A DNA stretch of 64,000 bases, from positions 186,001-250,000 of the forward strand of contig NZ_JACHJQ010000005.1 of assembly GCF_014203735.1 (NCBI RefSeq). The letters run 5' to 3'. Below, piece after piece: positions 1 to 64,000 of the stretch. How positions within the stretch are numbered: the first letter of the stretch is position 1; the number at the start of each line of letters is the position of its first letter. Under the pieces are notes generated by a model, which was not told the origin of the DNA, made no database searches, and saw nothing but the letters and a program-made list of their open reading frames with translations. Source of the DNA: Actinophytocola algeriensis. Lineage in GTDB: Bacteria > Actinomycetota > Actinomycetes > Mycobacteriales > Pseudonocardiaceae. Made by a program: the position numbers and the translations under genes.

Positions 1-1158
1 GGGCAGCTCCTCGGCGGCGCTCACCCCGCTGACGCCCGCGGACAGAGTGAGCGTGGCGGGCAGCGCGGCACGCAGCGACGTCACCCAGGTGCGTGCCGCG
101 GCCACGTCGTCGCCGGGCAGCACCGTGTACAGGGTGTTGGCGGTCAGCGCGCTGCGCCCGGGCCGTGACCACCCGAAGCCCGTCGTCGCGCGGTCGAAGG
201 CCAGCAGCAGCGCCGCGTGGCGCTCGTCCTGTCCGACGTGCGCGCGCAGTGCGACCACGCGCACCGGGCCCTGCGGCAGGCCCAGCCTGCTCATCACCGT
301 CGCCGCGTCCGCGGTGCCCTCCAGCAGCTGGAGGACCAGGTCGGTCTCCACCTGGCGCTCGAGGTCCGCGCTCGCCCTGGAGCGCAGCAGGTGCAGGGCC
401 ACCGTGCGCGCGCCGTCCACGAGGGCGCGGCGGCGCGGCCCGTCCAACGGGGCCGGGCAGGCCACCCACACCGACCCGAGCAGGTCGCGGCCGGTGCGCA
501 CCGCCGCGACCATGCGCCCGGTGAGCCCGTGCCCGGGTTCCGGCTCGACGAACAGCGGTTCGTCGGAGGAGCCGAGGTGGGTGAGCACCCCGCGGTCGGT
601 GAACACCGCGCGGAGGGGTTCCGGCGCCTGCCTGCCCAGGATCGTCTCCGCCCTGGCCCGGTCCGCGTGCTGCTGCAGGCTGGAGTAGGCGAGCACCCGG
701 GAGAGCCGGTCCTCGATCGTGACCGCGCCACCGACCGCCGCGGCGAGGCTGTCGGCCAGCGCGAACAGGTCGGTCGGGCCGCGGCCGGACTCGGTCTCCC
801 TGCCCTCGAGGACCAGGCCGTAGACGACCGCCGCCAGCTCGCTCCACGACACCGACGGTTCGACGGTCATCACGGCGACGGGCTGTTCGTCCTCGGCCGC
901 GCCCTCCTCTGACGCGCCCTCCTCGGCCGCACTGTCGCGGACCAGCACCACCGACGCACGTGCGGCCGCCGCCCACCGCACGGCCTCGCCGACCGACGCC
1001 GCGCCGATCGCGAGCAGCACGTCACCGACGACCGGGCGGCCGTTCGCCTGCTCGTGGAGGACCACGCTGCGCAGCTCGGTCGACCGCGGCACCGGGCAGC
1101 GCGACAGCCGGAGGCCGTAACCACCGAGCACGTTCACGAGCCGGTCCAACCTGACCAT
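1..1158 (-). CDS. PucR/CdaR-family transcriptional regulator, C-terminus off window
   Basis: The reading frame is open from ATG at 1158 down to base 1, giving 386 residues with no stop, so the 3' end lies outside the window. The N-terminal ~100 residues (MVRLDRLVNVLGGYGLRL..., then VVGDVLLAIGA) resemble the first domain of PucR-type regulators. Residues ~120-270 look like a GAF-like sensor block, and the last ~100 (VETDLVLQLLEGTAD..., then LTLSAGVSGV) resemble the GGDEF-like CdaR segment that precedes the C-terminal HTH. The HTH itself is not visible. It is divergent from the FAD oxidoreductase at 1280, with ~120 bases between starts, so it may control that gene; this is inferred from position only. 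Confidence 0.8.
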   Translation of the reverse strand, partial: MVRLDRLVNVLGGYGLRLSRCPVPRSTELRSVVLHEQANGRPVVGDVLLAIGAASVGEAVRWAAAARASVVLVRDSAAEEGASEEGAAEDEQPVAVMTVEPSVSWSELAAVVYGLVLEGRETESGRGPTDLFALADSLAAAVGGAVTIEDRLSRVLAYSSLQQHADRARAETILGRQAPEPLRAVFTDRGVLTHLGSSDEPLFVEPEPGHGLTGRMVAAVRTGRDLLGSVWVACPAPLDGPRRRALVDGARTVALHLLRSRASADLERQVETDLVLQLLEGTADAATVMSRLGLPQGPVRVVALRAHVGQDERHAALLLAFDRATTGFGWSRPGRSALTANTLYTVLPGDDVAAARTWVTSLRAALPATLTLSAGVSGVSAAEELP

Positions 1159-1279
1159 GAGAGCCACACTAGCTGTCGAGGCCCGACAGCTCCGGCGGCC
1201 GCGTTTGTCGGCGCAGGACAACAGCCTCGGCCTGGGGCTCGGCCATCCTGGCCGGGAGAGCTGAGTGTGGAGGTGGGGC

Positions 1280-2536
1280 ATGGCCGCCATCGGACGTGGC
1301 GACGGACCGCGGTCCGCCGTCGTGGTGGGTGCGGGGATCGTCGGGTTGTCGACCGCGTGGTTCCTGCAGGAGCGCGGGGTGTCGGTGACGGTGGTCGACC
1401 GCACCGGGGTCGCCGCGGGTGCGTCCTGGGGCAACGCGGGCTGGGTGGCGCCGGGGCTGGCGATCCCGCTGAACGAGCCCTCGGTGCTCCGGTACGGCCT
1501 GCGGTCGCTGGCCAGCCCGGCCGCGCCGCTGCACGTGCCGCTGTCCGCCGACCCCGGCCTGTGGGCGTTCATGGCGCGGTTCGCCGTCAACTGCCGGTGG
1601 TCGTCCTGGTCGCGGGCGGTGCAGGCGAACCTGCCGCTGAACGACGAGGCCATCGAGGCCTACGACGTGCTCACCGCGAACGGGGTCGCGGCCGCCACGG
1701 TCGACGCGCCGATCACCGCCGCCTTCGAGACGTCGAAGCAGGCGAAGGGGCTGCTGCGTGAGCTGGCGCGGATGAACGCCGAGGGGCAGCACGTCGAGCA
1801 CGCCGTGCTGACCGGCGGCGAACTGCGTGAGCTGGTGCCGCTCGCCGGTCCCGCGCTCACCACGGGCGTGCGCGTCGACGGGCAGCGCTACGTCGACCCG
1901 GGTGCGTTCGTCCAGGCGCTCGGCCGTGCCGTCGTCGCCCGCGGCGCCACCGTGCACACCTTCGACGTCGCCGACATCCGCACCGATGCGGGTGGTGTCA
2001 CGGTGTGCCGCGCAGCGGGCAAGGCCCTGTCCGCCGACGTCGCGGTGCTCGCGACCGGGGCGTGGCTGTCGCCGCTCGCGAAGCGGTGGGGTGCCAGGGT
2101 GCCCGTGCGGGCCGGCCGCGGCTACTCCTTCACCGTCCCGGTGGACCGCCCGGTGCCCGGCGCGGTCTACCTGCCGGACGTCCGGGTCGCCTGCACGCCC
2201 TACCAGGGCGGACTGCGGGTCGCGGGCACCATGGAGTTCCGCCCGCCCGACGCGCGGGGCGCACCGGCCAGGATCGCCGCGATCATCGCGTCGGTCCGGC
2301 CGCTGTTCGACGGGGTGCGCTGGGACGAACGCCGGGACGTGTGGGTCGGGCCGCGCCCGGTCACCCCGGACGGGCGGCCGCTGGTCGGTGCGCTGCGCGC
2401 GCCCGGCATCTACGTCGCGGGCGGACACGGCATGTGGGGCCTCGCCCACGGACCAGTGACCGGCCGCCTGCTCGCCGAGCAGATCACCACCGGCAAGCAA
2501 CCCGCCGCCCTGCGCGCGCTCGACCCGCTGCGCTGA
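1280..2536 (+). CDS. FAD-dependent oxidoreductase, D-amino-acid dehydrogenase (DadA) type
   Basis: 418 residues. A dinucleotide-binding motif GAGIVG sits at residues 17-22, followed by the DAO-fold signature GASWGNAGWVAP. The C-terminus has WVGPRPVTPDGRPLVG and the FAD-contacting GGHGMWGLAHGP. This pattern fits DadA or glycine-oxidase-like enzymes that oxidise amino acids or imino acids to keto acids; the actual substrate cannot be read from sequence. The ATG at 1280 is preferred over GTG at 1265 because GGAGGT ends 5 bases upstream of it. It is divergent from a PucR-type regulator and followed 41 bases later by a Gre-like gene on the same strand. Confidence 0.85.
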   Translation: MAAIGRGDGPRSAVVVGAGIVGLSTAWFLQERGVSVTVVDRTGVAAGASWGNAGWVAPGLAIPLNEPSVLRYGLRSLASPAAPLHVPLSADPGLWAFMARFAVNCRWSSWSRAVQANLPLNDEAIEAYDVLTANGVAAATVDAPITAAFETSKQAKGLLRELARMNAEGQHVEHAVLTGGELRELVPLAGPALTTGVRVDGQRYVDPGAFVQALGRAVVARGATVHTFDVADIRTDAGGVTVCRAAGKALSADVAVLATGAWLSPLAKRWGARVPVRAGRGYSFTVPVDRPVPGAVYLPDVRVACTPYQGGLRVAGTMEFRPPDARGAPARIAAIIASVRPLFDGVRWDERRDVWVGPRPVTPDGRPLVGALRAPGIYVAGGHGMWGLAHGPVTGRLLAEQITTGKQPAALRALDPLR

Positions 2537-2577
2537 GCGCCCCACCCGCGTCACACCACCAGGACGGAGACACACCC

Positions 2578-3024
2578 ATGAGTGGCGTCTGGCTGACCCC
2601 GCAGGCACACGAACGACTGCGGGCCGAACTGAGCACCCTGCTCGCCCCGGGCGCGGTGGCGGAGGAACCCGAGGCGGGCAGGCGGCGCGCGGCCCGCGTC
2701 CGCGAGATCCGGGAACTCCTCGCCACCGCCGTCGTGGGGGAGGACCCGCCCAACGACGGCGTCGCCGAGCCCGGCATGGTGCTCACCGTCCGCTACGACG
2801 ACACCGGTGACGAGGAGACCTTCCTCCTCGGCCTGCGCGACGCGGAGGACAACGACCTGGAGGTCTACTCGCCCGCGTCGCCGCTGGGCACCGCCCTGAC
2901 CGGCACGCGTCGCGGCGAGCAGCGCGCCTACCGGGTCCCCAACGGCGCGACCGTGCGCGTCACCCTGCTCGACGCCGTCCCGTACGGCAGGCACCGGGCC
3001 TCGTCCGCGCCTGCCGGTTCCTAG
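2578..3024 (+). CDS. GreA/GreB-family transcript elongation factor homologue, shortened
   Basis: 148 residues. The C-terminal ~90 residues form a recognisable Gre FKBP-like domain (GVAEPGMVLTVRYDDTGDEE, SPASPLGTALTGTRRGE, VPNGATVRVTLLDAVPYG). The N-terminal helical hairpin (LTPQAHERLRAELSTLL ... RRRAARVREIRELLATAVVG) is only ~52 residues. Typical actinobacterial GreA has ~75-80 there and carries acidic residues at the coiled-coil tip that stimulate RNA cleavage. The tip segment appears missing, so this may bind the polymerase secondary channel without the usual anti-arrest activity, like the Gre homologue Rv3788 of M. tuberculosis. That functional reading is inference. Only a weak AGGACGGAG-like site precedes the ATG. 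Confidence 0.8.
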   Translation: MSGVWLTPQAHERLRAELSTLLAPGAVAEEPEAGRRRAARVREIRELLATAVVGEDPPNDGVAEPGMVLTVRYDDTGDEETFLLGLRDAEDNDLEVYSPASPLGTALTGTRRGEQRAYRVPNGATVRVTLLDAVPYGRHRASSAPAGS

Positions 3025-3065
3025 AATCCCGGCTGTACGGCGGGAAACCAGGGGCGGTGGAAGAG

Positions 3066-3482
3066 ATGGCTGTCGTTGCGGGTGTGGTCTTCACCTGGCT
3101 GGGCATGGTGCTGGCGATCTCGTTCCTCGAGACGCCGCTGAAGTTCCGCGCGCCGGACGTGACGCTGCGCGTCGGGCTGGGCATCGGGCGGATCGTGTTC
3201 CGCGCGCTGAACACCGCCGAGGCGCTGTTCGCCGCCGTGCTCGCCGTGACGCTGGTCGTGGCGGACGTACCGGGCCGGGTGCTCGCGCCGGTGGTCGCCG
3301 CGGTGGCCGTGCTGGTGCTGCAGCTCGCCGCGATCCGGCCCGTGCTCAACCGCCGCTCGGACCGCGTCCTCGCGGGCGATGACCCGCCCCGGTCCACGGC
3401 ACACCTCGGGTACGTGGCGACCGAGGTCGTGAAGGTCGTCCTGTTGGTACTGGCCGGTGTGCTGACCCTGTCATCGTGGTGA
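3066..3482 (+). CDS. Small four-helix membrane protein of unknown function
   Basis: 138 residues with about four hydrophobic segments (near residues 5-22, 46-70, 74-92 and 118-136). Between helices one and two is a conserved-looking loop, FLETPLKFRAPDVTLRVGLG. I do not recognise a functional family. ATG at 3066 is preferred over GTG at 3057 because a GGAAGAG ribosome site directly precedes it. Its last 12 bases overlap the 3' end of the convergent sigma-factor gene. Confidence 0.7.
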   Translation: MAVVAGVVFTWLGMVLAISFLETPLKFRAPDVTLRVGLGIGRIVFRALNTAEALFAAVLAVTLVVADVPGRVLAPVVAAVAVLVLQLAAIRPVLNRRSDRVLAGDDPPRSTAHLGYVATEVVKVVLLVLAGVLTLSSW

Positions 3483-4376
3483 CCGGCCGCACGGCCGCTT
3501 CCACCGGTGCCCCGTGGTGGTGACCGCGGCGGTGAGCACGACCGCGCCGACGACGAGCGAGTTCGCCACCGAGAACCACGGCGTCGGGGGCAGCTCGGTG
3601 GCGTAGTTCGCCAGGATGACCGGTGCGACGAGGATGAGCGGGGCGAGCACCGCGGGGAGCTCCTCGTTCAGCTGCCGCAGCCTCGCCGCGAGGTCCCGGC
3701 AGTCCGCGCAGCCCTCGAGGTGGGTGGTGATGCGGCGGGTCCGGTGCGCGGTGCCGCCGTGCCGCACCCAGTCGGGGAGGTACCGCGCGATCGCCTGGCA
3801 GATGCCGCGCTCGGTGGGCGGCACGTGCTGGGACAGGTAGGCCTGGCGCAGCCCTTCCCTTGCGCGATAGGCCAGCGCCGCGACGCCGTTGGGTGTCATG
3901 TCGAGTGTCCGCGCGATCCGGGCCGGTGACTTGTCCTCGATCTCCGTCTGCCACAGGATCGACCGCCAGCGTTCGGGGAGCGCCGCGAAGGCGCGCGCGG
4001 CCATCGAGGCGTGGATGCGGGTGCAGACCGCGTCCTCGTGCCCGGCGTCGGGCCCGGCCTCGGGGACGTCGGGGACCACCAGGACCCCGCGGTCCCGGCG
4101 CCGCCAGCTGATCACCGTGTTGCGCATCGTGGTCAGCAGGTACGGCCGGAAGTCCTCGCCGGGGCCGCCGCCCGTGCGGAGGATCCGCAGCACCCGGGTG
4201 AACGCCTCGGCGATCAGGTCGTCCCGTTCCGCCCCGGTGATCCCGAGCGAGCTGGTGAGCCGCCGCGCGGCGTGGAAGTGGCGGGCGTAGAGCACCCCGT
4301 ACGCGGCGAGGTCCCCGTTCCGCACCGCCGCGGCGAGCACCGCGTCACTCGGCGCGTCCGCCACTTCCTCGGTCAT
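3471..4376 (-). CDS. ECF sigma factor with fused zinc-finger and membrane tail
   Basis: 301 residues. Residues ~15-85 form sigma region 2 (DAVLAAAVRNGDLAAYGVLY, ERDDLIAEAFTRVLRILR) and ~115-175 region 4 (FAALPERWRSILWQTEIEDK, then ARTLDMTPNGVAALAYRARE). An extension follows with the anti-sigma zinc-binding pattern H-x3-C-x2-C (HLEGCADC) and two hydrophobic stretches (LAPLILVAPVILANY and SLVVGAVVLTAAV). The regulator and its usual membrane anti-sigma partner therefore appear to be one polypeptide. ATG at 4376 has a strong GGGGAGG 8 bases upstream. No separate anti-sigma gene adjoins it. Target genes are unknown. Confidence 0.85.
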   Translation of the reverse strand: MTEEVADAPSDAVLAAAVRNGDLAAYGVLYARHFHAARRLTSSLGITGAERDDLIAEAFTRVLRILRTGGGPGEDFRPYLLTTMRNTVISWRRRDRGVLVVPDVPEAGPDAGHEDAVCTRIHASMAARAFAALPERWRSILWQTEIEDKSPARIARTLDMTPNGVAALAYRAREGLRQAYLSQHVPPTERGICQAIARYLPDWVRHGGTAHRTRRITTHLEGCADCRDLAARLRQLNEELPAVLAPLILVAPVILANYATELPPTPWFSVANSLVVGAVVLTAAVTTTGHRWKRPCGRSPR

Positions 4377-4545
4377 GCGTGTACCTCCCCAGAGTGACAG
4401 TGCAGATGCACATGCAGCCATCGATGCCAGGCCTAACGGGCCCGCGGCGGGGAGGTTGCGGTTTCAATCAACAAATCCGAGGAGATCTCAGGAGTGTCAC
4501 CCACTTGGAGCAGAAACCCGGCCAAGTGAGCAATGCATTGCGCTG

Positions 4546-5478
4546 TCAGGCTTTGGCGCGGCGAAGGCGTTCGGCCGCTTGCGCGCGGACGGCGTCGCAG
4601 GACACCGGCGCGTCGCCGTGCAGGGACTCCCAGCGGGCGTTGTGCGCCGCGGCCCACAGGCTCGCGGCCCACGCGATCTCCAGTTCCTCCTCGGTGAACC
4701 GGCACCCCCGGAGATCCTGGTAGGCCGCCAGGAACGCGGCGGAGCTCTCGACCGGCGCCAGGGTCGGCGGTGAGGCACTGGCGAACGTCCCGCTCGCCGC
4801 GCCCACCAGCGCCGCTTCCGGTTGCCAGGCAAGGCTGTCCCAGTCGTGCACGGCCCACACGTCGACGTCGTGCCAGCGGAGGTTCTGCGCTTCGAAGTCG
4901 GCGTGGCCGAGCACGCACGGCAGGTCGGTGGCCAGCAGCCGCTTGCGTACCCGGTCGGCGGTGTCGACGACGTACGCGGGTACGGCGCTCTGGTCGCGCT
5001 CGTCGAGAAAGTCGATCGCGGGCCACAGGCCGGGATCCGTGTGGTCCCAGCGGGCCCAGCGCGGGTTCGGCAGCGGTGGCACGACCGTCACGTCGGTCAG
5101 TTCGGCCATCAGCCGGGCGAACACGGCCGCGTAGTGCACCGCGATGTCCGGCGAGTCGCCGCGCAGCAGGTCACCACCGGGCCGGGACTCCTCGGCGTGC
5201 ACGGCCAGCGCGCCGACGGCGACCGGCGGCGTGATCGGCAGGGCGCACGGGAAACCCCGCTCCGCCAGCCGGGTCTGCGCGGTGACGCACGACGCGGCGC
5301 GACCGTCGTCCTCCCGCGCCTTCACCACGACGTCGCGCCCGTCGGCGAGCCGCAGCCCGTACACCGCCGAGATCGACCGCCGTTCGAACACCACCTCGAC
5401 CGGTTCGTTCCCCAGCACCTCCGCGCACCAGGCGGGCAACCAGTCCGGCAGATCGTCCTGCGGCACGGAGAGGGACAC
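4546..5478 (-). CDS. Phosphotransferase, APH/choline-kinase fold
   Basis: 310 residues from a GTG at 5478. The kinase-like fold is shown by the Lys strand DGRDVVVKAREDD, the catalytic loop VLGHADFEAQNLRW (H-x-D-x4-N) and the metal-binding VHDWDSLAWQP. Members phosphorylate aminoglycosides, homoserine, choline or other small alcohols; this one cannot be assigned a substrate. The frame stays open far upstream through the neighbouring genes, so the start rests on where similarity begins (VSLSVPQDDLPDWLPAW). It is divergent from the methyltransferase gene. Confidence 0.8.
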   Translation of the reverse strand: MSLSVPQDDLPDWLPAWCAEVLGNEPVEVVFERRSISAVYGLRLADGRDVVVKAREDDGRAASCVTAQTRLAERGFPCALPITPPVAVGALAVHAEESRPGGDLLRGDSPDIAVHYAAVFARLMAELTDVTVVPPLPNPRWARWDHTDPGLWPAIDFLDERDQSAVPAYVVDTADRVRKRLLATDLPCVLGHADFEAQNLRWHDVDVWAVHDWDSLAWQPEAALVGAASGTFASASPPTLAPVESSAAFLAAYQDLRGCRFTEEELEIAWAASLWAAAHNARWESLHGDAPVSCDAVRAQAAERLRRAKA

Positions 5479-5586
5479 GGTGAGACTGTGCCACGGGTAC
5501 GGGCGGTGGGGGAACCGTCCGAGGGTGCCGCACCCGTTCGATAACATCGGGCGCTTCAGGCCGATGAGATGCGGAGGCGCTGGTTC

Positions 5587-6474
5587 GTGGACGACAGTGC
5601 AGCGGAGATAGTCCCCCCTGGTGTCGACGTGAGCAGGCCGAGCGTGGCCCGCGTCTACGACTACTACCTCGGCGGCAGCGCCAACTGGGCGGTGGACAGG
5701 GAGTTCGGCGACCGGGTGCTGCAGAGTTTCCCGCTCCTGCGCGACGTCGCCATCGCGAACCGGATGTTCCTCAACCGGCTGGTGCGGTACCTGACCAAGC
5801 AGGGCATCCGGCAGTTCCTGGACGTCGGCGCCGGTGTGCCGACCGCGGGCAACACCCACCAGATCGCCGACGAGATGGTCGCGGGCCAGGGGCGCACGCC
5901 CGACACGCACGTGGTGTACGTCGACTACGAGCCGATCGCCGTGGCCCACGCCGAGATCGTCCTCGAGAAGGAGGGCGACACCGACCGGCACGGGGTGATC
6001 AAGGCCGACCTGCGCGAGCCCGACGACCTGTGGGAACGCGCCGTGGCGACCGGACTGCTCAACCCCGACGAGCCGGTCGCGCTGTTGTTGATCGCGGTGC
6101 TGCACGTCCACCAGCCCGGCGCCGACGGCGTCACCGACATCGGGCCGGCGTCGGTCGCGCGGCTGCGTGAGCTGCTGCCGGTCGGCTCGTACCTCGCGAT
6201 GTCGCACATCACCGACGAAGGCGTCCCGCCGGAGGTCGGCGCGAACCTCGTCGAGCTGAAGCGGATGTACGACACGTCGAGCAGCAGCAACGGCATCTGG
6301 CGCGCCCACAAGGACATCGAGGCCATGCTCGGTGACTTCGAGCTGGTCGAGCCGGGGTGGGCCTGGCTGCCGGAGTGGCGTCCCGAGGAGACCGGGCCGA
6401 CCGTTCGTTCGATCGCGTTTCCCACCCCGAACCACGCTGTCGGATGGGCGGGGGTCGGCAAGAAGGTCCGCTGA
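5587..6474 (+). CDS. SAV2177/DUF574-type SAM-dependent methyltransferase
   Basis: About 295 residues. It shows the hallmarks of the actinobacterial SAM methyltransferase family PF04672: SRPSVARVYDYYLGGSANWA near the N-terminus, NRMFLNRLVRYL, motif I FLDVGAGVPTAGNTHQ, acidic motif VVYVDYEPIAVAHA, then LLLIAVLHVHQP and SYLAMSHITDEG. Substrates of this abundant family are mostly unknown. GTG at 5587 is favoured because GGAGG lies 9 bases upstream; ATG at 5569 in the same frame is possible. A TAACAT box at 5542-5547 could be its -10. Confidence 0.85.
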   Translation: MDDSAAEIVPPGVDVSRPSVARVYDYYLGGSANWAVDREFGDRVLQSFPLLRDVAIANRMFLNRLVRYLTKQGIRQFLDVGAGVPTAGNTHQIADEMVAGQGRTPDTHVVYVDYEPIAVAHAEIVLEKEGDTDRHGVIKADLREPDDLWERAVATGLLNPDEPVALLLIAVLHVHQPGADGVTDIGPASVARLRELLPVGSYLAMSHITDEGVPPEVGANLVELKRMYDTSSSSNGIWRAHKDIEAMLGDFELVEPGWAWLPEWRPEETGPTVRSIAFPTPNHAVGWAGVGKKVR

Positions 6475-6510
6475 GCCGGCGGTTTGTTTCGGCAACGTGC
6501 CCCCGCCGGC
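6475..6510. terminator. Inverted repeat between convergent genes
   Basis: GCCGGCGG at 6475-6482 pairs with CCGCCGGC at 6503-6510 across a 20-base loop. It starts at the stop codon of the methyltransferase and lies downstream of the convergent reductase. There is no T-run, so terminator function is only plausible. Confidence 0.35.
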
Positions 6511-6545
6511 CTTCCGGACGCGGTAAGTGTTGGGGGACAACAGTT

Positions 6546-7214
6546 CTAGCGCGTCGCGGCTTGCACCGCTGCTCGGACGTCGGCCGTGGGGGCCGGGGTG
6601 CCGTCCGGGTTGTCGAACGGGCCGTAGGGCGTGCCGTACGCGGGGGTGTCCGGCTCGAAGCGCCAGCTCTCGGACAGCGGACCGACCTCGACCGTGTCGT
6701 AGCCGATCGCGTCCAGGAACGCTGTCACCGTCTTGGTGGCGTCGGCGTCGTCGCTCGCGATGGGTAGTGCCGTGCGGTCGGTGCTTCCCGCCGGGCGGGC
6801 CAGGGCCGCGAGGTGGCCGGAGTAGATGTTGTTGAACACCTTCACGAGTCGCGCGGTGCCCAGGTGGCTCTGCTCCAGCTCGGCGCTGGTCGTGGTGCCC
6901 TCGTCCAGCTCGGCGAAGTGCCCGTCGCGCTGGGGGTAGTAGTTGTTCGTGTCCAGTACGACCTTGCCCGCGAGCTGCGCGGTGGGCAGGTCGCGGTGGG
7001 CCTTGAACGGCACGCTCACCACGACGAACTCGCCCGCCTCGGCGGCTTCCCCCGCAGTGGCCGCCCGCGCCTTGGGGCCGAGGTCGGTGACCAGGTCGGC
7101 CAACGTCTCCGGGCCGCGCGAGTTGCTCAGCACGACGTCGTACCCGGCCGCGACCACGAGCCGCGCGACCGTGGCGCCGATGTTCCCGCTCCCGATGAAT
7201 CCCACTGTCGTCAT
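6546..7214 (-). CDS. NADPH-dependent F420 reductase-like oxidoreductase
   Basis: 222 residues. The N-terminus MTTVGFIGSGNIGATVARLV is a Rossmann GxGxxG site. VVLSNSRGPETL resembles the segment that selects NADPH in F420H2:NADP oxidoreductases. VVVSVPFKAH and KVVLDTNNYYPQRDG match the predicted NAD-binding fold of that family, and LVKVFNNIYSGHLAALARP follows it. Many such proteins act on substrates other than F420, so the exact reaction is open. It lies 38 bases downstream of the kinase gene on the same strand and may be co-transcribed. Confidence 0.8.
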   Translation of the reverse strand: MTTVGFIGSGNIGATVARLVVAAGYDVVLSNSRGPETLADLVTDLGPKARAATAGEAAEAGEFVVVSVPFKAHRDLPTAQLAGKVVLDTNNYYPQRDGHFAELDEGTTTSAELEQSHLGTARLVKVFNNIYSGHLAALARPAGSTDRTALPIASDDADATKTVTAFLDAIGYDTVEVGPLSESWRFEPDTPAYGTPYGPFDNPDGTPAPTADVRAAVQAATR

Positions 7215-7252
7215 GGCGGTGAGAACCAGCCGCCGCCGCACGGTATTCCGGG

Positions 7253-8872
7253 TCAGCTGTCGCGGGGGTAGAGCTTGACCACCTCACCTGCGAGGGTCGC
7301 GATGAGGTACGCGGCGCCGTAGTCGTCGCTGAGGTAGAGCTTCACCGAAGGGGTGCCGTCGATGATGTCGGTGTCCACGACCACGTACCGCATGGTGGGT
7401 TTCTCGACCCCCAGCTCGCTGTCCGCGCGCGCCCACAGCGCGGGCAGCGCGTCCCAGTCGACCTCGTTGAGGTCCAGCACGGCGCGGTCGCTGTCCACCG
7501 TGTCCGGGCCGTCCCGGGTCGCGGTGCCGTCGCGGTAGATGAAGTTGTCGAAGCCGTTCTTCACCGCCGCGGCCGGCGCGGTCGCCGTCGCGATGTCCTC
7601 GTGGATGGTCAGGTCGGACACCTTGCTGCCACCCATCACCTCGCTCAGCGCGGACACCACCGTGCGCGCGCCTGCCGGGCTGAGCAGGTCCGCGGGCGGC
7701 CCGGCCGTCGTGGTCGGGTCGGCGGGCACGTCGACGTTCGGCACGGTGGTGAGCTGCGTGGTCGTCGTGCCCGCGCCGTTCTTCGACGGGGTGTCGTCCG
7801 AGTCCAGGGTGGTGATCAGGAAAGCGACCGCGGCGATCACCACCACGGCGCTCACCGCGTACGCCGCCACGACACCCGCGGTGCGCCTGCGCGCGGCGGA
7901 CGGCACCGAGTAGGGGAGCGAGAGCGGGTCGGGCTGCTGGTACGCGGGGTACTGCTGCCGGTACTGCGGACCGCTGACCGGCGCCGGGAAAGCCGGGCCG
8001 GCGGGGGTGGGCGGCCCGAGCGGTACTGGCGTCCCGTGCTCTGCGGCCGCGAGCATCCGGTCGAACTGCTCGCCCGGCGGCCGGGCGGCCGGGTCGTGGA
8101 CGAGGACCGCGCTGAGGGCGGAGCCGAGCGCGCCCGCGCGCCGCGGCGGCGGGACCGCGTCGGTCATCACGGCGGCGAGGGTGGCCATGGTCGTCGCGCG
8201 GCGCATGGGGTTGTAGCCCTCGACGGCCACGTACAGCAGCATCGCGAGCGACCAGAAGTCCGACGCGGTCTTCGTCTCGTCGCCGTGGAGGCGTTCCGGC
8301 GCGATGTACTCCGGGGAACCGATCAGCTCGCCGGTCGCGGTGAGCACGGTGGCGTCGTGCAGCGCGGCGATGCCGAAGTCGGTGAGCACGGCACTGCCGT
8401 CCTGGCGCAGCAGCACGTTGCCGGGCTTGACGTCGCGGTGCAGGATGCCCGCCGCGTGCGCCGCGCGCAGCGCCCCGAGCACGTCCCGCCCCATGCGGGC
8501 CGCCTCCGTCGGCGCGAGCACACCGTCACGGAGCCGCGTGTCCAGCGACGTGCCGCGGACCAGCTCCATGACGATCCACGGGTACGGCGAGTCCTCCGAC
8601 TCGATGATCTGGTAGATCGACACGACGTTCGGGTGCTGCAGCCGGGCGAGCGCGCGGGACTCGCGCATGACGCGCTCCCGCTGCTGTGCGGCGAGCGCGG
8701 GGTTGTTCTCGAACAGCGCGGCGTCGGCCGGGCGCACCTCCTTGATGGCGACCTCGCGGTGCAGACCCACGTCGCGGGCGCGCCACACCGTCCCCATCCC
8801 ACCGCTACCCAGCCGCTCCAGCAGCTCGAACCGGCCGTCCACGACGCGCCCGATCTGTCCTCGCTCAGACAT
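7253..8872 (-). CDS. Membrane Ser/Thr protein kinase (STPK)
   Basis: 539 residues. A complete kinase domain fills residues ~15-275: glycine loop GSGGMG (22-27), Lys44 in VAIKE, catalytic HRDVKPGN (Asp147), DFG at 165-167, activation segment with TATGELIGSPEYIAPER. A Pro-rich linker precedes one transmembrane helix near residues 332-354. The ~185-residue extracytoplasmic part has no PASTA repeats and no motif I recognise, so the sensed signal is unknown. ATG at 8872 lies 7 bases after a TAGCGT box, suggesting a leaderless transcript. The GAF-SpoIIE phosphatase is divergent upstream. Confidence 0.9.
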   Translation of the reverse strand: MSERGQIGRVVDGRFELLERLGSGGMGTVWRARDVGLHREVAIKEVRPADAALFENNPALAAQQRERVMRESRALARLQHPNVVSIYQIIESEDSPYPWIVMELVRGTSLDTRLRDGVLAPTEAARMGRDVLGALRAAHAAGILHRDVKPGNVLLRQDGSAVLTDFGIAALHDATVLTATGELIGSPEYIAPERLHGDETKTASDFWSLAMLLYVAVEGYNPMRRATTMATLAAVMTDAVPPPRRAGALGSALSAVLVHDPAARPPGEQFDRMLAAAEHGTPVPLGPPTPAGPAFPAPVSGPQYRQQYPAYQQPDPLSLPYSVPSAARRRTAGVVAAYAVSAVVVIAAVAFLITTLDSDDTPSKNGAGTTTTQLTTVPNVDVPADPTTTAGPPADLLSPAGARTVVSALSEVMGGSKVSDLTIHEDIATATAPAAAVKNGFDNFIYRDGTATRDGPDTVDSDRAVLDLNEVDWDALPALWARADSELGVEKPTMRYVVVDTDIIDGTPSVKLYLSDDYGAAYLIATLAGEVVKLYPRDS

Positions 8873-8879
8873 CGCGCAC

Positions 8880-8885
8880 ACGCTA
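8880..8885 (-). promoter_or_regulatory. Candidate -10 box of the STPK gene (leaderless)
   Basis: TAGCGT on the minus strand, 7 bases before the ATG at 8872. With no Shine-Dalgarno sequence in that gap, transcription would start at or near the start codon. Confidence 0.4.
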
Positions 8886-9046
8886 GCAACCGGCCCGGTG
8901 CGGCTCGGCGTCCGCTGGACCCCAGGTTCGCACTGGTGAACGAGAGCGGATTTCGCGCCTTCTGCGGTCTCTGGTGGCATCGGCGGGGGCCGAAGGGACC
9001 CGGCGACGTCGGTGGGGACAGCACTAGAGTGGTGTTCGGTCTCGGC

Positions 9047-10855
9047 ATGGATGGGTGGGTCGGGTCGGGTATGGACTCCGGTGCGCGAGTGCGGTGGCTG
9101 CGGGCGCTGGCCGAGGTGGGACTGGGCGCGCGGCCGGACAGTGGCATGGAGTGGGTCGCGCACCGGGTGTGTGAGCTCTTACGGGTCCCGATCGCGGTGG
9201 TGTCGTTCGCGCTCGCCGATCGTCAGGTGTTCCCCGGGTTGTGCGGTCCGCCCGCGCCGTGGTCGAGCAGACGGGAGGCGCCGCTGCGCCACTCGTTGTG
9301 CGAACGGGTGGTGGCGGCAGGCGAGCCCGTGGTGGTCGAGGACCGCGCCATCGACGAGTTCGGGGGCGCCGCGTACGCGGGGATGCCGCTCACCGCGGAG
9401 GACGGCACGGTCCTGGGTGCGCTGTGCGTGATCGACACCGAGCCGCGCGCGTGGACACCGGCGGAACTGGCCGTCCTGCGTGACATGGCGCGGATGTGCG
9501 TCACCGAGTTGCGGTTGCGGCTGGCCCGCCACGACGCCGAGGTCGAACGTGCCCGCAGTGACGACCTGCAGAGCAGGCTGTCGCAGGCGTTGTTGCGGGC
9601 GCAGCTGCTGCTCACCGCGTCGCAGGCGCTCAGTGACGTGGCGAGCGTGACCGGGCTGCGGGACCAGATCGCCGACCTGGTCATCGGCGACCTGAAGGCG
9701 ACGAGGGTGGCGCTGGTCATCACCCAGGACCTCGGGGAGCGGACCCGGCTGGAGGACCAGCGGGAAACCGGACCGGAGGCGCGCCACGACGTCCCGCGCG
9801 GGCAGTGGGACGAGTTCGACGTGGCCGCCTCGAGCCTGGTCGCCCGCGCGGTGCGTGATCGGCGGCTCGTGCACATCGCCGACCTGCGGATCGACCTCGA
9901 CGGTGCCGTCGAGCCGGACGATCAGGCCGCCTACCTCGCACGCGGCGCCGCGGCGGTGATGTGCGTGCCGGTCCTCGACTCGTCCGGGGTGCTCGGCGTG
10001 CTGGAGCTGACCTGGGACGAGCCGCACGAGCACGACCCGATGGAGCACGCCGTCGTCGCGACCATCGCCGGGTACGTCGGTGCCGCGCTGCAGCGCGCCC
10101 GCTTCCTGCAGCACCGGATCAGCGTCGCGCGGGACCTGCAGGAAGCGATGCTCACGGACCTGCCCGACCTGCCGGGCCTGCGGCTCGCCGCCCGGTACCT
10201 CCCGGCGGACGCCGACGAACAGGTCGGCGGTGACTGGTACGACGCGTTTCCCCTCACCGGGCAGGACGGTGTGGTGGCGGTGGTGGTCGGTGACGTGATG
10301 GGGCACGACATCGAGGCCGCCGCCCACATGGGACAGCTGCGCGCGATGCTGCGCCAGGCCTGCTGGCAGGAACGGAACACACCGGCGGGCGCGGTGACCG
10401 CCCTCGACCACGCCGTGACCGGACTGGAAGAAGGCGCGTCCGGCACCGCGGTGGTCGCCTACCTGGTTCCCGCCGAGGACGGCGGCCGCGAACTGGTGTG
10501 GACCAACGCGGGCCACCCGCCCCCGATCCTGGTCGACCCCGACGGCAGCACCCGGATCCTGCGCCAACACGACCACCTCATCGGCTTCACCGACAGTTTC
10601 CGGGGCACCCGCCGGGACGCGCGCACCACCCTCGTCCCCGGCGCCACCCTGCTCCTCTACACCGACGGGCTCGTCGAACGCCAGAGCGGCACGATGGACG
10701 AGGAGATCGCGAACCTCGCCGCGTCCGCCGCGGCCGCGAAGACGACGGACCCCGGCCACCTCATCGACGTGGTGCTGAGGAGAACCGCGGACAGGTACCG
10801 CTTCGACGACGTCGTCCTGCTGGCGGTGCACATCCCGGCACACCCCGAGCCGTGA
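9047..10855 (+). CDS. GAF-GAF-SpoIIE (RsbU-like PP2C) phosphatase
   Basis: About 602 residues. The first GAF-like sensor (~30-170) contains PLRHSLCERVVAAGEPVVVE and GALCVIDTEPRAW. The second GAF (~190-350) contains AAYLARGAAAVMCVPVLDSS. The C-terminal SpoIIE phosphatase (~375-600) has QVGGDWYDAF, VVVGDVMGHDIEAA, VWTNAGHPPPIL, LLLYTDGLVER and RFDDVVLLAV, the PP2C metal-binding signatures. Such proteins dephosphorylate anti-anti-sigma factors, so a role in partner switching is expected; no STAS or RsbW-type partner is adjacent. The start is uncertain between 9047, 9071 and GTG 9032; none has a good ribosome site. Confidence 0.85.
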   Translation: MDGWVGSGMDSGARVRWLRALAEVGLGARPDSGMEWVAHRVCELLRVPIAVVSFALADRQVFPGLCGPPAPWSSRREAPLRHSLCERVVAAGEPVVVEDRAIDEFGGAAYAGMPLTAEDGTVLGALCVIDTEPRAWTPAELAVLRDMARMCVTELRLRLARHDAEVERARSDDLQSRLSQALLRAQLLLTASQALSDVASVTGLRDQIADLVIGDLKATRVALVITQDLGERTRLEDQRETGPEARHDVPRGQWDEFDVAASSLVARAVRDRRLVHIADLRIDLDGAVEPDDQAAYLARGAAAVMCVPVLDSSGVLGVLELTWDEPHEHDPMEHAVVATIAGYVGAALQRARFLQHRISVARDLQEAMLTDLPDLPGLRLAARYLPADADEQVGGDWYDAFPLTGQDGVVAVVVGDVMGHDIEAAAHMGQLRAMLRQACWQERNTPAGAVTALDHAVTGLEEGASGTAVVAYLVPAEDGGRELVWTNAGHPPPILVDPDGSTRILRQHDHLIGFTDSFRGTRRDARTTLVPGATLLLYTDGLVERQSGTMDEEIANLAASAAAAKTTDPGHLIDVVLRRTADRYRFDDVVLLAVHIPAHPEP

Positions 10856-10947
10856 CCGGGTAGCTTGCGAGACCCGCGATGCCGGGCCCGCCGATCCTGG
10901 GCCGGATTGGTGGCAACCGGCCCATGCGGGCCGGAGTTTGAAAGGGC

Positions 10948-11475
10948 ATGCGGATGTTCGCGAGCTTCGACGAGTTCGTCGAGGACAGGTCCACTGCCCT
11001 GCTGCGCACCGCGTTCCTGCTCACCGGGGATCGCGGGCATGCCGAGGACCTGCTCCAGACGACGCTGCTGCGCACCTTGCGGCGGTGGGCCAAGGCGCGG
11101 ACCGCGCCGGAGGCCTATGCACGGCGCGTCCTGGTGAACCTGTCCAAGGACCGCCTCCGGGCCCGGGGGAGACGGCCACCGGAGACGGCGATGCCGCCCG
11201 ACGTGACCGGGCTGCCCTCGGTCGACGCCGGGTACGACCAGGTCGCCGATCGGCGGGTGGTGTCCGACGCGCTCGCGAAGCTGGCCCTCCGGCAGCGGCA
11301 GGTGGTCGTGCTGCGGTTCGTCGAGGACCTGTCGGTGGAGCAGACCGCCGACCTGCTCGGGTGCTCGGCCGGGACGGTCAAGTCGCAGACCGCCCGCGCG
11401 CTCACCAGGTTGCGTGAGCTGCTCGCCGATTTCCACGGATCACAGACCGCGAAGGAGGTTACCGATGTCCGGTGA
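10948..11475 (+). CDS. SigE-family ECF RNA polymerase sigma factor
   Basis: 175 residues. It has the typical opening of the actinobacterial SigE family (FASFDEFVEDRSTALLRTAF, then LLTGDRGHAEDLLQTTLLR) and a region 4 with LALRQRQVVVLRFVEDLSVE and CSAGTVKSQTARALTRL. GAAAGGG precedes the ATG. The stop overlaps the start of the next gene by 11 bases, a translational coupling common for these sigma factors and their membrane partners. A CCGGCCC-N4-GGGCCGG inverted repeat at 10917-10934 lies in the leader. Confidence 0.9.
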   Translation: MRMFASFDEFVEDRSTALLRTAFLLTGDRGHAEDLLQTTLLRTLRRWAKARTAPEAYARRVLVNLSKDRLRARGRRPPETAMPPDVTGLPSVDAGYDQVADRRVVSDALAKLALRQRQVVVLRFVEDLSVEQTADLLGCSAGTVKSQTARALTRLRELLADFHGSQTAKEVTDVR

Positions 11476-12412
11476 TGAGGAGTTCGGCCGCACGGTCGGC
11501 GATCGTCTGCGCGACGAGGTGGCCGGCATCTATGCCGACCGCGACCTGGTTCGAGCGGTGCGCAAGCGGTCCCGGCGGCGTTCCTGGACGATCCGGGCGT
11601 CGATCGGCGCGCCACTGGTCGCCGCCGCGGCGGCCGCTGCCGTGCTGGTGACCACCTCGGGGTCCGGCGTCACCACGACCGACCCGACGCCGCCACGCGG
11701 TGGGCAGGCCGCGCCGCCCGCGACCACGACCCAGCCGCGCGTGGAGAACCTCGCGCACGTGCGGGACATGACCATCCAGGCGCTGCGCTCGGCGGAGCAC
11801 TACGTCATCCACGAGAAGAACATGCTGGACACCGGCTACCTCGAGTACTGGACGGACCGGGCGACCCACCGCTATCGCGTGGACAACTACAGCGCGATCG
11901 TCCAGTCCGAACAGGAGGTGGAGCCGGGGCCGGGAGACGTGTTCACGGCCCCCCCGATCCCGGACGAGCCGCCGACGGGCCCCATTCACCGGACCCAGTC
12001 CATCGCCGGTGACGGCCCGCCGGGCGACATCCACTACACCTATGTCGACTACGAGCGGAAGACCTGGTCCACCAGTCACGACACGGAGCCGCCGCTGCCG
12101 CTCGAGGTGCCCGACATCCTCGACGCGGACGCGCTCAAGCAGGCGATCGACGAGGGCCGGATGGAACTGATCGGCGCCGAGGCCATCGACGGCAAGCCGA
12201 CCCACCACCTCCGCCTGTTCGCCACCCGCCGCGGGTACCAGATCGACCTGTGGGTGGACAGCACGTCCTACCTGCCGGTGCGGGAGACCTCGACGGTGAT
12301 CGACGGTCCCGACAAGCCCGTGATGACCAGCGACTACACCTGGTTGCCTCGGACCGAGGAGAACCTGGCGAAGCTGGAACTGACACCGCCGCCGGACTTC
12401 GTCCGGGAGTAG
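11465..12412 (+). CDS. Membrane-anchored partner of the SigE-family sigma factor (probable anti-sigma)
   Basis: 315 residues. The first ~40 are hydrophilic and basic (FGRTVGDRLRDEVAGIYADR, AVRKRSRRRSW), then one transmembrane helix (IGAPLVAAAAAAAVLVTTS) and a ~250-residue external domain with repeated acidic and aromatic patches (HYVIHEKNMLDTGYLEYW, YQIDLWVDSTSYLPVRETST). No catalytic motif is visible. The start at 11465 is set by AAGGAGG at 11451-11457 and overlaps the sigma gene. The arrangement suggests it restrains that sigma factor; this is inferred from context. Confidence 0.7.
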   Translation: MSGDEEFGRTVGDRLRDEVAGIYADRDLVRAVRKRSRRRSWTIRASIGAPLVAAAAAAAVLVTTSGSGVTTTDPTPPRGGQAAPPATTTQPRVENLAHVRDMTIQALRSAEHYVIHEKNMLDTGYLEYWTDRATHRYRVDNYSAIVQSEQEVEPGPGDVFTAPPIPDEPPTGPIHRTQSIAGDGPPGDIHYTYVDYERKTWSTSHDTEPPLPLEVPDILDADALKQAIDEGRMELIGAEAIDGKPTHHLRLFATRRGYQIDLWVDSTSYLPVRETSTVIDGPDKPVMTSDYTWLPRTEENLAKLELTPPPDFVRE

Positions 12413-12425
12413 GGGTCCGAACAGG

Positions 12426-12457
12426 ACGGTGCGCGGCGCCCCGGCGCCGCGCACCGT
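12426..12457. terminator. Strong hairpin terminator
   Basis: ACGGTGCGCGGCGCC at 12426-12440 pairs perfectly over 15 bp with 12443-12457 around a 2-base loop, followed by TTCTTG. It lies 13 bases after the stop at 12412 and separates the sigma operon from the rhamnosidase. Confidence 0.8.
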
Positions 12458-12523
12458 TCTTGCGCGGGTTCAGCATCCGAATGGCCGAATCCTGAGCAGC
12501 GAAACCTGCGTTACCCTCCGAAC

Positions 12524-12534
12524 TGAAACGTTCA
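12524..12534. promoter_or_regulatory. Candidate LacI-type operator upstream of the rhamnosidase
   Basis: TGAAACGTTCA has TGAA/TTCA arms with a central ACG, 16 bases before the GTG start. It shares TGAAAC with four copies in the LacI/GH30 intergenic region at 19.87-19.98 kb, so the same LacI protein may control both. This is inference from motif sharing. Confidence 0.4.
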
Positions 12535-12549
12535 AATACTGGAGGCCCG

Positions 12550-15500
12550 GTGTCGGCAGCGCTGCCTTTCCCCGCCCCTGTCCGCCGAACGAAGCGGGTC
12601 TGGCTCGCCGCCGCGCTCGCACTGGTGTTGATCGTGACCGGCTCGGTCGCCGCGGGGGCGGATCGCGGGCCACGGGACGTCCGGCTGAGCGGCCTCGCCG
12701 TCGAGAAGAAGGTCCAGCCGGTCGGCATCGACCTGCGCCACCCGCGGTTCTCCTGGGTCATCGAGACGCGGGCGCGCGGGGTCGAGCAGCGGTCCTACCG
12801 GCTGCGGGTCTCGAGCGCGGGTGGTGGCCGGCCCGTGTGGGACAGCGGTGTGGTCCGCTCCCGGGAGTCGGCCAACGTGGAGTACCGGGGCCCGGCGCTG
12901 GCGGCCGCCACCGACTACACCTGGCACGTGGACGTCGTGACGACGCATGGCGAGGCCGCGGCGGACGCCACGTTCCGGACCGGCCTGCCCGCGCAGCGGG
13001 ACTGGGCGGGCAGCACGTGGATCGGCAACGAGCGCGTGCCGGACGAGGCGACCGACCTGACCTTCGCCGGCGCGTCGTGGATCTGGACGCCGGGGAACAG
13101 CGCACCGGGGGAGGACCGCGCCTTCCGCGCGACCCGGGTCAGCCCCGACGGCAGGACCGCGACGGGCGTCGAGGTCCTGATCACCGCGGACGACGCGTAC
13201 GAACTCCTGCTCAACGGCACCGAGATCGGCGCGACCGAGGCGACCGAGAACAGCTGGCAGCAGTCACAGCTCCACCGGGCCGCGGCGGCACCCGACCGCA
13301 ACGTGCTCGCGGTGCGGGTGCGCAACGGCGCCGACTCGCCCGGCGGGCTGATCGCCGTGGTTCGACTGTCCTATGCGGACGGAACCGTCGAGACGTTCAC
13401 CACCGGCACCGGCTGGAAGGCGACCGCGGGCGTGCCGGACGGCTTCGCCGGTCCCGGCTTCGACGACTCCGGCTGGGACAGCGCGGCGGTGTTGACCACC
13501 TACGGCGGTGCCCCGTGGGGCAGCCAGGTGCGGCCGCCGAAGCAGACCCCCAGGCCCGCGCCCCTGCTGCGGCGTGAGTTCGAGGTGGGCAAGCGGGTCC
13601 GCGACGCCACGCTCTACCTCGCCGCCGGCGGGTACGCGAACGTGTCACTCAACGGCAGGCCTGCGAGTGACGAGGTGCTGTCGCCCGGGTTCACCGACTA
13701 CGACGACACCGTCCAGTACACCGCGATCGACCTGACGAAGGCGTTGCGGCCGGGCACCAACACGCTCGGGATGGAGCTGGGCCGCGGCTTCTACGGCATG
13801 ACCGGCGGCAACGTGTGGCGGTGGGAGTCCCCGCCGTGGCACGACGACCCGGTCGTGCGCGCGGTGCTGCACATCGAGTACACCGACGGCAGCACCGAAC
13901 GCGTCGGCACCGACGACTCCTGGCGGATCCACGACGGCCCGACGGTCTTCGACGACCTGTACGCGGGCGAGACCTACGATGCGCGGAAGGTCCAGCCGGG
14001 CTACGACACCACCCGCTTCGACGACAGCGGGTGGGCGCGGGCGAGCGAGGTGCCCGGACCGCGCGGTGTGCTCGTCAACCAGCGCCAGCAGCCGATCCGC
14101 GTCACCGGGTCGCTGCCCGCCGTGGAGATCACCGAACCGGTCGCCGGCACGTACGTGGTCAAGTTCCCCCGGGTGATCGCGGGCTGGGTGCGGTTCACCG
14201 CCAGTGGTCCCGCTGGCACGACGATCCGCGCCGCCCACGGCGAGAAACTCACGGCCGACGGCCGCGTGAACATGAGCAACAACGGCGGTTTCCAGTCCGG
14301 CTTCCAGTCCGACCACTTCGTCCTCGCGGGCACGGGCAAGCCCGAGTCGTGGGAGCCCCGGTTCTCCTACAAGGGTTTCCAGTACCTCGAGGTGACCGGC
14401 TGGCCGGGTGGCACACCGCCGCTGTCGGCCTTCACCGCGAAGGTGGTGCACACCGACGCCGAGGAGACCGGCACGTTCGACAGCTCCAGCGACACCATGA
14501 ACCGCACGCACCGCGCGGTGGTCGACACGCTGCTGAACAACATCCACGGCATCCCCACCGACACGCCGATGTTCGAGAAGAACGGCTGGACCGGCGACGC
14601 CGCACTGGGCGCCGAGATGTTCATGACGAACCTCGACACGCACGAACTGTTCGCGAAGTGGATGCGGGACCTGCGGGAGACCAGGGATGTCGAGGGCAGG
14701 CCGATGGTGATCGCGCCCAGCTCCGGCGACTGGGGCCGGTGGGGCGTGGCCCCGCCGTGGCACTCGGCGTACGTGCTGATCCCGTGGTGGCTGTACCAGT
14801 ACGGCGGTGACAGCAGGGTGCTGCGGGAGAACTACGACGGCATGAAGGCCTACGTGGACCTGGAGTACGGCCGGACCGACGGCGGGATCGTGCCCGATCC
14901 CCGGCTCGGCGACTGGGTGAGCCCGGAGGCGAGCCCCGGCGGCGGCAACGCACCGGAGGACCTGCGTGTCTCCGGGACCGCCTACCTGTACGTGATGCTC
15001 ACGTCGATGCGCCGCAGCGCGGAGTTCCTCGGCAAGGACGCGGACGCCGCGCTGTTCGCGCGGCACGCCGCCGTGGTGAAGGACGCGTTCAACGCCACCT
15101 TCCTCGACCGCGGCGCAGGCCACTACCGCGGGGTCGGCGACCGCGGCTACCGGCAGACGCACAACGTGCTCGCGGTGGCGTTCGGCCTGACACCGGACGA
15201 GGCGACCACCAGCAGCACGGTCGACAGCATCGTGGCGGACGTGCGCGCCAGGGGGACGAAGCTCAACACCGGCGTGCTGGGCACGAAGTACCTGCTGCCG
15301 GTGCTGACCGAGCACGGGCACGCGGACGTCGCCTACGAGCTCGCCGAGCAGAAGGAGTACCCGAGCTGGGGCTTCATGCTGGAGAACGGTGCCACGTCGA
15401 TGTGGGAGCACTGGGCGCTGGCGGCCCGCTCCCGGGGGCACTACTTCCTCGGCACCGTCGACGACTGGTTCTACCAGTACGCCGCCGGGATCCGGCCGTC

Positions 15501-15816
15501 GCAGGAGACCGGCTACCGCGACATCACGATCGCGCCCGCGGTCACCGAACAGCTGAGCAGGGCGAAGGCCACGACCAGGACACCGTATGGCCAGGTCGGC
15601 GTCGACTGGCACCGCACCGGCGACGCACTGACGATCACGGTCACGATTCCGGTCGGCGCCAAGGCGACCGTGCACCTGCCGGGACAGCGGTCCGCGGTCA
15701 CCGAAGGCGGACGTCCGCTCGCATCTGCCGGCGGCGTCGGCAAGGTGTCCGAGAAGGACGGTGAGGTGCTGGTGGCGGTCGGCTCCGGCCGGTACACCTT
15801 CCGCGTGCGGCGCTGA
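12550..15816 (+). CDS. Secreted GH78 alpha-L-rhamnosidase
   Basis: 1088 residues, with an N-terminal signal or anchor helix (VWLAAALALVLIVTGSVAAG). The order is the standard GH78 layout: Ig-like N domain (LSGLAVEKKVQPVGI, PRFSWVI), Bac_rhamnosid_N with jelly-roll parts, then the (alpha/alpha)6 barrel and a C-terminal beta domain. The barrel carries PTDTPMFEKNGWTGDA, where D and E match the catalytic acid region of GH78, and the late MWEHW matches the general-base region. It should release terminal L-rhamnose from plant or microbial glycans outside the cell. GTG at 12550 has GGAGG 4 bases upstream. A candidate LacI operator precedes it. Confidence 0.9.
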   Translation: MSAALPFPAPVRRTKRVWLAAALALVLIVTGSVAAGADRGPRDVRLSGLAVEKKVQPVGIDLRHPRFSWVIETRARGVEQRSYRLRVSSAGGGRPVWDSGVVRSRESANVEYRGPALAAATDYTWHVDVVTTHGEAAADATFRTGLPAQRDWAGSTWIGNERVPDEATDLTFAGASWIWTPGNSAPGEDRAFRATRVSPDGRTATGVEVLITADDAYELLLNGTEIGATEATENSWQQSQLHRAAAAPDRNVLAVRVRNGADSPGGLIAVVRLSYADGTVETFTTGTGWKATAGVPDGFAGPGFDDSGWDSAAVLTTYGGAPWGSQVRPPKQTPRPAPLLRREFEVGKRVRDATLYLAAGGYANVSLNGRPASDEVLSPGFTDYDDTVQYTAIDLTKALRPGTNTLGMELGRGFYGMTGGNVWRWESPPWHDDPVVRAVLHIEYTDGSTERVGTDDSWRIHDGPTVFDDLYAGETYDARKVQPGYDTTRFDDSGWARASEVPGPRGVLVNQRQQPIRVTGSLPAVEITEPVAGTYVVKFPRVIAGWVRFTASGPAGTTIRAAHGEKLTADGRVNMSNNGGFQSGFQSDHFVLAGTGKPESWEPRFSYKGFQYLEVTGWPGGTPPLSAFTAKVVHTDAEETGTFDSSSDTMNRTHRAVVDTLLNNIHGIPTDTPMFEKNGWTGDAALGAEMFMTNLDTHELFAKWMRDLRETRDVEGRPMVIAPSSGDWGRWGVAPPWHSAYVLIPWWLYQYGGDSRVLRENYDGMKAYVDLEYGRTDGGIVPDPRLGDWVSPEASPGGGNAPEDLRVSGTAYLYVMLTSMRRSAEFLGKDADAALFARHAAVVKDAFNATFLDRGAGHYRGVGDRGYRQTHNVLAVAFGLTPDEATTSSTVDSIVADVRARGTKLNTGVLGTKYLLPVLTEHGHADVAYELAEQKEYPSWGFMLENGATSMWEHWALAARSRGHYFLGTVDDWFYQYAAGIRPSQETGYRDITIAPAVTEQLSRAKATTRTPYGQVGVDWHRTGDALTITVTIPVGAKATVHLPGQRSAVTEGGRPLASAGGVGKVSEKDGEVLVAVGSGRYTFRVRR

Positions 15817-15829
15817 GGTCAGCGTGCGA

Positions 15830-15856
15830 CCCGGGCCCGCTTGGCGCGGGCCCGGG
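15830..15856. terminator. Hairpin terminator after the rhamnosidase
   Basis: CCCGGGCCCGC at 15830-15840 pairs perfectly with 15846-15856 around a 5-base loop, 13 bases after the rhamnosidase stop. No T-run follows. Confidence 0.65.
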
Positions 15857-15983
15857 CGGGCGTTGGCGGCGGGGCGGTGAGCCGGTGTGGCCAGGCGAAG
15901 GTCAGGACCTCGTGCCGGTGAGCGTGCGGGCGTTGGCCCGCAGCACGCGGTCGCTGACCCCACCCGCCTCCCACAAGGGTTTA

Positions 15984-16023
15984 CCTGACGGTGACGGTCG
16001 TGGCCCCGGCCGTCACCGTCAGG
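15984..16023. terminator. Inverted repeat downstream of the GH30 operon
   Basis: CCTGACGGTGACGG at 15984-15997 pairs perfectly over 14 bp with 16010-16023. On the minus strand it starts 7 bases after the stop of the GH30-CBM13 gene, so it is a plausible terminator. The same bases read on the minus strand as a GC3-rich tail SLTVTAGATTVTVR followed by TAA, which may be a relic of a lost gene end. Confidence 0.5.
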
Positions 16024-16030
16024 CTCGGGG

Positions 16031-17890
16031 TCAGGCAGGCACCGTCCACTTCTGGTTGGCGCCGCCGGTGCAGGACCAGATCTGGAGCTTCGCGCCGTTG
16101 GCGGTGTTGTTGTCCCGCACGTCGAGGCACTTACCGCTGCCCACGTTGACCAGATCGCCGTTCGACGAGGGCGTCCACCGCTGGTTGGCGCCGCCGAAGC
16201 AGTCCCACAGCTGCACCGCGGTGCCGTCCGCGGTGCCGTTGCCGGTCACGTCCAGGCACTTGCCCAGGCCGCGGACCGTCCCGTCGGAGGCGAGGGTCCA
16301 CTGCTGGTTCGGGCCGGACGTGCACGTCCACAGCTGTGGCTGGTTGCCGTTGGCGGTCGAGCCGTCGGTGACGTCCAGGCACTTGCCGCCGAGGCCCGTG
16401 ATGGGACCGGTCCGGCCCTCTGGCGGGTTGGTGCCGCCGTTGCCCGGCCAGGTGAAGGTCGCCATCGCGCCACCGGCCAGCTGGTAGCCGAACGTCTGAC
16501 CGCCGTAGGACACCTGGAAGTTCTGCGTGCCACCGCTGTTGAGCGCGACGAGCACGATCGTGCCGTCCGGGTTGCGGAACGCGACGTTCTGGATGCCGCC
16601 CTCGCCGTAGCCGGTCGAGTCGATCCGCACCGCGCCGGGCGGCACGAACTTGCTCAGGTGCCCGAGCACGTAGTACTCGGCGTTGTACGTGACGCTGCTG
16701 CCGTTCGTCGTCACGACGCCCGTGCAGTTGCCGCAGCTGCCGATGACCGGGCCGTTGTTGCCGTCCAGCGCCAGGTTCCACGTCGTGACCGTGCGGGCCC
16801 AGTTGCGGGTGGTGCCGATCGCCAGGTTGATGCCCTGCCAGCGCAGCGTGTCGCGGAAGGTCGCCGCGTCGTTGGCCGACTCTGTGCCGGAGCACTCGGT
16901 GAAGAAGATCTCCTTGTTCGGCTGGGCGTTGTGCACCACCGACTGTCCACTCGGGTTGCCGCCGTAGCAGTGCCACGCCGACCCGACCACGTTGTTCCCC
17001 GCGCCGTTGTTGACCTGCTGCGGGTAGTTCGTGTCGTCCCAGTTGTGGTCGTAGCCGAGCAGCTTCGCGTTCTGCCCGGCCGCACGCAGCTTCGGCACCA
17101 GGTTGTTGATGATGTTGACCTGCTGCTGGGCCGGCATCAGCATGCCCGGGTAGCCGGGCGGGGAGAAGTTCGGCTCGTTCTGCACGCTCAGGTAGTCGAT
17201 CGGCGCGCCGGCGGCCCCGTACGCCTGCGTGAACTTGACGAGGTAGTCGGCGTACACCCCGATCTGGTCGTCGCGCAGTGAGCCGCCGATGAGGTTGTTG
17301 TTGTTCTTCATCCACGCTGGCGCGCTCCACGGCGACGCCATGATCGACAGCGTGGGGTTCAGCTGCCGCGCCTGCCGGACCAGCGGCAGGATGTACGCGT
17401 TGTCGTGCGCGACGGAGAACCGCGACAGGCTCGGGTCGGGTGCGCCGTCGTTGTAGGTGTAGAAGCTGCGCGAGAAGTCCGTCGCGCCGATCGGCTGTCG
17501 AAGGAAGCTCATGCCGACGCCGCTGTCCGGGTTGAACAACGCGTTCATGATCTCGTCGCGGCGGGGTGAGTTGAACACGTTCCACGCGGCCGCGTCGGTG
17601 AACGAGGCGCCGAAGCCCACCATGGACTGGTAGGTGCTGTTCGGGTTCACCGAGATCACGGGCCCGCTGCCGCCGCCGGACCCGAACTCGACGTTTCCTT
17701 GCTGGCGCAACAGGTTGGCGCGGTCGCCGGTGGTGAGCCAGACGTTGACGGTCGGCGCCGCCGCCGCCGGTGCGGCCGGGATGGTGAGCAGCGCCCCGAC
17801 GGTGGCCGCCACCGCGGTCACGACGGCGGCCACCCTTGTTCTCGACTTCGCGGAGCTTGCGGAACGAACGTCGAACACAGTCGTCGACAT
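16031..17890 (-). CDS. Secreted GH30 glycosidase with C-terminal ricin-B lectin (CBM13)
   Basis: 619 residues. A long Sec-type signal region (VAAVVTAVAATVGALLTIPA, then APAAAA) precedes a GH30 (beta/alpha)8 barrel. The acid/base Glu is in YLSVQNEPNFS and the nucleophile Glu in IFFTECSG. SPWSAPAWMK, SAWHCYGG and MATFTWPG are family landmarks. After a GTNPPEGRT linker comes a ricin-B trefoil of three repeats (GKCLDV...QLWTC, ...QRWTP). Members hydrolyse glucosylceramide-like, beta-1,6-glucan or xylan substrates; the target is not resolved here. AAGGAGC precedes the ATG. It is second in an operon with the GH30 gene 50 bases upstream. Confidence 0.9.
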   Translation of the reverse strand: MSTTVFDVRSASSAKSRTRVAAVVTAVAATVGALLTIPAAPAAAAPTVNVWLTTGDRANLLRQQGNVEFGSGGGSGPVISVNPNSTYQSMVGFGASFTDAAAWNVFNSPRRDEIMNALFNPDSGVGMSFLRQPIGATDFSRSFYTYNDGAPDPSLSRFSVAHDNAYILPLVRQARQLNPTLSIMASPWSAPAWMKNNNNLIGGSLRDDQIGVYADYLVKFTQAYGAAGAPIDYLSVQNEPNFSPPGYPGMLMPAQQQVNIINNLVPKLRAAGQNAKLLGYDHNWDDTNYPQQVNNGAGNNVVGSAWHCYGGNPSGQSVVHNAQPNKEIFFTECSGTESANDAATFRDTLRWQGINLAIGTTRNWARTVTTWNLALDGNNGPVIGSCGNCTGVVTTNGSSVTYNAEYYVLGHLSKFVPPGAVRIDSTGYGEGGIQNVAFRNPDGTIVLVALNSGGTQNFQVSYGGQTFGYQLAGGAMATFTWPGNGGTNPPEGRTGPITGLGGKCLDVTDGSTANGNQPQLWTCTSGPNQQWTLASDGTVRGLGKCLDVTGNGTADGTAVQLWDCFGGANQRWTPSSNGDLVNVGSGKCLDVRDNNTANGAKLQIWSCTGGANQKWTVPA

Positions 17891-17916
17891 GATGCTCCTT
17901 GCAGGGTTGGGAGCAA

Positions 17917-17938
17917 TCTCCACACGGCTTTGTGGAGA
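17917..17938. repeat. Intercistronic hairpin between the two GH30 genes
   Basis: TCTCCACA at 17917-17924 pairs perfectly with TGTGGAGA at 17931-17938, within the 50-base gap between the genes. It could set differential expression, as a partial terminator or an mRNA-end protector. Confidence 0.5.
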
Positions 17939-17940
17939 AG

Positions 17941-19824
17941 TCAGTCGTACAGGCGGATGTCGGCGATGCTCCACCAGTTGTCCGCTGTCCCGGTGGCGGT
18001 GATCCGCAGGTACCGGGCGCTGGTGCGGCGGACGTCGACGGTGGTCAGCTGGCCGACGCCGGTGCCGGTCGCGAGGGTGCGCCAGGTGCTGCCGTCGTCG
18101 CTCGCCGACAGCCGCCAGCCGCGGGCGTAGTCACCGAGGTGGCCGCCGCTGTCGACGGCGACCCGGCGGAAGCGCTCGCGGCCGCCCAGGTCGACCTGCA
18201 GGTACTGACCGGGTGCCTGGGCGGCCTCGCTGGACCAGCGGGTCGAGGCGTCGTCGTCCACCGCGAACTCCGCGCCCGTGCCGAGCGAGGCGGTGGCCGT
18301 CGCACCGTCGACCGGCACGTGGTCCAGGGTGCTGTCGAGCTGCTTGGCGCGCGGCCAGGTGAACGTGGCCAGCGCGCCGCCGGGCAGCGTGTACTCGAAG
18401 GTGCGGTCACCGACGTTGACGGCGAACGTCCTCGGGTCGTCGTTCTCGTTGTGGACCACCAGTGCGGTGGAGCCGTCCGGGTTGCGGAACGCCACGTCCA
18501 TGATCTGGCCGTTCCAGCCGGTGGTGCCGAAGGACGTGCTGGCGATCCGACGGGCGCCCGGCCGCACGAACTTCGACAGGTGCCCGATCGTGTAGTACTC
18601 GGCGTCGGTGCGCACCGAGCCGTCCGGCAGGGCGGTGACGAGGCCGGTGCACGTGCCGCAGCCGCCGTTGTGCGGGCCGCCGGTGCTGTCCAGCGCGATG
18701 TTCCAGTTGACCGCGCTGCGCGCCCAGTTGCGGGTGGTGCCGATGACGACGTTGCGGGCGTGCCAGGTCAGGGTGTCGCGGAAGACCTTCTCCTGCGGAT
18801 CGGTCGCGCCGCGGGAACCGGAGCACTCGGTGAACCAGATCCCCTTGTGCGGGAACGCGTCGTGCAGTGCGGTCTGGGCGCTGGGGTCGCCGTAGTAGCA
18901 GTGGTACGCGGTCCCGGCGATCCAGCGGGCCGCCGGGGAGCGCAGGACCTGGTAGGGGTAGTCGGCTTCCTGGTCGCCGTCGTTCGGGTGCGTGGCCCAG
19001 TTGTGGTCGTAGGACAGGATCCTGGTGCGGGGGCTGGCGTGGCGGAGCTTCGGGCCGAGCGCCTCGATCACCGCCAGCTGCTGGGCGACGGGCATGTCCG
19101 TGCCGGGATAGGCGTCCGGCGTGCGGTTCTGGGGCTCGTTCTGCACCGAGAGGAAGTCGATCGGCACGCCCGCCCGCGTGTAGGCCTGCACGAACTTGAC
19201 CAGGTAGCGCGCGTACGCGTCGTAGATCGCCGGGTCGTCCTTGAGGCGGCCGCCGACGAGCGAGCCGGTGGTCTTCATCCACGCAGGCGGGCTCCACGGC
19301 GTGGCCATCACCGTCAACGCCGGGTTCAGCCGCTTCGCCTGGCGCAGCAGCGGCAGGATCTCGGCCTCGTCGTGACTGATGCTGAAGTGCCGCAGCCCGA
19401 AGTCGGTCCGGCCGGGCGGCACGTCGTCGTAGGTGTAGTGCTCCGCCGCCGCGGTGAAGTCGGAGGAACCGATCGGCTGGCGCAGGAAGCTCACGCCGAT
19501 GCCGGTGGCCGGGTCGAACAGCTTCCGCATGGTGTCGGCCCGCACCGAGGGGGAGAGACCGGCCAGCACCTCGGCCGACGAGTCGGTGATCGACGCGCCG
19601 AACCCGTCGACGGCCTGGTAGGTGCGGTCCGGGTCGACCACGATGGTCGGCTGGGTGGACGGTGTCGTGCCGAACGGGACGGGCGGGCGTTCCGCCATCA
19701 GCTCGGCCCGGTCCGGGGTGGTCACCCACACCCGCGCCCTCGGCGCGTCGTGCCGGTCGGCGGCCTCGGCGGGCGGCACGGCCGTGAGACCGAGTACCAG
19801 GGCCATGATCGCGATCGTTCTCAT
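17941..19824 (-). CDS. Secreted GH30 glycosidase with C-terminal discoidin-type (CBM32/F5-8C) domain
   Basis: 627 residues. The signal peptide is MRTIAIMALVLGLTAVPPAE (cleavage near AEAA). The GH30 barrel has acid/base Glu in FLSVQNEPQNR and nucleophile Glu in IWFTECSGSRG; WSPPAWMK, TAYHCYYGDP and LATFTWPR match the downstream paralogue closely. The last ~130 residues (FAVDDDASTRWSSEA, QYLQVDLGGRERFRRV, ARYLRITATGTADNWWS) form an F5/8 type C domain in place of the ricin lectin. It is the first gene of the GH30 operon, divergent from the LacI gene at 19983, with a GAGGAC ribosome site. Confidence 0.9.
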   Translation of the reverse strand: MRTIAIMALVLGLTAVPPAEAADRHDAPRARVWVTTPDRAELMAERPPVPFGTTPSTQPTIVVDPDRTYQAVDGFGASITDSSAEVLAGLSPSVRADTMRKLFDPATGIGVSFLRQPIGSSDFTAAAEHYTYDDVPPGRTDFGLRHFSISHDEAEILPLLRQAKRLNPALTVMATPWSPPAWMKTTGSLVGGRLKDDPAIYDAYARYLVKFVQAYTRAGVPIDFLSVQNEPQNRTPDAYPGTDMPVAQQLAVIEALGPKLRHASPRTRILSYDHNWATHPNDGDQEADYPYQVLRSPAARWIAGTAYHCYYGDPSAQTALHDAFPHKGIWFTECSGSRGATDPQEKVFRDTLTWHARNVVIGTTRNWARSAVNWNIALDSTGGPHNGGCGTCTGLVTALPDGSVRTDAEYYTIGHLSKFVRPGARRIASTSFGTTGWNGQIMDVAFRNPDGSTALVVHNENDDPRTFAVNVGDRTFEYTLPGGALATFTWPRAKQLDSTLDHVPVDGATATASLGTGAEFAVDDDASTRWSSEAAQAPGQYLQVDLGGRERFRRVAVDSGGHLGDYARGWRLSASDDGSTWRTLATGTGVGQLTTVDVRRTSARYLRITATGTADNWWSIADIRLYD

Positions 19825-19857
19825 CGCTGTCCTCGGGGCGCGCAGGATGTAACACGT

Positions 19858-19976
19858 AGTGAATCACTGTGAAACAGTTGCTTGCATGATGAAACACCCG
19901 GTGGTTCGCCATCGTCAACCCCCGGTGCCGTATCGCTATACTGACCAGGTGAAACGCGAGTCCGGCCACCTGAAAC
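19858..19976. promoter_or_regulatory. Divergent promoter/operator region with TGAAAC repeats
   Basis: TGAAAC occurs at 19870, 19890, 19950 and 19971, i.e. pairs about two helical turns apart. A perfect 11-bp palindrome AGTGAATCACT lies at 19858-19868. TATACT at 19937-19942 is a strong -10 for the LacI gene, so the 19950 and 19971 copies lie at or just after its transcription start. The layout suggests autorepression of LacI plus control of the GH30 operon. Confidence 0.55.
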
Positions 19977-19982
19977 AGCGCC

Positions 19983-20999
19983 ATGCCCGATAACCCGCGC
20001 GCGACGCTCCGCGACATCGCCGCGGAGACCGGCGTCTCGGTCGCCACCGTTTCCCGGGTGCTCAACGACCACGTCAACGTGGCGCCGCGGACGCGTGACC
20101 TGGTCCTGCAGGCCGTCGAGCGGCGCAAGCTGCCCGCGGATCCGGTCGGGCGGCGCACGGTCTACGTCCGCTGCCCGTACGTGCTGACCGACTACTTCGG
20201 CCTGATCGTGTCCTCGATCGCGGAGACCCTGAAGCTCCACGGCCTGCGCCTGCTGCTGGACGCGGGCGAGTCCGCCCAGCACAGCGACGCGCTGCCCGGC
20301 CTGCCCGGCGAGGACGACGTCAGCGCCGCCATCCTCATCCTGCCGCCGGAGGACGGCGAGGCGCTGGTCGCGTTGTCCCGCACGGGGTTCCCGTTCGTCG
20401 TGGTCGACCCCCGCACCCCGCCGCCGCCGGACATCGCCGCGGTGTCCGCCGCGCACTTCTCCGGCGCGCGGGCCGTGGCCGATCACCTGGTCGGCCACGG
20501 CCACCGCGACATCGGCGTCATCGCGGGACCACAGGAATGGCTCGCCAGCGACGCCCGCCTGGCAGGCCACCGCGCCGCGCTCGCCCAGGCGGGCGTTCTC
20601 CTGACGCCCGAACGGTTGCGGCACATCGAACCGACCACCGCGGCGGGCCGGGCGGCCGCGGCCGACCTGCTCGACCGGACACCGCGGCCCACCGCGATCG
20701 TCTGCTTCAACGACAAGGTGGCCGTCGGCACCCTGCAGGCCGCCCGCGAACGCGGTCTACGCGTCCCGGAGGACCTGTCGATCGCCGGTTTCGACGACAT
20801 CGACCTCAGTCAGGCCACCGATCCGCCGCTGACCACGGTGCGGCAACCGCTGCAGGAGATGGGCCGCATCGCCGTCACCCACCTGATGCGCGTCCTCGAC
20901 GGTCACCAGCCCGAGGCGCTGCACATCGAGCTGGCCACCACGCTCGTCGTCCGCGACTCCACCGCCGCTCCCGGCCGGGCCGGGGCCCAGGCGCGCTGA
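19983..20999 (+). CDS. LacI-family transcriptional regulator of the glycosidase cluster
   Basis: 338 residues. The N-terminal LacI HTH and hinge are clear (ATLRDIAAETGVSVATVSRV, then LNDHVNVAPRTRDLV). The periplasmic-binding-like effector domain ends with the family block IAGFDDIDLSQATDPPLTTV, RQPLQEMG. Its divergent position beside the GH30 operon and the shared TGAAAC motifs suggest it senses a released sugar and represses these hydrolases. There is no clear ribosome site before ATG 19983, although the -10 at 19937 leaves a leader of ~35 bases. Confidence 0.88.
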   Translation: MPDNPRATLRDIAAETGVSVATVSRVLNDHVNVAPRTRDLVLQAVERRKLPADPVGRRTVYVRCPYVLTDYFGLIVSSIAETLKLHGLRLLLDAGESAQHSDALPGLPGEDDVSAAILILPPEDGEALVALSRTGFPFVVVDPRTPPPPDIAAVSAAHFSGARAVADHLVGHGHRDIGVIAGPQEWLASDARLAGHRAALAQAGVLLTPERLRHIEPTTAAGRAAAADLLDRTPRPTAIVCFNDKVAVGTLQAARERGLRVPEDLSIAGFDDIDLSQATDPPLTTVRQPLQEMGRIAVTHLMRVLDGHQPEALHIELATTLVVRDSTAAPGRAGAQAR

Positions 21000-21026
21000 C
21001 GCCGCGGGTCACCGCCGGTACTGGTA

Positions 21027-21039
21027 GTCCACTGTGGAC
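21027..21039. repeat. 13-bp palindrome GTCCACTGTGGAC, copy 1
   Basis: A perfect palindrome around a central T, 27 bases after the LacI stop. The identical sequence recurs at 53524-53536, and a related TCCACAGTGGA at 34303-34313. All three lie between genes. Confidence 0.5.
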
Positions 21040-21193
21040 ATCTGGCGGCCGTGCGGGGCGCCATCGCCGCGGTGTGCGAGGAAGTGGCTGCGGGAAGCCA
21101 GAAGGTTGCTGTTGCGGATGTCACTTGTCCGCCGCGGCCGGACTTCCGCCTGCCAGTGGGCCGGGCTCATCCCTCGTGCGTACCCTGGGTCGC

Positions 21194-23359
21194 ATGCGTA
21201 CGAGGGGGAGTCTTGTCAGAATGGTCGGCCTCTGCCTGCTCGCCGGGGCGCTCGTGGCGGGCACGTTGCTCCCGGTCGCCGCGGCCGTGGGGATGGTCGC
21301 GAACGGGGCCAGCGAGACGGTGGAGTCGTTGTCGGCGGAGCTCGCCGACGAACCACCGCCGTTGGTGACGACCATCACCGACCGGGAAGGCAACCCGGTC
21401 GCGACGCTGTACGACCAGTACCGCGTCCCGACCAAGGTGGACGAGATCTCCGACGCGATGAAGTGGGCGCTGATCTCGGTGGAGGACCGGCGTTTCTACG
21501 AGCACCACGGCGTCGACTGGAAGGGCACGATCCGTGCGGCGCTCAACAACACGTCCGGCGGTGACACCCAGGGCGCGTCGACGCTGACCCAGCAGTACGT
21601 CAAGAACTACCTGATCAACGTCACCTACCGGAACGACAAGGCCGGGCAGCAGCGCGCGCAGGAGAACAGCATCACGCGCAAGCTGGCGGAGGCGCGGATC
21701 GCGATCCAGCTCGAGACGACGATGAGCAAGGACGACATCCTCGCCGGCTACCTCAACGTCGTCGAGTTCTCGCGCCAGGTCTACGGCGTCGGCGCGGCGG
21801 CCCGTTCCTACTTCGGCACCACACCGGACAAGCTCACGGTCGCGCAGGGCGCGCTGCTGGCGGGCATGGCCAACAACCCGTCGACCTACGACCCGTGGGC
21901 CCACCCCGAGCGGGCGCTCGAACGACGCAACTTCGTGATCGACAAGATGGTGGAGAACCGCAAGCTGTCCAAGGACGACGCGGCGGAGGTCAAGCGCGAG
22001 CCGCTCGGCGTGCTGCCGAACGGACCGGACAAGCCCGCCGCGAACTGCGTCGGCGCCGGTCCGGAGAACGGGTTCTTCTGCCAGTACGTCGAGGATTACC
22101 TGCTCGAGCACGGCATGGACAAGGACGACCTCTACACCGGCGGCTACACGATCCGCACCACGCTGGACCGCGCGGCCAACCACGCCGCGAAGGAGTCCGC
22201 GGAGCAGCAGGTCGGCAAGTCCGAGGAGAACGTCGCGAACACGTTGTCGCTGGTGAAGCCCGGCAAGGACCGGCACGAGGTGGTGGCGCTGGCCGCCAAC
22301 CGGGACTACGGGCCGGACGCCGCGCTCGGACAGACCGAGTACTCCCTGCCGTCGGCCATCTCCAACGTCACCGGCACCGGGTCGAGCTACAAGATGTTCA
22401 CCGCCGCCGCGGCGATGGACCGCGGGGTCGCCGGGATCTACGACACGGTGCAGTCACCCAGCTCCTACACCTCGCAGGTGTTCACCGGCGGCGGCGAGCA
22501 GTGCCCGAGAGTGGCCCGCGGCACCAGGGCCTACTGCCTCACGAACGCGAGCGAGGGCGGGAGCGGCTCGATGACGCTGCAGACCGCGCTGCAGACCTCG
22601 CCGAACACCGCGTTCGTCATCCTCGAGGAGAAGGCGGGCATGGACGCCGTCCTCGACATGGCCAACCGGCTGGGGATGCGCAAGACCATGGCGTCCAACG
22701 CCGCGACCGGCGCCAAGCCCGACCCCGGCGCCGAGTCCGCGGAGGAGAGGCAGAGCCAGATCGAGTTCTTCGGGCCGAGCGAGAACTCGCCGGGTAAGGG
22801 CTCGTTCACCCTGGGTGTGAGCCCGACCAGTGGGCTGGAGCTCGCCAACGTGGCCGCCACCATCCTCAGCGGCGGTGTCTGGTGCCCGCCGACCCCGCTC
22901 GCCGCGGGCGGGGTCACCGACCGCAACGGCAAGCCGTACGTGGTCGAGGAGGAGCAGTGCGAGCAGGCCGTGCCCGAAGGCCTCGCCAACACCCTCGCGG
23001 TCGGCATGAGCAAGGACGACCTGGCCGGGGGCACCGCCCACGCGGCCGCGCGGGGCGTCGGCTGGAACCGGCCGATGATCGGCAAGACCGGCACCACCCA
23101 GCACAACGGCTCGGCCGCCTTCGTCGGCGGGACACCCCAGCTCGCGGGCGCGGCCATGGTCTTCCGCCCCGACCGGCCCTTCGGCGGGCTCGTCGACGGC
23201 GGCCCTGGCAACGTCCGGGCCACCGAGAACGACTCCGGGAACATGTTCGGCGGCAAGACCCCCGCCCGCACCTGGTTCGGCGCGATGAGCAAGATCCTGG
23301 AGGGCCAGGAGGTCCTGCCCCTACCCCCGGCGGACCCGAAGTACGAGCGCATGAACTGA
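21194..23359 (+). CDS. Class A penicillin-binding protein (transglycosylase/transpeptidase)
   Basis: About 721 residues. One N-terminal membrane helix (MVGLCLLAGALVAGTLLPVA) precedes a GT51 transglycosylase domain (SVEDRRFYEHHGVDWKG with the catalytic Glu; QGASTLTQQYVKNYL) and a transpeptidase domain with S397-S-Y-K400 (TGSSYKMFT), S469-P-N and K631-T-G (GKTGTTQHNG). It polymerises and cross-links peptidoglycan at the outer face of the membrane. There is no PASTA domain and the C-terminus stops soon after the transpeptidase. ATG 21194 is chosen; ATG 21221, with GGGGGAG 11 bases upstream, is a rival start. Confidence 0.9.
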   Translation: MRTRGSLVRMVGLCLLAGALVAGTLLPVAAAVGMVANGASETVESLSAELADEPPPLVTTITDREGNPVATLYDQYRVPTKVDEISDAMKWALISVEDRRFYEHHGVDWKGTIRAALNNTSGGDTQGASTLTQQYVKNYLINVTYRNDKAGQQRAQENSITRKLAEARIAIQLETTMSKDDILAGYLNVVEFSRQVYGVGAAARSYFGTTPDKLTVAQGALLAGMANNPSTYDPWAHPERALERRNFVIDKMVENRKLSKDDAAEVKREPLGVLPNGPDKPAANCVGAGPENGFFCQYVEDYLLEHGMDKDDLYTGGYTIRTTLDRAANHAAKESAEQQVGKSEENVANTLSLVKPGKDRHEVVALAANRDYGPDAALGQTEYSLPSAISNVTGTGSSYKMFTAAAAMDRGVAGIYDTVQSPSSYTSQVFTGGGEQCPRVARGTRAYCLTNASEGGSGSMTLQTALQTSPNTAFVILEEKAGMDAVLDMANRLGMRKTMASNAATGAKPDPGAESAEERQSQIEFFGPSENSPGKGSFTLGVSPTSGLELANVAATILSGGVWCPPTPLAAGGVTDRNGKPYVVEEEQCEQAVPEGLANTLAVGMSKDDLAGGTAHAAARGVGWNRPMIGKTGTTQHNGSAAFVGGTPQLAGAAMVFRPDRPFGGLVDGGPGNVRATENDSGNMFGGKTPARTWFGAMSKILEGQEVLPLPPADPKYERMN

Positions 23360-23439
23360 GCGGGCACCACCCCCACCACCCGAACGAAGCGCGGGGCACA
23401 CACCGCACACCGCACCGCGCACCACCCCGCACCCCGTGG

Positions 23440-23516
23440 CCAACCCGAGGCCATCCCGGAGACCTGCCCCTCCGGCGAGGAGGCCCGTCCGGCAGGACGC
23501 CCGTCCGGCGAGGACA
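23440..23516 (-). repeat. Dispersed intergenic repeat, copy A
   Basis: Read on the minus strand, 23516-23483 is identical over 34 bases to 61882-61915 on the plus strand. After 16 extra bases the similarity resumes (CAGGTCTCCGGGATGGCC). It contains two GCCGGACGGGC units. It lies between the PBP and the convergent peptidase and shows no coding signal. Confidence 0.75.
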
Positions 23517-23528
23517 ACGCACCCCGCA

Positions 23529-23577
23529 AACACGGCACCGGCCGACGGGAAGCGATCCCGCCGGCCGGTGCCGTGTT
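23529..23577. terminator. Bidirectional hairpin terminator
   Basis: AACACGGCACCGGCCG at 23529-23544 pairs perfectly over 16 bp with 23562-23577, and the interior adds GGGA/TCCC pairing. It sits between the convergent PBP and peptidase genes, 10 bases past the peptidase stop. Confidence 0.85.
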
Positions 23578-23587
23578 CAGGTGACGA

Positions 23588-25231
23588 TCAGCTGCCGAGC
23601 GCGGTCTTCATCTCGGCGGCCGGGTCGAACGGGCGCACGTCCGGGTAGCAGACCGAACCGGGGCCCGGGACCGCCAGGTTCACCATGTAGTCGGCGGCGA
23701 TGTTGTCGACGCAGGTGCTGTCGCCCAGGATGCAGTGGCCGAACGAGTCGACGCTCACCAGCCGGGCGTTGCCCAGCTGCTTGGACATCCGCTTGGCGAA
23801 CTCGTACTGCGTCGCCGGGTCGTAGTAGTTGCCGACCACCAGCACCGGGTTCGGGGTGCGGGTGTTCCACGGGCCGCGGAACGCGTCGGGGTTCTTCACC
23901 GGCCAGGTCGGGCACAGCGCCGGGTCACCCCAGGCGAGGTAGCGACCGAAGGAGCGCATCTGCCGCTCCCACTTGTCGGCGATTCCCGGCACGTCCGCCT
24001 GGGTGTTGTTGAACGGCTTGTCCGAGCAGTTCACCGCGGCGTAGGAGTCGTCGGACGTGTACGGCGAGTCCGGCGGCGCGTCCCGCGTGGCCTTGCCCGC
24101 GCCTGCGATCAGCGCCTTCACCGCCGCGAGGTCGGCCGGGGCCGCCTTGCGCTGCGCGGACGGGTGGGTCGCGTCCCACACGGCCTGGATCAGCTCGGCC
24201 AGGTCCACGAAGGAGGCCGGGTCGTAGAGCGCGCTCGCGGTGACGCCGACCAGCGTGGCCTCGTCGACCTCGGTGCCGTCGGGCAGCGTGGCGGGACCGG
24301 TGTTGCGCAGGTAGTTCACCAGCTGGTCCCACTTGCCGCGGGCGTCACCGGAGAACGCGCACGCGGCACCGACGCTGTCGCACTCGGTGAGGAACCCGTC
24401 CAGCGCGATCTCGAACCCCTTGGTGCGCTGGCGGTCGTACTCGACGCCGTCGAGCAGGCGCAGCGTCGGGTCGACGTTGCCGTCGAGGATGATCGCCCGC
24501 GACTTCTTCGGGAACATGTTCACGTACGTCGCGCCGAGCAGGGTGCCGTAGGAGAAGCCGATGTAGTTCAGCTTGGCCTCGCCCGCGGCCGCGCGCAGCA
24601 GGTCGAGGTCCTGCGCGACGTCCTCGGTCGACATGTGGTTGATCAGCGGGCCCGCGAACCGCTTGCAGAACTTGCCGTAGTCCTTGTTGGCCTGCAGCGT
24701 CGCGGTCTCCTCCGCCGAGGTGACCGGCAACGGTGCCATCCGGCTGAACACGTCGCCCGCGTCCTCGTCGGTCGCGAAGCAGCGCAGCGGCGTGCTCCGC
24801 CCGACCCCGCGCGGGTCGAACCCGATCAGGTCGAACCGGTCCTGGATCGGCCCGTCGAGACGGCTGGTGGTCGGCCACCGGTAGCCGCTGCCACCCGGAC
24901 CGCCCGGGTTCAGGAACACGGCCCCGACCCGGTTCGCCGTGTCGTTCGCCGCGCGCTTCATCAGCGCGATGTTGATCGTGCCCTGTTTCGGCCGCTCGTG
25001 GTTCAACGGCACCGCGTAGTCGCCACAGCTGAACTTGTCGCGCTCGTCCACCGGGACGTTCGCCAGGTCCTCCGGCGCGCACTCACCCCATTCGATGGGC
25101 GCCACCCTGGCTTGCGCGGAGGGCGTCGAGGGCGCCGCGGCGGCCGCCGTCGGCACCACGAGCCCCATCAACCCTGTGATCAGTGCCGTGCCCAGCACGA
25201 CACCGCGTTTCGTCGATCGCGTGGATCTCAC
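23588..25231 (-). CDS. Secreted alpha/beta hydrolase, S33 tripeptidyl-aminopeptidase type
   Basis: 547 residues. The signal peptide contains GVVLGTALITGLMGLVVPTA and ends near AAAAAP. The alpha/beta-hydrolase core has the oxyanion stretch FLNPGGPGGSG, DLIGFDPRGVG, nucleophile elbow NYIGFSYGTLLG and catalytic His in DSFGHCILG. The C-terminal TAP-like segment includes NPVLVVGNYYDPATQYEFAK. Such enzymes release N-terminal tripeptides or dipeptides outside the cell. Start: GTG 25231 with AGGAG 10 bases upstream. Even cysteine content (SCGDY, CFATD, CAFSG, CPTW, CILGDSTC) suggests disulfides in the secreted form. Confidence 0.88.
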   Translation of the reverse strand: MRSTRSTKRGVVLGTALITGLMGLVVPTAAAAAPSTPSAQARVAPIEWGECAPEDLANVPVDERDKFSCGDYAVPLNHERPKQGTINIALMKRAANDTANRVGAVFLNPGGPGGSGYRWPTTSRLDGPIQDRFDLIGFDPRGVGRSTPLRCFATDEDAGDVFSRMAPLPVTSAEETATLQANKDYGKFCKRFAGPLINHMSTEDVAQDLDLLRAAAGEAKLNYIGFSYGTLLGATYVNMFPKKSRAIILDGNVDPTLRLLDGVEYDRQRTKGFEIALDGFLTECDSVGAACAFSGDARGKWDQLVNYLRNTGPATLPDGTEVDEATLVGVTASALYDPASFVDLAELIQAVWDATHPSAQRKAAPADLAAVKALIAGAGKATRDAPPDSPYTSDDSYAAVNCSDKPFNNTQADVPGIADKWERQMRSFGRYLAWGDPALCPTWPVKNPDAFRGPWNTRTPNPVLVVGNYYDPATQYEFAKRMSKQLGNARLVSVDSFGHCILGDSTCVDNIAADYMVNLAVPGPGSVCYPDVRPFDPAAEMKTALGS

Positions 25232-25370
25232 GTCGAGACCGCTCCTGTTCTCCCGATGAGAAGTGGTGAAGAGCCACCCCACCGGCCGAACACTCACACA
25301 ATCGAATGGCAAGCGGTATCGGCGATTTGGGCGGTTTCACTGCGACATTCGGCCGCCGACTTTCGTCGGG

Positions 25371-26264
25371 TCAACGGCTGAAGCCCGCCGCGAGGCCGCT
25401 GAGCAGCTGGCGGCGGCCGAAGATGTAGAGCGCCAGGATCGGCAGCGTGGTGAGGACGACGGCGGCGACGATGGCAGGCACGTTGACGCTGTACTGCCCC
25501 TGGAAAGTCGACAACGCGAGCGGCAGCGTTCGCTTGTCCGGGCTCTGGGTGAGAACCAGCGGCAGCAGAAAGCCGTTCCAGATGTTCAGCGCGTTGTACA
25601 CGGTCACCGTGAGGATGGCGGGGCGGGTGAGCGGTGCCGCCAGCCGCCACATCGTCGCCCATTCGGTGGCGCCGTCGATCCGCATCGCCTCGAACAGTTC
25701 CTTGGGTACGTCACGGATGAAGTTGGCCAGCACGAGCACGGACAGCGGGATGGCGAACGCGATCGACGGGAGGATCAGCGCCAGGAGACTGTCGTACAGC
25801 TGCATCCTGATGGTGATCAGGTAGATCGGGATCACGGTCGCCTGCAACGGGATCGCGAGGCCCATCAGGAACAGGCCGTTGGCGAAGCGCAGGAACCGCA
25901 GCCGCCAGCCGCGCACGATCGCGTACGCGGCCATGAACGAGACGACCACCGCGGGCACCACCGCACCGGCCGTCGCGATCACGCTGTTGACGAAGTAGGT
26001 GACGAAGCCCGACTCGAGGACGAACCGGTACGCGTCCAGCGATGGGTCGCCGGGCGGCAGTATGGGATTGCTCGCGTAGTAGGTGCTCTGGACCTTGAAG
26101 CTGGTGATGAGCACCCAGTAGATGGGGATGACGATGATCGCCAGCCACACGAAGCTCGCGAATCCGCCGAACCAGTTGCGCCGCTGGACGGCCGGGCTGC
26201 CGCGCCGGGGCCGCGCGGGCGGGGGCGTCGTCCGCCGGGGCGGCTTGGTCAGGGTGAGGCTCAT
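25371..26264 (-). CDS. Carbohydrate ABC transporter permease (MalG/CUT1 type)
   Basis: 297 residues with six predicted membrane helices. The EAA loop is present as ELFEAMRIDGATEWATMWRL, then AAPLTRP. The N-terminus is a basic Pro-rich tail before WLAIIVIPIYWVLITSFK. ATG 26264 follows the stop of the upstream permease after a single base, so translation is probably coupled. It is third in the receptor-permease-permease operon; no ATPase is encoded here, so a shared MsiK-like ATPase elsewhere is expected, as is usual for actinobacterial CUT1 systems. Confidence 0.9.
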   Translation of the reverse strand: MSLTLTKPPRRTTPPPARPRRGSPAVQRRNWFGGFASFVWLAIIVIPIYWVLITSFKVQSTYYASNPILPPGDPSLDAYRFVLESGFVTYFVNSVIATAGAVVPAVVVSFMAAYAIVRGWRLRFLRFANGLFLMGLAIPLQATVIPIYLITIRMQLYDSLLALILPSIAFAIPLSVLVLANFIRDVPKELFEAMRIDGATEWATMWRLAAPLTRPAILTVTVYNALNIWNGFLLPLVLTQSPDKRTLPLALSTFQGQYSVNVPAIVAAVVLTTLPILALYIFGRRQLLSGLAAGFSR

Positions 26265-26265
26265 G

Positions 26266-27168
26266 TCAGGCGCCCTCGAACTGGCTCTTGGAGGCGTCGC
26301 GGCCACCGAGCCTGCGCAGCAGCAGCGCGAGGACGAGGCCGACGAGCACGAGGATGACGGCGATGGCGCTGGCCGGACCCATCAGGTCGGCCTCGAAACC
26401 CCGCCGGTACATGTCCAGCGCGAGCACCCGCGTCGCGTCGCCGGGTCCGCCCGCGGTCAGCACGAAGATCAGGTCGAAGAAGGTCAGCGACCCGACCACC
26501 ATCAGCGTCGACGACGTGATGATCGTGTATTTCAGCTGCGGCAACGTGATGCTGAAGAACTGGCGCACCCGGCCTGCGCCGTCGATCTGCGCGGCCTCGT
26601 ACAGGGACCGGGGGATCTGCCGCACCGCGCCCTGGTAGATCAGCGAGTGGAACGGGATGAACTGCCAGGACACGACGAACACGACGAGGCTGAACGCGAG
26701 CGTGGGCCTGCCGAGCCAGTCCTGGGCGAGGAACTCGATCCCGAGCCCGTCGCCGAGGCCGAAGTTGGGGTCCAGCAACGCTTTGTACGTGATCGCGATC
26801 GCGGCGGAACTGAGCAGCAGCGGGATGAAGTACAGCACGGCCAGCGCCGCTCGGTAGCGCTGGTTGCCGGCGAGGAACGTGCCGATCAGGATGCTCAACG
26901 GGGTCTGCACCGCCCAGGACGCGACCATCACGAGGAAGGTGATCCAGACGGCGTGCGTCAGCTCCGAGTTGGCGAGCACGGCCTGCCAGCTGTCCAGTCC
27001 GGACAGCTGGATCTCGCCGAGGCCGTCCCACGTGGTGAAGCTCAGCGCGAAGACGCCGACGAGCGGGATGACGGCGAAGCCGACGAAGAACACCATCGCG
27101 GGCACGACCAGCCACGGCAGGATGCCGTGGCGGTCGCGCCGCGAGTCGTGTGGAGAGGCCGGGCTCAC
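26266..27168 (-). CDS. Carbohydrate ABC transporter permease (MalF/CUT1 type)
   Basis: 300 residues, six membrane helices from WLVVPAMVFFVGFAVIPLVG to the C-terminal IAVILVLVGLVLALLLRR. The EAA loop is YEAAQIDGAGRVRQFFSITL, then PQLK. The GTG start at 27168 overlaps the stop of the receptor gene as GTGA, indicating coupled translation. It pairs with the MalG-type permease immediately downstream. Confidence 0.9.
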   Translation of the reverse strand: MSPASPHDSRRDRHGILPWLVVPAMVFFVGFAVIPLVGVFALSFTTWDGLGEIQLSGLDSWQAVLANSELTHAVWITFLVMVASWAVQTPLSILIGTFLAGNQRYRAALAVLYFIPLLLSSAAIAITYKALLDPNFGLGDGLGIEFLAQDWLGRPTLAFSLVVFVVSWQFIPFHSLIYQGAVRQIPRSLYEAAQIDGAGRVRQFFSITLPQLKYTIITSSTLMVVGSLTFFDLIFVLTAGGPGDATRVLALDMYRRGFEADLMGPASAIAVILVLVGLVLALLLRRLGGRDASKSQFEGA

Positions 27169-28478
27169 TTGTTGGTGACCGCGTTGAGGTTGTCGGCGAA
27201 CTCCTTCGGCGAGATCGACAGCTGGAACAGCTTCACGATGTTGTCGAGGAGGGCCGAGGCCGCGGTGGGATTGAGCGCCTGGTCCCAGGACTGCGCGAAG
27301 ACCTTGGCGTTGTTCGCGAGGTCGTAGACGAAGCTGACGAAGTCGGCGTTCTGGCTGGCTTCCAGCTCCGACTGCGTGCCCTTCAGGATCGGGACTCCGC
27401 CGGAGTCGATCCAGGCCTTCACTTCCTGCTCGTCGAGCACACCGGAGGTGAAGAACTTCTTCGCGACCTCCTTCTGCTCGGCGCTGGCCTTCGCGGAGAT
27501 CGCCAGGTACTGGCCGGGGTTGCCGACGGCATTGCTCCGATCACCTTTGCCGCCGTCGACCGGCGGGAAGTTCATGTAGCCGAGGCTGTCGCTCGGGACG
27601 AAGTCGCCGCCCTGTTCCTTCTGGATGCCGTAGGACCAGGAGCCGTGCAGCATCATCGCGGCGCGGCCGGTGTAGAGCAGTGCCTGGTCGGCGTTGGAGT
27701 CCGCGGTGATCGAGGAGAAGCCCTCGATGAAACCCTTGGCGCGTATCAGTTCCTGCATCTTGGTCAGCGCGTCGATGGCGTCCGGATGCGACCACGCGTC
27801 CTTCTCGCCGTCGAACGCGGCCTGGAACACCTCGGGTCCGCCGATGCGGTCGAACAGGAACTCCAGCCACATCATGTTCGTCCAGCGGGACTGGCCGCCG
27901 AGCGAGAAGGGCGCGATGCCCTTCGCGTTGAACTTGGGCACCAGGGCCATGATGTCGTCCCACGACTCCGGCGGGTCGACCTTGACGTCGTCGAAGACCC
28001 TCTTGTTGAAGTACAGGACGATCGGCTCGACCGTCTCGCACGGCATCGCGTAGATCTTGCCGTCGATGGTCGCCGGGCCGAACGACGAGTCGATCAGGCG
28101 GTCCTTCACCTTCGGGTTCTGTTCGAACCACGAGGTGAGGTCGTCCACCTGGCCCGCCTCGACCCAGGTGCGCAGCCCGCCGCCGCCCCAGCCCCAGATG
28201 ACCGTGGGTGCCTGCCCGGCGCCGAGCGCGGTTTTGATCTTCGTCTTGTACGGGTCGTTCTGGAACGTGGTCGTGGTGATCTTCGAGTCGGGATTCGCGT
28301 TGTTGAACCGGTCCACCGCGCCTTGCCGGATGCCTTCCTGAGGCGGTCCGGAGAGGAACCAGTACGACGCGCCATCGCCACCGCCCGGGCCGGAGGTGCC
28401 GCAGGCGGAGAACGCCAGCGAAAGCGGGACGCCGGCGGCGAGACCGAGGGCGGTACGTCGGGAGAATTGTGTTGCCAC
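27165..28478 (-). CDS. Carbohydrate ABC transporter substrate-binding lipoprotein
   Basis: 437 residues. Export signal RRTALGLAAGVPLSLAFSAC begins with twin arginines and ends in a lipobox-like cysteine, so a Tat-exported lipoprotein is plausible. The mature part has SBP_bac_1/8 features: IRQGAVDRFNNANPDSKITT, YAMPCETVEPIVLYFNKRVF, MMLHGSWSYGI. GTG 28478 has GGAG 8 bases upstream. It is the first gene of the sugar-import operon, expressed from a TTGACA/TAGGCT promoter with LacI-type operators just downstream of the start point. Confidence 0.9.
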   Translation of the reverse strand: MATQFSRRTALGLAAGVPLSLAFSACGTSGPGGGDGASYWFLSGPPQEGIRQGAVDRFNNANPDSKITTTTFQNDPYKTKIKTALGAGQAPTVIWGWGGGGLRTWVEAGQVDDLTSWFEQNPKVKDRLIDSSFGPATIDGKIYAMPCETVEPIVLYFNKRVFDDVKVDPPESWDDIMALVPKFNAKGIAPFSLGGQSRWTNMMWLEFLFDRIGGPEVFQAAFDGEKDAWSHPDAIDALTKMQELIRAKGFIEGFSSITADSNADQALLYTGRAAMMLHGSWSYGIQKEQGGDFVPSDSLGYMNFPPVDGGKGDRSNAVGNPGQYLAISAKASAEQKEVAKKFFTSGVLDEQEVKAWIDSGGVPILKGTQSELEASQNADFVSFVYDLANNAKVFAQSWDQALNPTAASALLDNIVKLFQLSISPKEFADNLNAVTNK

Positions 28479-28520
28479 GCTGGTGCTCCGTTCTCGGGCC
28501 GAAGACTACGCTGGCCTCTG

Positions 28521-28581
28521 TTTCCGAAAACTTTCGAAAACTGGTGGCGTAAGCCTAGGGACCGTGCGAGATTAGTGTCAA
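28521..28581 (-). promoter_or_regulatory. Promoter and tandem operators of the sugar ABC operon
   Basis: On the minus strand: -35 TTGACA (28581-28576), an 18-base spacer and -10 TAGGCT (28557-28552). Downstream of the predicted start lie a perfect TTTCGAAA (28532-28539) and a second copy with one extra base, TTTCCGAAA (28521-28529), in phase at 11 bases. These match the operators in front of the divergent LacI gene. Confidence 0.75.
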
Positions 28582-28598
28582 GGTCGAGCTTGGTTCCA

Positions 28599-28655
28599 TT
28601 GCCTGAAATAGGCCATAAAAGTATGCTCAGCGGGTATGTCGAAACATTTCGAAAC
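28599..28655 (+). promoter_or_regulatory. Promoter and operators of the LacI/aldo-keto reductase operon
   Basis: -35 TTGCCT (28599-28604), 17-base spacer, -10 TATGCT (28622-28627). The near-palindrome TGTCGAAACA (28637-28646) and perfect TTTCGAAA (28647-28654) lie at or just after the predicted start. Mirror-image placement with the ABC promoter supports co-repression by the adjacent LacI protein. Confidence 0.7.
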
Positions 28656-28681
28656 TTTCGGTCCCGAGCAAAGGAGAGGGA

Positions 28682-29731
28682 ATGGCGACGGTCGACAGGT
28701 CGCCGACGGAGGGCTCGGGGAAGTCGGTACCGGCCGGTGCCAGGCGCACGACGCTCGCTGCCGTCGCGCATCTCGCGGGCGTCTCCATCGCGACGGTGTC
28801 CAAGGTCGTCAACGGGCGCAGCGACGTGGCGCCGGAGACCCGCTCCCGGGTGCAGGAGTTGTTGCGCAGGCACGACTACGTGGCACCGGTCGACCGCCGC
28901 ACGGAGGCCGCGGCCCGCCCGACCGTCGAGGTGCAGTTCGCCGGTGACCTCAAGCCGTACGTGGCCGAGGCGCTCGGCGGTATCGTCGACGCGGCCACCG
29001 AGCTGGGTGTCTCCGTGGCGATCAGTCAGCCGGCCCGCGGGCCGCGATGGGCCAGGGACCTGGTCTCGATGGGCCGCCGCGCCCTCATCGCGGTCACCAG
29101 CGTGTACACCCCGGCGTACCTGGACGCGCTGATGCAGGCGGGCCTGCCACTCGTTGTGCTGGACCCGCTTCACCTGCCGCACAGCGAGGTCAACAGCGTC
29201 GGCCCGACCAACTTCGCCGGCGGCTTCGCGGCGACGCAGCACCTGCTCGGACTGGGCCACCGCCGCATCGCCTACCTCGGCGGCCCGGCCATCGCCGCGG
29301 CCAACCAGGCCCGCGTGCACGGGTACCGGGCCGCCATGGAGGCGAGGGGGACACCGGTGCCGGACGCGTACATCCGGTCGGGCGAGTTCACGTTCCAGAC
29401 CGGCGTACTCGGCGCCGCGGTGTTGCTGGACCTCCCGTCCCCGCCGACGGCCGTGTTCGCGGGCAACGACGAGATCGCCTTGGGAGTAGTGGAAACCGCC
29501 CGCACCCGGGGCCTGCGCGTCCCCCAGGACCTGAGCGTGGTCGGCTTCGACGACACACTCCTCGCGAGGGTCGCGTCACCGCCGCTGACCACCGTCCGGC
29601 AGCCGCTGCGCGAGATGGGCGGCGTCGCCCTGCGCACCGCACTACGCCTGGCGGACGGCGAGAAGCTCGAGTCCCACCACGTCGAACTCGCCACCGAGCT
29701 GGTGGTCCGCGCCTCCACCGCCCCCGTCTGA
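28682..29731 (+). CDS. LacI-family transcriptional regulator of the sugar operon
   Basis: 349 residues. A ~20-residue N-terminal tail precedes the HTH (TTLAAVAHLAGVSIATVSKV, then VNGRSDVAPETRSRV). The effector domain ends with VVGFDDTLLARVASPPLTTV, RQPLREMGG. AAAGGAGAGGG precedes the ATG. The stop overlaps the start of the aldo/keto reductase gene by one base (TGATG). TTTCGAAA sites at both divergent promoters are its likely operators. Confidence 0.9.
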   Translation: MATVDRSPTEGSGKSVPAGARRTTLAAVAHLAGVSIATVSKVVNGRSDVAPETRSRVQELLRRHDYVAPVDRRTEAAARPTVEVQFAGDLKPYVAEALGGIVDAATELGVSVAISQPARGPRWARDLVSMGRRALIAVTSVYTPAYLDALMQAGLPLVVLDPLHLPHSEVNSVGPTNFAGGFAATQHLLGLGHRRIAYLGGPAIAAANQARVHGYRAAMEARGTPVPDAYIRSGEFTFQTGVLGAAVLLDLPSPPTAVFAGNDEIALGVVETARTRGLRVPQDLSVVGFDDTLLARVASPPLTTVRQPLREMGGVALRTALRLADGEKLESHHVELATELVVRASTAPV

Positions 29732-30702
29732 TGAGGGCGGACGAGTCGGTACCGCTGGGCCGCACCGCCGTGCGGGTCACGCGCCTGGGCCTGGGCCTGG
29801 CCTCCCTGGGCGGGCTGTTCGAACCGGTCTCCGACGACGACGCGAGACGCACCGTCGACCGCGCCTGGGACATCGGCGTCAGACTCTTCGACACGGCACC
29901 CGTCTACGGCTACGGCCGGTCGGAAAGCCGCGCCGGAGCGGCACTTCGCGACCGCCCCCGCGCGGAGTTCGCCCTGTGCACCAAAGTCGGTCGCCTGGTC
30001 GTGCCCGGGGGCGGCGACACCCAGCCCATCTGGGCCGACCCGCCGCCCGGGGTCGGCCCTCGGCTCGACTACTCCTACGCGGGTGTCCTGCGCTCGGTCG
30101 AGGAGAGCCTCGTCCGCCTCGGTCTCGACCGGGTCGACGTCGTCCACGTGCACGACCCCGACGAGAACTTCTCCGTCGCCGTGTCGGCGGCCTACCGGGC
30201 GCTGGGCGACCTGCGGGCGCGGGGCACGATCGGCGCGGTGTCGATCGGTGTCAACCACGCGCCGGTCGCGGCGCGCTACCTCACGGAGGTGGCGGACCCC
30301 GGGCTCGACTGCCTGCTGCTCGCGGGCCGGTACAACCTCCTCGACCAGTCCGGCCTCGACGACGTGCTGCCCGTGTGCGCGGCGCGGGGCATCGCGGTCA
30401 TGGTCGCCGGGGTCTACCAGTCCGGGCTGCTCGCCGATCCGCGTGGACCGCACGGTTACGCCACGGTGCCGCCTGACCTGGCCGGGCGGGTCGCCGCGTG
30501 GCACGAGGTCTGCCACCGGTTCGGGGTTCCGCCGACGGCGGCGGCCGTCCAGTTCCCCTTCGGTCATCCCGCGGTGACGTGTGTCGTGGTCGGGGCCAGG
30601 TCGCCGAACGAGGTGGACGAGACCGCCCGCATGCTCGCGCACCCCGTCCCGGACGGGTTCTGGGCCGCTGCCCGCGCGGCGGGCCTCCTGCCCGCGCGGT
30701 GA
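29731..30702 (+). CDS. Aldo/keto reductase, aldose 1-dehydrogenase (L-fucose dehydrogenase) type
   Basis: 323 residues. The AKR barrel has Asp and Tyr in LFDTAPVYGYGRSE, Lys in FALCTKVGRLVV and His in VDVVHVHDPD, the catalytic tetrad. The pattern LGLGLASLGGLF...YGYGRSE with VPGGGDTQPIW is close to D-threo-aldose 1-dehydrogenases, which oxidise L-fucose and related sugars to lactones. Coupled by one base to the LacI gene and divergent from the sugar importer, it probably starts breakdown of the imported sugar. A deoxy- or pentose sugar is a reasonable guess, not shown. Confidence 0.85.
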   Translation: MRADESVPLGRTAVRVTRLGLGLASLGGLFEPVSDDDARRTVDRAWDIGVRLFDTAPVYGYGRSESRAGAALRDRPRAEFALCTKVGRLVVPGGGDTQPIWADPPPGVGPRLDYSYAGVLRSVEESLVRLGLDRVDVVHVHDPDENFSVAVSAAYRALGDLRARGTIGAVSIGVNHAPVAARYLTEVADPGLDCLLLAGRYNLLDQSGLDDVLPVCAARGIAVMVAGVYQSGLLADPRGPHGYATVPPDLAGRVAAWHEVCHRFGVPPTAAAVQFPFGHPAVTCVVVGARSPNEVDETARMLAHPVPDGFWAAARAAGLLPAR

Positions 30703-30811
30703 CGGTATCCCCGTTCGGCCGTTCCGACGGGTATGGTTCGCCCGGTTGTCTCATGGGGTGACGGCTATCTCGATGTGCTTGTGACGCGGGTCAGGGCGGA
30801 TGGAGGCGGCG

Positions 30812-32515
30812 GTGGGACGGCATTCCTCGACGAACCGGCGGCGGCTGCCGGGGCGGTCGCCGGTCGTGGCGCTCAGCGCCCTGGTCGTGGTCGCACTGGT
30901 CGGCTGGTTCGCCGTCGACTTCCTCGGAGACCGGCTGCGTGCCGACGACTGCGTGTCGCGGCCGGTCATCGCGGTGACCGCCGCGCCGGACATCGCGCCC
31001 GCCGTCAGCCAGATCGCGCGGCGGGTGTCGGCGGACGAGACCGCGTGCTACCAGATCCGGGTGACCTCCCGCGAGTCGGCCGAGGTGGTCGAGTCGCTCG
31101 TGGTCTCCGACGGCACCGAGCGGCCGGACGTGTGGATCCCGGAGTCGACGCTGTGGTGGTGGCGTGCCGAGGACGTCGGCGCGTGGGACGAACCGGTGTC
31201 GGGGACGTCGATCGCCAGCACGCCGGTCGTGCTCGCGGTGACGGAGACCGTCGCGACCGAACTGGGCTGGCCGTCGGCGCGACCCACCTGGAAGCAACTG
31301 CTCGGGCCGGGGGCCGGGACCACCGAGGTCGGCTTCCCCGATCCGGCCCGGGATCCGGTCGGGGTCTCGACGCTGTTCGGGCTGCGGCACCTCGTCGCGA
31401 GCGCACCGGACCCGGACACGGCGCGCACGGTGGCGATGCGTGCGCTGTCCAGGAACACGGTGACCAAGCAGGCGGACCTGTTCGCCCGCCTGACCGACAC
31501 CTCCGGCGCGGCGGAGCCGCTGGAGGTGTTTCCCACGTCGGAGAACGCCCTGCTGCGGCACAACGCGCGGCAGGAACAGGTGCCGCTCGTCGCGGTCTAC
31601 GCGGACCCGGCGATACCCGCGCTGGACCACCCGTACGTCGTGCTGCCGGACAGCTCGGCCGACGAGCGCACCGCGGCGGACCGGTTCCTGGACCGGTTGC
31701 TGCGCCAGGACAGCGCCGACCTGCTCGCCGACGCCGGGTTCCGCACGCCGGACGGCCTCGCGCTGCGCGACCGCTCGGCGAACGGGCGCACGTCGGCCGC
31801 GCGGATGACCCCGGCGCCCCTGCCCGGGCCGTCCGAGGTGGAGCGGGTGCTGAGTTCGTGGGCGGGGGTGAACCTGAGCGGCAGGCTGCAGGTGCTGCTC
31901 GACGTGTCGGGGTCGATGGCCGAGGAGGTGCCGGGCACGGGCCTGACCCGCATGGCGGTCACCGTGCAGGCCGCCGCGGCCGGGCTGAAGCTGTTCAAGC
32001 CGACCACCAAGCTCGGGATGTGGCTGTTCGGCACCAACCTCGACGGCGCGAAGGACTACCGGGTGCTGCTGCCGGTGCGGCCGATGGGCGAGCACCTGGC
32101 CGGCGGCGCGCTGGCGGCACTCGGCGGGGTCAAGGCGGTGTCGAGGGGCACCACGTCGTTGTACGACGCGGTGCTGGCCGCCTACGAGGACGGTGTGCGG
32201 AACTGGGAACCCGGCCGGATCAACACGGTCGTCGTGATGACCGACGGCAAGGACGACAACGCCAGCGACGTCACCCTCGGCCAGCTCGTGGCACGGTTGG
32301 AGCACCTGCAGAACCCGGGCCGTCCGCTCAAACTCGTCGGGATCGGCATCGGCCAGGACGTGGACCGCGCCGAACTGACCGCGATCGCGGAAGCCACCGG
32401 CGGCCAGGCCTTCCTCGCTCCCGACCCGACCACGATCGGCGGCGTGTTCTACCAAGCGCTGTCGCTCATGCTCTGCCAGCCCCCGAACTGCCGCCCTGGC
32501 GTCAGCGGACGGTGA
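30812..32515 (+). CDS. Membrane-anchored substrate-binding and VWA domain protein
   Basis: 567 residues. A basic N-terminus VGRHSSTNRRR leads into one membrane helix (VVALSALVVVALVGWFAVDF). Residues ~50-330 resemble a type 2 extracellular solute-binding domain (PDVWIPESTLWWWRAEDV, TPVVLAVTETVATELGWP). A VWA domain with a full MIDAS follows: DVSGSM (DxSxS), the Thr in RGTTSLYD and Asp in VVMTDGKDDN. The family is widespread in actinomycetes, and its role is unknown. GTG 30812 is set by GGAGG at 30802-30806. The last 14 bases overlap the convergent molybdoprotein gene. Confidence 0.8.
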   Translation: MGRHSSTNRRRLPGRSPVVALSALVVVALVGWFAVDFLGDRLRADDCVSRPVIAVTAAPDIAPAVSQIARRVSADETACYQIRVTSRESAEVVESLVVSDGTERPDVWIPESTLWWWRAEDVGAWDEPVSGTSIASTPVVLAVTETVATELGWPSARPTWKQLLGPGAGTTEVGFPDPARDPVGVSTLFGLRHLVASAPDPDTARTVAMRALSRNTVTKQADLFARLTDTSGAAEPLEVFPTSENALLRHNARQEQVPLVAVYADPAIPALDHPYVVLPDSSADERTAADRFLDRLLRQDSADLLADAGFRTPDGLALRDRSANGRTSAARMTPAPLPGPSEVERVLSSWAGVNLSGRLQVLLDVSGSMAEEVPGTGLTRMAVTVQAAAAGLKLFKPTTKLGMWLFGTNLDGAKDYRVLLPVRPMGEHLAGGALAALGGVKAVSRGTTSLYDAVLAAYEDGVRNWEPGRINTVVVMTDGKDDNASDVTLGQLVARLEHLQNPGRPLKLVGIGIGQDVDRAELTAIAEATGGQAFLAPDPTTIGGVFYQALSLMLCQPPNCRPGVSGR

Positions 32516-34103
32516 AGGTGGTGGAGTGCCAGCCGGTGGCGCCGTCGGGGATCGGGGGGATGCGGTCCTGGGGCTGGGTGCTGCCGCGGCGGTCGGTCGC
32601 GCGGACCTCGGCGCGGTGCGTGCCGGGGCCGAGGCCGACGTCCGTGCGCCACATGCGCCAGGTCTGGCTGTTGACCTCGGTCGCGAGCTCGGCGGTCTGC
32701 CACGGGCCACCGTCGACGCGGACCTCGACCTTGGCGATGCCGATGGTCTGCGCCCAGGAGATCCCGGCGATCGTGACCTTGCCACGGGCGACCGTCGCGA
32801 AGGCGCGGGGCGCGTCGATGCGGGACTGGGTCCTGATCGGCGCCTTGACACCCCAGTCCCGCTTGCGCCAGTAGGCCTCCTTGGCGTCGAACGTGGTCAG
32901 CTCCATGTCGACGACCCATTTCGTGGCGGACACGAACCCGTAGAGGCCGGGTATGACCATGCGCGCGGGGAAGCCGTGCTCGACCGGGAGCGGTTCGCCG
33001 TTCATGCCGATGGCCAGCAGCGCGCCGCGGGTCGGGTCCATGGCGGCGTCGACGGGGGTGCCCGCGGTCCAGCCGTCCACGCTGGTGGAGAACAGCTGGT
33101 CCGAGCCGGAGCGGACGCCTGCCTCCCGCAACAGGTCCCGCAGCGGCACACCGACGAAGTTGGCCGTGGACACGTACGGGCCACCGACCTCGTTGGACAC
33201 ACACGTCATCGTGATCGTGCGTTCCACGAGCGGCCGCCTCCGGATGTCGTTGAACGTGAACGTCCTGGTGTCCTCGACCATGCCGTGGATCCGCAGCAGC
33301 CAGTCCTCCGCGCGTACCTGCGGCACCGACAGCAACGCGGTGTCCACCCGGTAGAAGTCCCGGTTGGCCGTGAGGAACCGGGGCGTGCCCTCGGCCGCGA
33401 AGTCGGCGCCTGAGGGGATCGGTGGCGCGGGGGAGCGTGGCACCAGTTCGCCCACGGCGGCGCGGGAGGCCGTCGCGTCGTTGCGGCCTGCCAAGAGTTC
33501 ACCGGCGCCGCCCGCGGCCCCGGCGCCGACCACCACACCCGCGGAGGTCCACAGGAACCGGCGGCGGGAGGTGGCGTCCAGGCGGCCTCCGGCCGTGTCC
33601 ACCGGGGTCACCGTGGTCACCGGGGTCGCCGCGGCGGTTCGCGTCCGGGTGGCCGTGGTGTGCAGCCAGTAGAAGACCGCGACACCGGCGACCAGGCCGG
33701 CGGCGGGCGCGAGCGCACCGGCGGCGGGGACCGAGGGCTGGTCGAGGACCGACAGCAGCCCGGCGAGCCCGACCGCCGCCGCGAGTGCCATCCCCGGCCA
33801 CGGCCGCCGCCGGGACAGCAGGCCGGCGACCACGCCGACCACCAGCAACATGACACCGACGCCGGCGAACACCAGTGCCTTCTTCGCGTCGCCGAGGTTC
33901 GCGATGGCCCACTCGGTGACCGACGGCGGCGTCAGGTCGCGCACCGAGTTGCCGACCGCGATCACGGGGGACGCGGTCGGGTCGATCAACCCGCCGACCA
34001 GGTGTCCCACCGCCACCGCCGCCAGCACCGACAGCACGCCCACGAGCGCCGCGACCAGGCGGCCCAGCCGGGGTCCGGCATCAACAGTGTCCATGGCAGG
34101 CAT
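32502..34103 (-). CDS. Membrane molybdopterin-dependent oxidoreductase (sulfite-oxidase fold)
   Basis: 533 residues. The first ~180 carry about five membrane helices; a basic segment RRRFLWTSAGVVVGAGAAGG resembles a second export signal before the catalytic part. The Mo-cofactor domain has the presumed Mo-ligand Cys in ERTITMTCVSNEVGGPY, then FVGVPLRDLLREAG and GFPARMVIPGLYGFVSATKW. It ends with the sulfite-oxidase dimerisation domain (ITIAGISWAQ-like, VEVRVDGGPWQTAELATE). The external electron donor is unknown. The start is ambiguous between 34103 and ATG 34094. It is divergent from a fasciclin lipoprotein. Confidence 0.85.
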   Translation of the reverse strand: MPAMDTVDAGPRLGRLVAALVGVLSVLAAVAVGHLVGGLIDPTASPVIAVGNSVRDLTPPSVTEWAIANLGDAKKALVFAGVGVMLLVVGVVAGLLSRRRPWPGMALAAAVGLAGLLSVLDQPSVPAAGALAPAAGLVAGVAVFYWLHTTATRTRTAAATPVTTVTPVDTAGGRLDATSRRRFLWTSAGVVVGAGAAGGAGELLAGRNDATASRAAVGELVPRSPAPPIPSGADFAAEGTPRFLTANRDFYRVDTALLSVPQVRAEDWLLRIHGMVEDTRTFTFNDIRRRPLVERTITMTCVSNEVGGPYVSTANFVGVPLRDLLREAGVRSGSDQLFSTSVDGWTAGTPVDAAMDPTRGALLAIGMNGEPLPVEHGFPARMVIPGLYGFVSATKWVVDMELTTFDAKEAYWRKRDWGVKAPIRTQSRIDAPRAFATVARGKVTIAGISWAQTIGIAKVEVRVDGGPWQTAELATEVNSQTWRMWRTDVGLGPGTHRAEVRATDRRGSTQPQDRIPPIPDGATGWHSTTFTVR

Positions 34104-34343
34104 TCGTCGCCGCGTACCGTGCGGATTGGCGCCTGGCGCGAACCCGGTTCCGTGCCGGTTTTCTCGACGTGTGTGGCGGTTCGGGCATGACCCAGCCGCC
34201 CGCACGCGGATAACGAACGGGTAACCAACGACACGGGACCAATCCGCACCGTGCCCGCCACCGAATTCCCCTCGACGGAGCCACGACGAGGTGGCCGACG
34301 GGTCCACAGTGGATCCGACCAGTACGAGAGGGAGTGTTTCTTT

Positions 34344-35021
34344 ATGTTGCGTAGTGTTCGTCGTGGAGTGCTGGTCGCCGGTGTCGCGGCCGTGGCGCTG
34401 CTGGGTGCCGCGTGCGGCAGCTCGGACGATGGCGCGTCGGACAACGCGGGCGGCAACACGAGTGCCGGGCAGGGCACGACGTCGGCGCCGACGGAGTCCT
34501 CTTCGGACAGTGGGATGGCGGAACCGGCCGCGGACCTGGTCGGCCCGGGTTGTGCTGGATACGCGGAGGCCAACCCGAATGGCGCCGGTTCGGTGTCCGG
34601 GATGGCGGCGGACCCGGTCGCGGTGGCCGCGAGCAACAACCCGCTGCTGAAGACGCTCGTGGCGGCGGTGTCGGGCAAGCTGAACCCGCAGGTGAACCTG
34701 GTCGACACGCTCAACGGTGGCGAGTTCACCGTGTTCGCACCGGTCGACGACGCGTTCGCCAAGATCGACCCGGCGACGGTCGAGACGCTGAAGACCGACT
34801 CCGCGCTGCTGACCAAGATCCTGACCTACCACGTGGTCCCCGGTCAGCTGGCACCCGACGCGGTGATCGGCGAGCAGACGACGGTCGAGAAGGGCATGGT
34901 CGAGGTCACCGGTTCGGGTGACGAGCTGAAGGTCAACGACGCCAACGTGATCTGCGGCGGCGTGAAGACCGCGAACGCCACGGTCTACCTGATCGACTCG
35001 GTTCTCATGCCGACCATGTGA
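34344..35021 (+). CDS. Fasciclin (FAS1) domain lipoprotein, MPT70/MPT83-like
   Basis: 225 residues. A signal helix ([20 protein letters not shown]) ends in a lipobox-like Cys, followed by a Ser/Thr/Gly-rich linker and a single FAS1 domain ([66 protein letters not shown]). It resembles mycobacterial MPT83/MPT70, whose genes are controlled by SigK. The upstream GAGGGAG is 11 bases from the ATG. The divergent neighbour is a membrane molybdoprotein, a pairing seen in other actinobacteria, but no sigK/rskA pair is present in this window. Confidence 0.88.
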
Positions 35022-35032
35022 CACCTCTGACC

Positions 35033-35075
35033 CGGCGCGGCACCCACGACACAGTTCCCCGTGGGTGCCGCGCCG
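35033..35075. terminator. Strong hairpin terminator after the fasciclin gene
   Basis: CGGCGCGGCACCCACG at 35033-35048 pairs perfectly over 16 bp with 35060-35075 and is followed by ATTTCGTC. It separates the convergent fasciclin and ABC-transporter genes. Confidence 0.85.
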
Positions 35076-35095
35076 ATTTCGTCGCGCCGCGCCCG

Positions 35096-35887
35096 TCAGC
35101 CGGGGTCGAGGACGCGTTTGAGGAAGCGCCGCGTCCGCTCCTCCCGCGGGTCGCCGATCACCTGGGCGCTCGGGCCTTTCTCGACGATCACACCGCCGTC
35201 GAGAAAGAGGACCTGGTCGGCCACCTGTTCCGCGAAGCGGATCTCGTGGGTGACGATGACCGTGGTCCAGCCCTCGGCGGCGAGGTCCTTGATCACAGCC
35301 AGCACCTCGCCGACGAGTTCCGGGTCCAGGGACGAGGTGGGCTCGTCGAACAACACCACGCGCGGCTTCAGCGCCAGCGCGCGGGCGATGCCGACACGTT
35401 GTTGTTGCCCGCCGGAGAGCTGGAAAGGGTAGGAGTCGGCCCGGTCGCCGAGGCCAACCTGGTCGAGCAGGGCCCTCGCCTCGGCCACGGCCTCCTCACG
35501 GGGGCGCTGCTGCGCGATCACGGGGCCCTCGATGAGGTTCTCCAGGACCGTGCGGTGCGGGAAGAGGTTGTGGGCCTGGAACACCATGCCGCTCTGCGCC
35601 CGCAGCCTGCCGGTCTCCCTGCGGCCCGCCTTACCGGCAGGCACGCGGGAGAAGTCCACCTCCACGTCGTCGATCGCGATGACGCCGCGCTCCGGGGTGT
35701 CCAGCACGTTGAGCGAACGCAGGACGGTGGTCTTGCCCGACCCCGACGGTCCCAACAGGACGGTCGACGTCCCGCGCCGGGACTCGAAGTCGATGCCGCG
35801 CAGGACCTTGTGGTCGCCGAAGGACTTCTCCAGCCCGTGCACGCGGATGCGGGCGGGCTCGGTCTGCTGTTCCGTGGTGTCAGTCAT
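35096..35887 (-). CDS. Polar amino-acid ABC transporter ATP-binding protein (GlnQ type)
   Basis: 263 residues with Walker A LLGPSGSGKTTVLRSL, Q-loop VFQAHNLFPHRTVLEN, signature PFQLSGGQQQRVGIARA, Walker B VVLFDEPTSSLDPE and the H-loop VTHEIRFAEQ. The length and FPHRTVLEN match polar amino-acid transport ATPases. ATG 35887 overlaps the stop of the receptor-permease gene by 4 bases (ATGA), so the two form one operon and one transporter. Confidence 0.93.
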   Translation of the reverse strand: MTDTTEQQTEPARIRVHGLEKSFGDHKVLRGIDFESRRGTSTVLLGPSGSGKTTVLRSLNVLDTPERGVIAIDDVEVDFSRVPAGKAGRRETGRLRAQSGMVFQAHNLFPHRTVLENLIEGPVIAQQRPREEAVAEARALLDQVGLGDRADSYPFQLSGGQQQRVGIARALALKPRVVLFDEPTSSLDPELVGEVLAVIKDLAAEGWTTVIVTHEIRFAEQVADQVLFLDGGVIVEKGPSAQVIGDPREERTRRFLKRVLDPG

Positions 35888-37389
35888 GTGGCCACATACC
35901 TGTCCAGTCGGGTCTCCAGTCGTTTCTGCGCGGCGGAGAGCGCGACGCAGATCACCCAGTAGTACAACCCGGCGAAGGTGTAGAGGGCGAGGAACTCGTT
36001 GCTCTCCGCCGCCGCCAGCTGCGACTCGCGGAAGAGTTCGGTCAGCAGCACCACCGAGCCCAGCGACGTGTCCTTCAGCAGCGACAGCAGCGTGTTGGAC
36101 AACGGCGGCACCGCGGTCCTGGTCGCCTGCGGGAGGATGATCCGGCGCAGCGTCCTGCGGTAGTCGAGCCCCACCGTCGACGCCGCCTCCCACTGCCCCT
36201 TCGGCACCGCGAGGATCGCCGACCGCACGACCTCGGCCGCGTAACCGGCCACGTTGAGGCTGAACGCGATCACGGCCGCGGTGAACGGGTCGAACTTCAG
36301 GCCGATCTGCGGTAACCCGTAGAAGACGATGAACAGCTGCAGCAGGAGCGGGGTGCCGCGGATGATCGAGATGAACGCCCTGGCCAGCCCGGACAGGATC
36401 CGGTAGGAGGAGATCCGTGCGAGCGCGACGAGCAGGGCGAGCACGAGCCCGATCGCGAAGCTGATCGCCGTCAGCGGGATCGTCACCTTGACCAGGCCGA
36501 TGAACATCGGCCACGCCGTGCTGCCCATCACCTCCCACGTGCTGCGCGCCTCGCGGCCTTCCGACAGGTCCGCGTCGCCGCCGTCGGGCACCGACACGTC
36601 CGCCTTGAAGTACTTCTCCGAGATCTCGCGCAGCGTCCCGTTGTCCCGCAGCGTGGTGATCGCCTTGTTCGCCTCGTCGAGCCTTGCCGCGTCGTCCTGG
36701 CGGAAGGCGAGGACCTGCTCGCTGGTCTCCCCGCCCGCGTTCCCGGCGATCTCGACGTCGGTGGAGCCGGTGCTGGCCAGGTAGTCGAGCACGGCGATGT
36801 TGTCGTTGACGATCGCGTCGACCCGGCCCTGCGCGAGCAGTGCCGCGGCCTGCGCGAACCCCTCGACGGCCTCGACGTTCGCCCCGGCGTCGCGCGCGAC
36901 CTGCGCCCAGTTGCTGGTGGCCGACTGGGCGGTGGTCCTGCCCTTCAGGTCGGCGAGCGTCCTGATGCTGTCGTCGCCGGTGCGCCGGACGATCACGCCG
37001 TGGGAGTAGGTGTAGGTGTCGGACAGGCCGTACTTGGCCTCCCGCTCGTCGTTGCGGGACACCTGGTTGGCGATGAGGTCGATCCGCTCGGCGTCCAGCG
37101 CGGGGAAGATCGCGTCCCACTGCGTCTCGACGAACTCCAGCCGCCACCCGGCCTCGTCGGCGACCGCCTCGATCACCTCGATGTCGTAGCCGGTGAGCTG
37201 CTGCGTCCTCGGGTCGTGGAACGAGAACGGTGGGTAGGTCCCCTCCGTGCCGACCCGGACGACGGGCTGCTCGCCCTCCGGTGCCCGCGCCGCGCTCGCC
37301 TGCGCGGCCGGCACTGTGCTCGTCTGCGCGGCCGGCGCCACGATCATCAACAACAGGAGCAGCACGATGCCCCTGAGCGCATGTCGCAT
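35884..37389 (-). CDS. Fused amino-acid ABC receptor and permease
   Basis: 501 residues. A signal helix (GIVLLLLLMIVAPAAQTSTV) leads to an SBP_bac_3 domain (~45-275: VRVGTEGTYPPFSFHDPRTQ, YDIEVIEAVADEAGW, RIDLIANQVSRNDER). After a short linker comes a His/Glu-type permease (~290-500: MFIGLVKVTIPLTAISFAIG, IIRGTPLLLQLFIVFYGLPQ, WEAASTVGLDYRRTLRRIIL). The receptor is thus tethered to the channel. GGGAG sits 7 bases before ATG 37389. A palindromic operator overlaps its promoter. Confidence 0.92.
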   Translation of the reverse strand: MRHALRGIVLLLLLMIVAPAAQTSTVPAAQASAARAPEGEQPVVRVGTEGTYPPFSFHDPRTQQLTGYDIEVIEAVADEAGWRLEFVETQWDAIFPALDAERIDLIANQVSRNDEREAKYGLSDTYTYSHGVIVRRTGDDSIRTLADLKGRTTAQSATSNWAQVARDAGANVEAVEGFAQAAALLAQGRVDAIVNDNIAVLDYLASTGSTDVEIAGNAGGETSEQVLAFRQDDAARLDEANKAITTLRDNGTLREISEKYFKADVSVPDGGDADLSEGREARSTWEVMGSTAWPMFIGLVKVTIPLTAISFAIGLVLALLVALARISSYRILSGLARAFISIIRGTPLLLQLFIVFYGLPQIGLKFDPFTAAVIAFSLNVAGYAAEVVRSAILAVPKGQWEAASTVGLDYRRTLRRIILPQATRTAVPPLSNTLLSLLKDTSLGSVVLLTELFRESQLAAAESNEFLALYTFAGLYYWVICVALSAAQKRLETRLDRYVAT

Positions 37390-37410
37390 CAGCGACTCCC
37401 TCGCCTTCGG

Positions 37411-37471
37411 CCGGACTCCCCGCAGTCCGGGACAGGGCGGGAGAATAGTGCGAATCGGCACCCGGGTGCCG
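37411..37471 (-). promoter_or_regulatory. Promoter, operator and leader hairpin of the amino-acid ABC operon
   Basis: On the minus strand, TATTCT (37448-37443) is a good -10. A perfect 16-bp palindrome CGGCACCCGGGTGCCG (37456-37471) lies in the -35/spacer region just upstream, as expected of a repressor site. In the leader, CCGGACT at 37411-37417 pairs with AGTCCGG at 37424-37430, 21 bases before the start codon. Confidence 0.55.
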
Positions 37472-37568
37472 GAGATCCACTATGCGGGAAGCCGTCGTGT
37501 CGGCGCCGCGACGGGTGTGAGGACGCAACATGACGGTCCCGTTCCCGCATCCCCGTTAGGTTGATGGG

Positions 37569-38633
37569 GTGTCACCCGAGCCGAGCCCGAATCCGGTCCT
37601 GAGTGAGCCGCGGCAAGTGCTGCCACCGATCTCGCGGTGGAAGATCGCCGTCGGCGGTGTGGCGGTGCTGGTCGTGATCACCGGCGTGGTGATCACGTTG
37701 TGGTGGGCGGCCACCAGTGGTCTCACCGGCCCCGACCTGGTCACCGCGCGGCTGGACGCGTTGAAGGTGGGGCTGAGCCTCGGGGTGGGCAGCGGTGGTC
37801 TGTTCGCCCTCTACCTCACCTGGCGGCGGCAACGGGCGATCGAGGCGGAGCTGGACAACCGGGAACGCACGTTCCTGCACCAGCTGCGGGTCGCCGAGGA
37901 CGCCAACACGGATGCCACCGAGCGGCGGGTCACCGAGCTGTACAGCAAGGCGGTCGAGCAGCTCGGCGCGGACAAGGCGCCGGTGCGGCTCGGCGGGCTG
38001 TACTCGCTCGAGCGGCTGGCGCAGAACAACGCGGAGCACCGGCAGACCGTGGTCAACGTGCTGTGCGCGTACCTGCGCATGCCCTACCAGCTCCCGGGCG
38101 TCCCGCCGTCCGATGACGAGGACCAGAGCAGGCACGACGAGCACCGCGAGCGGGTGCAGGAACGTGAGGTCCGGCTCGCCGCCCAGCGCATCCTCGCCGA
38201 CCACGTCGCCCCGCGCGACACCGGGCGGTTCTGGGACGGGACGGACCTCGACCTCAGCGGCGCCACCCTCGTCGACTTCGACCTCAGGGCGTGCCGGGTC
38301 GGGACCGCCCGGTTCGACGGGGCGACCTTCACCGGTCCCGCCCGGTTCGACGAGGCGACGTTCACCGGCAGTGCCTCCTTCGACCGGGCCGCCTTCACCA
38401 GCGGGGTCGGCCTCGCCGGGGTGACGTTCACCGGCGACGCGACCTTCGACGGGGCGACCGGCCTTGGCGGCGACGTGCCGATGAGCTCCGATGTCCCGCT
38501 GGCCGAGTTGCTGGGGCTGGGCAATCCGTACGCCCTCGACCCCGTGACACCTGGCAGCCGAGGAGCAACCGCGACCGGCTGCGGGTCCGGATGGGCATCC
38601 GGGCCGACGGGCTCCCGATCGAACTCGACCTGA
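37569..38633 (+). CDS. Pentapeptide-repeat membrane protein, 5' part of a frameshifted fusion gene
   Basis: 354 residues as read. Two membrane helices (VAVLVVITGVVITLWWAATS; LGVGSGGLFALYLTW) are followed by a charged helix (RQRAIEAELDNRERTFLHQL) and the block TERRVTELYSKAVEQLGADK that is typical of many actinomycete pentapeptide proteins. Next come about ten pentapeptides (ARFDGATFTGPARFDEATFT...). The frame then continues into GGDVPMSSDVPLAELLGLGN, PYALDPV, which is the start of an EccC/FtsK-type ATPase domain, before leaving register near 38546. The last ~28 residues are out-of-frame noise. GTG 37569 follows TAGGTT (37557-37562) by 6 bases, suggesting a leaderless mRNA. Confidence 0.75.
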   Translation: MSPEPSPNPVLSEPRQVLPPISRWKIAVGGVAVLVVITGVVITLWWAATSGLTGPDLVTARLDALKVGLSLGVGSGGLFALYLTWRRQRAIEAELDNRERTFLHQLRVAEDANTDATERRVTELYSKAVEQLGADKAPVRLGGLYSLERLAQNNAEHRQTVVNVLCAYLRMPYQLPGVPPSDDEDQSRHDEHRERVQEREVRLAAQRILADHVAPRDTGRFWDGTDLDLSGATLVDFDLRACRVGTARFDGATFTGPARFDEATFTGSASFDRAAFTSGVGLAGVTFTGDATFDGATGLGGDVPMSSDVPLAELLGLGNPYALDPVTPGSRGATATGCGSGWASGPTGSRSNST

Positions 38634-39466
38634 AGGACTCGTCCCAGGACGGCATGGGGCCGCACGGCCTGTTGATCGGCGCCTCCGGTTCCGGCAAGAC
38701 GGAGCTGCTGCGCACCCTCGTGCTGGCGCTGGCCGTGGCCCACCCGCCGAGCTCGCTGAACTTCATGCTGGTCGAGTTCAAGGGCAGGGTCGATTCGGAC
38801 CTGCTGGACGCGCTGCCGCACTCCAGCGGCGTGATCACCGACCTGGTGGCGGACCCGCACGGCGGCGTCGACGAGCTGGCCGACGCGGTCGGCAACGAGC
38901 TGGCCCGCCGCCAGGATCTGTTGCGCGCCAACGGGAACTTCCCCTCCCTGCGGCACTACGCGCGAGCCCGCGCCGCGGGCGCCGCGCTCCCCGAGATGCC
39001 CACGCTGCTGGTGATCGTCGACGACTTCGTCGAGCTGCTGGCCGCGCGGCCCGACTTCATCGACACGTTCGTCCAAACAGGACGGCTGGGTCGATCGCTC
39101 GGCGTGCACCTGCTGCTGTCCGCGCGACGGCTCGACGAAGGCAGGCTGCGTGGCCTGGAAACCCACCTGCACTACCGGATCGGCCTGCGCACCTCCGCCG
39201 CGGCCGACAGCAAGGCGGTGCTGGGCGTCACCGACGCGTTCCGGCTGCCGAGGGCCCCGGGGCACGGGTACCTCAAGGTCGGCAACGACCCGCTCGAACG
39301 GTTCCGTTCCGCCCACGTGTCCGAGCAGTACCGGCGGAACGGCTCGATGGTCGCCGACCCGATGGCTGCCGAAGGCGGAGAGACCCTGCTGACCATCCTG
39401 GTCGACCGGCTGAAGGGCCATGGCCCGCAGGCCCACCGGTTGTGGCCGCCGCCCGCATCGCCGTGA
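38591..39466 (+). CDS. EccC/FtsK-like ATPase domain, 3' part of the frameshifted fusion gene
   Basis: 291 residues from the first ATG in this frame, but similarity begins earlier, at about 38549 (TWQPRSNRDRLRV). The domain is like EccC of type VII secretion: DLKDSSQDGMGPHGLLIGAS with Walker A GASGSGKTELLRTL, SLNFMLVEFKG, LPHSSGVITDLV, Walker B TLLVIVDDFVELL, then GRLGRSLGVHLLLSARRLDE, GRLRGLETHLHYRIGLRTSA and AVLGVTDAFRLP. Compared with EccC the loop after EFKG is shortened. No ribosome site precedes ATG 38591, so translation on its own is doubtful. The gene ends 3 bases from the convergent M20 gene. Confidence 0.7.
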   Translation: MGIRADGLPIELDLKDSSQDGMGPHGLLIGASGSGKTELLRTLVLALAVAHPPSSLNFMLVEFKGRVDSDLLDALPHSSGVITDLVADPHGGVDELADAVGNELARRQDLLRANGNFPSLRHYARARAAGAALPEMPTLLVIVDDFVELLAARPDFIDTFVQTGRLGRSLGVHLLLSARRLDEGRLRGLETHLHYRIGLRTSAAADSKAVLGVTDAFRLPRAPGHGYLKVGNDPLERFRSAHVSEQYRRNGSMVADPMAAEGGETLLTILVDRLKGHGPQAHRLWPPPASP

Positions 39467-39469
39467 CGG

Positions 39470-40741
39470 TCAGGTGAGCCAGAGCGACGCGGCGGTGAGC
39501 AGCGCCTCCGTGCCGCGCAGCAGTGCGGCGTCGACGGCGTCCGGGACGAAGTCGGGGGAGTGGTTGCCCGGTGCCCCGCCCGCGGCGACCGCGAGGGCGG
39601 GCTGGGCCGGGTCCGGGTAGTGGGCCTGGTCGAAGCCGCCGAAGTTCCAGAACACCGACGGTACGCCCGCGGCGGCGCCGAACCGGCCGAAGTCCTCGCT
39701 CGCCGGTTTCATCGACGGCTCGTGCACCACCTCCGCGCCGAACGACTCGGTGAAGGCCGTGATCACGCGCCGAGCCGCGGTCTCGTCGTTGACCAGCAAC
39801 GGGAAGTCGTTGATGGGTGCGATCTCCGGTGGCCTCGGCGCGCCGGCGGCGGCGGCCTCTGCCGTGACGATCCGCTCGACCGCGGCCAGCACCCGCTCGC
39901 GCACCCGCGCGTCGAACGTGCGGATGTTGAGCTTCAGCTCAGCCTCGGCCGGGATCACGTTCTCCTTGGCACCGGCCCGGATCGCGCCGACGGTCACGAC
40001 AGCGACGTCGGTCGCCGCCAGCTCGCGGGACACGATCGTCTGCAGCCGCAGCACGATCGACGCGGCGATCACGATCGGGTCGACCGTGGCCTGCGGCGCC
40101 GACGCGTGCCCGCCCCGCCCGAACACCGTCACCCGCAGGCTGTCACCCGCCGCCATGAACACCCCCGGCCGCACCCACAGGTGCCCGGCGGGCCCGGAGA
40201 TCACGTGCTGGCCCAGTGCCACGTCGTAGCGGGGGAACCGGTCGAGGAACCCGTCGTCGAGCATGGCCCGCGAGCCGGCGCCGATCTCCTCGGCGGGCTG
40301 GAACACCGCGAGGACCGTGCCCGACCAGTCCGCCCGCCGTGCGGACAGCTGCGCCGCCGCACCGAGCAGCGACGTGACGTGGGTGTCGTGGCCACAGGCG
40401 TGCATGACAGGGGACAGTTCGCCGTCCGGGCCGGTGGCGGTCACCGTGCTGCGGTAGGGCACCCGGTCTGCCTCGGCCACCGGCAGCGCGTCCATGTCCG
40501 CGCGCAGCAGCACGGAACCGCCCGTGCCGCCACTGTCGTTGCGCAGCACACCGACCACCCCGGTGCCGCCGACCCCGGTCGTGACCTCGAAACCGGCCTC
40601 GGTCAGCCGGGCGGCCACCACCCCGGCCGTGCGTTCCTCCTGGAACGACAGCTCGGGGTTGGCGTGCAGGTCCCGGTAGATCGCGGTCAGCTCGGGAAGC
40701 CGCTCGGCGAGACCGGCGGTCAGGGGCGACGGCACTGACAT
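39470..40741 (-). CDS. M20-family amidohydrolase (HipO/IAA-amino-acid hydrolase type)
   Basis: 423 residues. It has the M20D signatures: LHANPELSFQEERTA, LLRADMDALPV, the metal-binding VMHACGHDTHVTSLLGAA, FQPAEEIGAGSRAML, GRGGHASAPQATVDPI and NHSPDFVPD. Such enzymes split N-acyl amino acids or aminoacyl amides. There is no signal peptide, so it acts in the cytoplasm on imported substrate. AGGAGGAG precedes the ATG. It is the last gene of the long operon, 12 bases after the metalloprotease. Confidence 0.9.
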   Translation of the reverse strand: MSVPSPLTAGLAERLPELTAIYRDLHANPELSFQEERTAGVVAARLTEAGFEVTTGVGGTGVVGVLRNDSGGTGGSVLLRADMDALPVAEADRVPYRSTVTATGPDGELSPVMHACGHDTHVTSLLGAAAQLSARRADWSGTVLAVFQPAEEIGAGSRAMLDDGFLDRFPRYDVALGQHVISGPAGHLWVRPGVFMAAGDSLRVTVFGRGGHASAPQATVDPIVIAASIVLRLQTIVSRELAATDVAVVTVGAIRAGAKENVIPAEAELKLNIRTFDARVRERVLAAVERIVTAEAAAAGAPRPPEIAPINDFPLLVNDETAARRVITAFTESFGAEVVHEPSMKPASEDFGRFGAAAGVPSVFWNFGGFDQAHYPDPAQPALAVAAGGAPGNHSPDFVPDAVDAALLRGTEALLTAASLWLT

Positions 40742-40753
40742 TCGGTGCTCCTC

Positions 40754-42937
40754 CTAGATGGGGGTGCCTGCCGGTGGTTCCGGCAGTTCGGCGGGGTGCT
40801 CGTACGCGGCCTTCTCGATGGCCTCCCAACGGGTCCGGAGCGCGGGACGGTCCCACGGTCCGGTGGCGGCGGCCTCCACGGCCGCGACCCGTGCGTGGTG
40901 GTGCAGCTCCGGCGAGGTCACGGTGTGCTCGAACCGGCGCAGCAGCGTCCACCCGATCGTCTCGGTGACCGGGTCGCGGTCGTCGGTGGTGAGCAGCTCG
41001 ACCGCCCGGCCCGCGACCGCGGCGACCAGCTCGGACAGCGGCAGCCCGGTGCCGTCGGCGAGCCGGTTCACGCGGGCCGGGGCGAACAGCGTGCGGGCCA
41101 CCACGTCCGTGCCCGCCGCGATCGCGGCCGCCGCGTCGAACGCACCCGCCGTGCGGTGGTCGAACTGGCCCTCACGCCGGTCGCGCCCACCCGCCGGTGC
41201 CACGAGCAGCGGCCGGACGTGTGCCGGGACGGCCAGGAACGACGGGGTCAGCAACCCGGACAACTGGTCGAGCGCGGCGCGCTGCTCGGCGGCGGGCACC
41301 GGCGTGGCGGCACCCGCGAAGGACGTGCCCGCGGTGACCGCGTAGCGGCGCCGGTGGCCGCCGACGAGTTTCGCCACGGCCGTCGCCTGGTGCCGGTGCA
41401 GCAGGTACAGCACCAGGAACCGGCGCTCCATCTCGTTCGGGTCGCTGCCCGGCGGCACCACAGCGGGCCCGAAGCGGGCCAGTGCCGCCGCACGCACCGC
41501 CAGGAGGTCCCGCAGTGCCGAGGTCGGCTCCGCCGGGGCGATCCACGTCGCGCCGCAGGCGTCCGCCGCGTCGTCACCTCGGGCGTCGTTGTCGGTGACG
41601 TAGTCCAGGTCCACGGGATCGGCCGGGCCCGCGCCGGTGCCGTAGAGCGCGGCCACCTGGTACAGGTCCCACGGTCCGGCACCGGTCGCGTACGGCGTCC
41701 GCGCCGACGGCCGGTCACCGTCCACTGTGAACAGCGGGCCCGGGTAGTCCATCACGGACGGCTTGCCATGGCTGTGCGACGCGAAGTTGTGCGCGAACCC
41801 CAGCCCGTGCCCGATCTCGTGCGCGGCGAGCTGCCGCAGCCGGGCACTGACCACCGTCCGCACCGCCTCGGCACCGCGGTCGGTGTCGTACGGCGCGAGC
41901 ACGCTCTCCGTGATGGCCCGCAGCTGCTCGATCCGCTGCGACCCCAGCCGCACCACGGCCCGCAGGATCTCGCCGGTGCGCGGGTCGACCTGCGGGAAAC
42001 CCATGGACCAGCCGCGGTCCGCGCGGTGCACCCACAGCACGACGTTGCGCCGGGGGTCGTGCAGGTCCGCACCATCGGGCAGCGGCTCCACCCGGTACCG
42101 GCCGGGCAGCCCGGCCGCCGCGAACGCCTCCTGCCACCAGTTGCCGCCCTCGACGACGGCGTCCCGCACGGCGGCAGGCATCGCCGGGTCGAGGTGGAAC
42201 ACGATCGGGTCGTCGGCGCGGAACCGCGTGGCGAGGGCGGTTTCGGCGTCCCGCTCGGCGATCGTGTCGAAGCGGTGCACGGTGTGGTCGGGGGTCATGC
42301 CGCTCGTGGGGTCCAGCGGCACCCGGGTGTAGCCGGGCGCGGGCAGCGGGCGCAGCGCGACCTGCTGGCGCACGCTCACCGTCTCGCCGGGCGCCGGCCG
42401 CAGCGGCGGCGTCGGCGGCCCGGCCCGCAGCATCAGCCCGGGGTTGGGCCGGGCCTTCGGCTCGCGGGCGCGGAACGTCAGCACCGACTCGATCGCCAGC
42501 ACGTCCCCGTACCACGTGGTCCGCTCGACCCGGCTGAGCCCGGGGTCCAGCACGTACGGCCGCTCGGCCGCGTCGGTCAGCCGCTGCGCCCCGCCGACGA
42601 GGTCGACCAGCCCGAGCGGCGCCGGGTCGAACTCCCCACCGTCGCCAGGGCAGCGCGCGAGCACCGACTCCGCGAACGACGCGGTCGCCGCCGCCTGTTC
42701 GGCCGGGGTGGTGCCGGAATGGCCGTAGGCGGTGTTGCGGGCCGTCACGACCACGCCGATCTCGTCCCGGTCGGCGCGGCACACGAACGACGGGCCCACC
42801 TCGCCCCGGTCCAGGCCGGTCGCGGAGAGGCCGAAGCCGCCGATGATCGTGGCGTGCAGCAGGAAGCCGGGTCCGCTCGCCCACTCTGCTGTCGAACGCT
42901 CTGTTTCCGAACGCGGTGTCGTTGAACGCTGGGTCAC
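40754..42937 (-). CDS. Zinc-dependent metalloprotease (metzincin, DUF4953-like)
   Basis: 727 residues without a signal peptide. The zinc site is AAHEIGHGLGFAHNFASHSH, i.e. HExxHxxGxxH, with the Met-turn SVMDYPGP ~25 residues later. Upstream NVVLWVHRADRGWSMGFPQV, DPRTGEI and downstream GPWDLYQVAALYGTGAG match the large bacterial zinc-metalloprotease family with C-terminal DUF4953. Absence of an export signal fits degradation of imported peptides inside the cell. The GTG start overlaps the preceding ATPase gene stop (GTGA). Confidence 0.85.
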   Translation of the reverse strand: MTQRSTTPRSETERSTAEWASGPGFLLHATIIGGFGLSATGLDRGEVGPSFVCRADRDEIGVVVTARNTAYGHSGTTPAEQAAATASFAESVLARCPGDGGEFDPAPLGLVDLVGGAQRLTDAAERPYVLDPGLSRVERTTWYGDVLAIESVLTFRAREPKARPNPGLMLRAGPPTPPLRPAPGETVSVRQQVALRPLPAPGYTRVPLDPTSGMTPDHTVHRFDTIAERDAETALATRFRADDPIVFHLDPAMPAAVRDAVVEGGNWWQEAFAAAGLPGRYRVEPLPDGADLHDPRRNVVLWVHRADRGWSMGFPQVDPRTGEILRAVVRLGSQRIEQLRAITESVLAPYDTDRGAEAVRTVVSARLRQLAAHEIGHGLGFAHNFASHSHGKPSVMDYPGPLFTVDGDRPSARTPYATGAGPWDLYQVAALYGTGAGPADPVDLDYVTDNDARGDDAADACGATWIAPAEPTSALRDLLAVRAAALARFGPAVVPPGSDPNEMERRFLVLYLLHRHQATAVAKLVGGHRRRYAVTAGTSFAGAATPVPAAEQRAALDQLSGLLTPSFLAVPAHVRPLLVAPAGGRDRREGQFDHRTAGAFDAAAAIAAGTDVVARTLFAPARVNRLADGTGLPLSELVAAVAGRAVELLTTDDRDPVTETIGWTLLRRFEHTVTSPELHHHARVAAVEAAATGPWDRPALRTRWEAIEKAAYEHPAELPEPPAGTPI

Positions 42938-43692
42938 TCGACGATCGTGCCTTCCGGCGAGCGCCCGCCGCCAGGAACCGCCGCGAGGAGCGCGCGGGTG
43001 TGGTCGGCCTGGGGCGCGGCGAACACGTCGTCGACCGGCCCCGCCTCGACCACCTGCCCGTGGTGCAGTACCACGACCTCGTCGCTGACCTGCTCGACGA
43101 CCGCGAGGTTGTGCGAGATGAACAGCATGGTCAGCGACCGTTCGTGCCGCAGCCGGTCGAGCAGCCGCAGCACCTCGGCCTGCACGGAGACGTCGAGCGC
43201 GGAGGTGATCTCGTCCGCGATCACGACCTCCGGTTCGCAGATCAGCGCGCGGGCGATGGCGACGCGCTGGCGCTGGCCGCCGGAGAACTCGTGCGGGTAC
43301 CGGTCGGCCGCGTCGGCGGGCAGCGCGACCTCCGCGAGCGCCGCCTCGATCCTGTCGCGGTGCCTGCCGACCCGCGCACGGGCCGGGTCGACGGCCTCGG
43401 CGAGGGTCTGGCCGATCGTGCGGCGCGGGTTGAGCGACGAGTACGGGTCCTGCGGCACCATCCGCACCCGCCGGGTCAGTTCCCGCACCGGCACCTCGGC
43501 GCCGTCGAGCAGCACCCGCCCGGCGGCGACCGGCACGATGCCGAGGATCGCCTTCGCGAGCGTGGACTTGCCGGAGCCGGACTCGCCGACCAGTCCGACC
43601 GTCTGTCCTGCCGGGACGGTCACGCGCACGTCGTCCAACGCGGTCATACGTCCAAATCGGACGGTGAGATCCGCCACCGCGAGCCCGCTCAT
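42934..43692 (-). CDS. Peptide-type ABC transporter ATP-binding protein (DppF/OppF type)
   Basis: 252 residues with Walker A GLVGESGSGKSTLAKAILGI, Q-loop VPQDPYSSLNPRRTIGQTL, signature HEFSGGQRQRVAIARAL, Walker B VVIADEITSALDVS and switch FISHNLAVVEQ. The DPYSSLNPR segment is characteristic of oligopeptide/dipeptide ATPases. ATG 43692 overlaps the stop of the permease-ATPase fusion (ATGA). It supplies the second ATPase half of the importer. Confidence 0.93.
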   Translation of the reverse strand: MSGLAVADLTVRFGRMTALDDVRVTVPAGQTVGLVGESGSGKSTLAKAILGIVPVAAGRVLLDGAEVPVRELTRRVRMVPQDPYSSLNPRRTIGQTLAEAVDPARARVGRHRDRIEAALAEVALPADAADRYPHEFSGGQRQRVAIARALICEPEVVIADEITSALDVSVQAEVLRLLDRLRHERSLTMLFISHNLAVVEQVSDEVVVLHHGQVVEAGPVDDVFAAPQADHTRALLAAVPGGGRSPEGTIVE

Positions 43693-45407
43693 GACCGCAC
43701 CGCCAGCCGTGGCACCGAGTCGAGCAGCATCCTCGTGTACGGCGCGGTGACGGCTCCGGCCCGCAGTGCCTCGCACGTCAGCTCCTCCACGATCTCTCCG
43801 TCCTTCATCACCAGCACCCGGTCGCACAGCTCCTCGACGACGCCGAGGTCGTGGGAGATGAACAGGATCGACGTGCCGGTCTCGTCGCGGATCCGGCCCA
43901 GCTCACGCAGGATCCCGGCCGCGACGGTGGTGTCGAGTGCGGTGGTGGGCTCGTCGGCGACGAGCAGCGCGGGCTCGGCGGCCAGCGCGGCGGCGATCAT
44001 GGCCCGCTGCCGCATGCCGCCGGACAGCTCGTACGGGTGCGCCCGCAGCACGCGTTCGGGGTCCGTGATGTGCACCTTCGCCAACAGGTCCGTGATCACC
44101 GATCGCGCGGCCGACTTGGACAGTCCTCTGTGGACTCGCAGCACCTCCGTGAGCTGGGTGCCCATCCGCAGCGCGGGGTTGAACGTCGTCCCGGGGTCCT
44201 GGTAGACCATCGCGACCGTGTCGGCCAGCTCGCGCCGGGTGGGCCTGCCGAGCAGGTCGATGCCGCCCGCCCGCAGCTCGCTCGCGGTCGCCGTCAGTCC
44301 TTCCGGCAGCAGCCTGGCCAGCGACAACGCCGTGAGCGACTTGCCGCTGCCCGACTCGCCGACCAGCCCGACGATCTCGCCGCGGCCGATCTCGAACGAC
44401 ACCCCGCGCACGAGCGGCGTCCCGTCGGCCCGCGCCACGGCCAGGTCCCGCACCACCACGGGCGCGGTCGACGCACCGGGTGCGGACCCGGCCGGAGTCT
44501 CGGCACGGGCGGTGGTGCGGCGGCGGACCCGGGGGTCGACCGCTGCCGCGAGCCCGTCGCCGATGAGCATCGCGCCCACCGACAGCAACAGGATCAGCAG
44601 CGTCGGCCCGACCACCTCGAGCGGCCGCGAGTAGATCGACGGGAGCGCGTCGGCGAGCAGCCTGCCGAGGTCGAAGTCCGGGGTCTGCACGCCGAGGCCC
44701 ACGAACGACAGCGCGGACATCGCGACCAGCCCGGTCGAGAACGCAGCCGCGACCTGGATGAGCAGCGGCTCGGCCATGTTGGGCAGCAGGTGCCTGCCGA
44801 TCACGGCCCGCCTCGGCACCCCGGACAGCCGCGCGGTGGTCACGAAGTCGCGCTGGTACAGCGCGCCGGACAGGTTCGCGGTCAGCCGGGCCGTCGCCGG
44901 GATGTTCGCCACCGCGACCGCCACGACGAGCTGCCAGCGCCCCGCGCCGAGGATGGCCGCGAGCACGACCGCGACCAGCAGCTCCGGGTAGGAGACGGTG
45001 ATCTCCACGAACCGCAGCGCGAGCTCCCGCACGCGGCGGGGCGCGGTCCACACCGCGGCACCGGCGAGCACGCCGATCGACATGGAGATCACGGTCGCGG
45101 CGAGCGCCATGATGAGGCTCGCCTCGGCACCCACGAGCGCGCGGGCGAGCTGGTCGCGTCCGAAGTAGTCGGTGCCGAGCCAGTGTTCGCCCGAGGCAGG
45201 TTGGGCGATGTCGGCGGACAGGCGCGCCGCGCCGTCGCCGATGACGAGCGACGCGATGAGCACGGTCAGCCCGGTGCCACCCAGCAGTACCACCCCCGCG
45301 ATCAGCGCCGGGTTCCAGCGCAGCCGCCGCGCCTTCGCGGAGCCGGCATCAGGCACAGCCGCGGAGCTTGCTGAGCGAACCTCAGGCACAGTCGCCCTGT
45401 CAGACAT
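43689..45407 (-). CDS. Fused DppC-type permease and DppD-type ATPase
   Basis: 572 residues. Residues ~30-295 are a DppC-like permease (GEHWLGTDYFGRDQLARALV, ITVSYPELLVAVVLAAILGA, SALSFVGLGVQTPDFDLGRL). After an Ala/Thr/Pro linker, residues ~325-570 are an ATPase with Walker A GLVGESGSGKSLTALSLARL, YQDPGTTFNPALRMG, signature YELSGGMRQRAMIAAAL, LLVADEPTTALDTT and SHDLGVVEE. In most species these are separate proteins. The start overlaps the previous gene stop by 8 bases. Confidence 0.93.
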   Translation of the reverse strand: MSDRATVPEVRSASSAAVPDAGSAKARRLRWNPALIAGVVLLGGTGLTVLIASLVIGDGAARLSADIAQPASGEHWLGTDYFGRDQLARALVGAEASLIMALAATVISMSIGVLAGAAVWTAPRRVRELALRFVEITVSYPELLVAVVLAAILGAGRWQLVVAVAVANIPATARLTANLSGALYQRDFVTTARLSGVPRRAVIGRHLLPNMAEPLLIQVAAAFSTGLVAMSALSFVGLGVQTPDFDLGRLLADALPSIYSRPLEVVGPTLLILLLSVGAMLIGDGLAAAVDPRVRRRTTARAETPAGSAPGASTAPVVVRDLAVARADGTPLVRGVSFEIGRGEIVGLVGESGSGKSLTALSLARLLPEGLTATASELRAGGIDLLGRPTRRELADTVAMVYQDPGTTFNPALRMGTQLTEVLRVHRGLSKSAARSVITDLLAKVHITDPERVLRAHPYELSGGMRQRAMIAAALAAEPALLVADEPTTALDTTVAAGILRELGRIRDETGTSILFISHDLGVVEELCDRVLVMKDGEIVEELTCEALRAGAVTAPYTRMLLDSVPRLAVRS

Positions 45408-46407
45408 GCTGTCCTCCGCGCACCCTCGGGTCGACGATGCCGAGCAGGACGTCGACGGCCATCGTCATCAGCGCCGACAGCACCGCGAGGATCAGCACGA
45501 TGCCCTGCACCAGCGGGTAGTCCTTGGTGGCGACCGCGTTCACCACGCCGAGCCCGAGCCCGGGCCAGCCGAACACGGTCTCCACGCTGATCGCGCCGCC
45601 GAGCATGGCGACGAGGACGATGCCGCTCAGCGTGAGCGTGCTGGTGAGCACGTTCGGCAGCACGTACCGCAGCGCCATCCGCAGCCCGGACAGCCGCCAG
45701 CCCCGTGCGGTGCGCAGGAAGTCCTGTTCCAGCACGACCGCGGTCTCGCGCCGCACCACCCGTGCGATCAGGCAGATCGACGGCAGGCTCAACGCGAACG
45801 CGGGCAGCAGCAACGAAAGCCCCGGCTGCGAGCGGGTGTACGCGGGTGGCAGCACCTCCAGCGTCACCGCGAACAGCAGCACCAGCAGCGTCGCCATGAC
45901 GTACGGCGGGATCGCCGCGACGACCGCGGTCACGTAGTTGAACGTCGAGTCCAGCCTGCGCCGCTTGCCGCCGCGGGTGAGCGCGCCGATCGCCATGCCG
46001 AGCGGCACCGCGAGCACGAGCACCACGAGCAGCGCGAGGAACGACAGGCCCGCGGTGAACGGCAGCCGCCGGAACACGACCTCGGACACGGGCGCGTTCA
46101 ACGAGAACGAGTGCCCGAGATCGCCCTGCAGCAGCCCGCCGACGTAGTCGAAGAACCGTTCGTACAGCGGCCGGTCGAGCCCCAGTTCGGCGCGGACGCG
46201 GTTGATCTGGTCGATGGTGGCGTCCGGGCCCGCCGCGCTCACCGCGGGGTCGCCGGGGATCAGCGGCACGATCACGAAGGTCACCACGACGGCGATGACC
46301 ACGGTGCCCGCGAGCCCGCCGAGCCTGCGCAGCGCGAAGCCGGTCCACGACGACCCGGCGCGCACGCGGCGCGGCCGGGGCGGTGTCAGTTCGGTGGTGT
46401 CGGTCAT
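45400..46407 (-). CDS. Peptide-type ABC transporter permease (DppB type)
   Basis: 335 residues, six helices. DppB family features include LVVIAVVVTFVIVPLIPGDP-like N-terminal helix (VVIAVVVTFVIVPLIPGDPA), LGLDRPLYERFFDYVGGLLQ, GDLGHSFS and the EAA loop RTARGWRLSGLRMALRYVLP, then GAISVETVFGWPGLG. The start overlaps the receptor gene stop (ATGA). Confidence 0.92.
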   Translation of the reverse strand: MTDTTELTPPRPRRVRAGSSWTGFALRRLGGLAGTVVIAVVVTFVIVPLIPGDPAVSAAGPDATIDQINRVRAELGLDRPLYERFFDYVGGLLQGDLGHSFSLNAPVSEVVFRRLPFTAGLSFLALLVVLVLAVPLGMAIGALTRGGKRRRLDSTFNYVTAVVAAIPPYVMATLLVLLFAVTLEVLPPAYTRSQPGLSLLLPAFALSLPSICLIARVVRRETAVVLEQDFLRTARGWRLSGLRMALRYVLPNVLTSTLTLSGIVLVAMLGGAISVETVFGWPGLGLGVVNAVATKDYPLVQGIVLILAVLSALMTMAVDVLLGIVDPRVRGGQHV

Positions 46408-47981
46408 GTCGCACCTATCCGCAGGGTCGCCAGGTCGACGTAGTCGTCGAACACGGACACGGTCACGTCCGGGCCGGTCACGTAGGTCAGGGGACTACCG
46501 GCCAGCGGCACGATGTCGTCCCGCTCGAACAGCGACCGCTGGGCCCGGCCGAACGCCTCGCACCGCGTCCTCTCGTCCGGCGCGGCCAGGCCGTCGGCGA
46601 ACGCCGCCTCGCCCTCCGGGTTGTCCGACGCGCTGTAGTTGCGGCCGCCGTCCTCCACGGCCGGGCCGATGACCCGGTCGAGCGACGCGCTGATCGAGCC
46701 GACGGAGTTCAGGTCGCCGAGGAACACGAGGTCCCAGTCGGCGCCGCCCTCGGCGATGGTGCTCCAGAACGTGGCGTTGTCGACCTTATTCATGGTCACG
46801 TCCGCGCCGGCGTCGGCGAGCACCTGGTACACGTAGTCGGCGCCGCCGCTGAACTGCCGGTTCGCGGTGTTGCCGATCATCGTGATCTTCGCGCCCGCGA
46901 GCGTTGCCGCCGCGCCCTCCGGGTCGTGGCGTTCGAGCAGCGCGGTGTCGGTGTTGACGCACGCGAAGCTCGACGGCACCACCGAGCGCAGCACGTCCCC
47001 GGTGTTCCGGCTGAAGATCGCGTTGAAGGAGTTCTGGTCGATCGCCTTCGCCACCCCCTGGCGCAGGTCGGGCCGGTCGGCGAAGACCCGGCCGGGCCGC
47101 TGGTTGAACACGACGTAGGCGGTCGCGTTGATCACCTGGTACTGGTGCAGGTCCGGCTGCGCGGTGAACCGCTGCACCGCGTCCGGGTCGGCGAACTGGC
47201 CGAGGTCGAGGTCGCCGGCGAGGATCTGGTTGGCCATCGTGGACTGGTCGGTGGTGATGCCGATCTCGATGCGCTCCGGCGGGGCGCCTGTCAACGGCTC
47301 CGCGAAGTCCGGCCAGGCGTCGTAGTCGTCGCGCAGGTCGAACGTGTAGCTCAGGCCCTGCTGCGCGTCGGCCACGGTGTAGGGGCCGGAGAACGCGCCG
47401 GGTACCGAGCCCGCCGCGAGTGCGTCCAGGTCCTCGAGCCCGGCCGGGCAGACGATGCCGGACTGCGGGATCGCGAGACCCTGGGGGAGGGTGGTGAACG
47501 GTTGCGACAGCGCGATCCGCACCGTCGCGCCTTCGGCGGTGATGGTCGCGTCGCCCAGCCCGAAGACCAGGTTCTTCCACGTCGACCCGGTCTCGGGGTC
47601 GGCGAGGTGGGACAGCGAGGCGGCGACGACCGGCGCGGTGATCGGCGTGCCGTCCGCGCAGGTGGCGTCGTCGCGGATGGTGAAGGTGTACGCCGAAGGG
47701 GACTCGGCCGCCCAGTCCGACGCGAGGCCGCCGACGAGCGTGCCGCCGTCGTCGCGGCGCAGCAGCGTGTCGTAGAGCAGGCTCGCCGCCTGGAACGTCT
47801 GCTGTCCCTGCGCCAAGGCCGGGTCGAAGCTCGACGGGTCGGCGTTGAGCACGGTCCGCAGCGTGCCGGTCTCGGCGGGGCCCGCGGTCGCGGCGCCGCA
47901 GGCGGCGGTCAACGTGAGAACGGCGAGCGCGGCGAGAGTTCGCTTCGTGCGCCGGCGGTTCGCTCCGCGAGTTCGGCTCAT
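46404..47981 (-). CDS. Peptide-type ABC transporter substrate-binding lipoprotein (SBP_bac_5)
   Basis: 525 residues. Basic N-terminus and helix RTLAALAVLTLTAACGAATA with a lipobox-like Cys. The SBP_bac_5 fold is seen in LRTVLNADPSSFDPALAQGQ, LYDTLLRRDDGGTLVGGLAS, YTFTIRDDATCADGTPITAP and FNQRPGRVFADRPDLRQGVA. Proteins of this class bind di- and oligopeptides but also many other ligands. ATG 47981 overlaps the SDR stop (ATGA). Confidence 0.92.
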   Translation of the reverse strand: MSRTRGANRRRTKRTLAALAVLTLTAACGAATAGPAETGTLRTVLNADPSSFDPALAQGQQTFQAASLLYDTLLRRDDGGTLVGGLASDWAAESPSAYTFTIRDDATCADGTPITAPVVAASLSHLADPETGSTWKNLVFGLGDATITAEGATVRIALSQPFTTLPQGLAIPQSGIVCPAGLEDLDALAAGSVPGAFSGPYTVADAQQGLSYTFDLRDDYDAWPDFAEPLTGAPPERIEIGITTDQSTMANQILAGDLDLGQFADPDAVQRFTAQPDLHQYQVINATAYVVFNQRPGRVFADRPDLRQGVAKAIDQNSFNAIFSRNTGDVLRSVVPSSFACVNTDTALLERHDPEGAAATLAGAKITMIGNTANRQFSGGADYVYQVLADAGADVTMNKVDNATFWSTIAEGGADWDLVFLGDLNSVGSISASLDRVIGPAVEDGGRNYSASDNPEGEAAFADGLAAPDERTRCEAFGRAQRSLFERDDIVPLAGSPLTYVTGPDVTVSVFDDYVDLATLRIGAT

Positions 47982-48739
47982 GGTGCGCCCTCCTGCAACG
48001 CGGTCGTGGTGGGGAAGTGCGGTGGGAGCGCGGTGGAGCCCGCGGTGCCGCCGCCGTCCACGCGCACGATGGAGCCCGTGACGAACGTGGTGGCGTCGCT
48101 CGCGAGCCACACCACGGCCGCCGCGATCTCGTCCGGTCTGCCCGCCCGGCCGATCGGGTTGGCCGACACGGCCATCGCGTACTCCGGGGTCACCGGGTTG
48201 ACCGGGCTGTCCACCTCGATGAAGCCGGGTGCGACGGCGTTGACCCGGATGCCCAGCTCCGCGAGTTCGACCGCGCAGGCCTTGGTCACCATCTCCAGTG
48301 CGGCCTTCGAGGTGCAGTAGTGCGCCGCACCCGGCCGTGCGCGGGTGGCGGCGGACGAGCTGATGTTGACCACGGCGGCGGGGCGGCCCGCCGCGGCGAG
48401 CGCCCGGGTGAGCAGCATCGGCGCGCGCACGTTGACGTGCTGCACCTGGTCCCACGCCCGCGCGGTCATGTCGGCGAGCGAGGTCGCCGGGTAGATGCCC
48501 GCCGCGTTGACCAGCACGTCGACCGGTCCGGTCGCGGCCACCGCACGGTCCACGACCCCGGCACAGTCCGGATCGGACAGATCGGCGGTGAAAGCCCTGC
48601 CGCCCATCGGTGCCATCGTCGTCGTCAGTACGTCCGCGCGTGCGTCCACCCCGGTGACCGTGTCGCCGAGCGCGTGGAACGCCCGCGCGCACGCGAGACC
48701 GATGCCACCCGCCGCTCCTGTCACGAGCACGTGCCTCAT
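47978..48739 (-). CDS. Short-chain dehydrogenase/reductase (SDR)
   Basis: 253 residues. Cofactor motif VLVTGAAGGIGLACARAF (TGxxxGxG), DVLVNAAGIYP (NAG), catalytic Ser in VVNISSSAATR and YxxxK in HYCTSKAALEM. The Asp of VTGVDARAD after beta-2 favours NAD(H). The substrate is unknown; its place in the operon suggests it acts on an alcohol or keto product of the imported amide. The start overlaps the hydrolase stop (ATGA). Confidence 0.9.
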   Translation of the reverse strand: MRHVLVTGAAGGIGLACARAFHALGDTVTGVDARADVLTTTMAPMGGRAFTADLSDPDCAGVVDRAVAATGPVDVLVNAAGIYPATSLADMTARAWDQVQHVNVRAPMLLTRALAAAGRPAAVVNISSSAATRARPGAAHYCTSKAALEMVTKACAVELAELGIRVNAVAPGFIEVDSPVNPVTPEYAMAVSANPIGRAGRPDEIAAAVVWLASDATTFVTGSIVRVDGGGTAGSTALPPHFPTTTALQEGAP

Positions 48740-49599
48740 GTGCCAACCGCCTCCGCTACCGCCGCGTGTGTGCCGAACCAGACGTCGTCGTGGTTCGTGA
48801 TGTGGGTGAGCAGCTCCCGCAGCACGACCAGCCGCGAGCGGTGGCCGATCACGTGCGGGTGCATGGTCAGCTGGAAGAACCCGCACTCGGCGTAGGCGGC
48901 GTCGAACTCGTCGCGCCAGATCTCCAGCACCGCCCTCGGGGACGTGTAGTTGCGGCCCAGCATGAAGTACGGGACGTCGTCGCGGATCCACTCGACCGGC
49001 AGCTCGACCACACCGGTCGGCTCGCCGTCCGCGAGCAGCTCGTACGGTTCGTCGTCGGCCATCAGCGACGAGTCGTACCGCAGGCCCAGCTCGCGGATGA
49101 CGTCCAGTGTGGACTCCGAGAAGTCCCAGCTGGGCGTGCGGATCCCGACCGGGCGGGTCCCCGCGAGCCGTGCCAGCACCTCGCACGCGCGGCCGGTGAG
49201 GTCCAGCTCCTCGGCCTTGCTCAGCCCGGTGTTGCGCTCGTGGATCCAGCCGTGCGCGGCGACCTCGTGCCCGCCCGCGACGAACGCCTCGACGTCGGCC
49301 GGGTGCAGCAGCGCGGAGACCGCGGGCACGAAGAACGTCGCCGGGACCCGGAACTCGTCGAGGAGCCGCAGGATGCGTGGCACGCCAGCACGTGCGCCGT
49401 ACTCGCCCTGCGCGAGCCTGCCGGGGCTGATGTCGTTGTCCCGCAACGAGATCGTCTCGTGGTCGGCGTCGAAGGAGATCGCCACCGCGACCTGCGCGCC
49501 ACCGGGCCAGCGCTCCGGCGTCAGCCGCCTGCCCGCGCGGACCCGGTCGACGTGGCCACGCCACACCGGTTCTTCCCACTGCCACGGCTGTGGTGTCAC
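48736..49599 (-). CDS. Cytoplasmic polysaccharide-deacetylase-fold hydrolase (HpPgdA/PuuE/imidase-like)
   Basis: 287 residues, no signal peptide. NodB-type motifs: VAVAISFDADHETISLRDND (Asp-Asp motif) and HEVAAHGWIHERNTGLSKAE (HxxxH motif), GIRTPSWDFSESTLDVIREL, and LTMHPHVIGHRSRL near the end. This pattern belongs to the intracellular branch that includes H. pylori PgdA, allantoinase PuuE and cyclic imide hydrolases rather than chitin deacetylases. Hydrolysis of a cyclic or linear amide fits the operon better than cell-wall editing. GTG 49599 overlaps the Lrp gene stop (GTGA). Confidence 0.85.
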   Translation of the reverse strand: MTPQPWQWEEPVWRGHVDRVRAGRRLTPERWPGGAQVAVAISFDADHETISLRDNDISPGRLAQGEYGARAGVPRILRLLDEFRVPATFFVPAVSALLHPADVEAFVAGGHEVAAHGWIHERNTGLSKAEELDLTGRACEVLARLAGTRPVGIRTPSWDFSESTLDVIRELGLRYDSSLMADDEPYELLADGEPTGVVELPVEWIRDDVPYFMLGRNYTSPRAVLEIWRDEFDAAYAECGFFQLTMHPHVIGHRSRLVVLRELLTHITNHDDVWFGTHAAVAEAVGT

Positions 49600-50600
49600 G
49601 GTGCTCGCCGCCCGTCCTCGTCGATCCGTGTCCAGGCCCGTTTGAGGGTGCGGGCCTGCAGGGTGAGGTCCGCGGCGTGGACGCCGGGCAGCGCGCCGAC
49701 GACCTTGGTCAGGTAGTCGTAGAGGTCGCCGTAACCGGACAGGGTGCCGTGCAGGCACAGGTTGAACCGCCCGGTCGTGGCGCTCACGTACCGGGTGGAC
49801 GACTCCTTCGCCAGCCGCGAGCCGACGTTCTCCAGCTCGGCCGGTTCGACCGCCAGCCACTGCATGAAGTCGACGTCCATGCCGATCACTGGGGTCTCGA
49901 ACAACGTGCGGAACCGCAGGCAGCCGCGGCTGACCAGCGACTCGACGCGCCGGGCCGCGGTGGACTCGCTGGCCCCGACCGCGGCGGCGATCTGCGCGTA
50001 GGTGGCCCGCCCGTCCGCGGCCAGCACACCCGCGATGGCGAACTCCTGCTCGGTCAGCGTCACGGTCTCGTGCCAGGCGCGGTGGTCGGTGAACGGAGCC
50101 GTGTCGTCGCGCAGCAGGCCGCGTGCCGCGGGCCCGAGCAGCCCGGTGTCCCACTCCTCGAAGGCCGAGAACTTCCGCACCACGACCATCGACTCGGTCT
50201 CGACGATGTCGTCGGGCCGGGGGAGGTCCTCGACGAGCACCCGCGCGACGTCCTGGTGGCGGCGGACGACGATCTCGGCGGCCACGTCGGCGCTGCCGGA
50301 GACGACCGTGACGAACCGGGTCACGGGCAGCTCGGCGAGCGCCTCGGCGACCGCGTTCGCCCGGCCCGGCCTGCACCGCATGCGCACGATGAGCGAGATG
50401 CCGAGCCCGCACCGCAGGTGGTCGAGCACCCCGGTGACCCCGACGACCCGCGACTCGATGAGCTGCTGCCCGCGCCGCGCCACCGTGGACTCCTTGGCGT
50501 CCAGCACCGCCGCGATCTTCTTCCAGGAAGCGCGCCCGTTCAGCTGGAGCGCGGCCACGATCCGCCGGTCCACCTCATCGAGCCTGACGCCTTCGCTCAT
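49596..50600 (-). CDS. Lrp/AsnC-family regulator with two HTH-sensor modules
   Basis: 334 residues containing two Lrp-type units: HTH1 (VRLDEVDRRIVAALQLNGRA, SWKKIAAVLDAKESTVARRG) with a RAM-like sensor, then HTH2 (LTEQEFAIAGVLAADGRATY, AQIAAAVGASESTAARRVES) with a second sensor ending PGVHAADLTLQARTLKRAW. The doubling is known in actinobacterial Lrp proteins. It heads the nine-gene operon and probably senses an amino acid or related product. A -35 TTGACA, 18-base spacer and CAGAGT box put the start point at the ATG, so the mRNA looks leaderless. Confidence 0.9.
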   Translation of the reverse strand: MSEGVRLDEVDRRIVAALQLNGRASWKKIAAVLDAKESTVARRGQQLIESRVVGVTGVLDHLRCGLGISLIVRMRCRPGRANAVAEALAELPVTRFVTVVSGSADVAAEIVVRRHQDVARVLVEDLPRPDDIVETESMVVVRKFSAFEEWDTGLLGPAARGLLRDDTAPFTDHRAWHETVTLTEQEFAIAGVLAADGRATYAQIAAAVGASESTAARRVESLVSRGCLRFRTLFETPVIGMDVDFMQWLAVEPAELENVGSRLAKESSTRYVSATTGRFNLCLHGTLSGYGDLYDYLTKVVGALPGVHAADLTLQARTLKRAWTRIDEDGRRAP

Positions 50601-50606
50601 GCGCAC

Positions 50607-51942
<1,336 letters not shown>

Positions 51943-51966
51943 CGGGCGCCGGGAGGCCGCCGGGCG

Positions 51967-53511
51967 TCATGGGATGACGACCGCCGTGCCGCCCGCGTCC
52001 TGCCCGTCCGCGCCGGTCCATGTGCTCCAGTTGTGCATGTAGCTGCCGTTCCAGGCGTAGCGTCGCGCGGTCAGGCCACCGTCGGCCGCCGGGATCCGGT
52101 AGTCGTTGCCGATGAACTTGTTGTCGCCCACCGCGTCGAACGCGTGGCCCCAGTACTCGCCAGGCTTGTCCGGGTTCTGGTCGCTCACCACACCGGTCAG
52201 GCCCAGCCCGAAACCGTTGGCACACCGCGTGCTGTCGATGGTGTTGTCCACGACGCGCAGTTGCTGCAGGTGCAGCTCCCGCCCCCGCCGCTCCTGGCCG
52301 CCTATCGCGTTGTGGTTGCCGGACACGGTGTTCCCCGAGACCTCGACGCGGACCGACGAGTTGACGTCGATGCCGGCGCCGTCCGGCAGGCCGGCCACCG
52401 GCTGCGGACCCCGGCGGCCGAGCAGGTCGCAGCCGTTGCCGATGACGGTGTTGCCCGCGATCCTGCCGTTGCTGCTGATCTCGAAGCGCACCCCGTCGGC
52501 GGAGTTGCGGACGATCGTGGAGTCCAGGAACCGCAACGAGTTCGGCACGGCCGGATCACCGGCCTGGCCGTCGGCCCACACACCGATGCCGAAGTTGTCG
52601 TGGACGTTCGCGCGTTCGACGACACCGGTCGCGCCGTTGGTGACCTTGATGCCGCCGGACTCCCAGTCGCTGACCCAGTACAGCGCCTGCGCCTTGTTGT
52701 GGTCGATCTCGACGTCGGCGATCGTGAAACCACGGCCGCCGTTGACCCCGCCGCCGAGCTGACCGTTGTAGGAGGACCGGCCCGCGGTGAACGACGCGCC
52801 GTCGCCAACGACCTTGAACCCGAGCGCGTGGTTGTAACTGGTCTCGACGCTGAAGACCCGCCACCGGTCACCGAGCTCCAGCGCACCCAGCTGGCTCGGC
52901 GACGCGAAGTACCGCACACCGAGATCGCGGACCACCACATCGGTGGCGGTCCCGGCGGTGATCGCGGCCGGGGTCCTGCCGATCTGCATCGTGACCGCGG
53001 CCGGGTCGTCCCGCACCCAGACGCGGTTGGCCGCGTAGTCGGCGTAGAACTTGCCGGGCCCGAGCGCGCTCAGCGACGCGACCCGGAGGAGCTGGGTGCT
53101 GTTGCGGAACACGTCCTCGAACCGGTGGCACAGGTTGGTGGTGAGGTCCTCGCACTGACCGTTCCTGTCGGTGTACGCGGGCGGCAGCACACCGCTGACG
53201 TACCAGTTGGCGCCGGACGCGGTCCAGCCGGTCATCACCCGCGCACCCGAGAGCATGGTGCCGCGCGTGGGTGACGGGCCCGCGCCCCACAGGGTGTCGC
53301 CGGTCTTGAGCCTCAGCGGTGCGCTCAACCGGTAGCGCCCCGCGGCGAGGCAGTAGGTGGTGCCCGCCGGATGCGCGTTCACCGCCGTCTGGATGTCGGC
53401 ACCCAGCGGAACGGTGACCCCGGAGCACGTGTCGGCCTGCTGTGCCGCCGCTGCGGGCGCCACCGCCAGACCCAGTACGAGCGTCGCCGCCGACAGCACT
53501 GATCGCAGCAC
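51967..53511 (-). CDS. Secreted right-handed beta-helix protein (pectate-lyase-like fold)
   Basis: 514 residues. Signal peptide LSAATLVLGLAVAPAAAAQQ. The N-terminal part (ADIQTAVNAHPAGTTYCLAA, GRYRLSAPL) is a pectate-lyase-type opening. A long run of parallel beta-helix turns follows, with Asn/Val ladders (GVVERANVHDNFGIGVWADG, LRFLDSTIVRNSADGVRF, VEVSGNTVSGNHNAIGG). No obvious lyase catalytic triad can be named. It likely binds or cleaves polysaccharide outside the cell. GAGGAGG precedes GTG 53511. It is convergent with the SGNH esterase, 24 bases apart. Confidence 0.82.
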   Translation of the reverse strand: MLRSVLSAATLVLGLAVAPAAAAQQADTCSGVTVPLGADIQTAVNAHPAGTTYCLAAGRYRLSAPLRLKTGDTLWGAGPSPTRGTMLSGARVMTGWTASGANWYVSGVLPPAYTDRNGQCEDLTTNLCHRFEDVFRNSTQLLRVASLSALGPGKFYADYAANRVWVRDDPAAVTMQIGRTPAAITAGTATDVVVRDLGVRYFASPSQLGALELGDRWRVFSVETSYNHALGFKVVGDGASFTAGRSSYNGQLGGGVNGGRGFTIADVEIDHNKAQALYWVSDWESGGIKVTNGATGVVERANVHDNFGIGVWADGQAGDPAVPNSLRFLDSTIVRNSADGVRFEISSNGRIAGNTVIGNGCDLLGRRGPQPVAGLPDGAGIDVNSSVRVEVSGNTVSGNHNAIGGQERRGRELHLQQLRVVDNTIDSTRCANGFGLGLTGVVSDQNPDKPGEYWGHAFDAVGDNKFIGNDYRIPAADGGLTARRYAWNGSYMHNWSTWTGADGQDAGGTAVVIP

Positions 53512-53523
53512 CTGACCTCCTCA

Positions 53524-53536
53524 GTCCACTGTGGAC
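53524..53536. repeat. 13-bp palindrome GTCCACTGTGGAC, copy 2
   Basis: Identical to 21027-21039. Here it lies 12 bases upstream of the beta-helix gene start, in its leader or promoter. Confidence 0.5.
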
Positions 53537-53695
53537 CACGCGGTCGTGTCCAGGGGATCCGCAGCCTAGATCGCGGCGGCGCGGTGCCACCAGACGAGGT
53601 GAACCGGCATGTGCGGGGCCTGTGCCCACGTCCCGGCCGGTGTGCGAGGACGCGGAGGGACCTGGCGCCGCGCGACGGCAGCACGCCGGCCGCTG

Positions 53696-54706
53696 TCACC
53701 TGGCGGTCAGGGCCCGCCCCATCGCCAGGCGGGACTCGGCGTTCTGCAGCGCCACCACGGAAATCGCGTGCAGCAGTGCCGGTTCGGGGTAGCCGAGGTC
53801 GCGCAGGGCCCGCAGGTCCGACGCGTCCATCCGCCAGGGGCTTCGGCTGAGTTTGCGGGCGAACCCGTCCAGCCGCTCCTCCCTGTCGTCGCGTGGTGTG
53901 TGCTCGGCCAGCTCGTCGGCGCGAGCGCGGTCGCAGGTCTCCTGCGCGGCCGCGCGCGCCAGCAACCCGCGGTCTCGCCGTTTCAGGGGTTCGCCGGAGT
54001 CGAAGACGTACTCGTGCCACCGCTGCCAGGCTTCGTTCGTGGCCGGGAAACCGGGGAGCGTGCGGAACTCGTCCGCGATGACCGGCCAGGACGCGCGGTC
54101 CGGTCGTGGCGCTGGTTCCCTGTCGCGCTCCGGCTCGAAAGCGGGCAGTGGGGAGGCGTAGTCGAACTCGACGCCGGAGGCGTCGGCGACCCGGGTCAGG
54201 TAGTTGAACATCGCCACGACCGCGATCGCGGACTCCAGCGCCGAGGCGTCGACCCCCTGTGCCGACAGCGACTCGGTGGAGTCAGGGGTGATCGACCACG
54301 GCCGTGCGGTCAGGTCGGCCGCGAACCTGGCCAGCGCGGCGCCACGTTCTGGCAGCAGATGGTTGTCGCCCTTGAGAACGCTCGTGGGCAGTGCGGCATC
54401 ACCGCTGGCGACACGCAGAAACTCTGCGTGAGCCGACGTTCAATAGAAGCACTCGTTCGTGCGGGACGTGACGCTGCTGATCAGCTCACGGTCCGCCCAG
54501 TCCAGTGCGGTGCCGTGCAGTGACCCGGAGATCGCGAACGTGCGCCGCATCAGCTCCGGGTCCAGGCTGTGTGCGCGGATGATGCCGGGCGCGTCGTCGT
54601 GCGGCGGCCGGTACGCGTCGGGGATCGGCCGGGCGGCCATCATCGCGTAGGTCTCCGCGAGCTCGCCGACCGCGTCGGAGCGAGAGATGGTTCCCAGCCA
54701 CGCCAT
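53696..54706 (-). CDS. Probable selenoprotein: tandem CMD/AhpD-like peroxidase with in-frame UGA (Sec89)
   Basis: 336 residues if the TGA at 54442-54440 is read as selenocysteine. Read conventionally it is an 88-residue stub ending ...TSRTNECFY and a separate ORF from GTG 54217. There are no other stops across the gap and the frame is the same. E74, C86, U89 and H93 reproduce the AhpD active-site spacing (E-x11-C-x2-C-x3-H; Glu118, Cys130, Cys133, His137 in M. tuberculosis AhpD), with Sec at the reactive Cys133 position. A second CMD-like repeat (from ~210, RRDRGLLARAAAQETCDRAR) has lost these residues. The leaderless start ATG 54706 follows TAGGCT. Expected role: peroxide or thiol redox chemistry. 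It needs selA/B/C/D elsewhere. The alternative is a recent TGC/TGT-to-TGA nonsense mutation. Confidence 0.8.
54407..54434 (-). promoter_or_regulatory. Candidate bacterial SECIS hairpin after the UGA codon
   Basis: On the minus strand, 9 bases after TGA (54442-54440), CACGCAGA (54430-54423) pairs perfectly with TCTGCGTG (54419-54412) around loop GTT (54422-54420). GGC/GCC pairs extend it across a small internal loop to 54434/54407. The apical loop starts 18 bases after the UGA and opens with G, both as in known bacterial SECIS elements. The codons inside (GCT, GCA, TTT, CGT) are unusually A/T-ending for this genome, as expected when RNA structure is selected. Confidence 0.75.
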
Positions 54707-54712
54707 GTCAGA

Positions 54713-54742
54713 AGCCTAGTGTCCCGCGCCGGCGCCTGACCA
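54713..54742 (-). promoter_or_regulatory. Promoter of the selenoprotein gene (leaderless)
   Basis: On the minus strand: TGGTCA (54742-54737), 18-base spacer, TAGGCT (54718-54713), then six bases to ATG 54706. There is no Shine-Dalgarno, so the mRNA probably starts at the ATG. Confidence 0.55.
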
Positions 54743-54784
54743 GATCGCACGACGACGAACCAGAGCGGGTCGATGACGAGCCGG

Positions 54785-55528
54785 TCATGGTGTGCGGAAC
54801 CCGCGGAAGGTCACCGGCTTGCGCGTCTCGAAGCCGAGGCGTTCGTAGAGGGCGATGGCACCGGTGTTGCTCTCGGCCACGTGCAGGAAGGGGCGTTCGC
54901 CGCGGGTCGCGACGCGTGCGACGAGTGCGCCGACCAGGCGGGCGGCGAGACCGCGTCCGCGTGCCTCTGGTGCCGTGCAGATGGCGCTGAGCTCGGTCCA
55001 CCCGGGTGGGCGCAGCCGTTCGCCCGCCATCGCCACCAGCGTTCCGCGTTCGCGGACACCGAGGTAGGTGCCCAGCTCGTGGGTGCGCGCCCAGAACGGT
55101 CCCGGCTGGGTCCGTGCGACGAGGTCGAGCATCTCGGGCACGTCGTCCGCGCCCAGTTCGACCACACCGGAGACGGTGGGCCGGCCGGACGGGCTGGGCA
55201 TGGTCATCTGCCTGCCTTCGAGGACGAAGACCGGTTCCCAGTCCGGCGGCGGTGTCGCCGGGCAGCTGAACATGTCGGCGAACTCGCCCCGGCCGAGCAG
55301 CCGGGCGAGGTCGTCCCAGGCGCCGGGCCCCGTGGTTGTCGCGGAGAAGGTGGCGACCCCGGGCAGGTAGGTGACGGCCTGGCCCACCTGGCGGGCGAGG
55401 TGCGCGTGGTGACCGCGCAGTGACTCGCCGACGGGATCGTCGAGGACGGCGTCGTCGAGGATGGTGTCGTCGCGGTTCACCCGGTGCCGCACCTTCCCGA
55501 TGCTCTCGTCGTCATTTCCCGGAGTCAT
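54785..55528 (-). CDS. GNAT-family N-acetyltransferase
   Basis: 247 residues. The C-terminal GNAT domain has the acetyl-CoA loop ICTAPEARGRGLAARLVGAL and VAESNTGAIALYERLGFETR. The ~120-residue N-terminal half (LDDPVGESLRGHHAHLARQV, GEFADMFSCPATPPPDWE) is of the type seen in FR47-like acyltransferases with a degenerate first GNAT fold. The substrate is unknown. ATG 55528 overlaps the stop of the upstream membrane-protein gene (ATGA), so the two are co-translated. Confidence 0.85.
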   Translation of the reverse strand: MTPGNDDESIGKVRHRVNRDDTILDDAVLDDPVGESLRGHHAHLARQVGQAVTYLPGVATFSATTTGPGAWDDLARLLGRGEFADMFSCPATPPPDWEPVFVLEGRQMTMPSPSGRPTVSGVVELGADDVPEMLDLVARTQPGPFWARTHELGTYLGVRERGTLVAMAGERLRPPGWTELSAICTAPEARGRGLAARLVGALVARVATRGERPFLHVAESNTGAIALYERLGFETRKPVTFRGFRTP

Positions 55529-56169
55529 TTCCCGAGCATGCCCAGCCGCGTCCACTGCCGCTCGTACTCACCCACCCACAGCCGCGGGGCGTGGCGCGCG
55601 ACGGCGGCGTGCAGGTCGTGCCTGTCGCTCCCGGTGGGGATCGCGAAGCGGAGACGGTCGGCGGGAAGGGCTGGGATGGGCGGAGGTTCGGTCGCCGACC
55701 ACGCATGAAGGGCGGAACCATCAGGCAGGTCCGGGGCGCGCAGGAAGACCTCCAGTGCGAAGTCCTTGCGGTGACCCAGTGACGAACCGCCGACGACCGC
55801 CGCCGTGGGGGCCCGGAGGTAGCCGACCCCGACGCCCGCGATGTCGGGCCAGGGGACGGGGGTCGCACCCCGATCGCGGTACCACCAGACCCCGGTGGCG
55901 TCAACGGCCACACCCGGCAGGCGATGGCGCCGGAAGGGAAACATCACCACGGCGAGGACGCAGAAGGAGAGGCCGACCGCGAAGAAGCCGGTGATGATCC
56001 CGCCGATCACCTTCTCCGCGCCGTCCTCGAAGTCACCGCTCGCGAACGCGTTGAACCCGAGCGCCGTCAGGGCCGCGAACACCAGCACGCCGATGAGCAC
56101 GAACACCAGATGGCGCTTGTCGCCGTAGCGAGACCACACGGCGTCCGGTGCGGGAGCGGTAGGTTGCAC
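55525..56169 (-). CDS. Two-helix membrane protein of unknown function
   Basis: 214 residues. Two adjacent membrane helices (LVFVLIGVLVFAALTALGF; VIGGIITGFFAVGLSFCVLA) are followed by a ~130-residue cytoplasmic-type domain resembling bacterial PH-like regions (GVAVDATGVWWYRDRGATPV, PWPDIAGVGVGYLR). I do not recognise a defined family. GTG 56169 follows TAGGCT (56182-56177) by 7 bases, so a leaderless start is likely. It forms a two-gene operon with the GNAT gene. Confidence 0.7.
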   Translation of the reverse strand: MQPTAPAPDAVWSRYGDKRHLVFVLIGVLVFAALTALGFNAFASGDFEDGAEKVIGGIITGFFAVGLSFCVLAVVMFPFRRHRLPGVAVDATGVWWYRDRGATPVPWPDIAGVGVGYLRAPTAAVVGGSSLGHRKDFALEVFLRAPDLPDGSALHAWSATEPPPIPALPADRLRFAIPTGSDRHDLHAAVARHAPRLWVGEYERQWTRLGMLGK

Positions 56170-56176
56170 GCCTCGG

Positions 56177-56182
56177 AGCCTA
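56177..56182 (-). promoter_or_regulatory. Candidate -10 box (leaderless) of the membrane protein gene
   Basis: TAGGCT on the minus strand, 7 bases before GTG 56169. Confidence 0.4.
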
Positions 56183-56225
56183 TTGGCCGCCGAGCGTGCG
56201 CCACCCGCGACGCCAGGCCCGCCGC

Positions 56226-57299
56226 TCACAGTCCGGTGGAGCGATCCCTGCCGGGAGGTGCTCCTCCTCCGCCACGCCCGTCGCCGTCGGAGGACCGCTG
56301 TTCGAGGACGCCGACGAAGGCCGAGGCGACGAGGGCGACCGCGCGGTCGTCGTCGTCGGCCAGCCGGTGCAGGACCTCGCGCGCGGTGGTGCCGGACAGT
56401 TCGACCAGTGCCTGGGTGAGGCGTATCCGTATCGCGGAGTCCGCGGTGTGCGCGGCGAGCTCGTCGACCAGTGTGGTCACGATCCGCTCCTCGCACCCGG
56501 GGTCGCGGGACAGCGTTCCCAGCACCTCCGCCGCGTCGACGTCGTTGACGCCCTCGACCACCATGCCGACGAGCGCAGGCACGGCCGCGGTCACGCCACG
56601 TTTGCCCAACGCCAGCGCGGCGTGCCTGCGCACCGGCGGGTCCGGGTCGCCGAGGGCGTCCGCGAGCACCGCGGTCACCCCCGGGGTGTCGGACATCCTG
56701 GCGATCGCCAGCACCGCGCGCCGTCGGACGTCGACGTCCTCCGAGTGCAGGCCGGCGGCGAGCGTCGTGACACCGTCGTCGCCCGATCGGGCGAGTGCCC
56801 AGCGCAGGGCGCCCGCGACGTTGGGGTCGGCTTCGGCCAGGATCGCGTTGGCCAGCAGCTCGGCGGGCACCGGCACGCTCTCCGACCGGGTCAGGACGGT
56901 CTGTTGCCTGCGCGCGGCGCTGGGCGAGTTGATCCCCTGCATGAGCTCGACGACGCGCAGGACGTCCTGCCAGCCCGCGGGCGCCGACGCGTCGATGGTG
57001 CGGAGCCGTTCGAGCAGTTCCTGTTCTCGCTCCAGGCGGTCCTCTGTCCACCGGATGAGTTCGCTGACCAGGGTGGCCGGTGTGAAGGCCTGGTCGTCCA
57101 GCGCGCGCCTGATCTGCTTGAGGGAGAGCCCGAGGGACCGCAGGCTCTCCACGTGGAAGATCCTGCGGATGTCCTCGGCGGAGTACTCGCGGTAGCCGCC
57201 CGCGGTGCGACCGGTCGGCCGCACCAGGCCGAGGGCGTCGTAGTGCCGCAGCATCCGGGTGCTCACCCCCGAGTGCCGGGCCACGTCGCCGATCAGCAT
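56226..57299 (-). CDS. MerR-family regulator with C-terminal HEAT repeats
   Basis: 357 residues. Residues 1-70 are a MerR HTH (MLIGDVARHSGVSTRMLRHY, LGLVRPTGRTAGGYREYSAE) with a coiled coil (LIRWTEDRLEREQELLERLR). Residues ~150-335 are HEAT-like repeats (ADPNVAGALRWALARSGDDG, VDVRRRAVLAIARMSDTPGV, PPVRRHAALALGKRGVTAAV). Small-ligand MerR proteins rarely carry such a scaffold, so the input is probably a protein partner or large ligand. The start overlaps the stop of the upstream HEAT protein by 7 bases. Confidence 0.85.
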   Translation of the reverse strand: MLIGDVARHSGVSTRMLRHYDALGLVRPTGRTAGGYREYSAEDIRRIFHVESLRSLGLSLKQIRRALDDQAFTPATLVSELIRWTEDRLEREQELLERLRTIDASAPAGWQDVLRVVELMQGINSPSAARRQQTVLTRSESVPVPAELLANAILAEADPNVAGALRWALARSGDDGVTTLAAGLHSEDVDVRRRAVLAIARMSDTPGVTAVLADALGDPDPPVRRHAALALGKRGVTAAVPALVGMVVEGVNDVDAAEVLGTLSRDPGCEERIVTTLVDELAAHTADSAIRIRLTQALVELSGTTAREVLHRLADDDDRAVALVASAFVGVLEQRSSDGDGRGGGGAPPGRDRSTGL

Positions 57300-58021
57300 T
57301 CGGCGGCCCCTGCGGTCTCGGCGGCTCCCGCCGCGGCCACTGCCACTGCCGCGGCGCGTTCCGGGCCGAGTGTGACGACTCGGGTCGCTTCGTCGATGGC
57401 CGCGTCGAACCCGGTCTCCGGGTCCTGCAGGAGCAGCAGGGTGGCGCGGGCGTGCGCGGCCACCGCCGGGTCGGGGTTCGCCGCGGCCTTCTCCATGGCG
57501 GGCTCGATGACGTCGCCGAGGTCGACGAGGGCCCGGCTCAGGCTCAGCCGCACGGTGCGGTCGCCGCGGCCGAGCTGCGTGGCCAGTTCGTCGACCAGGT
57601 CCTTCTCCTCGTCCTGCGGCACGAGGGCGACCGCGACGCGCCACGCGGTCCGTGCGACCTCGTCGTCGGCGTCGCGCAGCATGTCGCGGGTGACCCAGGC
57701 CCCCGCGCTCCGCTCGCCGATCTTGGAGAGCGTGTGCAACGCCTGGCTGCGCGCCTGGGCCCGCTCGGAGTCGAGCTCCCGGCGGAGCCGGGGCAGGGTG
57801 ATCTCCGGCGGGAGGCGGGTCAGCGCCCAGGACAGCATGTCCCGCACGAAGAAGTCCGGCTCGATCGCGCACCGCTCGACGAGCGCATCGAGGAGGCCGG
57901 GGTCGGGGTGCGAGCCCGCGGCCAGGGCGGCCTGGAGCCGGACCGACGAGTCCTTGACGCCCAGCGCCATGGCCACGCGGCTGTGCTGCGGTGTTGCGTT
58001 CGTGGTGTTGATCGAGACCAC
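57293..58021 (-). CDS. HEAT-repeat protein partnered with the MerR regulator
   Basis: 242 residues, almost all helical HEAT units (SVRLQAALAAGSHPDPGLLD, QARSQALHTLSKIGERSAGA, DEVARTAWRVAVALVPQDEE, RTVRLSLSRALVDLGDVIEP). No catalytic motif. It is first in a two-gene operon with the MerR-HEAT gene and may bind its HEAT tail. GTG 58021 overlaps an AGGAGG, so the true start could be a later codon such as ATG near 57970. A MerR-type palindrome lies just upstream. Confidence 0.75.
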   Translation of the reverse strand: MVSINTTNATPQHSRVAMALGVKDSSVRLQAALAAGSHPDPGLLDALVERCAIEPDFFVRDMLSWALTRLPPEITLPRLRRELDSERAQARSQALHTLSKIGERSAGAWVTRDMLRDADDEVARTAWRVAVALVPQDEEKDLVDELATQLGRGDRTVRLSLSRALVDLGDVIEPAMEKAAANPDPAVAAHARATLLLLQDPETGFDAAIDEATRVVTLGPERAAAVAVAAAGAAETAGAAEC

Positions 58022-58040
58022 CTCCTGACCCCAGTGGACA

Positions 58041-58059
58041 CCTTGTCACAGTGTCAAGG
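58041..58059. promoter_or_regulatory. MerR-type operator
   Basis: On the minus strand, CCTTGACACTGTGACAAGG is a 19-bp dyad with a single mismatched pair. It embeds TTGACA (58057-58052) as a -35 for the HEAT-MerR operon. A dyad at the promoter is the normal binding site of MerR proteins. Confidence 0.55.
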
Positions 58060-58160
58060 TCAAGGCCGTGACCGGCGAATCAGAAGATCGCCTGGTCCAG
58101 GGCGCGGCCGCGGCGGTATCGGGGTCGCCGGAGACTCGGTGGTGGACGGGTCACAGTCGA

Positions 58161-58213
58161 TTGACCCGGCGGGGTGAACGACTGTTTACTCGGTTGGTGA
58201 ACACCGGTTCACC
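58161..58213 (+). promoter_or_regulatory. MFS promoter with two TetR-type operators
   Basis: TTGACC (58161-58166), 18-base spacer, TTTACT (58185-58190), then six bases to GTG 58197, indicating a leaderless mRNA. GTGAAC-N4-GTTTAC (58174-58189) covers the -10. The perfect repeat GGTGAAC-N4-GTTCACC (58196-58213... ending 58213) covers the start codon. Centres are 23 bp apart. Both should be bound by the TetR protein encoded downstream. Confidence 0.7.
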
Positions 58214-59660
58214 GTCCAGGACGGCACATTCCAGTCGGCTCATGATCGTGCTGTGCGGGTGCGGCATCACCGTGTCCCTCATGCACACCCTGGTGGCACC
58301 GCTGCTGCCCGAGATCTCGCACACGATGCACCTGTCGCAGGACGCCGTGTCGTGGCTGCTCACCGTGACCATGCTCGCCGGTGCGGTGTGCGCGCCCGTG
58401 TGCGGCCGGCTCGGCGACATGTTCGGCAAGCGCAGGATGCTGGCGGTCGCACTGGCGATCATGTCGGCCGGCTCGCTGCTCGGCGCCGTGAGCTGGTCGT
58501 TCGAGTCGCTGCTGGGTGCCAGGATGCTGCAGGGCGCCGCGTTCGGTGTGCTGCCGCTCGGGATCAGCATCCTCAAGGACGAGCTGCCTGCGGACCGGGT
58601 CATGGCGGGCACCGCGACGATGAGTTCCACGCTCGGCGTCGGCGGCGCGATCGGCATGCCGCTGGCCGGGGTGATCGCCCAGCTCCTGAACTGGCACGCC
58701 GTGTTCTGGGCGGCGACCGCGGTGTCGCTGCTGGCGTTCGCGCTGGTGGTGCTCTTCGTGCCGGAGTCGCCGGTGCGGTCCGGTGGCCGGTTCGACGTGG
58801 TCGGCTCCCTGGGGCTCGCCGCCGGGCTGGTGAGCCTGCTGATGGCCGTGTCGCGAGGTGGCACGTGGGGCTGGGGCAGTCCGGCGACCATCGGGCTGTT
58901 CGCCGGGGCGGCGGTGGTGCTGGTCCTGTGGGCCGTCCACCAGCTGTGGGTGCGGCAGCCGCTCGTGGACCTGCGGACGTCCGCGCGTCCCGTGGTGCTG
59001 CTGACGAACACCGCGACCACGCTCGTCGGCGTCGGCATGTTCGCGAGCTTCATGATGACGCCACTCCTGCTGCAGGCGTCGACGGCGACCGGGCACGGCT
59101 TCGGCGCCTCGGTCATGGTGGCCGGGCTGTGCATGGTGCCGATGGGTCTGGGGATGCTCTTCTTCTCACCGCTGTCGGCGAAGCTGTCGGCGCGGCGGGG
59201 CGCGCACGTGACGCTGCTGGTCGGCACGCTCGTGCTGGTGGTGGGCAACGTGGCACAGGCACTCATGCCGGGGAACATCCCGCTGCTCATGGTCGTGCTG
59301 ATGGTGGTGTCGATCGGGACCGCGCTCTGCTTCTCCGCCATGCCGACGTTGATCATGGCCTGGGTGCCCGCGACGGAAACGGCGTCGGCGAACAGCGTGA
59401 ACTCCCTGCTGCGGACCATCGGCACCAGCACCTGCGCGGCGATCGGTGGCACGTTCCTCGCCGCGTACACGATCCGCGTCGACGGCACCGCCGTGCCGTC
59501 GACGACCGGGTTCGCGGTGACGTTCTGGATGGCGGCCGGCGCGTGCGCCGGTGCGGCCGGCCTCGCGCTGGCGGTGGCGACGGTGATCCGGCGCAGCGCG
59601 CGCAGGGCCGCCGAGGAGACCGGCACCGTCACCGCGCATGCCGACCTCGTGGCTCAGTAA
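58197..59660 (+). CDS. MFS transporter, drug-efflux type
   Basis: About 487 residues with 12-14 hydrophobic helices. Antiporter motif C-like and motif A regions are visible (VCGRLGDMFGKRRMLAVALA; ILKDELPADRVMAGTATMSS). The sequence resembles the DHA2-like exporters of actinomycetes. GTG 58197 is preferred over upstream starts because the -10 box puts transcription start on it; ATG 58242 is a later alternative. The tetR gene begins 10 bases after its stop, so both are one operon repressed through the two operators. Confidence 0.88.
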   Translation: MNTGSPSRTAHSSRLMIVLCGCGITVSLMHTLVAPLLPEISHTMHLSQDAVSWLLTVTMLAGAVCAPVCGRLGDMFGKRRMLAVALAIMSAGSLLGAVSWSFESLLGARMLQGAAFGVLPLGISILKDELPADRVMAGTATMSSTLGVGGAIGMPLAGVIAQLLNWHAVFWAATAVSLLAFALVVLFVPESPVRSGGRFDVVGSLGLAAGLVSLLMAVSRGGTWGWGSPATIGLFAGAAVVLVLWAVHQLWVRQPLVDLRTSARPVVLLTNTATTLVGVGMFASFMMTPLLLQASTATGHGFGASVMVAGLCMVPMGLGMLFFSPLSAKLSARRGAHVTLLVGTLVLVVGNVAQALMPGNIPLLMVVLMVVSIGTALCFSAMPTLIMAWVPATETASANSVNSLLRTIGTSTCAAIGGTFLAAYTIRVDGTAVPSTTGFAVTFWMAAGACAGAAGLALAVATVIRRSARRAAEETGTVTAHADLVAQ

Positions 59661-59670
59661 GCTCCCCGCC

Positions 59671-60249
59671 ATGGGCACGGACGCCTCGGCGCCGCCACCG
59701 ACCCCGGACACGGCGGGCGGCACCCGGCTGGCGATCCTGAGAGCCGCGCGGAAGCGCTTCACACAAGGCGCGTTCGCGGAGGTCGGGCTGCGCGAGATCG
59801 CCCAGGACAGCGGCGTCAGCGCGGCGCTGATCGTGAAGTACTTCGGCAGCAAGGAGAACCTGTTCGCCGAGGCGGTCTCCTTCGAGGCCGAGGCGACGGC
59901 ACTGCTGGACCGCGACATCGACCACCTCGGCGAGCACCTCGTCGCCACCCTGCTCGACCTGCACGACCGCGCCAGCTCGGACCCGTTCCTGCGTGCGGTC
60001 ATGGCCGCGTTCCGCCCGAACGGCGCCCACTTCTCCGGCACGTTCCAGCAGCACTTCGCCGAGCCGCTGGCGGCCCGGCTCACCGGTGCCGACGTGCCGC
60101 TGCGCACCGCCATGATCTGCGCGCACCTGGCCGGGCTCGGCGCGGTCCGCCTCGCCATGAAGCTTCCCGGGGTGACGACGCTGTCCCCGCCGGAGATCGT
60201 CGCGACCTTCGGTCCCCTGCTGCAGGACCTGATCACACCCCGCTCTTGA
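59671..60249 (+). CDS. TetR-family transcriptional repressor
   Basis: 192 residues. The N-terminal HTH is clear (RLAILRAARKRFTQGAFAEV, GLREIAQDSGVSAALIVKYF, GSKENLFAEA). The C-terminal ligand domain resembles TetR_C (FLRAVMAAFRPNGAHFSGTF). Co-transcribed with the MFS pump, it should be released from the 58.17-58.21 kb operators by the exported compound. ATG 59671 is chosen; 59638 would overlap the pump gene. The last 17 bases overlap the convergent desaturase. Confidence 0.88.
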   Translation: MGTDASAPPPTPDTAGGTRLAILRAARKRFTQGAFAEVGLREIAQDSGVSAALIVKYFGSKENLFAEAVSFEAEATALLDRDIDHLGEHLVATLLDLHDRASSDPFLRAVMAAFRPNGAHFSGTFQQHFAEPLAARLTGADVPLRTAMICAHLAGLGAVRLAMKLPGVTTLSPPEIVATFGPLLQDLITPRS

Positions 60250-61297
60250 GCCCGTCGCGGTCCCGCGAACGTTGGTCACGCAACGGGGCGCCGACCTGGT
60301 GGAGGTGGCGGAGCGCCTGCGCGTAGGAGTCGACCAGCCCGGTTTCCGTGTAGGGCACGCCCAGCTCCGCGCAGTACTCGCGGACGATCGGCTGCGCGCG
60401 GCGCAGGTGCGGGGACGGCATGCTGGGGAACAGGTGGTGCTCGATCTGGTAGTTCAGACCGCCGAGCGCGTTGTCCACGAGCCAGTTGCCGCGCACGTTG
60501 CGGGAGGTGAGCACCTGCCTGCGCAGGAAGTCGGGGCGGTCGTCGCCGGACAGCGTGGGCATGCCCTTGTGGTTCGGGGCGAAGATCGAGCCCATGTACA
60601 GGCCCCACAGCGCCTGGTGGACGACCAGGAACAGCAGCGCCTTGCCCGGGGACAGCACCACGAACAACGCCGCGAGGTAGCAGGCGAAGTGCGTGAACAG
60701 GAGGGTGGCCTCGACGCCGCGCCGCCTGAGCTTGGGGTTGCCCAGCGCTCGCACGCCGGAGACGTGCAAGTTCATGCCTTCCAGCAGGAGCAGCGGGAAG
60801 AACAGGTACGCCTGCCAGCGGCCGAGGAAGCGCGGTATCCCGCGGCTGGCCCGGGCCTGGTCATCGGACCAGACCAGGATGTCCGGCGCCACGTCGGGGT
60901 CCAGCTCCTCGTGGTTGGGGTTCGCGTGGTGCCGGGTGTGCTTGTCCATCCACCAGCCGTAGCTCATGCCGATGCCGAGGTTCCCCGCGATGAACCCGCC
61001 GATCTCCGACAGCTTCCTGGTGCGGAACACCTGCCGGTGCGCGAGGTCGTGCGAGACCAGCGCGACCTGCCCGAACAACACGGCGAACAGCACCGCGACG
61101 AGCAGCTGCCACCAGGAGTCCCCCAGCGCGACGAAGGCGGCAAGCCCGCCGAGGTAACACGCCGCGAGCAGCCCGATCCGCACCGTGTAGTAGCCGGGAC
61201 GCCGCTTCAGCAGCCCTGCCTCGTTGATACGCCGGGACAACCGCGCGAAGTCGCTGCCGGTCGACGGCGGCACCGGGGGAGCGGCATCAATAGTCAT
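60233..61297 (-). CDS. Fatty acid desaturase (acyl-CoA, DesA3/linoleoyl type)
   Basis: 354 residues. The three His boxes are present: HDLAHR, HTRHHANPNH and QIEHHLF, the last with Gln as in front-end or acyl-CoA desaturases. Four membrane helices are visible (AACYLGGLAAFVALGDSW, LLVAVLFAVLFGQVALVS, THFACYLAALFVVL, LLFLVVHQALWGLYMG). It introduces a double bond into a membrane or CoA-bound acyl chain, with an external electron donor. No ferredoxin reductase adjoins. ATG 61297 was chosen where similarity begins; no strong ribosome site is seen. Confidence 0.9.
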   Translation of the reverse strand: MTIDAAPPVPPSTGSDFARLSRRINEAGLLKRRPGYYTVRIGLLAACYLGGLAAFVALGDSWWQLLVAVLFAVLFGQVALVSHDLAHRQVFRTRKLSEIGGFIAGNLGIGMSYGWWMDKHTRHHANPNHEELDPDVAPDILVWSDDQARASRGIPRFLGRWQAYLFFPLLLLEGMNLHVSGVRALGNPKLRRRGVEATLLFTHFACYLAALFVVLSPGKALLFLVVHQALWGLYMGSIFAPNHKGMPTLSGDDRPDFLRRQVLTSRNVRGNWLVDNALGGLNYQIEHHLFPSMPSPHLRRAQPIVREYCAELGVPYTETGLVDSYAQALRHLHQVGAPLRDQRSRDRDGLKSGV

Positions 61298-61508
61298 GGC
61301 GTTACTGTCCTGTACCGGCCCGCCGTGACGGCAGCCAGGTGGCCCCCCGATCGACACGGGGGCCAGCCCCATGGCCCTGGCCGGGCCCGATGCGGGCTCC
61401 GGTGTCGGCGTCGGAGCGTCACATCGATGGGGGGTACGGGGTTCGAACTCGTCAAGGCTGTGCACGCGAGATGGGATCCTTTCGTGATTTGTGACTACCA
61501 TCACAGTC

Positions 61509-61817
61509 ATGGACTACGGACACGTCGTCGTGACGTTCACGACGGACAGCAAGCAGCTCGCCAACACCATGGCCGTCGAGGTCGCGGGCACAGCGTTCAC
61601 CTGCTGCGCGCACATCGAGGGTCCGATCAGGCGGGTCCACCGCTGGCACGGCCACAAGCACGCGACCGAGCAGTGGCGGGTGGAGATCGAGGTCACCGCC
61701 GACGGGGTCGACGAGCTGCTCGACCACATCGACGTCCACCACGGTGGCGAGGTACACGACCTCGTGGTGACCAAGAACGTGCGGCACCTCGTCGGCGAGC
61801 CCGCTGACGCGGGGTGA
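61509..61817 (+). CDS. CutA-like divalent-cation-tolerance family protein
   Basis: 102 residues. The pattern HVVVTFTTDSKQLANTMAVE, FTCCAHIEGPIRRVHRWHG, WRVEIEVTADGVDELLDHID, EVHDLVVTKNV follows CutA1, a small trimeric ferredoxin-like protein linked to metal tolerance. The canonical LAACV segment is TAFTCCAH here, and the W-x-G after it is WHG. GTG 61491 is an alternative start. TACCAT at 61496-61501 lies seven bases before the ATG. Confidence 0.65.
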   Translation: MDYGHVVVTFTTDSKQLANTMAVEVAGTAFTCCAHIEGPIRRVHRWHGHKHATEQWRVEIEVTADGVDELLDHIDVHHGGEVHDLVVTKNVRHLVGEPADAG

Positions 61818-61881
61818 CCGCACGCCGGGTAGTTGCGCTGCTCCCTCCGAGCTTTCCTTTGTGAGCCTCCGCTCGTCGGGC

Positions 61882-61948
61882 TGTCCTCGCCGGACGGGCG
61901 TCCTGCCGGACGGGCAGGTCTCTGGGATGGCCGGCAGCCTCGGGTGAG
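61882..61948 (+). repeat. Dispersed intergenic repeat, copy B
   Basis: Bases 61882-61915 match the minus strand of 23483-23516 exactly. Copy B lacks a 16-base insert of copy A, then continues with CAGGTCTCTGGGATGGCC and CTCGGGT. It lies in the 189-base gap between the CutA-like gene and the PRC-barrel gene. No gene is seen in that gap. Confidence 0.75.
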
Positions 61949-62006
61949 GTGTGGGGCGCGCTCCGGTGACGCGCGTGGCCGTGGTGCGTGCCACGTGGCG
62001 GGGCCG

Positions 62007-62357
62007 TCAGCGCCGGGCGAGGCGTCGTTCGGCGCCGGTGCCGTAGTCGAGTTCGTAGTGTGCGAAGACGGCGGGCTCGTCGGAGGCGAGGAGTTCGCCG
62101 TCGGTGTCGATGGACGGTGCCTCGCGAGCCAGTGCCTTCGCGTAGCGGACCCGGACCGCTTTCGGGGTGACGGTCGCGCCGAAGGCGGGCACGAAGACGA
62201 GCCGCTGCCTGCCGATCACACCCACCTTGACCGTCAGGAAGCTGGGTTCGTCGGTGATGGTGTCGACGTAGACGGCCTCGAGAGAACCGATGGACTTGTC
62301 CGCCGGGTCGATGACCTTCATGCCCACCCAGTCGCGCAGGCTCTCCGCAGGAAACAT
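62007..62357 (-). CDS. PRC-barrel domain protein
   Basis: 116 residues. The PRC-barrel core is visible (ESLRDWVGMKVIDPADKSIG, SLEAVYVDTITDEPSFLTVK, RLVFVPAFGATVTPKAVRVR). Such single-domain proteins bind RNA, photosynthetic subunits or other partners; this one has no known partner. A charged tail (AERRLARR) ends it. ATG 62357 is preferred; GTG 62381 in frame is possible. TATTCG ends six bases before the ATG. Confidence 0.8.
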   Translation of the reverse strand: MFPAESLRDWVGMKVIDPADKSIGSLEAVYVDTITDEPSFLTVKVGVIGRQRLVFVPAFGATVTPKAVRVRYAKALAREAPSIDTDGELLASDEPAVFAHYELDYGTGAERRLARR

Positions 62358-62394
62358 GACCTGCGAATACCCCGGCCTCACCTGCGCAAACGCG

Positions 62395-62432
62395 ACGTGG
62401 CCGCCGCGGCTGGGGTGCCGCGGCGGCCACGT
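62395..62432. terminator. Strong hairpin terminator
   Basis: ACGTGGCCGCCGCGGC at 62395-62410 pairs perfectly over 16 bp with 62417-62432 around a 6-base loop. It lies 15 bases past the stop of the M23 gene on the minus strand and insulates the PRC-barrel gene. Confidence 0.85.
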
Positions 62433-62447
62433 GAGCTGGAGTGTTCG

Positions 62448-63911
62448 TCAGCAGGGCGGGGTGCCGACGGGGCCGAGTCCGATGTAGCCGGTCCACCCGC
62501 TGGTGGACGTCCAGAACTTCTGGATCAGGTGGCCGGAGCTGTTCCGGGAGAAGACATCCATCCGCTGGTTGCCCCACGTGACGGCGGTCGGGCTGGTGGT
62601 GGTGTAGCCGCCGAAGTCCTGCGGCTCGTAGGTGGTGTAGTCCGCGCCGTCCGGCGTGTGCCACTGGACGAGGCTGTTGTCGTAGTGCCGCACGTAGATG
62701 TCCGCGCTCATGCCGCCTCGGGTGGTCGCGGCCGGCCTCCCGATGATGGCGTAGCCACGATCCACCCAGCTGTACCAGTTCGCGGTGTTGAGCCACATCA
62801 GCGTCATCAGGCTGCCGTCGGCGGCGCGCGCGTAGACGTTCATCCTGGTGCCGTCGGCACTGGCGACCGCCGCGGGTGCGCTGGTCGAGGTCACGCTCGA
62901 CGCGTTCAGGCCGATCTGGGCCCAGTGGTTGACCCAGCCGTCGGCGATGCTGAAGTGCCGGTAGACGATCTTGTTGGCGGTGTTCCGCGCGAAGACGTCG
63001 AAGCCGGTCTTGTACCGCATCGTGACCGCGGGTGAGGACGTGATGGTGTAGTCACCGAGGTCGGCCCACTCGTACCAGCTGTGGTCCGCGGTCCAGACGA
63101 GCTTCTTGAGCCGGTTGTCGATGCCCTGTGCGAACACGTCGATGCGGCTGCCGCCGCCGGACACCACAGCGGCCGGGTCGCCCTTGATCTTGGCGTTGCC
63201 GGCCAGGGTCGCCCAGCAACTCCACGCGCCGCCGGAGAAGTTGCGGTGCTTCAGGCGGCCGTCCGTGGTGGTGGCGAAGACATCGATCGAGCCGGTGGCA
63301 CGAGACACCGACGACAGGCCGGGCATCGTGGTCGGCGCCTGGGCACCACAGTTCTGGCTCACGAACCGCTCTTGGCCCGCCGAATAGTCGAACGCGTCGC
63401 CGTGGAACGACGCGGGCCGGATGTAGTCGGGCCAGCTCTGCCCGCTGCCGCGGTCGCGCAGCTCGAAGTGCAGGTGGGCGGAGATGCCGGATGAGTTGCC
63501 GTCGGTGTTGCCGAGGGTGCCGATCAGTTCGCCCTGCCGCACGGCCTCACCCGTGCTGACGGCCTTGCTGTCGAGGTGGGCGTACAGGGTGGTCCAGCCG
63601 TCGCCGTGGTTGATCTCCACGTAGTTGCCGTAGGCGGAACCCTCGTCGCCCGTCTGTCTGACCGTCCCCGCCGCCGCGGCGACGATGGGTTCCCCCAGGT
63701 CCTCGTTGCCGTCGGTGCCGGTCTTGTTGAAGTCGATCTCGTAGTTCCTGTGCGCGCTGCTCCCACTGGAGTTGCCGTCCCAGGAGGTGCCGCAGACGAA
63801 CGGCAGCTCGAGCGTCGGCGCGGCGGCATACGCCGGTGGCGCCAGCGCGACCGTCGACCCGATCATGGCCAGGCCGATCAGCGGACCGCACAGTTTCCGG
63901 ATTGCTTTCAT
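62448..63911 (-). CDS. Secreted M23 metallopeptidase with PLL-type beta-propeller
   Basis: 487 residues. Signal peptide LIGLAMIGSTVALAPPAYAA. The M23 domain (~30-155) has candidate zinc ligands His and Asp in SAHRNYEIDFNKTG and HLHFELRDRG (HxH), with GEPIVAAAAGTVRQTGDEGS, YGNYVEINHGDGWTTLYAHL between. From ~185 onward are seven ~48-residue units of the type IDVFATTTDGRLKHRNFSGG, WSCWATLAG..., typical of Photorhabdus PLL-like sugar-binding propellers. It probably cuts peptidoglycan cross-bridges, anchored to fucosylated or other glycans. ATG 63911 is supported by the signal peptide, with a weak GGAT upstream. Confidence 0.88.
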   Translation of the reverse strand: MKAIRKLCGPLIGLAMIGSTVALAPPAYAAAPTLELPFVCGTSWDGNSSGSSAHRNYEIDFNKTGTDGNEDLGEPIVAAAAGTVRQTGDEGSAYGNYVEINHGDGWTTLYAHLDSKAVSTGEAVRQGELIGTLGNTDGNSSGISAHLHFELRDRGSGQSWPDYIRPASFHGDAFDYSAGQERFVSQNCGAQAPTTMPGLSSVSRATGSIDVFATTTDGRLKHRNFSGGAWSCWATLAGNAKIKGDPAAVVSGGGSRIDVFAQGIDNRLKKLVWTADHSWYEWADLGDYTITSSPAVTMRYKTGFDVFARNTANKIVYRHFSIADGWVNHWAQIGLNASSVTSTSAPAAVASADGTRMNVYARAADGSLMTLMWLNTANWYSWVDRGYAIIGRPAATTRGGMSADIYVRHYDNSLVQWHTPDGADYTTYEPQDFGGYTTTSPTAVTWGNQRMDVFSRNSSGHLIQKFWTSTSGWTGYIGLGPVGTPPC

Positions 63912-64000
63912 GATCCGATCGCACCACCGGCCCGCCCATAGCCAGCCCAATCCGCGCATACGAGCACAGCGGCGACGTATCGGTCGGTGGTCGACGGCCA
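63912..64000. other. Window end without a recognisable gene
   Basis: The last 89 bases are the upstream region of the M23 gene. No convincing reading frame or promoter is seen. Confidence 0.5.

Follow-up and report, generated by a model that had tools for sequence, protein, structure and literature searches.

Dispersed hairpin repeats of Actinophytocola algeriensis as probable decayed copies of a non-coding locus of pSAM2-type integrative conjugative elements

Two intergenic sites in a 64,000-nucleotide stretch of the Actinophytocola algeriensis genome (the window) match one another in opposite orientation, raising the question of what kind of repeat they represent and where it comes from. 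An initial annotation described a 34-base exact inverted match, similarity continuing beyond it, a 16-base indel and repeated GCCGGACGGGC units, and proposed a small interspersed element. The exact match is real: positions 23483–23516 and 61882–61915 form the sole fully complementary pair among the 25 listed. The further similarity is equally genuine and extends through GCCATCCC(G/A)GAGACCTGCC at 23450–23468 on the plus strand and 61913–61931 on the minus strand. The indel proves to be one additional mini-hairpin in copy 1, which has three perfect mini-hairpins where copy 2 has two, and the GCCGGACGGGC units correspond to the mini-hairpin modules read on the opposite strand. The 10-mer CCCGTCCGGC by itself is not enriched (44 occurrences in the window versus 38.8 expected). 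As described, the copies are intergenic, each sitting in a gap between convergent predicted genes; those beside copy 1 resemble what we take to be a penicillin-binding protein and a secreted hydrolase.

Both window sites are truncated copies of a dispersed hairpin repeat. In the full element of ∼250 nt, arm a and its inverted repeat, arm b, enclose a further variable stem; a loop, segment c and a mini-hairpin with a GGCGA loop follow. Segment c repeats arm a, and the mini-hairpin is multiplied in A. algeriensis. The following parts are recognizable in the window:

23430–23449, plus strand: copy 1, remnant of the loop between b and c, as in other copies (ACCCCGTTGCCAACCCGAG), without arms a and b
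23450–23468, plus strand: copy 1, segment c (GCCATCCCGGAGACCTGCC), the most conserved core, whose pattern is matched at 124 genome sites
23470–23482, plus strand: copy 1, mini-hairpin 1 (CTCC-GGCGA-GGAG), missing in copy 2
23487–23498, plus strand: copy 1, mini-hairpin 2 (GTCC-GGCA-GGAC)
23503–23515, plus strand: copy 1, mini-hairpin 3 (GTCC-GGCGA-GGAC)
61932–61943, minus strand: copy 2, sequence normally left of arm a (CCGAGGCTGCC), fused to c, a form without the a-b hairpin
61913–61931, minus strand: copy 2, segment c (GCCATCCCAGAGACCTGCC)
61900–61911, minus strand: copy 2, mini-hairpin GTCC-GGCA-GGAC
61883–61895, minus strand: copy 2, mini-hairpin GTCC-GGCGA-GGAC

The RNA structure check that the annotation suggested shows the window copies folding no better than shuffles (z −1.2 and +0.3). 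Between copy 1 and the end of the minus-strand gene lies a separate, very stable hairpin (23529–23577; −44.6 kcal/mol, z −7.8), which is probably a terminator; a simple scan found no U-tract terminator at that hairpin. Elsewhere in the window, positions 16029–16387 hold three imperfect 107-nt repeats, arranged head-to-tail and 66–70% alike.

The window pair is not a chance match, because the core pattern (at most two mismatches) occurs at 124 genome sites, 63 on the plus and 61 on the minus strand, versus one site for the reversed pattern. A BLAST search with 96 bases returned at least 46 matches in the same genome (40 of 227 first-look candidates scored). The annotation had allowed that an absence of further copies would point to local duplication; more than 100 exist. 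Copy states and placements were read at 104 of the 124 sites, relative to genes predicted in this analysis. All 104 lie outside predicted genes, which together with the copy number supports the proposal of a small interspersed element: 54 are in convergent gaps, 39 in tandem gaps, 6 in divergent gaps and 5 at a locus edge, so that convergent gaps hold 54 of the 99 copies with both neighbors placed. Gaps of at least 20 nt in the window number 6 convergent, 20 tandem and 10 divergent, and those of at least 100 nt number 3, 10 and 10, two of the three convergent ones being those of the window copies themselves. Other gaps of at least 100 nt in the A. algeriensis loci number 3, 27 and 24. Copies in tandem gaps show no orientation preference toward chromosomal genes (22 opposite to and 17 in the same direction as the genes).

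The neighbors of these copies (101, one per copy) are ordinary genes, and Phage_integrase, RepSA and GntR are absent from the 25 families listed for them, each with at least two members. Between closely spaced copies in three regions, no gene is an evident transposase by eye. Within 100 nt to the left of arm a, several loci (L032, L037, L040, L161 and L183) have further hairpin motifs (GAAGGGGCCCTTC, GAAAGCGCCTTTC and near variants); these motifs, found beside many copies, may be separate repeat families.

Most dispersed copies are incomplete. Arms a and b are both present in 21 of the 104, b only in 3 and a only in 1; 31 have the sequence left of a fused to c, and 48 fit neither form. Arm b (at most one mismatch) was found at 32 genome sites, two of which read as an a/c hybrid. 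Perfect mini-hairpins number 0, 1, 2 and 3 in 14, 58, 25 and 7 copies, respectively, and a mini-hairpin of the CTCC-GGCGA-GGAG type immediately follows c in 82. The a-b hairpin may have been lost by slippage between the direct repeats a and c, as suggested by the fused forms, which are the outcome expected of such slippage.

Homology between the copy in locus L093 and those in L099, L214 and L215 spans 252–257 nt, from arm a to ∼30 nt beyond the mini-hairpin, and reaches 292 nt with L112; for some other pairs of full elements it extends to ∼380–500 nt. Counted as one set per genome (43 genome-level lineages), arms a and b pair at five offsets in 42, 42, 41, 43 and 42 lineages, and at the four variable offsets none of 1000 shuffles scores as high. 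Pairing of b with c at the same number of offsets occurs in 41, 31, 29, 13 and 7 of 43 lineages, with 1000, 0, 48, 16 and 772 of 1000 shuffles as high. In an alignment of 32 sequences, a model with b:c and P4 helices leaves 93.2% of cells paired, versus 30–53% when the pairing is slid. The predicted folding energy of one full element is −143.8 kcal/mol (z −7.3). Judged by eye, the a-b inverted repeat is internal to the element, and no coding capacity was noted in it. Segment c includes GGAGACCTGCC, which resembles a B12 box; a cobalamin riboswitch was therefore considered and set aside, as no such Rfam match was found. Upstream of the element in L093, positions 5900–6950 have low GC (0.49–0.61) and no predicted gene. 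In three loci of genome G017 (L275, L283 and L286), degenerate repeated units (CTCAAAGCGACCCGCAAGGCCAGGGTGA...CGAAAACCC and variants) replace the GGCGA mini-hairpins 3′ of the element.

Several lines of evidence connect the full element to pSAM2-type integrative conjugative elements (AICEs). The proteins flanking full copies outside A. algeriensis include Phage_integrase (6), RepSA (3), GntR (3), UTRA (2) and IstB_IS21 (2) among 74 scanned of 83, the nine left out being mostly short; the integrase is the recurring neighbor. Loci L074 and L232, from different genera, have both flanks in common, and L093 and L099 have one flank in common. As the flanking genes of its copies differ, a role of the repeat in controlling a single gene family was rejected. 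RepSA is present in 19 of 20 genomes picked for carrying the element and in 0 of 14 control genomes. Among 24 RepSA genes scoring above 450 bits, a split of our own choosing, 15 have a full copy on the 5′ side, on the same strand and 2.2–10.6 kb away, and two (in G035 and G105) have the element 0.2–0.3 kb past the RepSA 3′ end on the opposite strand; for the other 7, no nearby element is among the matches listed. Nor was one seen by eye among the listed matches near 16 lower-scoring RepSA genes. A split RepSA gene in G017 has the element ∼11.8 kb upstream.

Twenty regions were read, 18 with the element, as selected for, and two contrasts (L419 and L420) with none at E 0.01. A direct repeat of 35–73 nt of the tRNA 3′ region (the att repeat) was found in 10 of the 15 tRNA-holding regions tested and not found in 5. 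The element lies between both att repeats in all 10 AICEs where both were found, at 248, 253, 256, 261, 282, 428, 914, 1146, 1686 and 1893 nt from the nearer one, which is at the end away from repSA. The tRNAs used include Lys, Pro, Arg, Gly, Val and Phe, so the position of the element belongs to the AICE and not to a single insertion site. There is good support for the intact repeat being a conserved non-coding locus in AICEs of the pSAM2 type. In G090, a second element lies at 2169–2285 of L403, just outside the AICE att repeat, on the same strand as the inner one and 1.6 kb from it.

A. algeriensis has an AICE of its own (locus L401, contig C3 of genome G000, ∼75.55–86.87 kb), integrated in tRNA-Lys. 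It runs from an att repeat through a full element, small genes, FtsK_SpoIIIE (35 bits versus a cut-off of 24), DUF2637, RepSA (517 bits), HTH_17 and Phage_integrase to the tRNA with the second att repeat. In locus coordinates, its integration end comprises:

12616–13773: Phage_integrase gene
13838–13913: tRNA-Lys
13840 and 2552: the two occurrences of the 35-nt direct repeat

Judged by its sequence, L401 would qualify as an AICE, with a tyrosine integrase beside a tRNA, flanking repeats, a replication initiator and an FtsK-like transfer protein. Its element ends in the common GCCC/GGGC hairpin, in contrast to the CTCC/GGAG hairpin of the 82 dispersed copies noted above, and BLAST with it matched 46 of the 104 dispersed copies at ∼80–83% identity at best. 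Given both differences, this resident copy is not the direct parent, and the dispersed subfamily either predates the resident AICE element or is separate from it. Two similar DUF218 genes lie near the AICE end, one just outside (1656–2375) and one inside (4498–5163).

The repeat is widespread in the family. At least 64 of 120 sampled Pseudonocardiaceae genomes have model matches, each between 1 and at least 30, and they represent at least 32 of 46 genera. The counts are lower bounds, as no more than 30 or no more than 14 candidates per genome were scored in searches covering over 40 genomes. An order-wide search found matches in at least 19 of 249 genomes, one of them outside the family (G326), and the bare core with hairpin also occurs in G043, from another family. 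The same-genus genomes listed have 0–3 element matches. No match was found in plasmids, phages or viral contigs at the settings used. Copies cluster by genome or genus, with 18 label changes on a 137-tip tree versus a shuffled minimum of 61, falling to 7 once two congeners are merged; this tree is without G139, G092 and G018, takes in loosely matched truncated A. algeriensis copies, and at least one of its tips (the second L092 entry) is doubtful. Gene conversion may add to the grouping by genome. Of 19 model matches on the 8.21-Mb contig of G017, 17 are located either below 1.54 Mb or beyond 6.6 Mb.

Evidence for the spread of the repeat comes from copy counts and clustering rather than from an observed insertion event. 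Flanking target duplications, a further check suggested by the annotation, were not detected in 110 elements with ends uncertain by some bases (4.58 versus 4.62 in control gaps taken from partly overlapping loci). None of 8 sites aligned between two congeners is a clean empty site: three lack the element and hold 66–171 nt of tail-like or other sequence instead, four sites are partial, and one carries an inserted stretch. In regions compared between G080 and G017, 10 of 15 G080 copies have an orthologous copy, with L271 aligned through. Same-genus genomes are not syntenic at the window locus, their best matches being 70–84% identical. RAYT (PF01797, the Y1 transposase) is absent from the A. 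algeriensis genome, and PF01797 occurs in 2 of 11 copy-rich versus 1 of 12 copy-poor genomes. In L288 of G017, a stretch of somewhat less than 1 kb that by eye resembles a transposase gene interrupts an element copy.

Taken together, these data make it likely that the repeat in its intact form is a non-coding AICE locus, that the two window sites are decayed copies of it and that the dispersed copies derive from a locus of this kind. We infer the direction of descent, the route of spread and the function of the locus; the opposite order, with AICEs having captured a chromosomal repeat, is conceivable as well. In the excised AICE, the locus would be a putative cis-acting site, namely a single-strand or double-strand origin or the transfer site clt. 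A cis-acting DNA site would fit because the element lies near the AICE end, has a mostly fixed orientation to repSA, has no coding capacity noted and forms strong hairpins. Copies descended from it were probably multiplied by some activity in several lineages, and most are likely inert or act merely as hairpins at gene ends. A bolder extension, which is unlikely, is that the locus is the AICE rolling-circle origin or transfer site and that RepSA, an HUH-type protein, or Tra acts on the dispersed copies. RepSA might then have copied the locus across the chromosome, much as is proposed for RAYTs and REPs; alternatively, the copies might at present act as clt-like sites of the chromosome through which an AICE can pass on host genes. 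If so, a conjugative element would have seeded more than 100 of its own cis-sites in its host.

Descent from an AICE locus has to be weighed against other origins. A REP- or BOX-like chromosomal repeat in its own right, carried by AICEs through insertion into or beside them, would account for the many dispersed copies without AICE genes nearby, the extragenic and convergent placement with modular hairpins, and the extra copy just outside the att repeat in L403. It is nevertheless an unlikely account, since orientation and end position are constant in AICEs at different tRNAs and genomes with one to three listed copies often hold one in an AICE. The covariation of a with b could instead reflect a structured RNA, which might be a switch with either a or c as the partner of arm b, and the excess of b:c pairing at offset 2, weak at offsets 3 and 4, is consistent with one. 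Against this, the excess is absent at offset 5, single-stranded DNA explains the pairing equally well, the copies show no orientation preference toward chromosomal genes and no Rfam family covers the element at gathering score. In 12 loci searched at E ≤ 1, the sole match to the element was MIR820 in L150, a chance-level hit to a long-hairpin family (31.8 bits versus a cut-off of 196). A structured RNA is accordingly rated improbable.

A MITE moved by a DDE transposase would likewise be short, non-coding and multi-copy with an inverted repeat; the lack of target duplications and the internal position of that repeat by eye leave it very little credence. Chance or local duplication has nothing in its favor besides the window pair itself, and the 124 sites versus one for the reversed pattern refute it.

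The preferred reading, descent from an AICE locus, gives this dispersed palindromic repeat a definite origin in a conserved non-coding locus of integrative conjugative elements, and makes the question of how REP-like repeats without a known transposase arise testable. Should the locus serve as an origin or transfer site, its scattered copies could affect chromosomal gene movement among antibiotic-producing actinomycetes.

The single-strand origins of rolling-circle plasmids, such as sti of pIJ101, are orientation-dependent, non-coding and form strong hairpins. The element would resemble them in all three respects. It also has covarying helices, as structured RNA families do. In the open-access literature, the repeat is not described among the top matches listed for search topics that did not include AICEs. 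As presented in the parts of PMC3218068 that treat AICEs, pSAM2 and other RepSA AICEs have the same kinds of genes as those around the element: an FtsK-like Tra, RepSA, an HTH excisionase-like protein, a tyrosine integrase and a tRNA att site. The main text of that source is without the terms “inverted repeat” and “non-coding,” and its AICE passages do not describe the element locus. According to the same passages, RepSA-like proteins have rolling-circle motifs (HUH and a catalytic tyrosine), AICE Tra proteins bind clt, and TraB of pSVH1 binds clt-like chromosomal regions in S. coelicolor (PMC3218068). Like clt, the element would be a cis-acting AICE or plasmid locus with chromosomal look-alikes.

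Among chromosomal repeats, REPs as characterized in portions of PMC3733652 are also multi-copy extragenic palindromes, located mostly between convergent or unidirectional genes, and some types have no dedicated transposase. The REP unit is 20–40 bp, in contrast to ∼250 nt for the full element; a Y1/RAYT gene is absent here, and the element is a multi-copy extragenic palindrome whose dispersed copies are mostly without the a-b palindrome. One table in PMC12306157 includes REPs of three Actinomycetota (Arthrobacter, Acidipropionibacterium and Acidimicrobium); therefore, going by that table, REP-type repeats are not new in the phylum. The BOX, RUP and SPRITE repeats of Streptococcus pneumoniae, as outlined in sections of PMC3049150, are unrelated in host and sequence, and BOX and RUP differ further in having target duplications and terminal inverted repeats, that of the element being internal by eye. 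These repeats resemble the element in being modular, present in about a hundred copies, lineage-restricted, able to form stem-loops and slow to turn over, and the 0–3 perfect mini-hairpins per copy in A. algeriensis parallel the variable module number of BOX.
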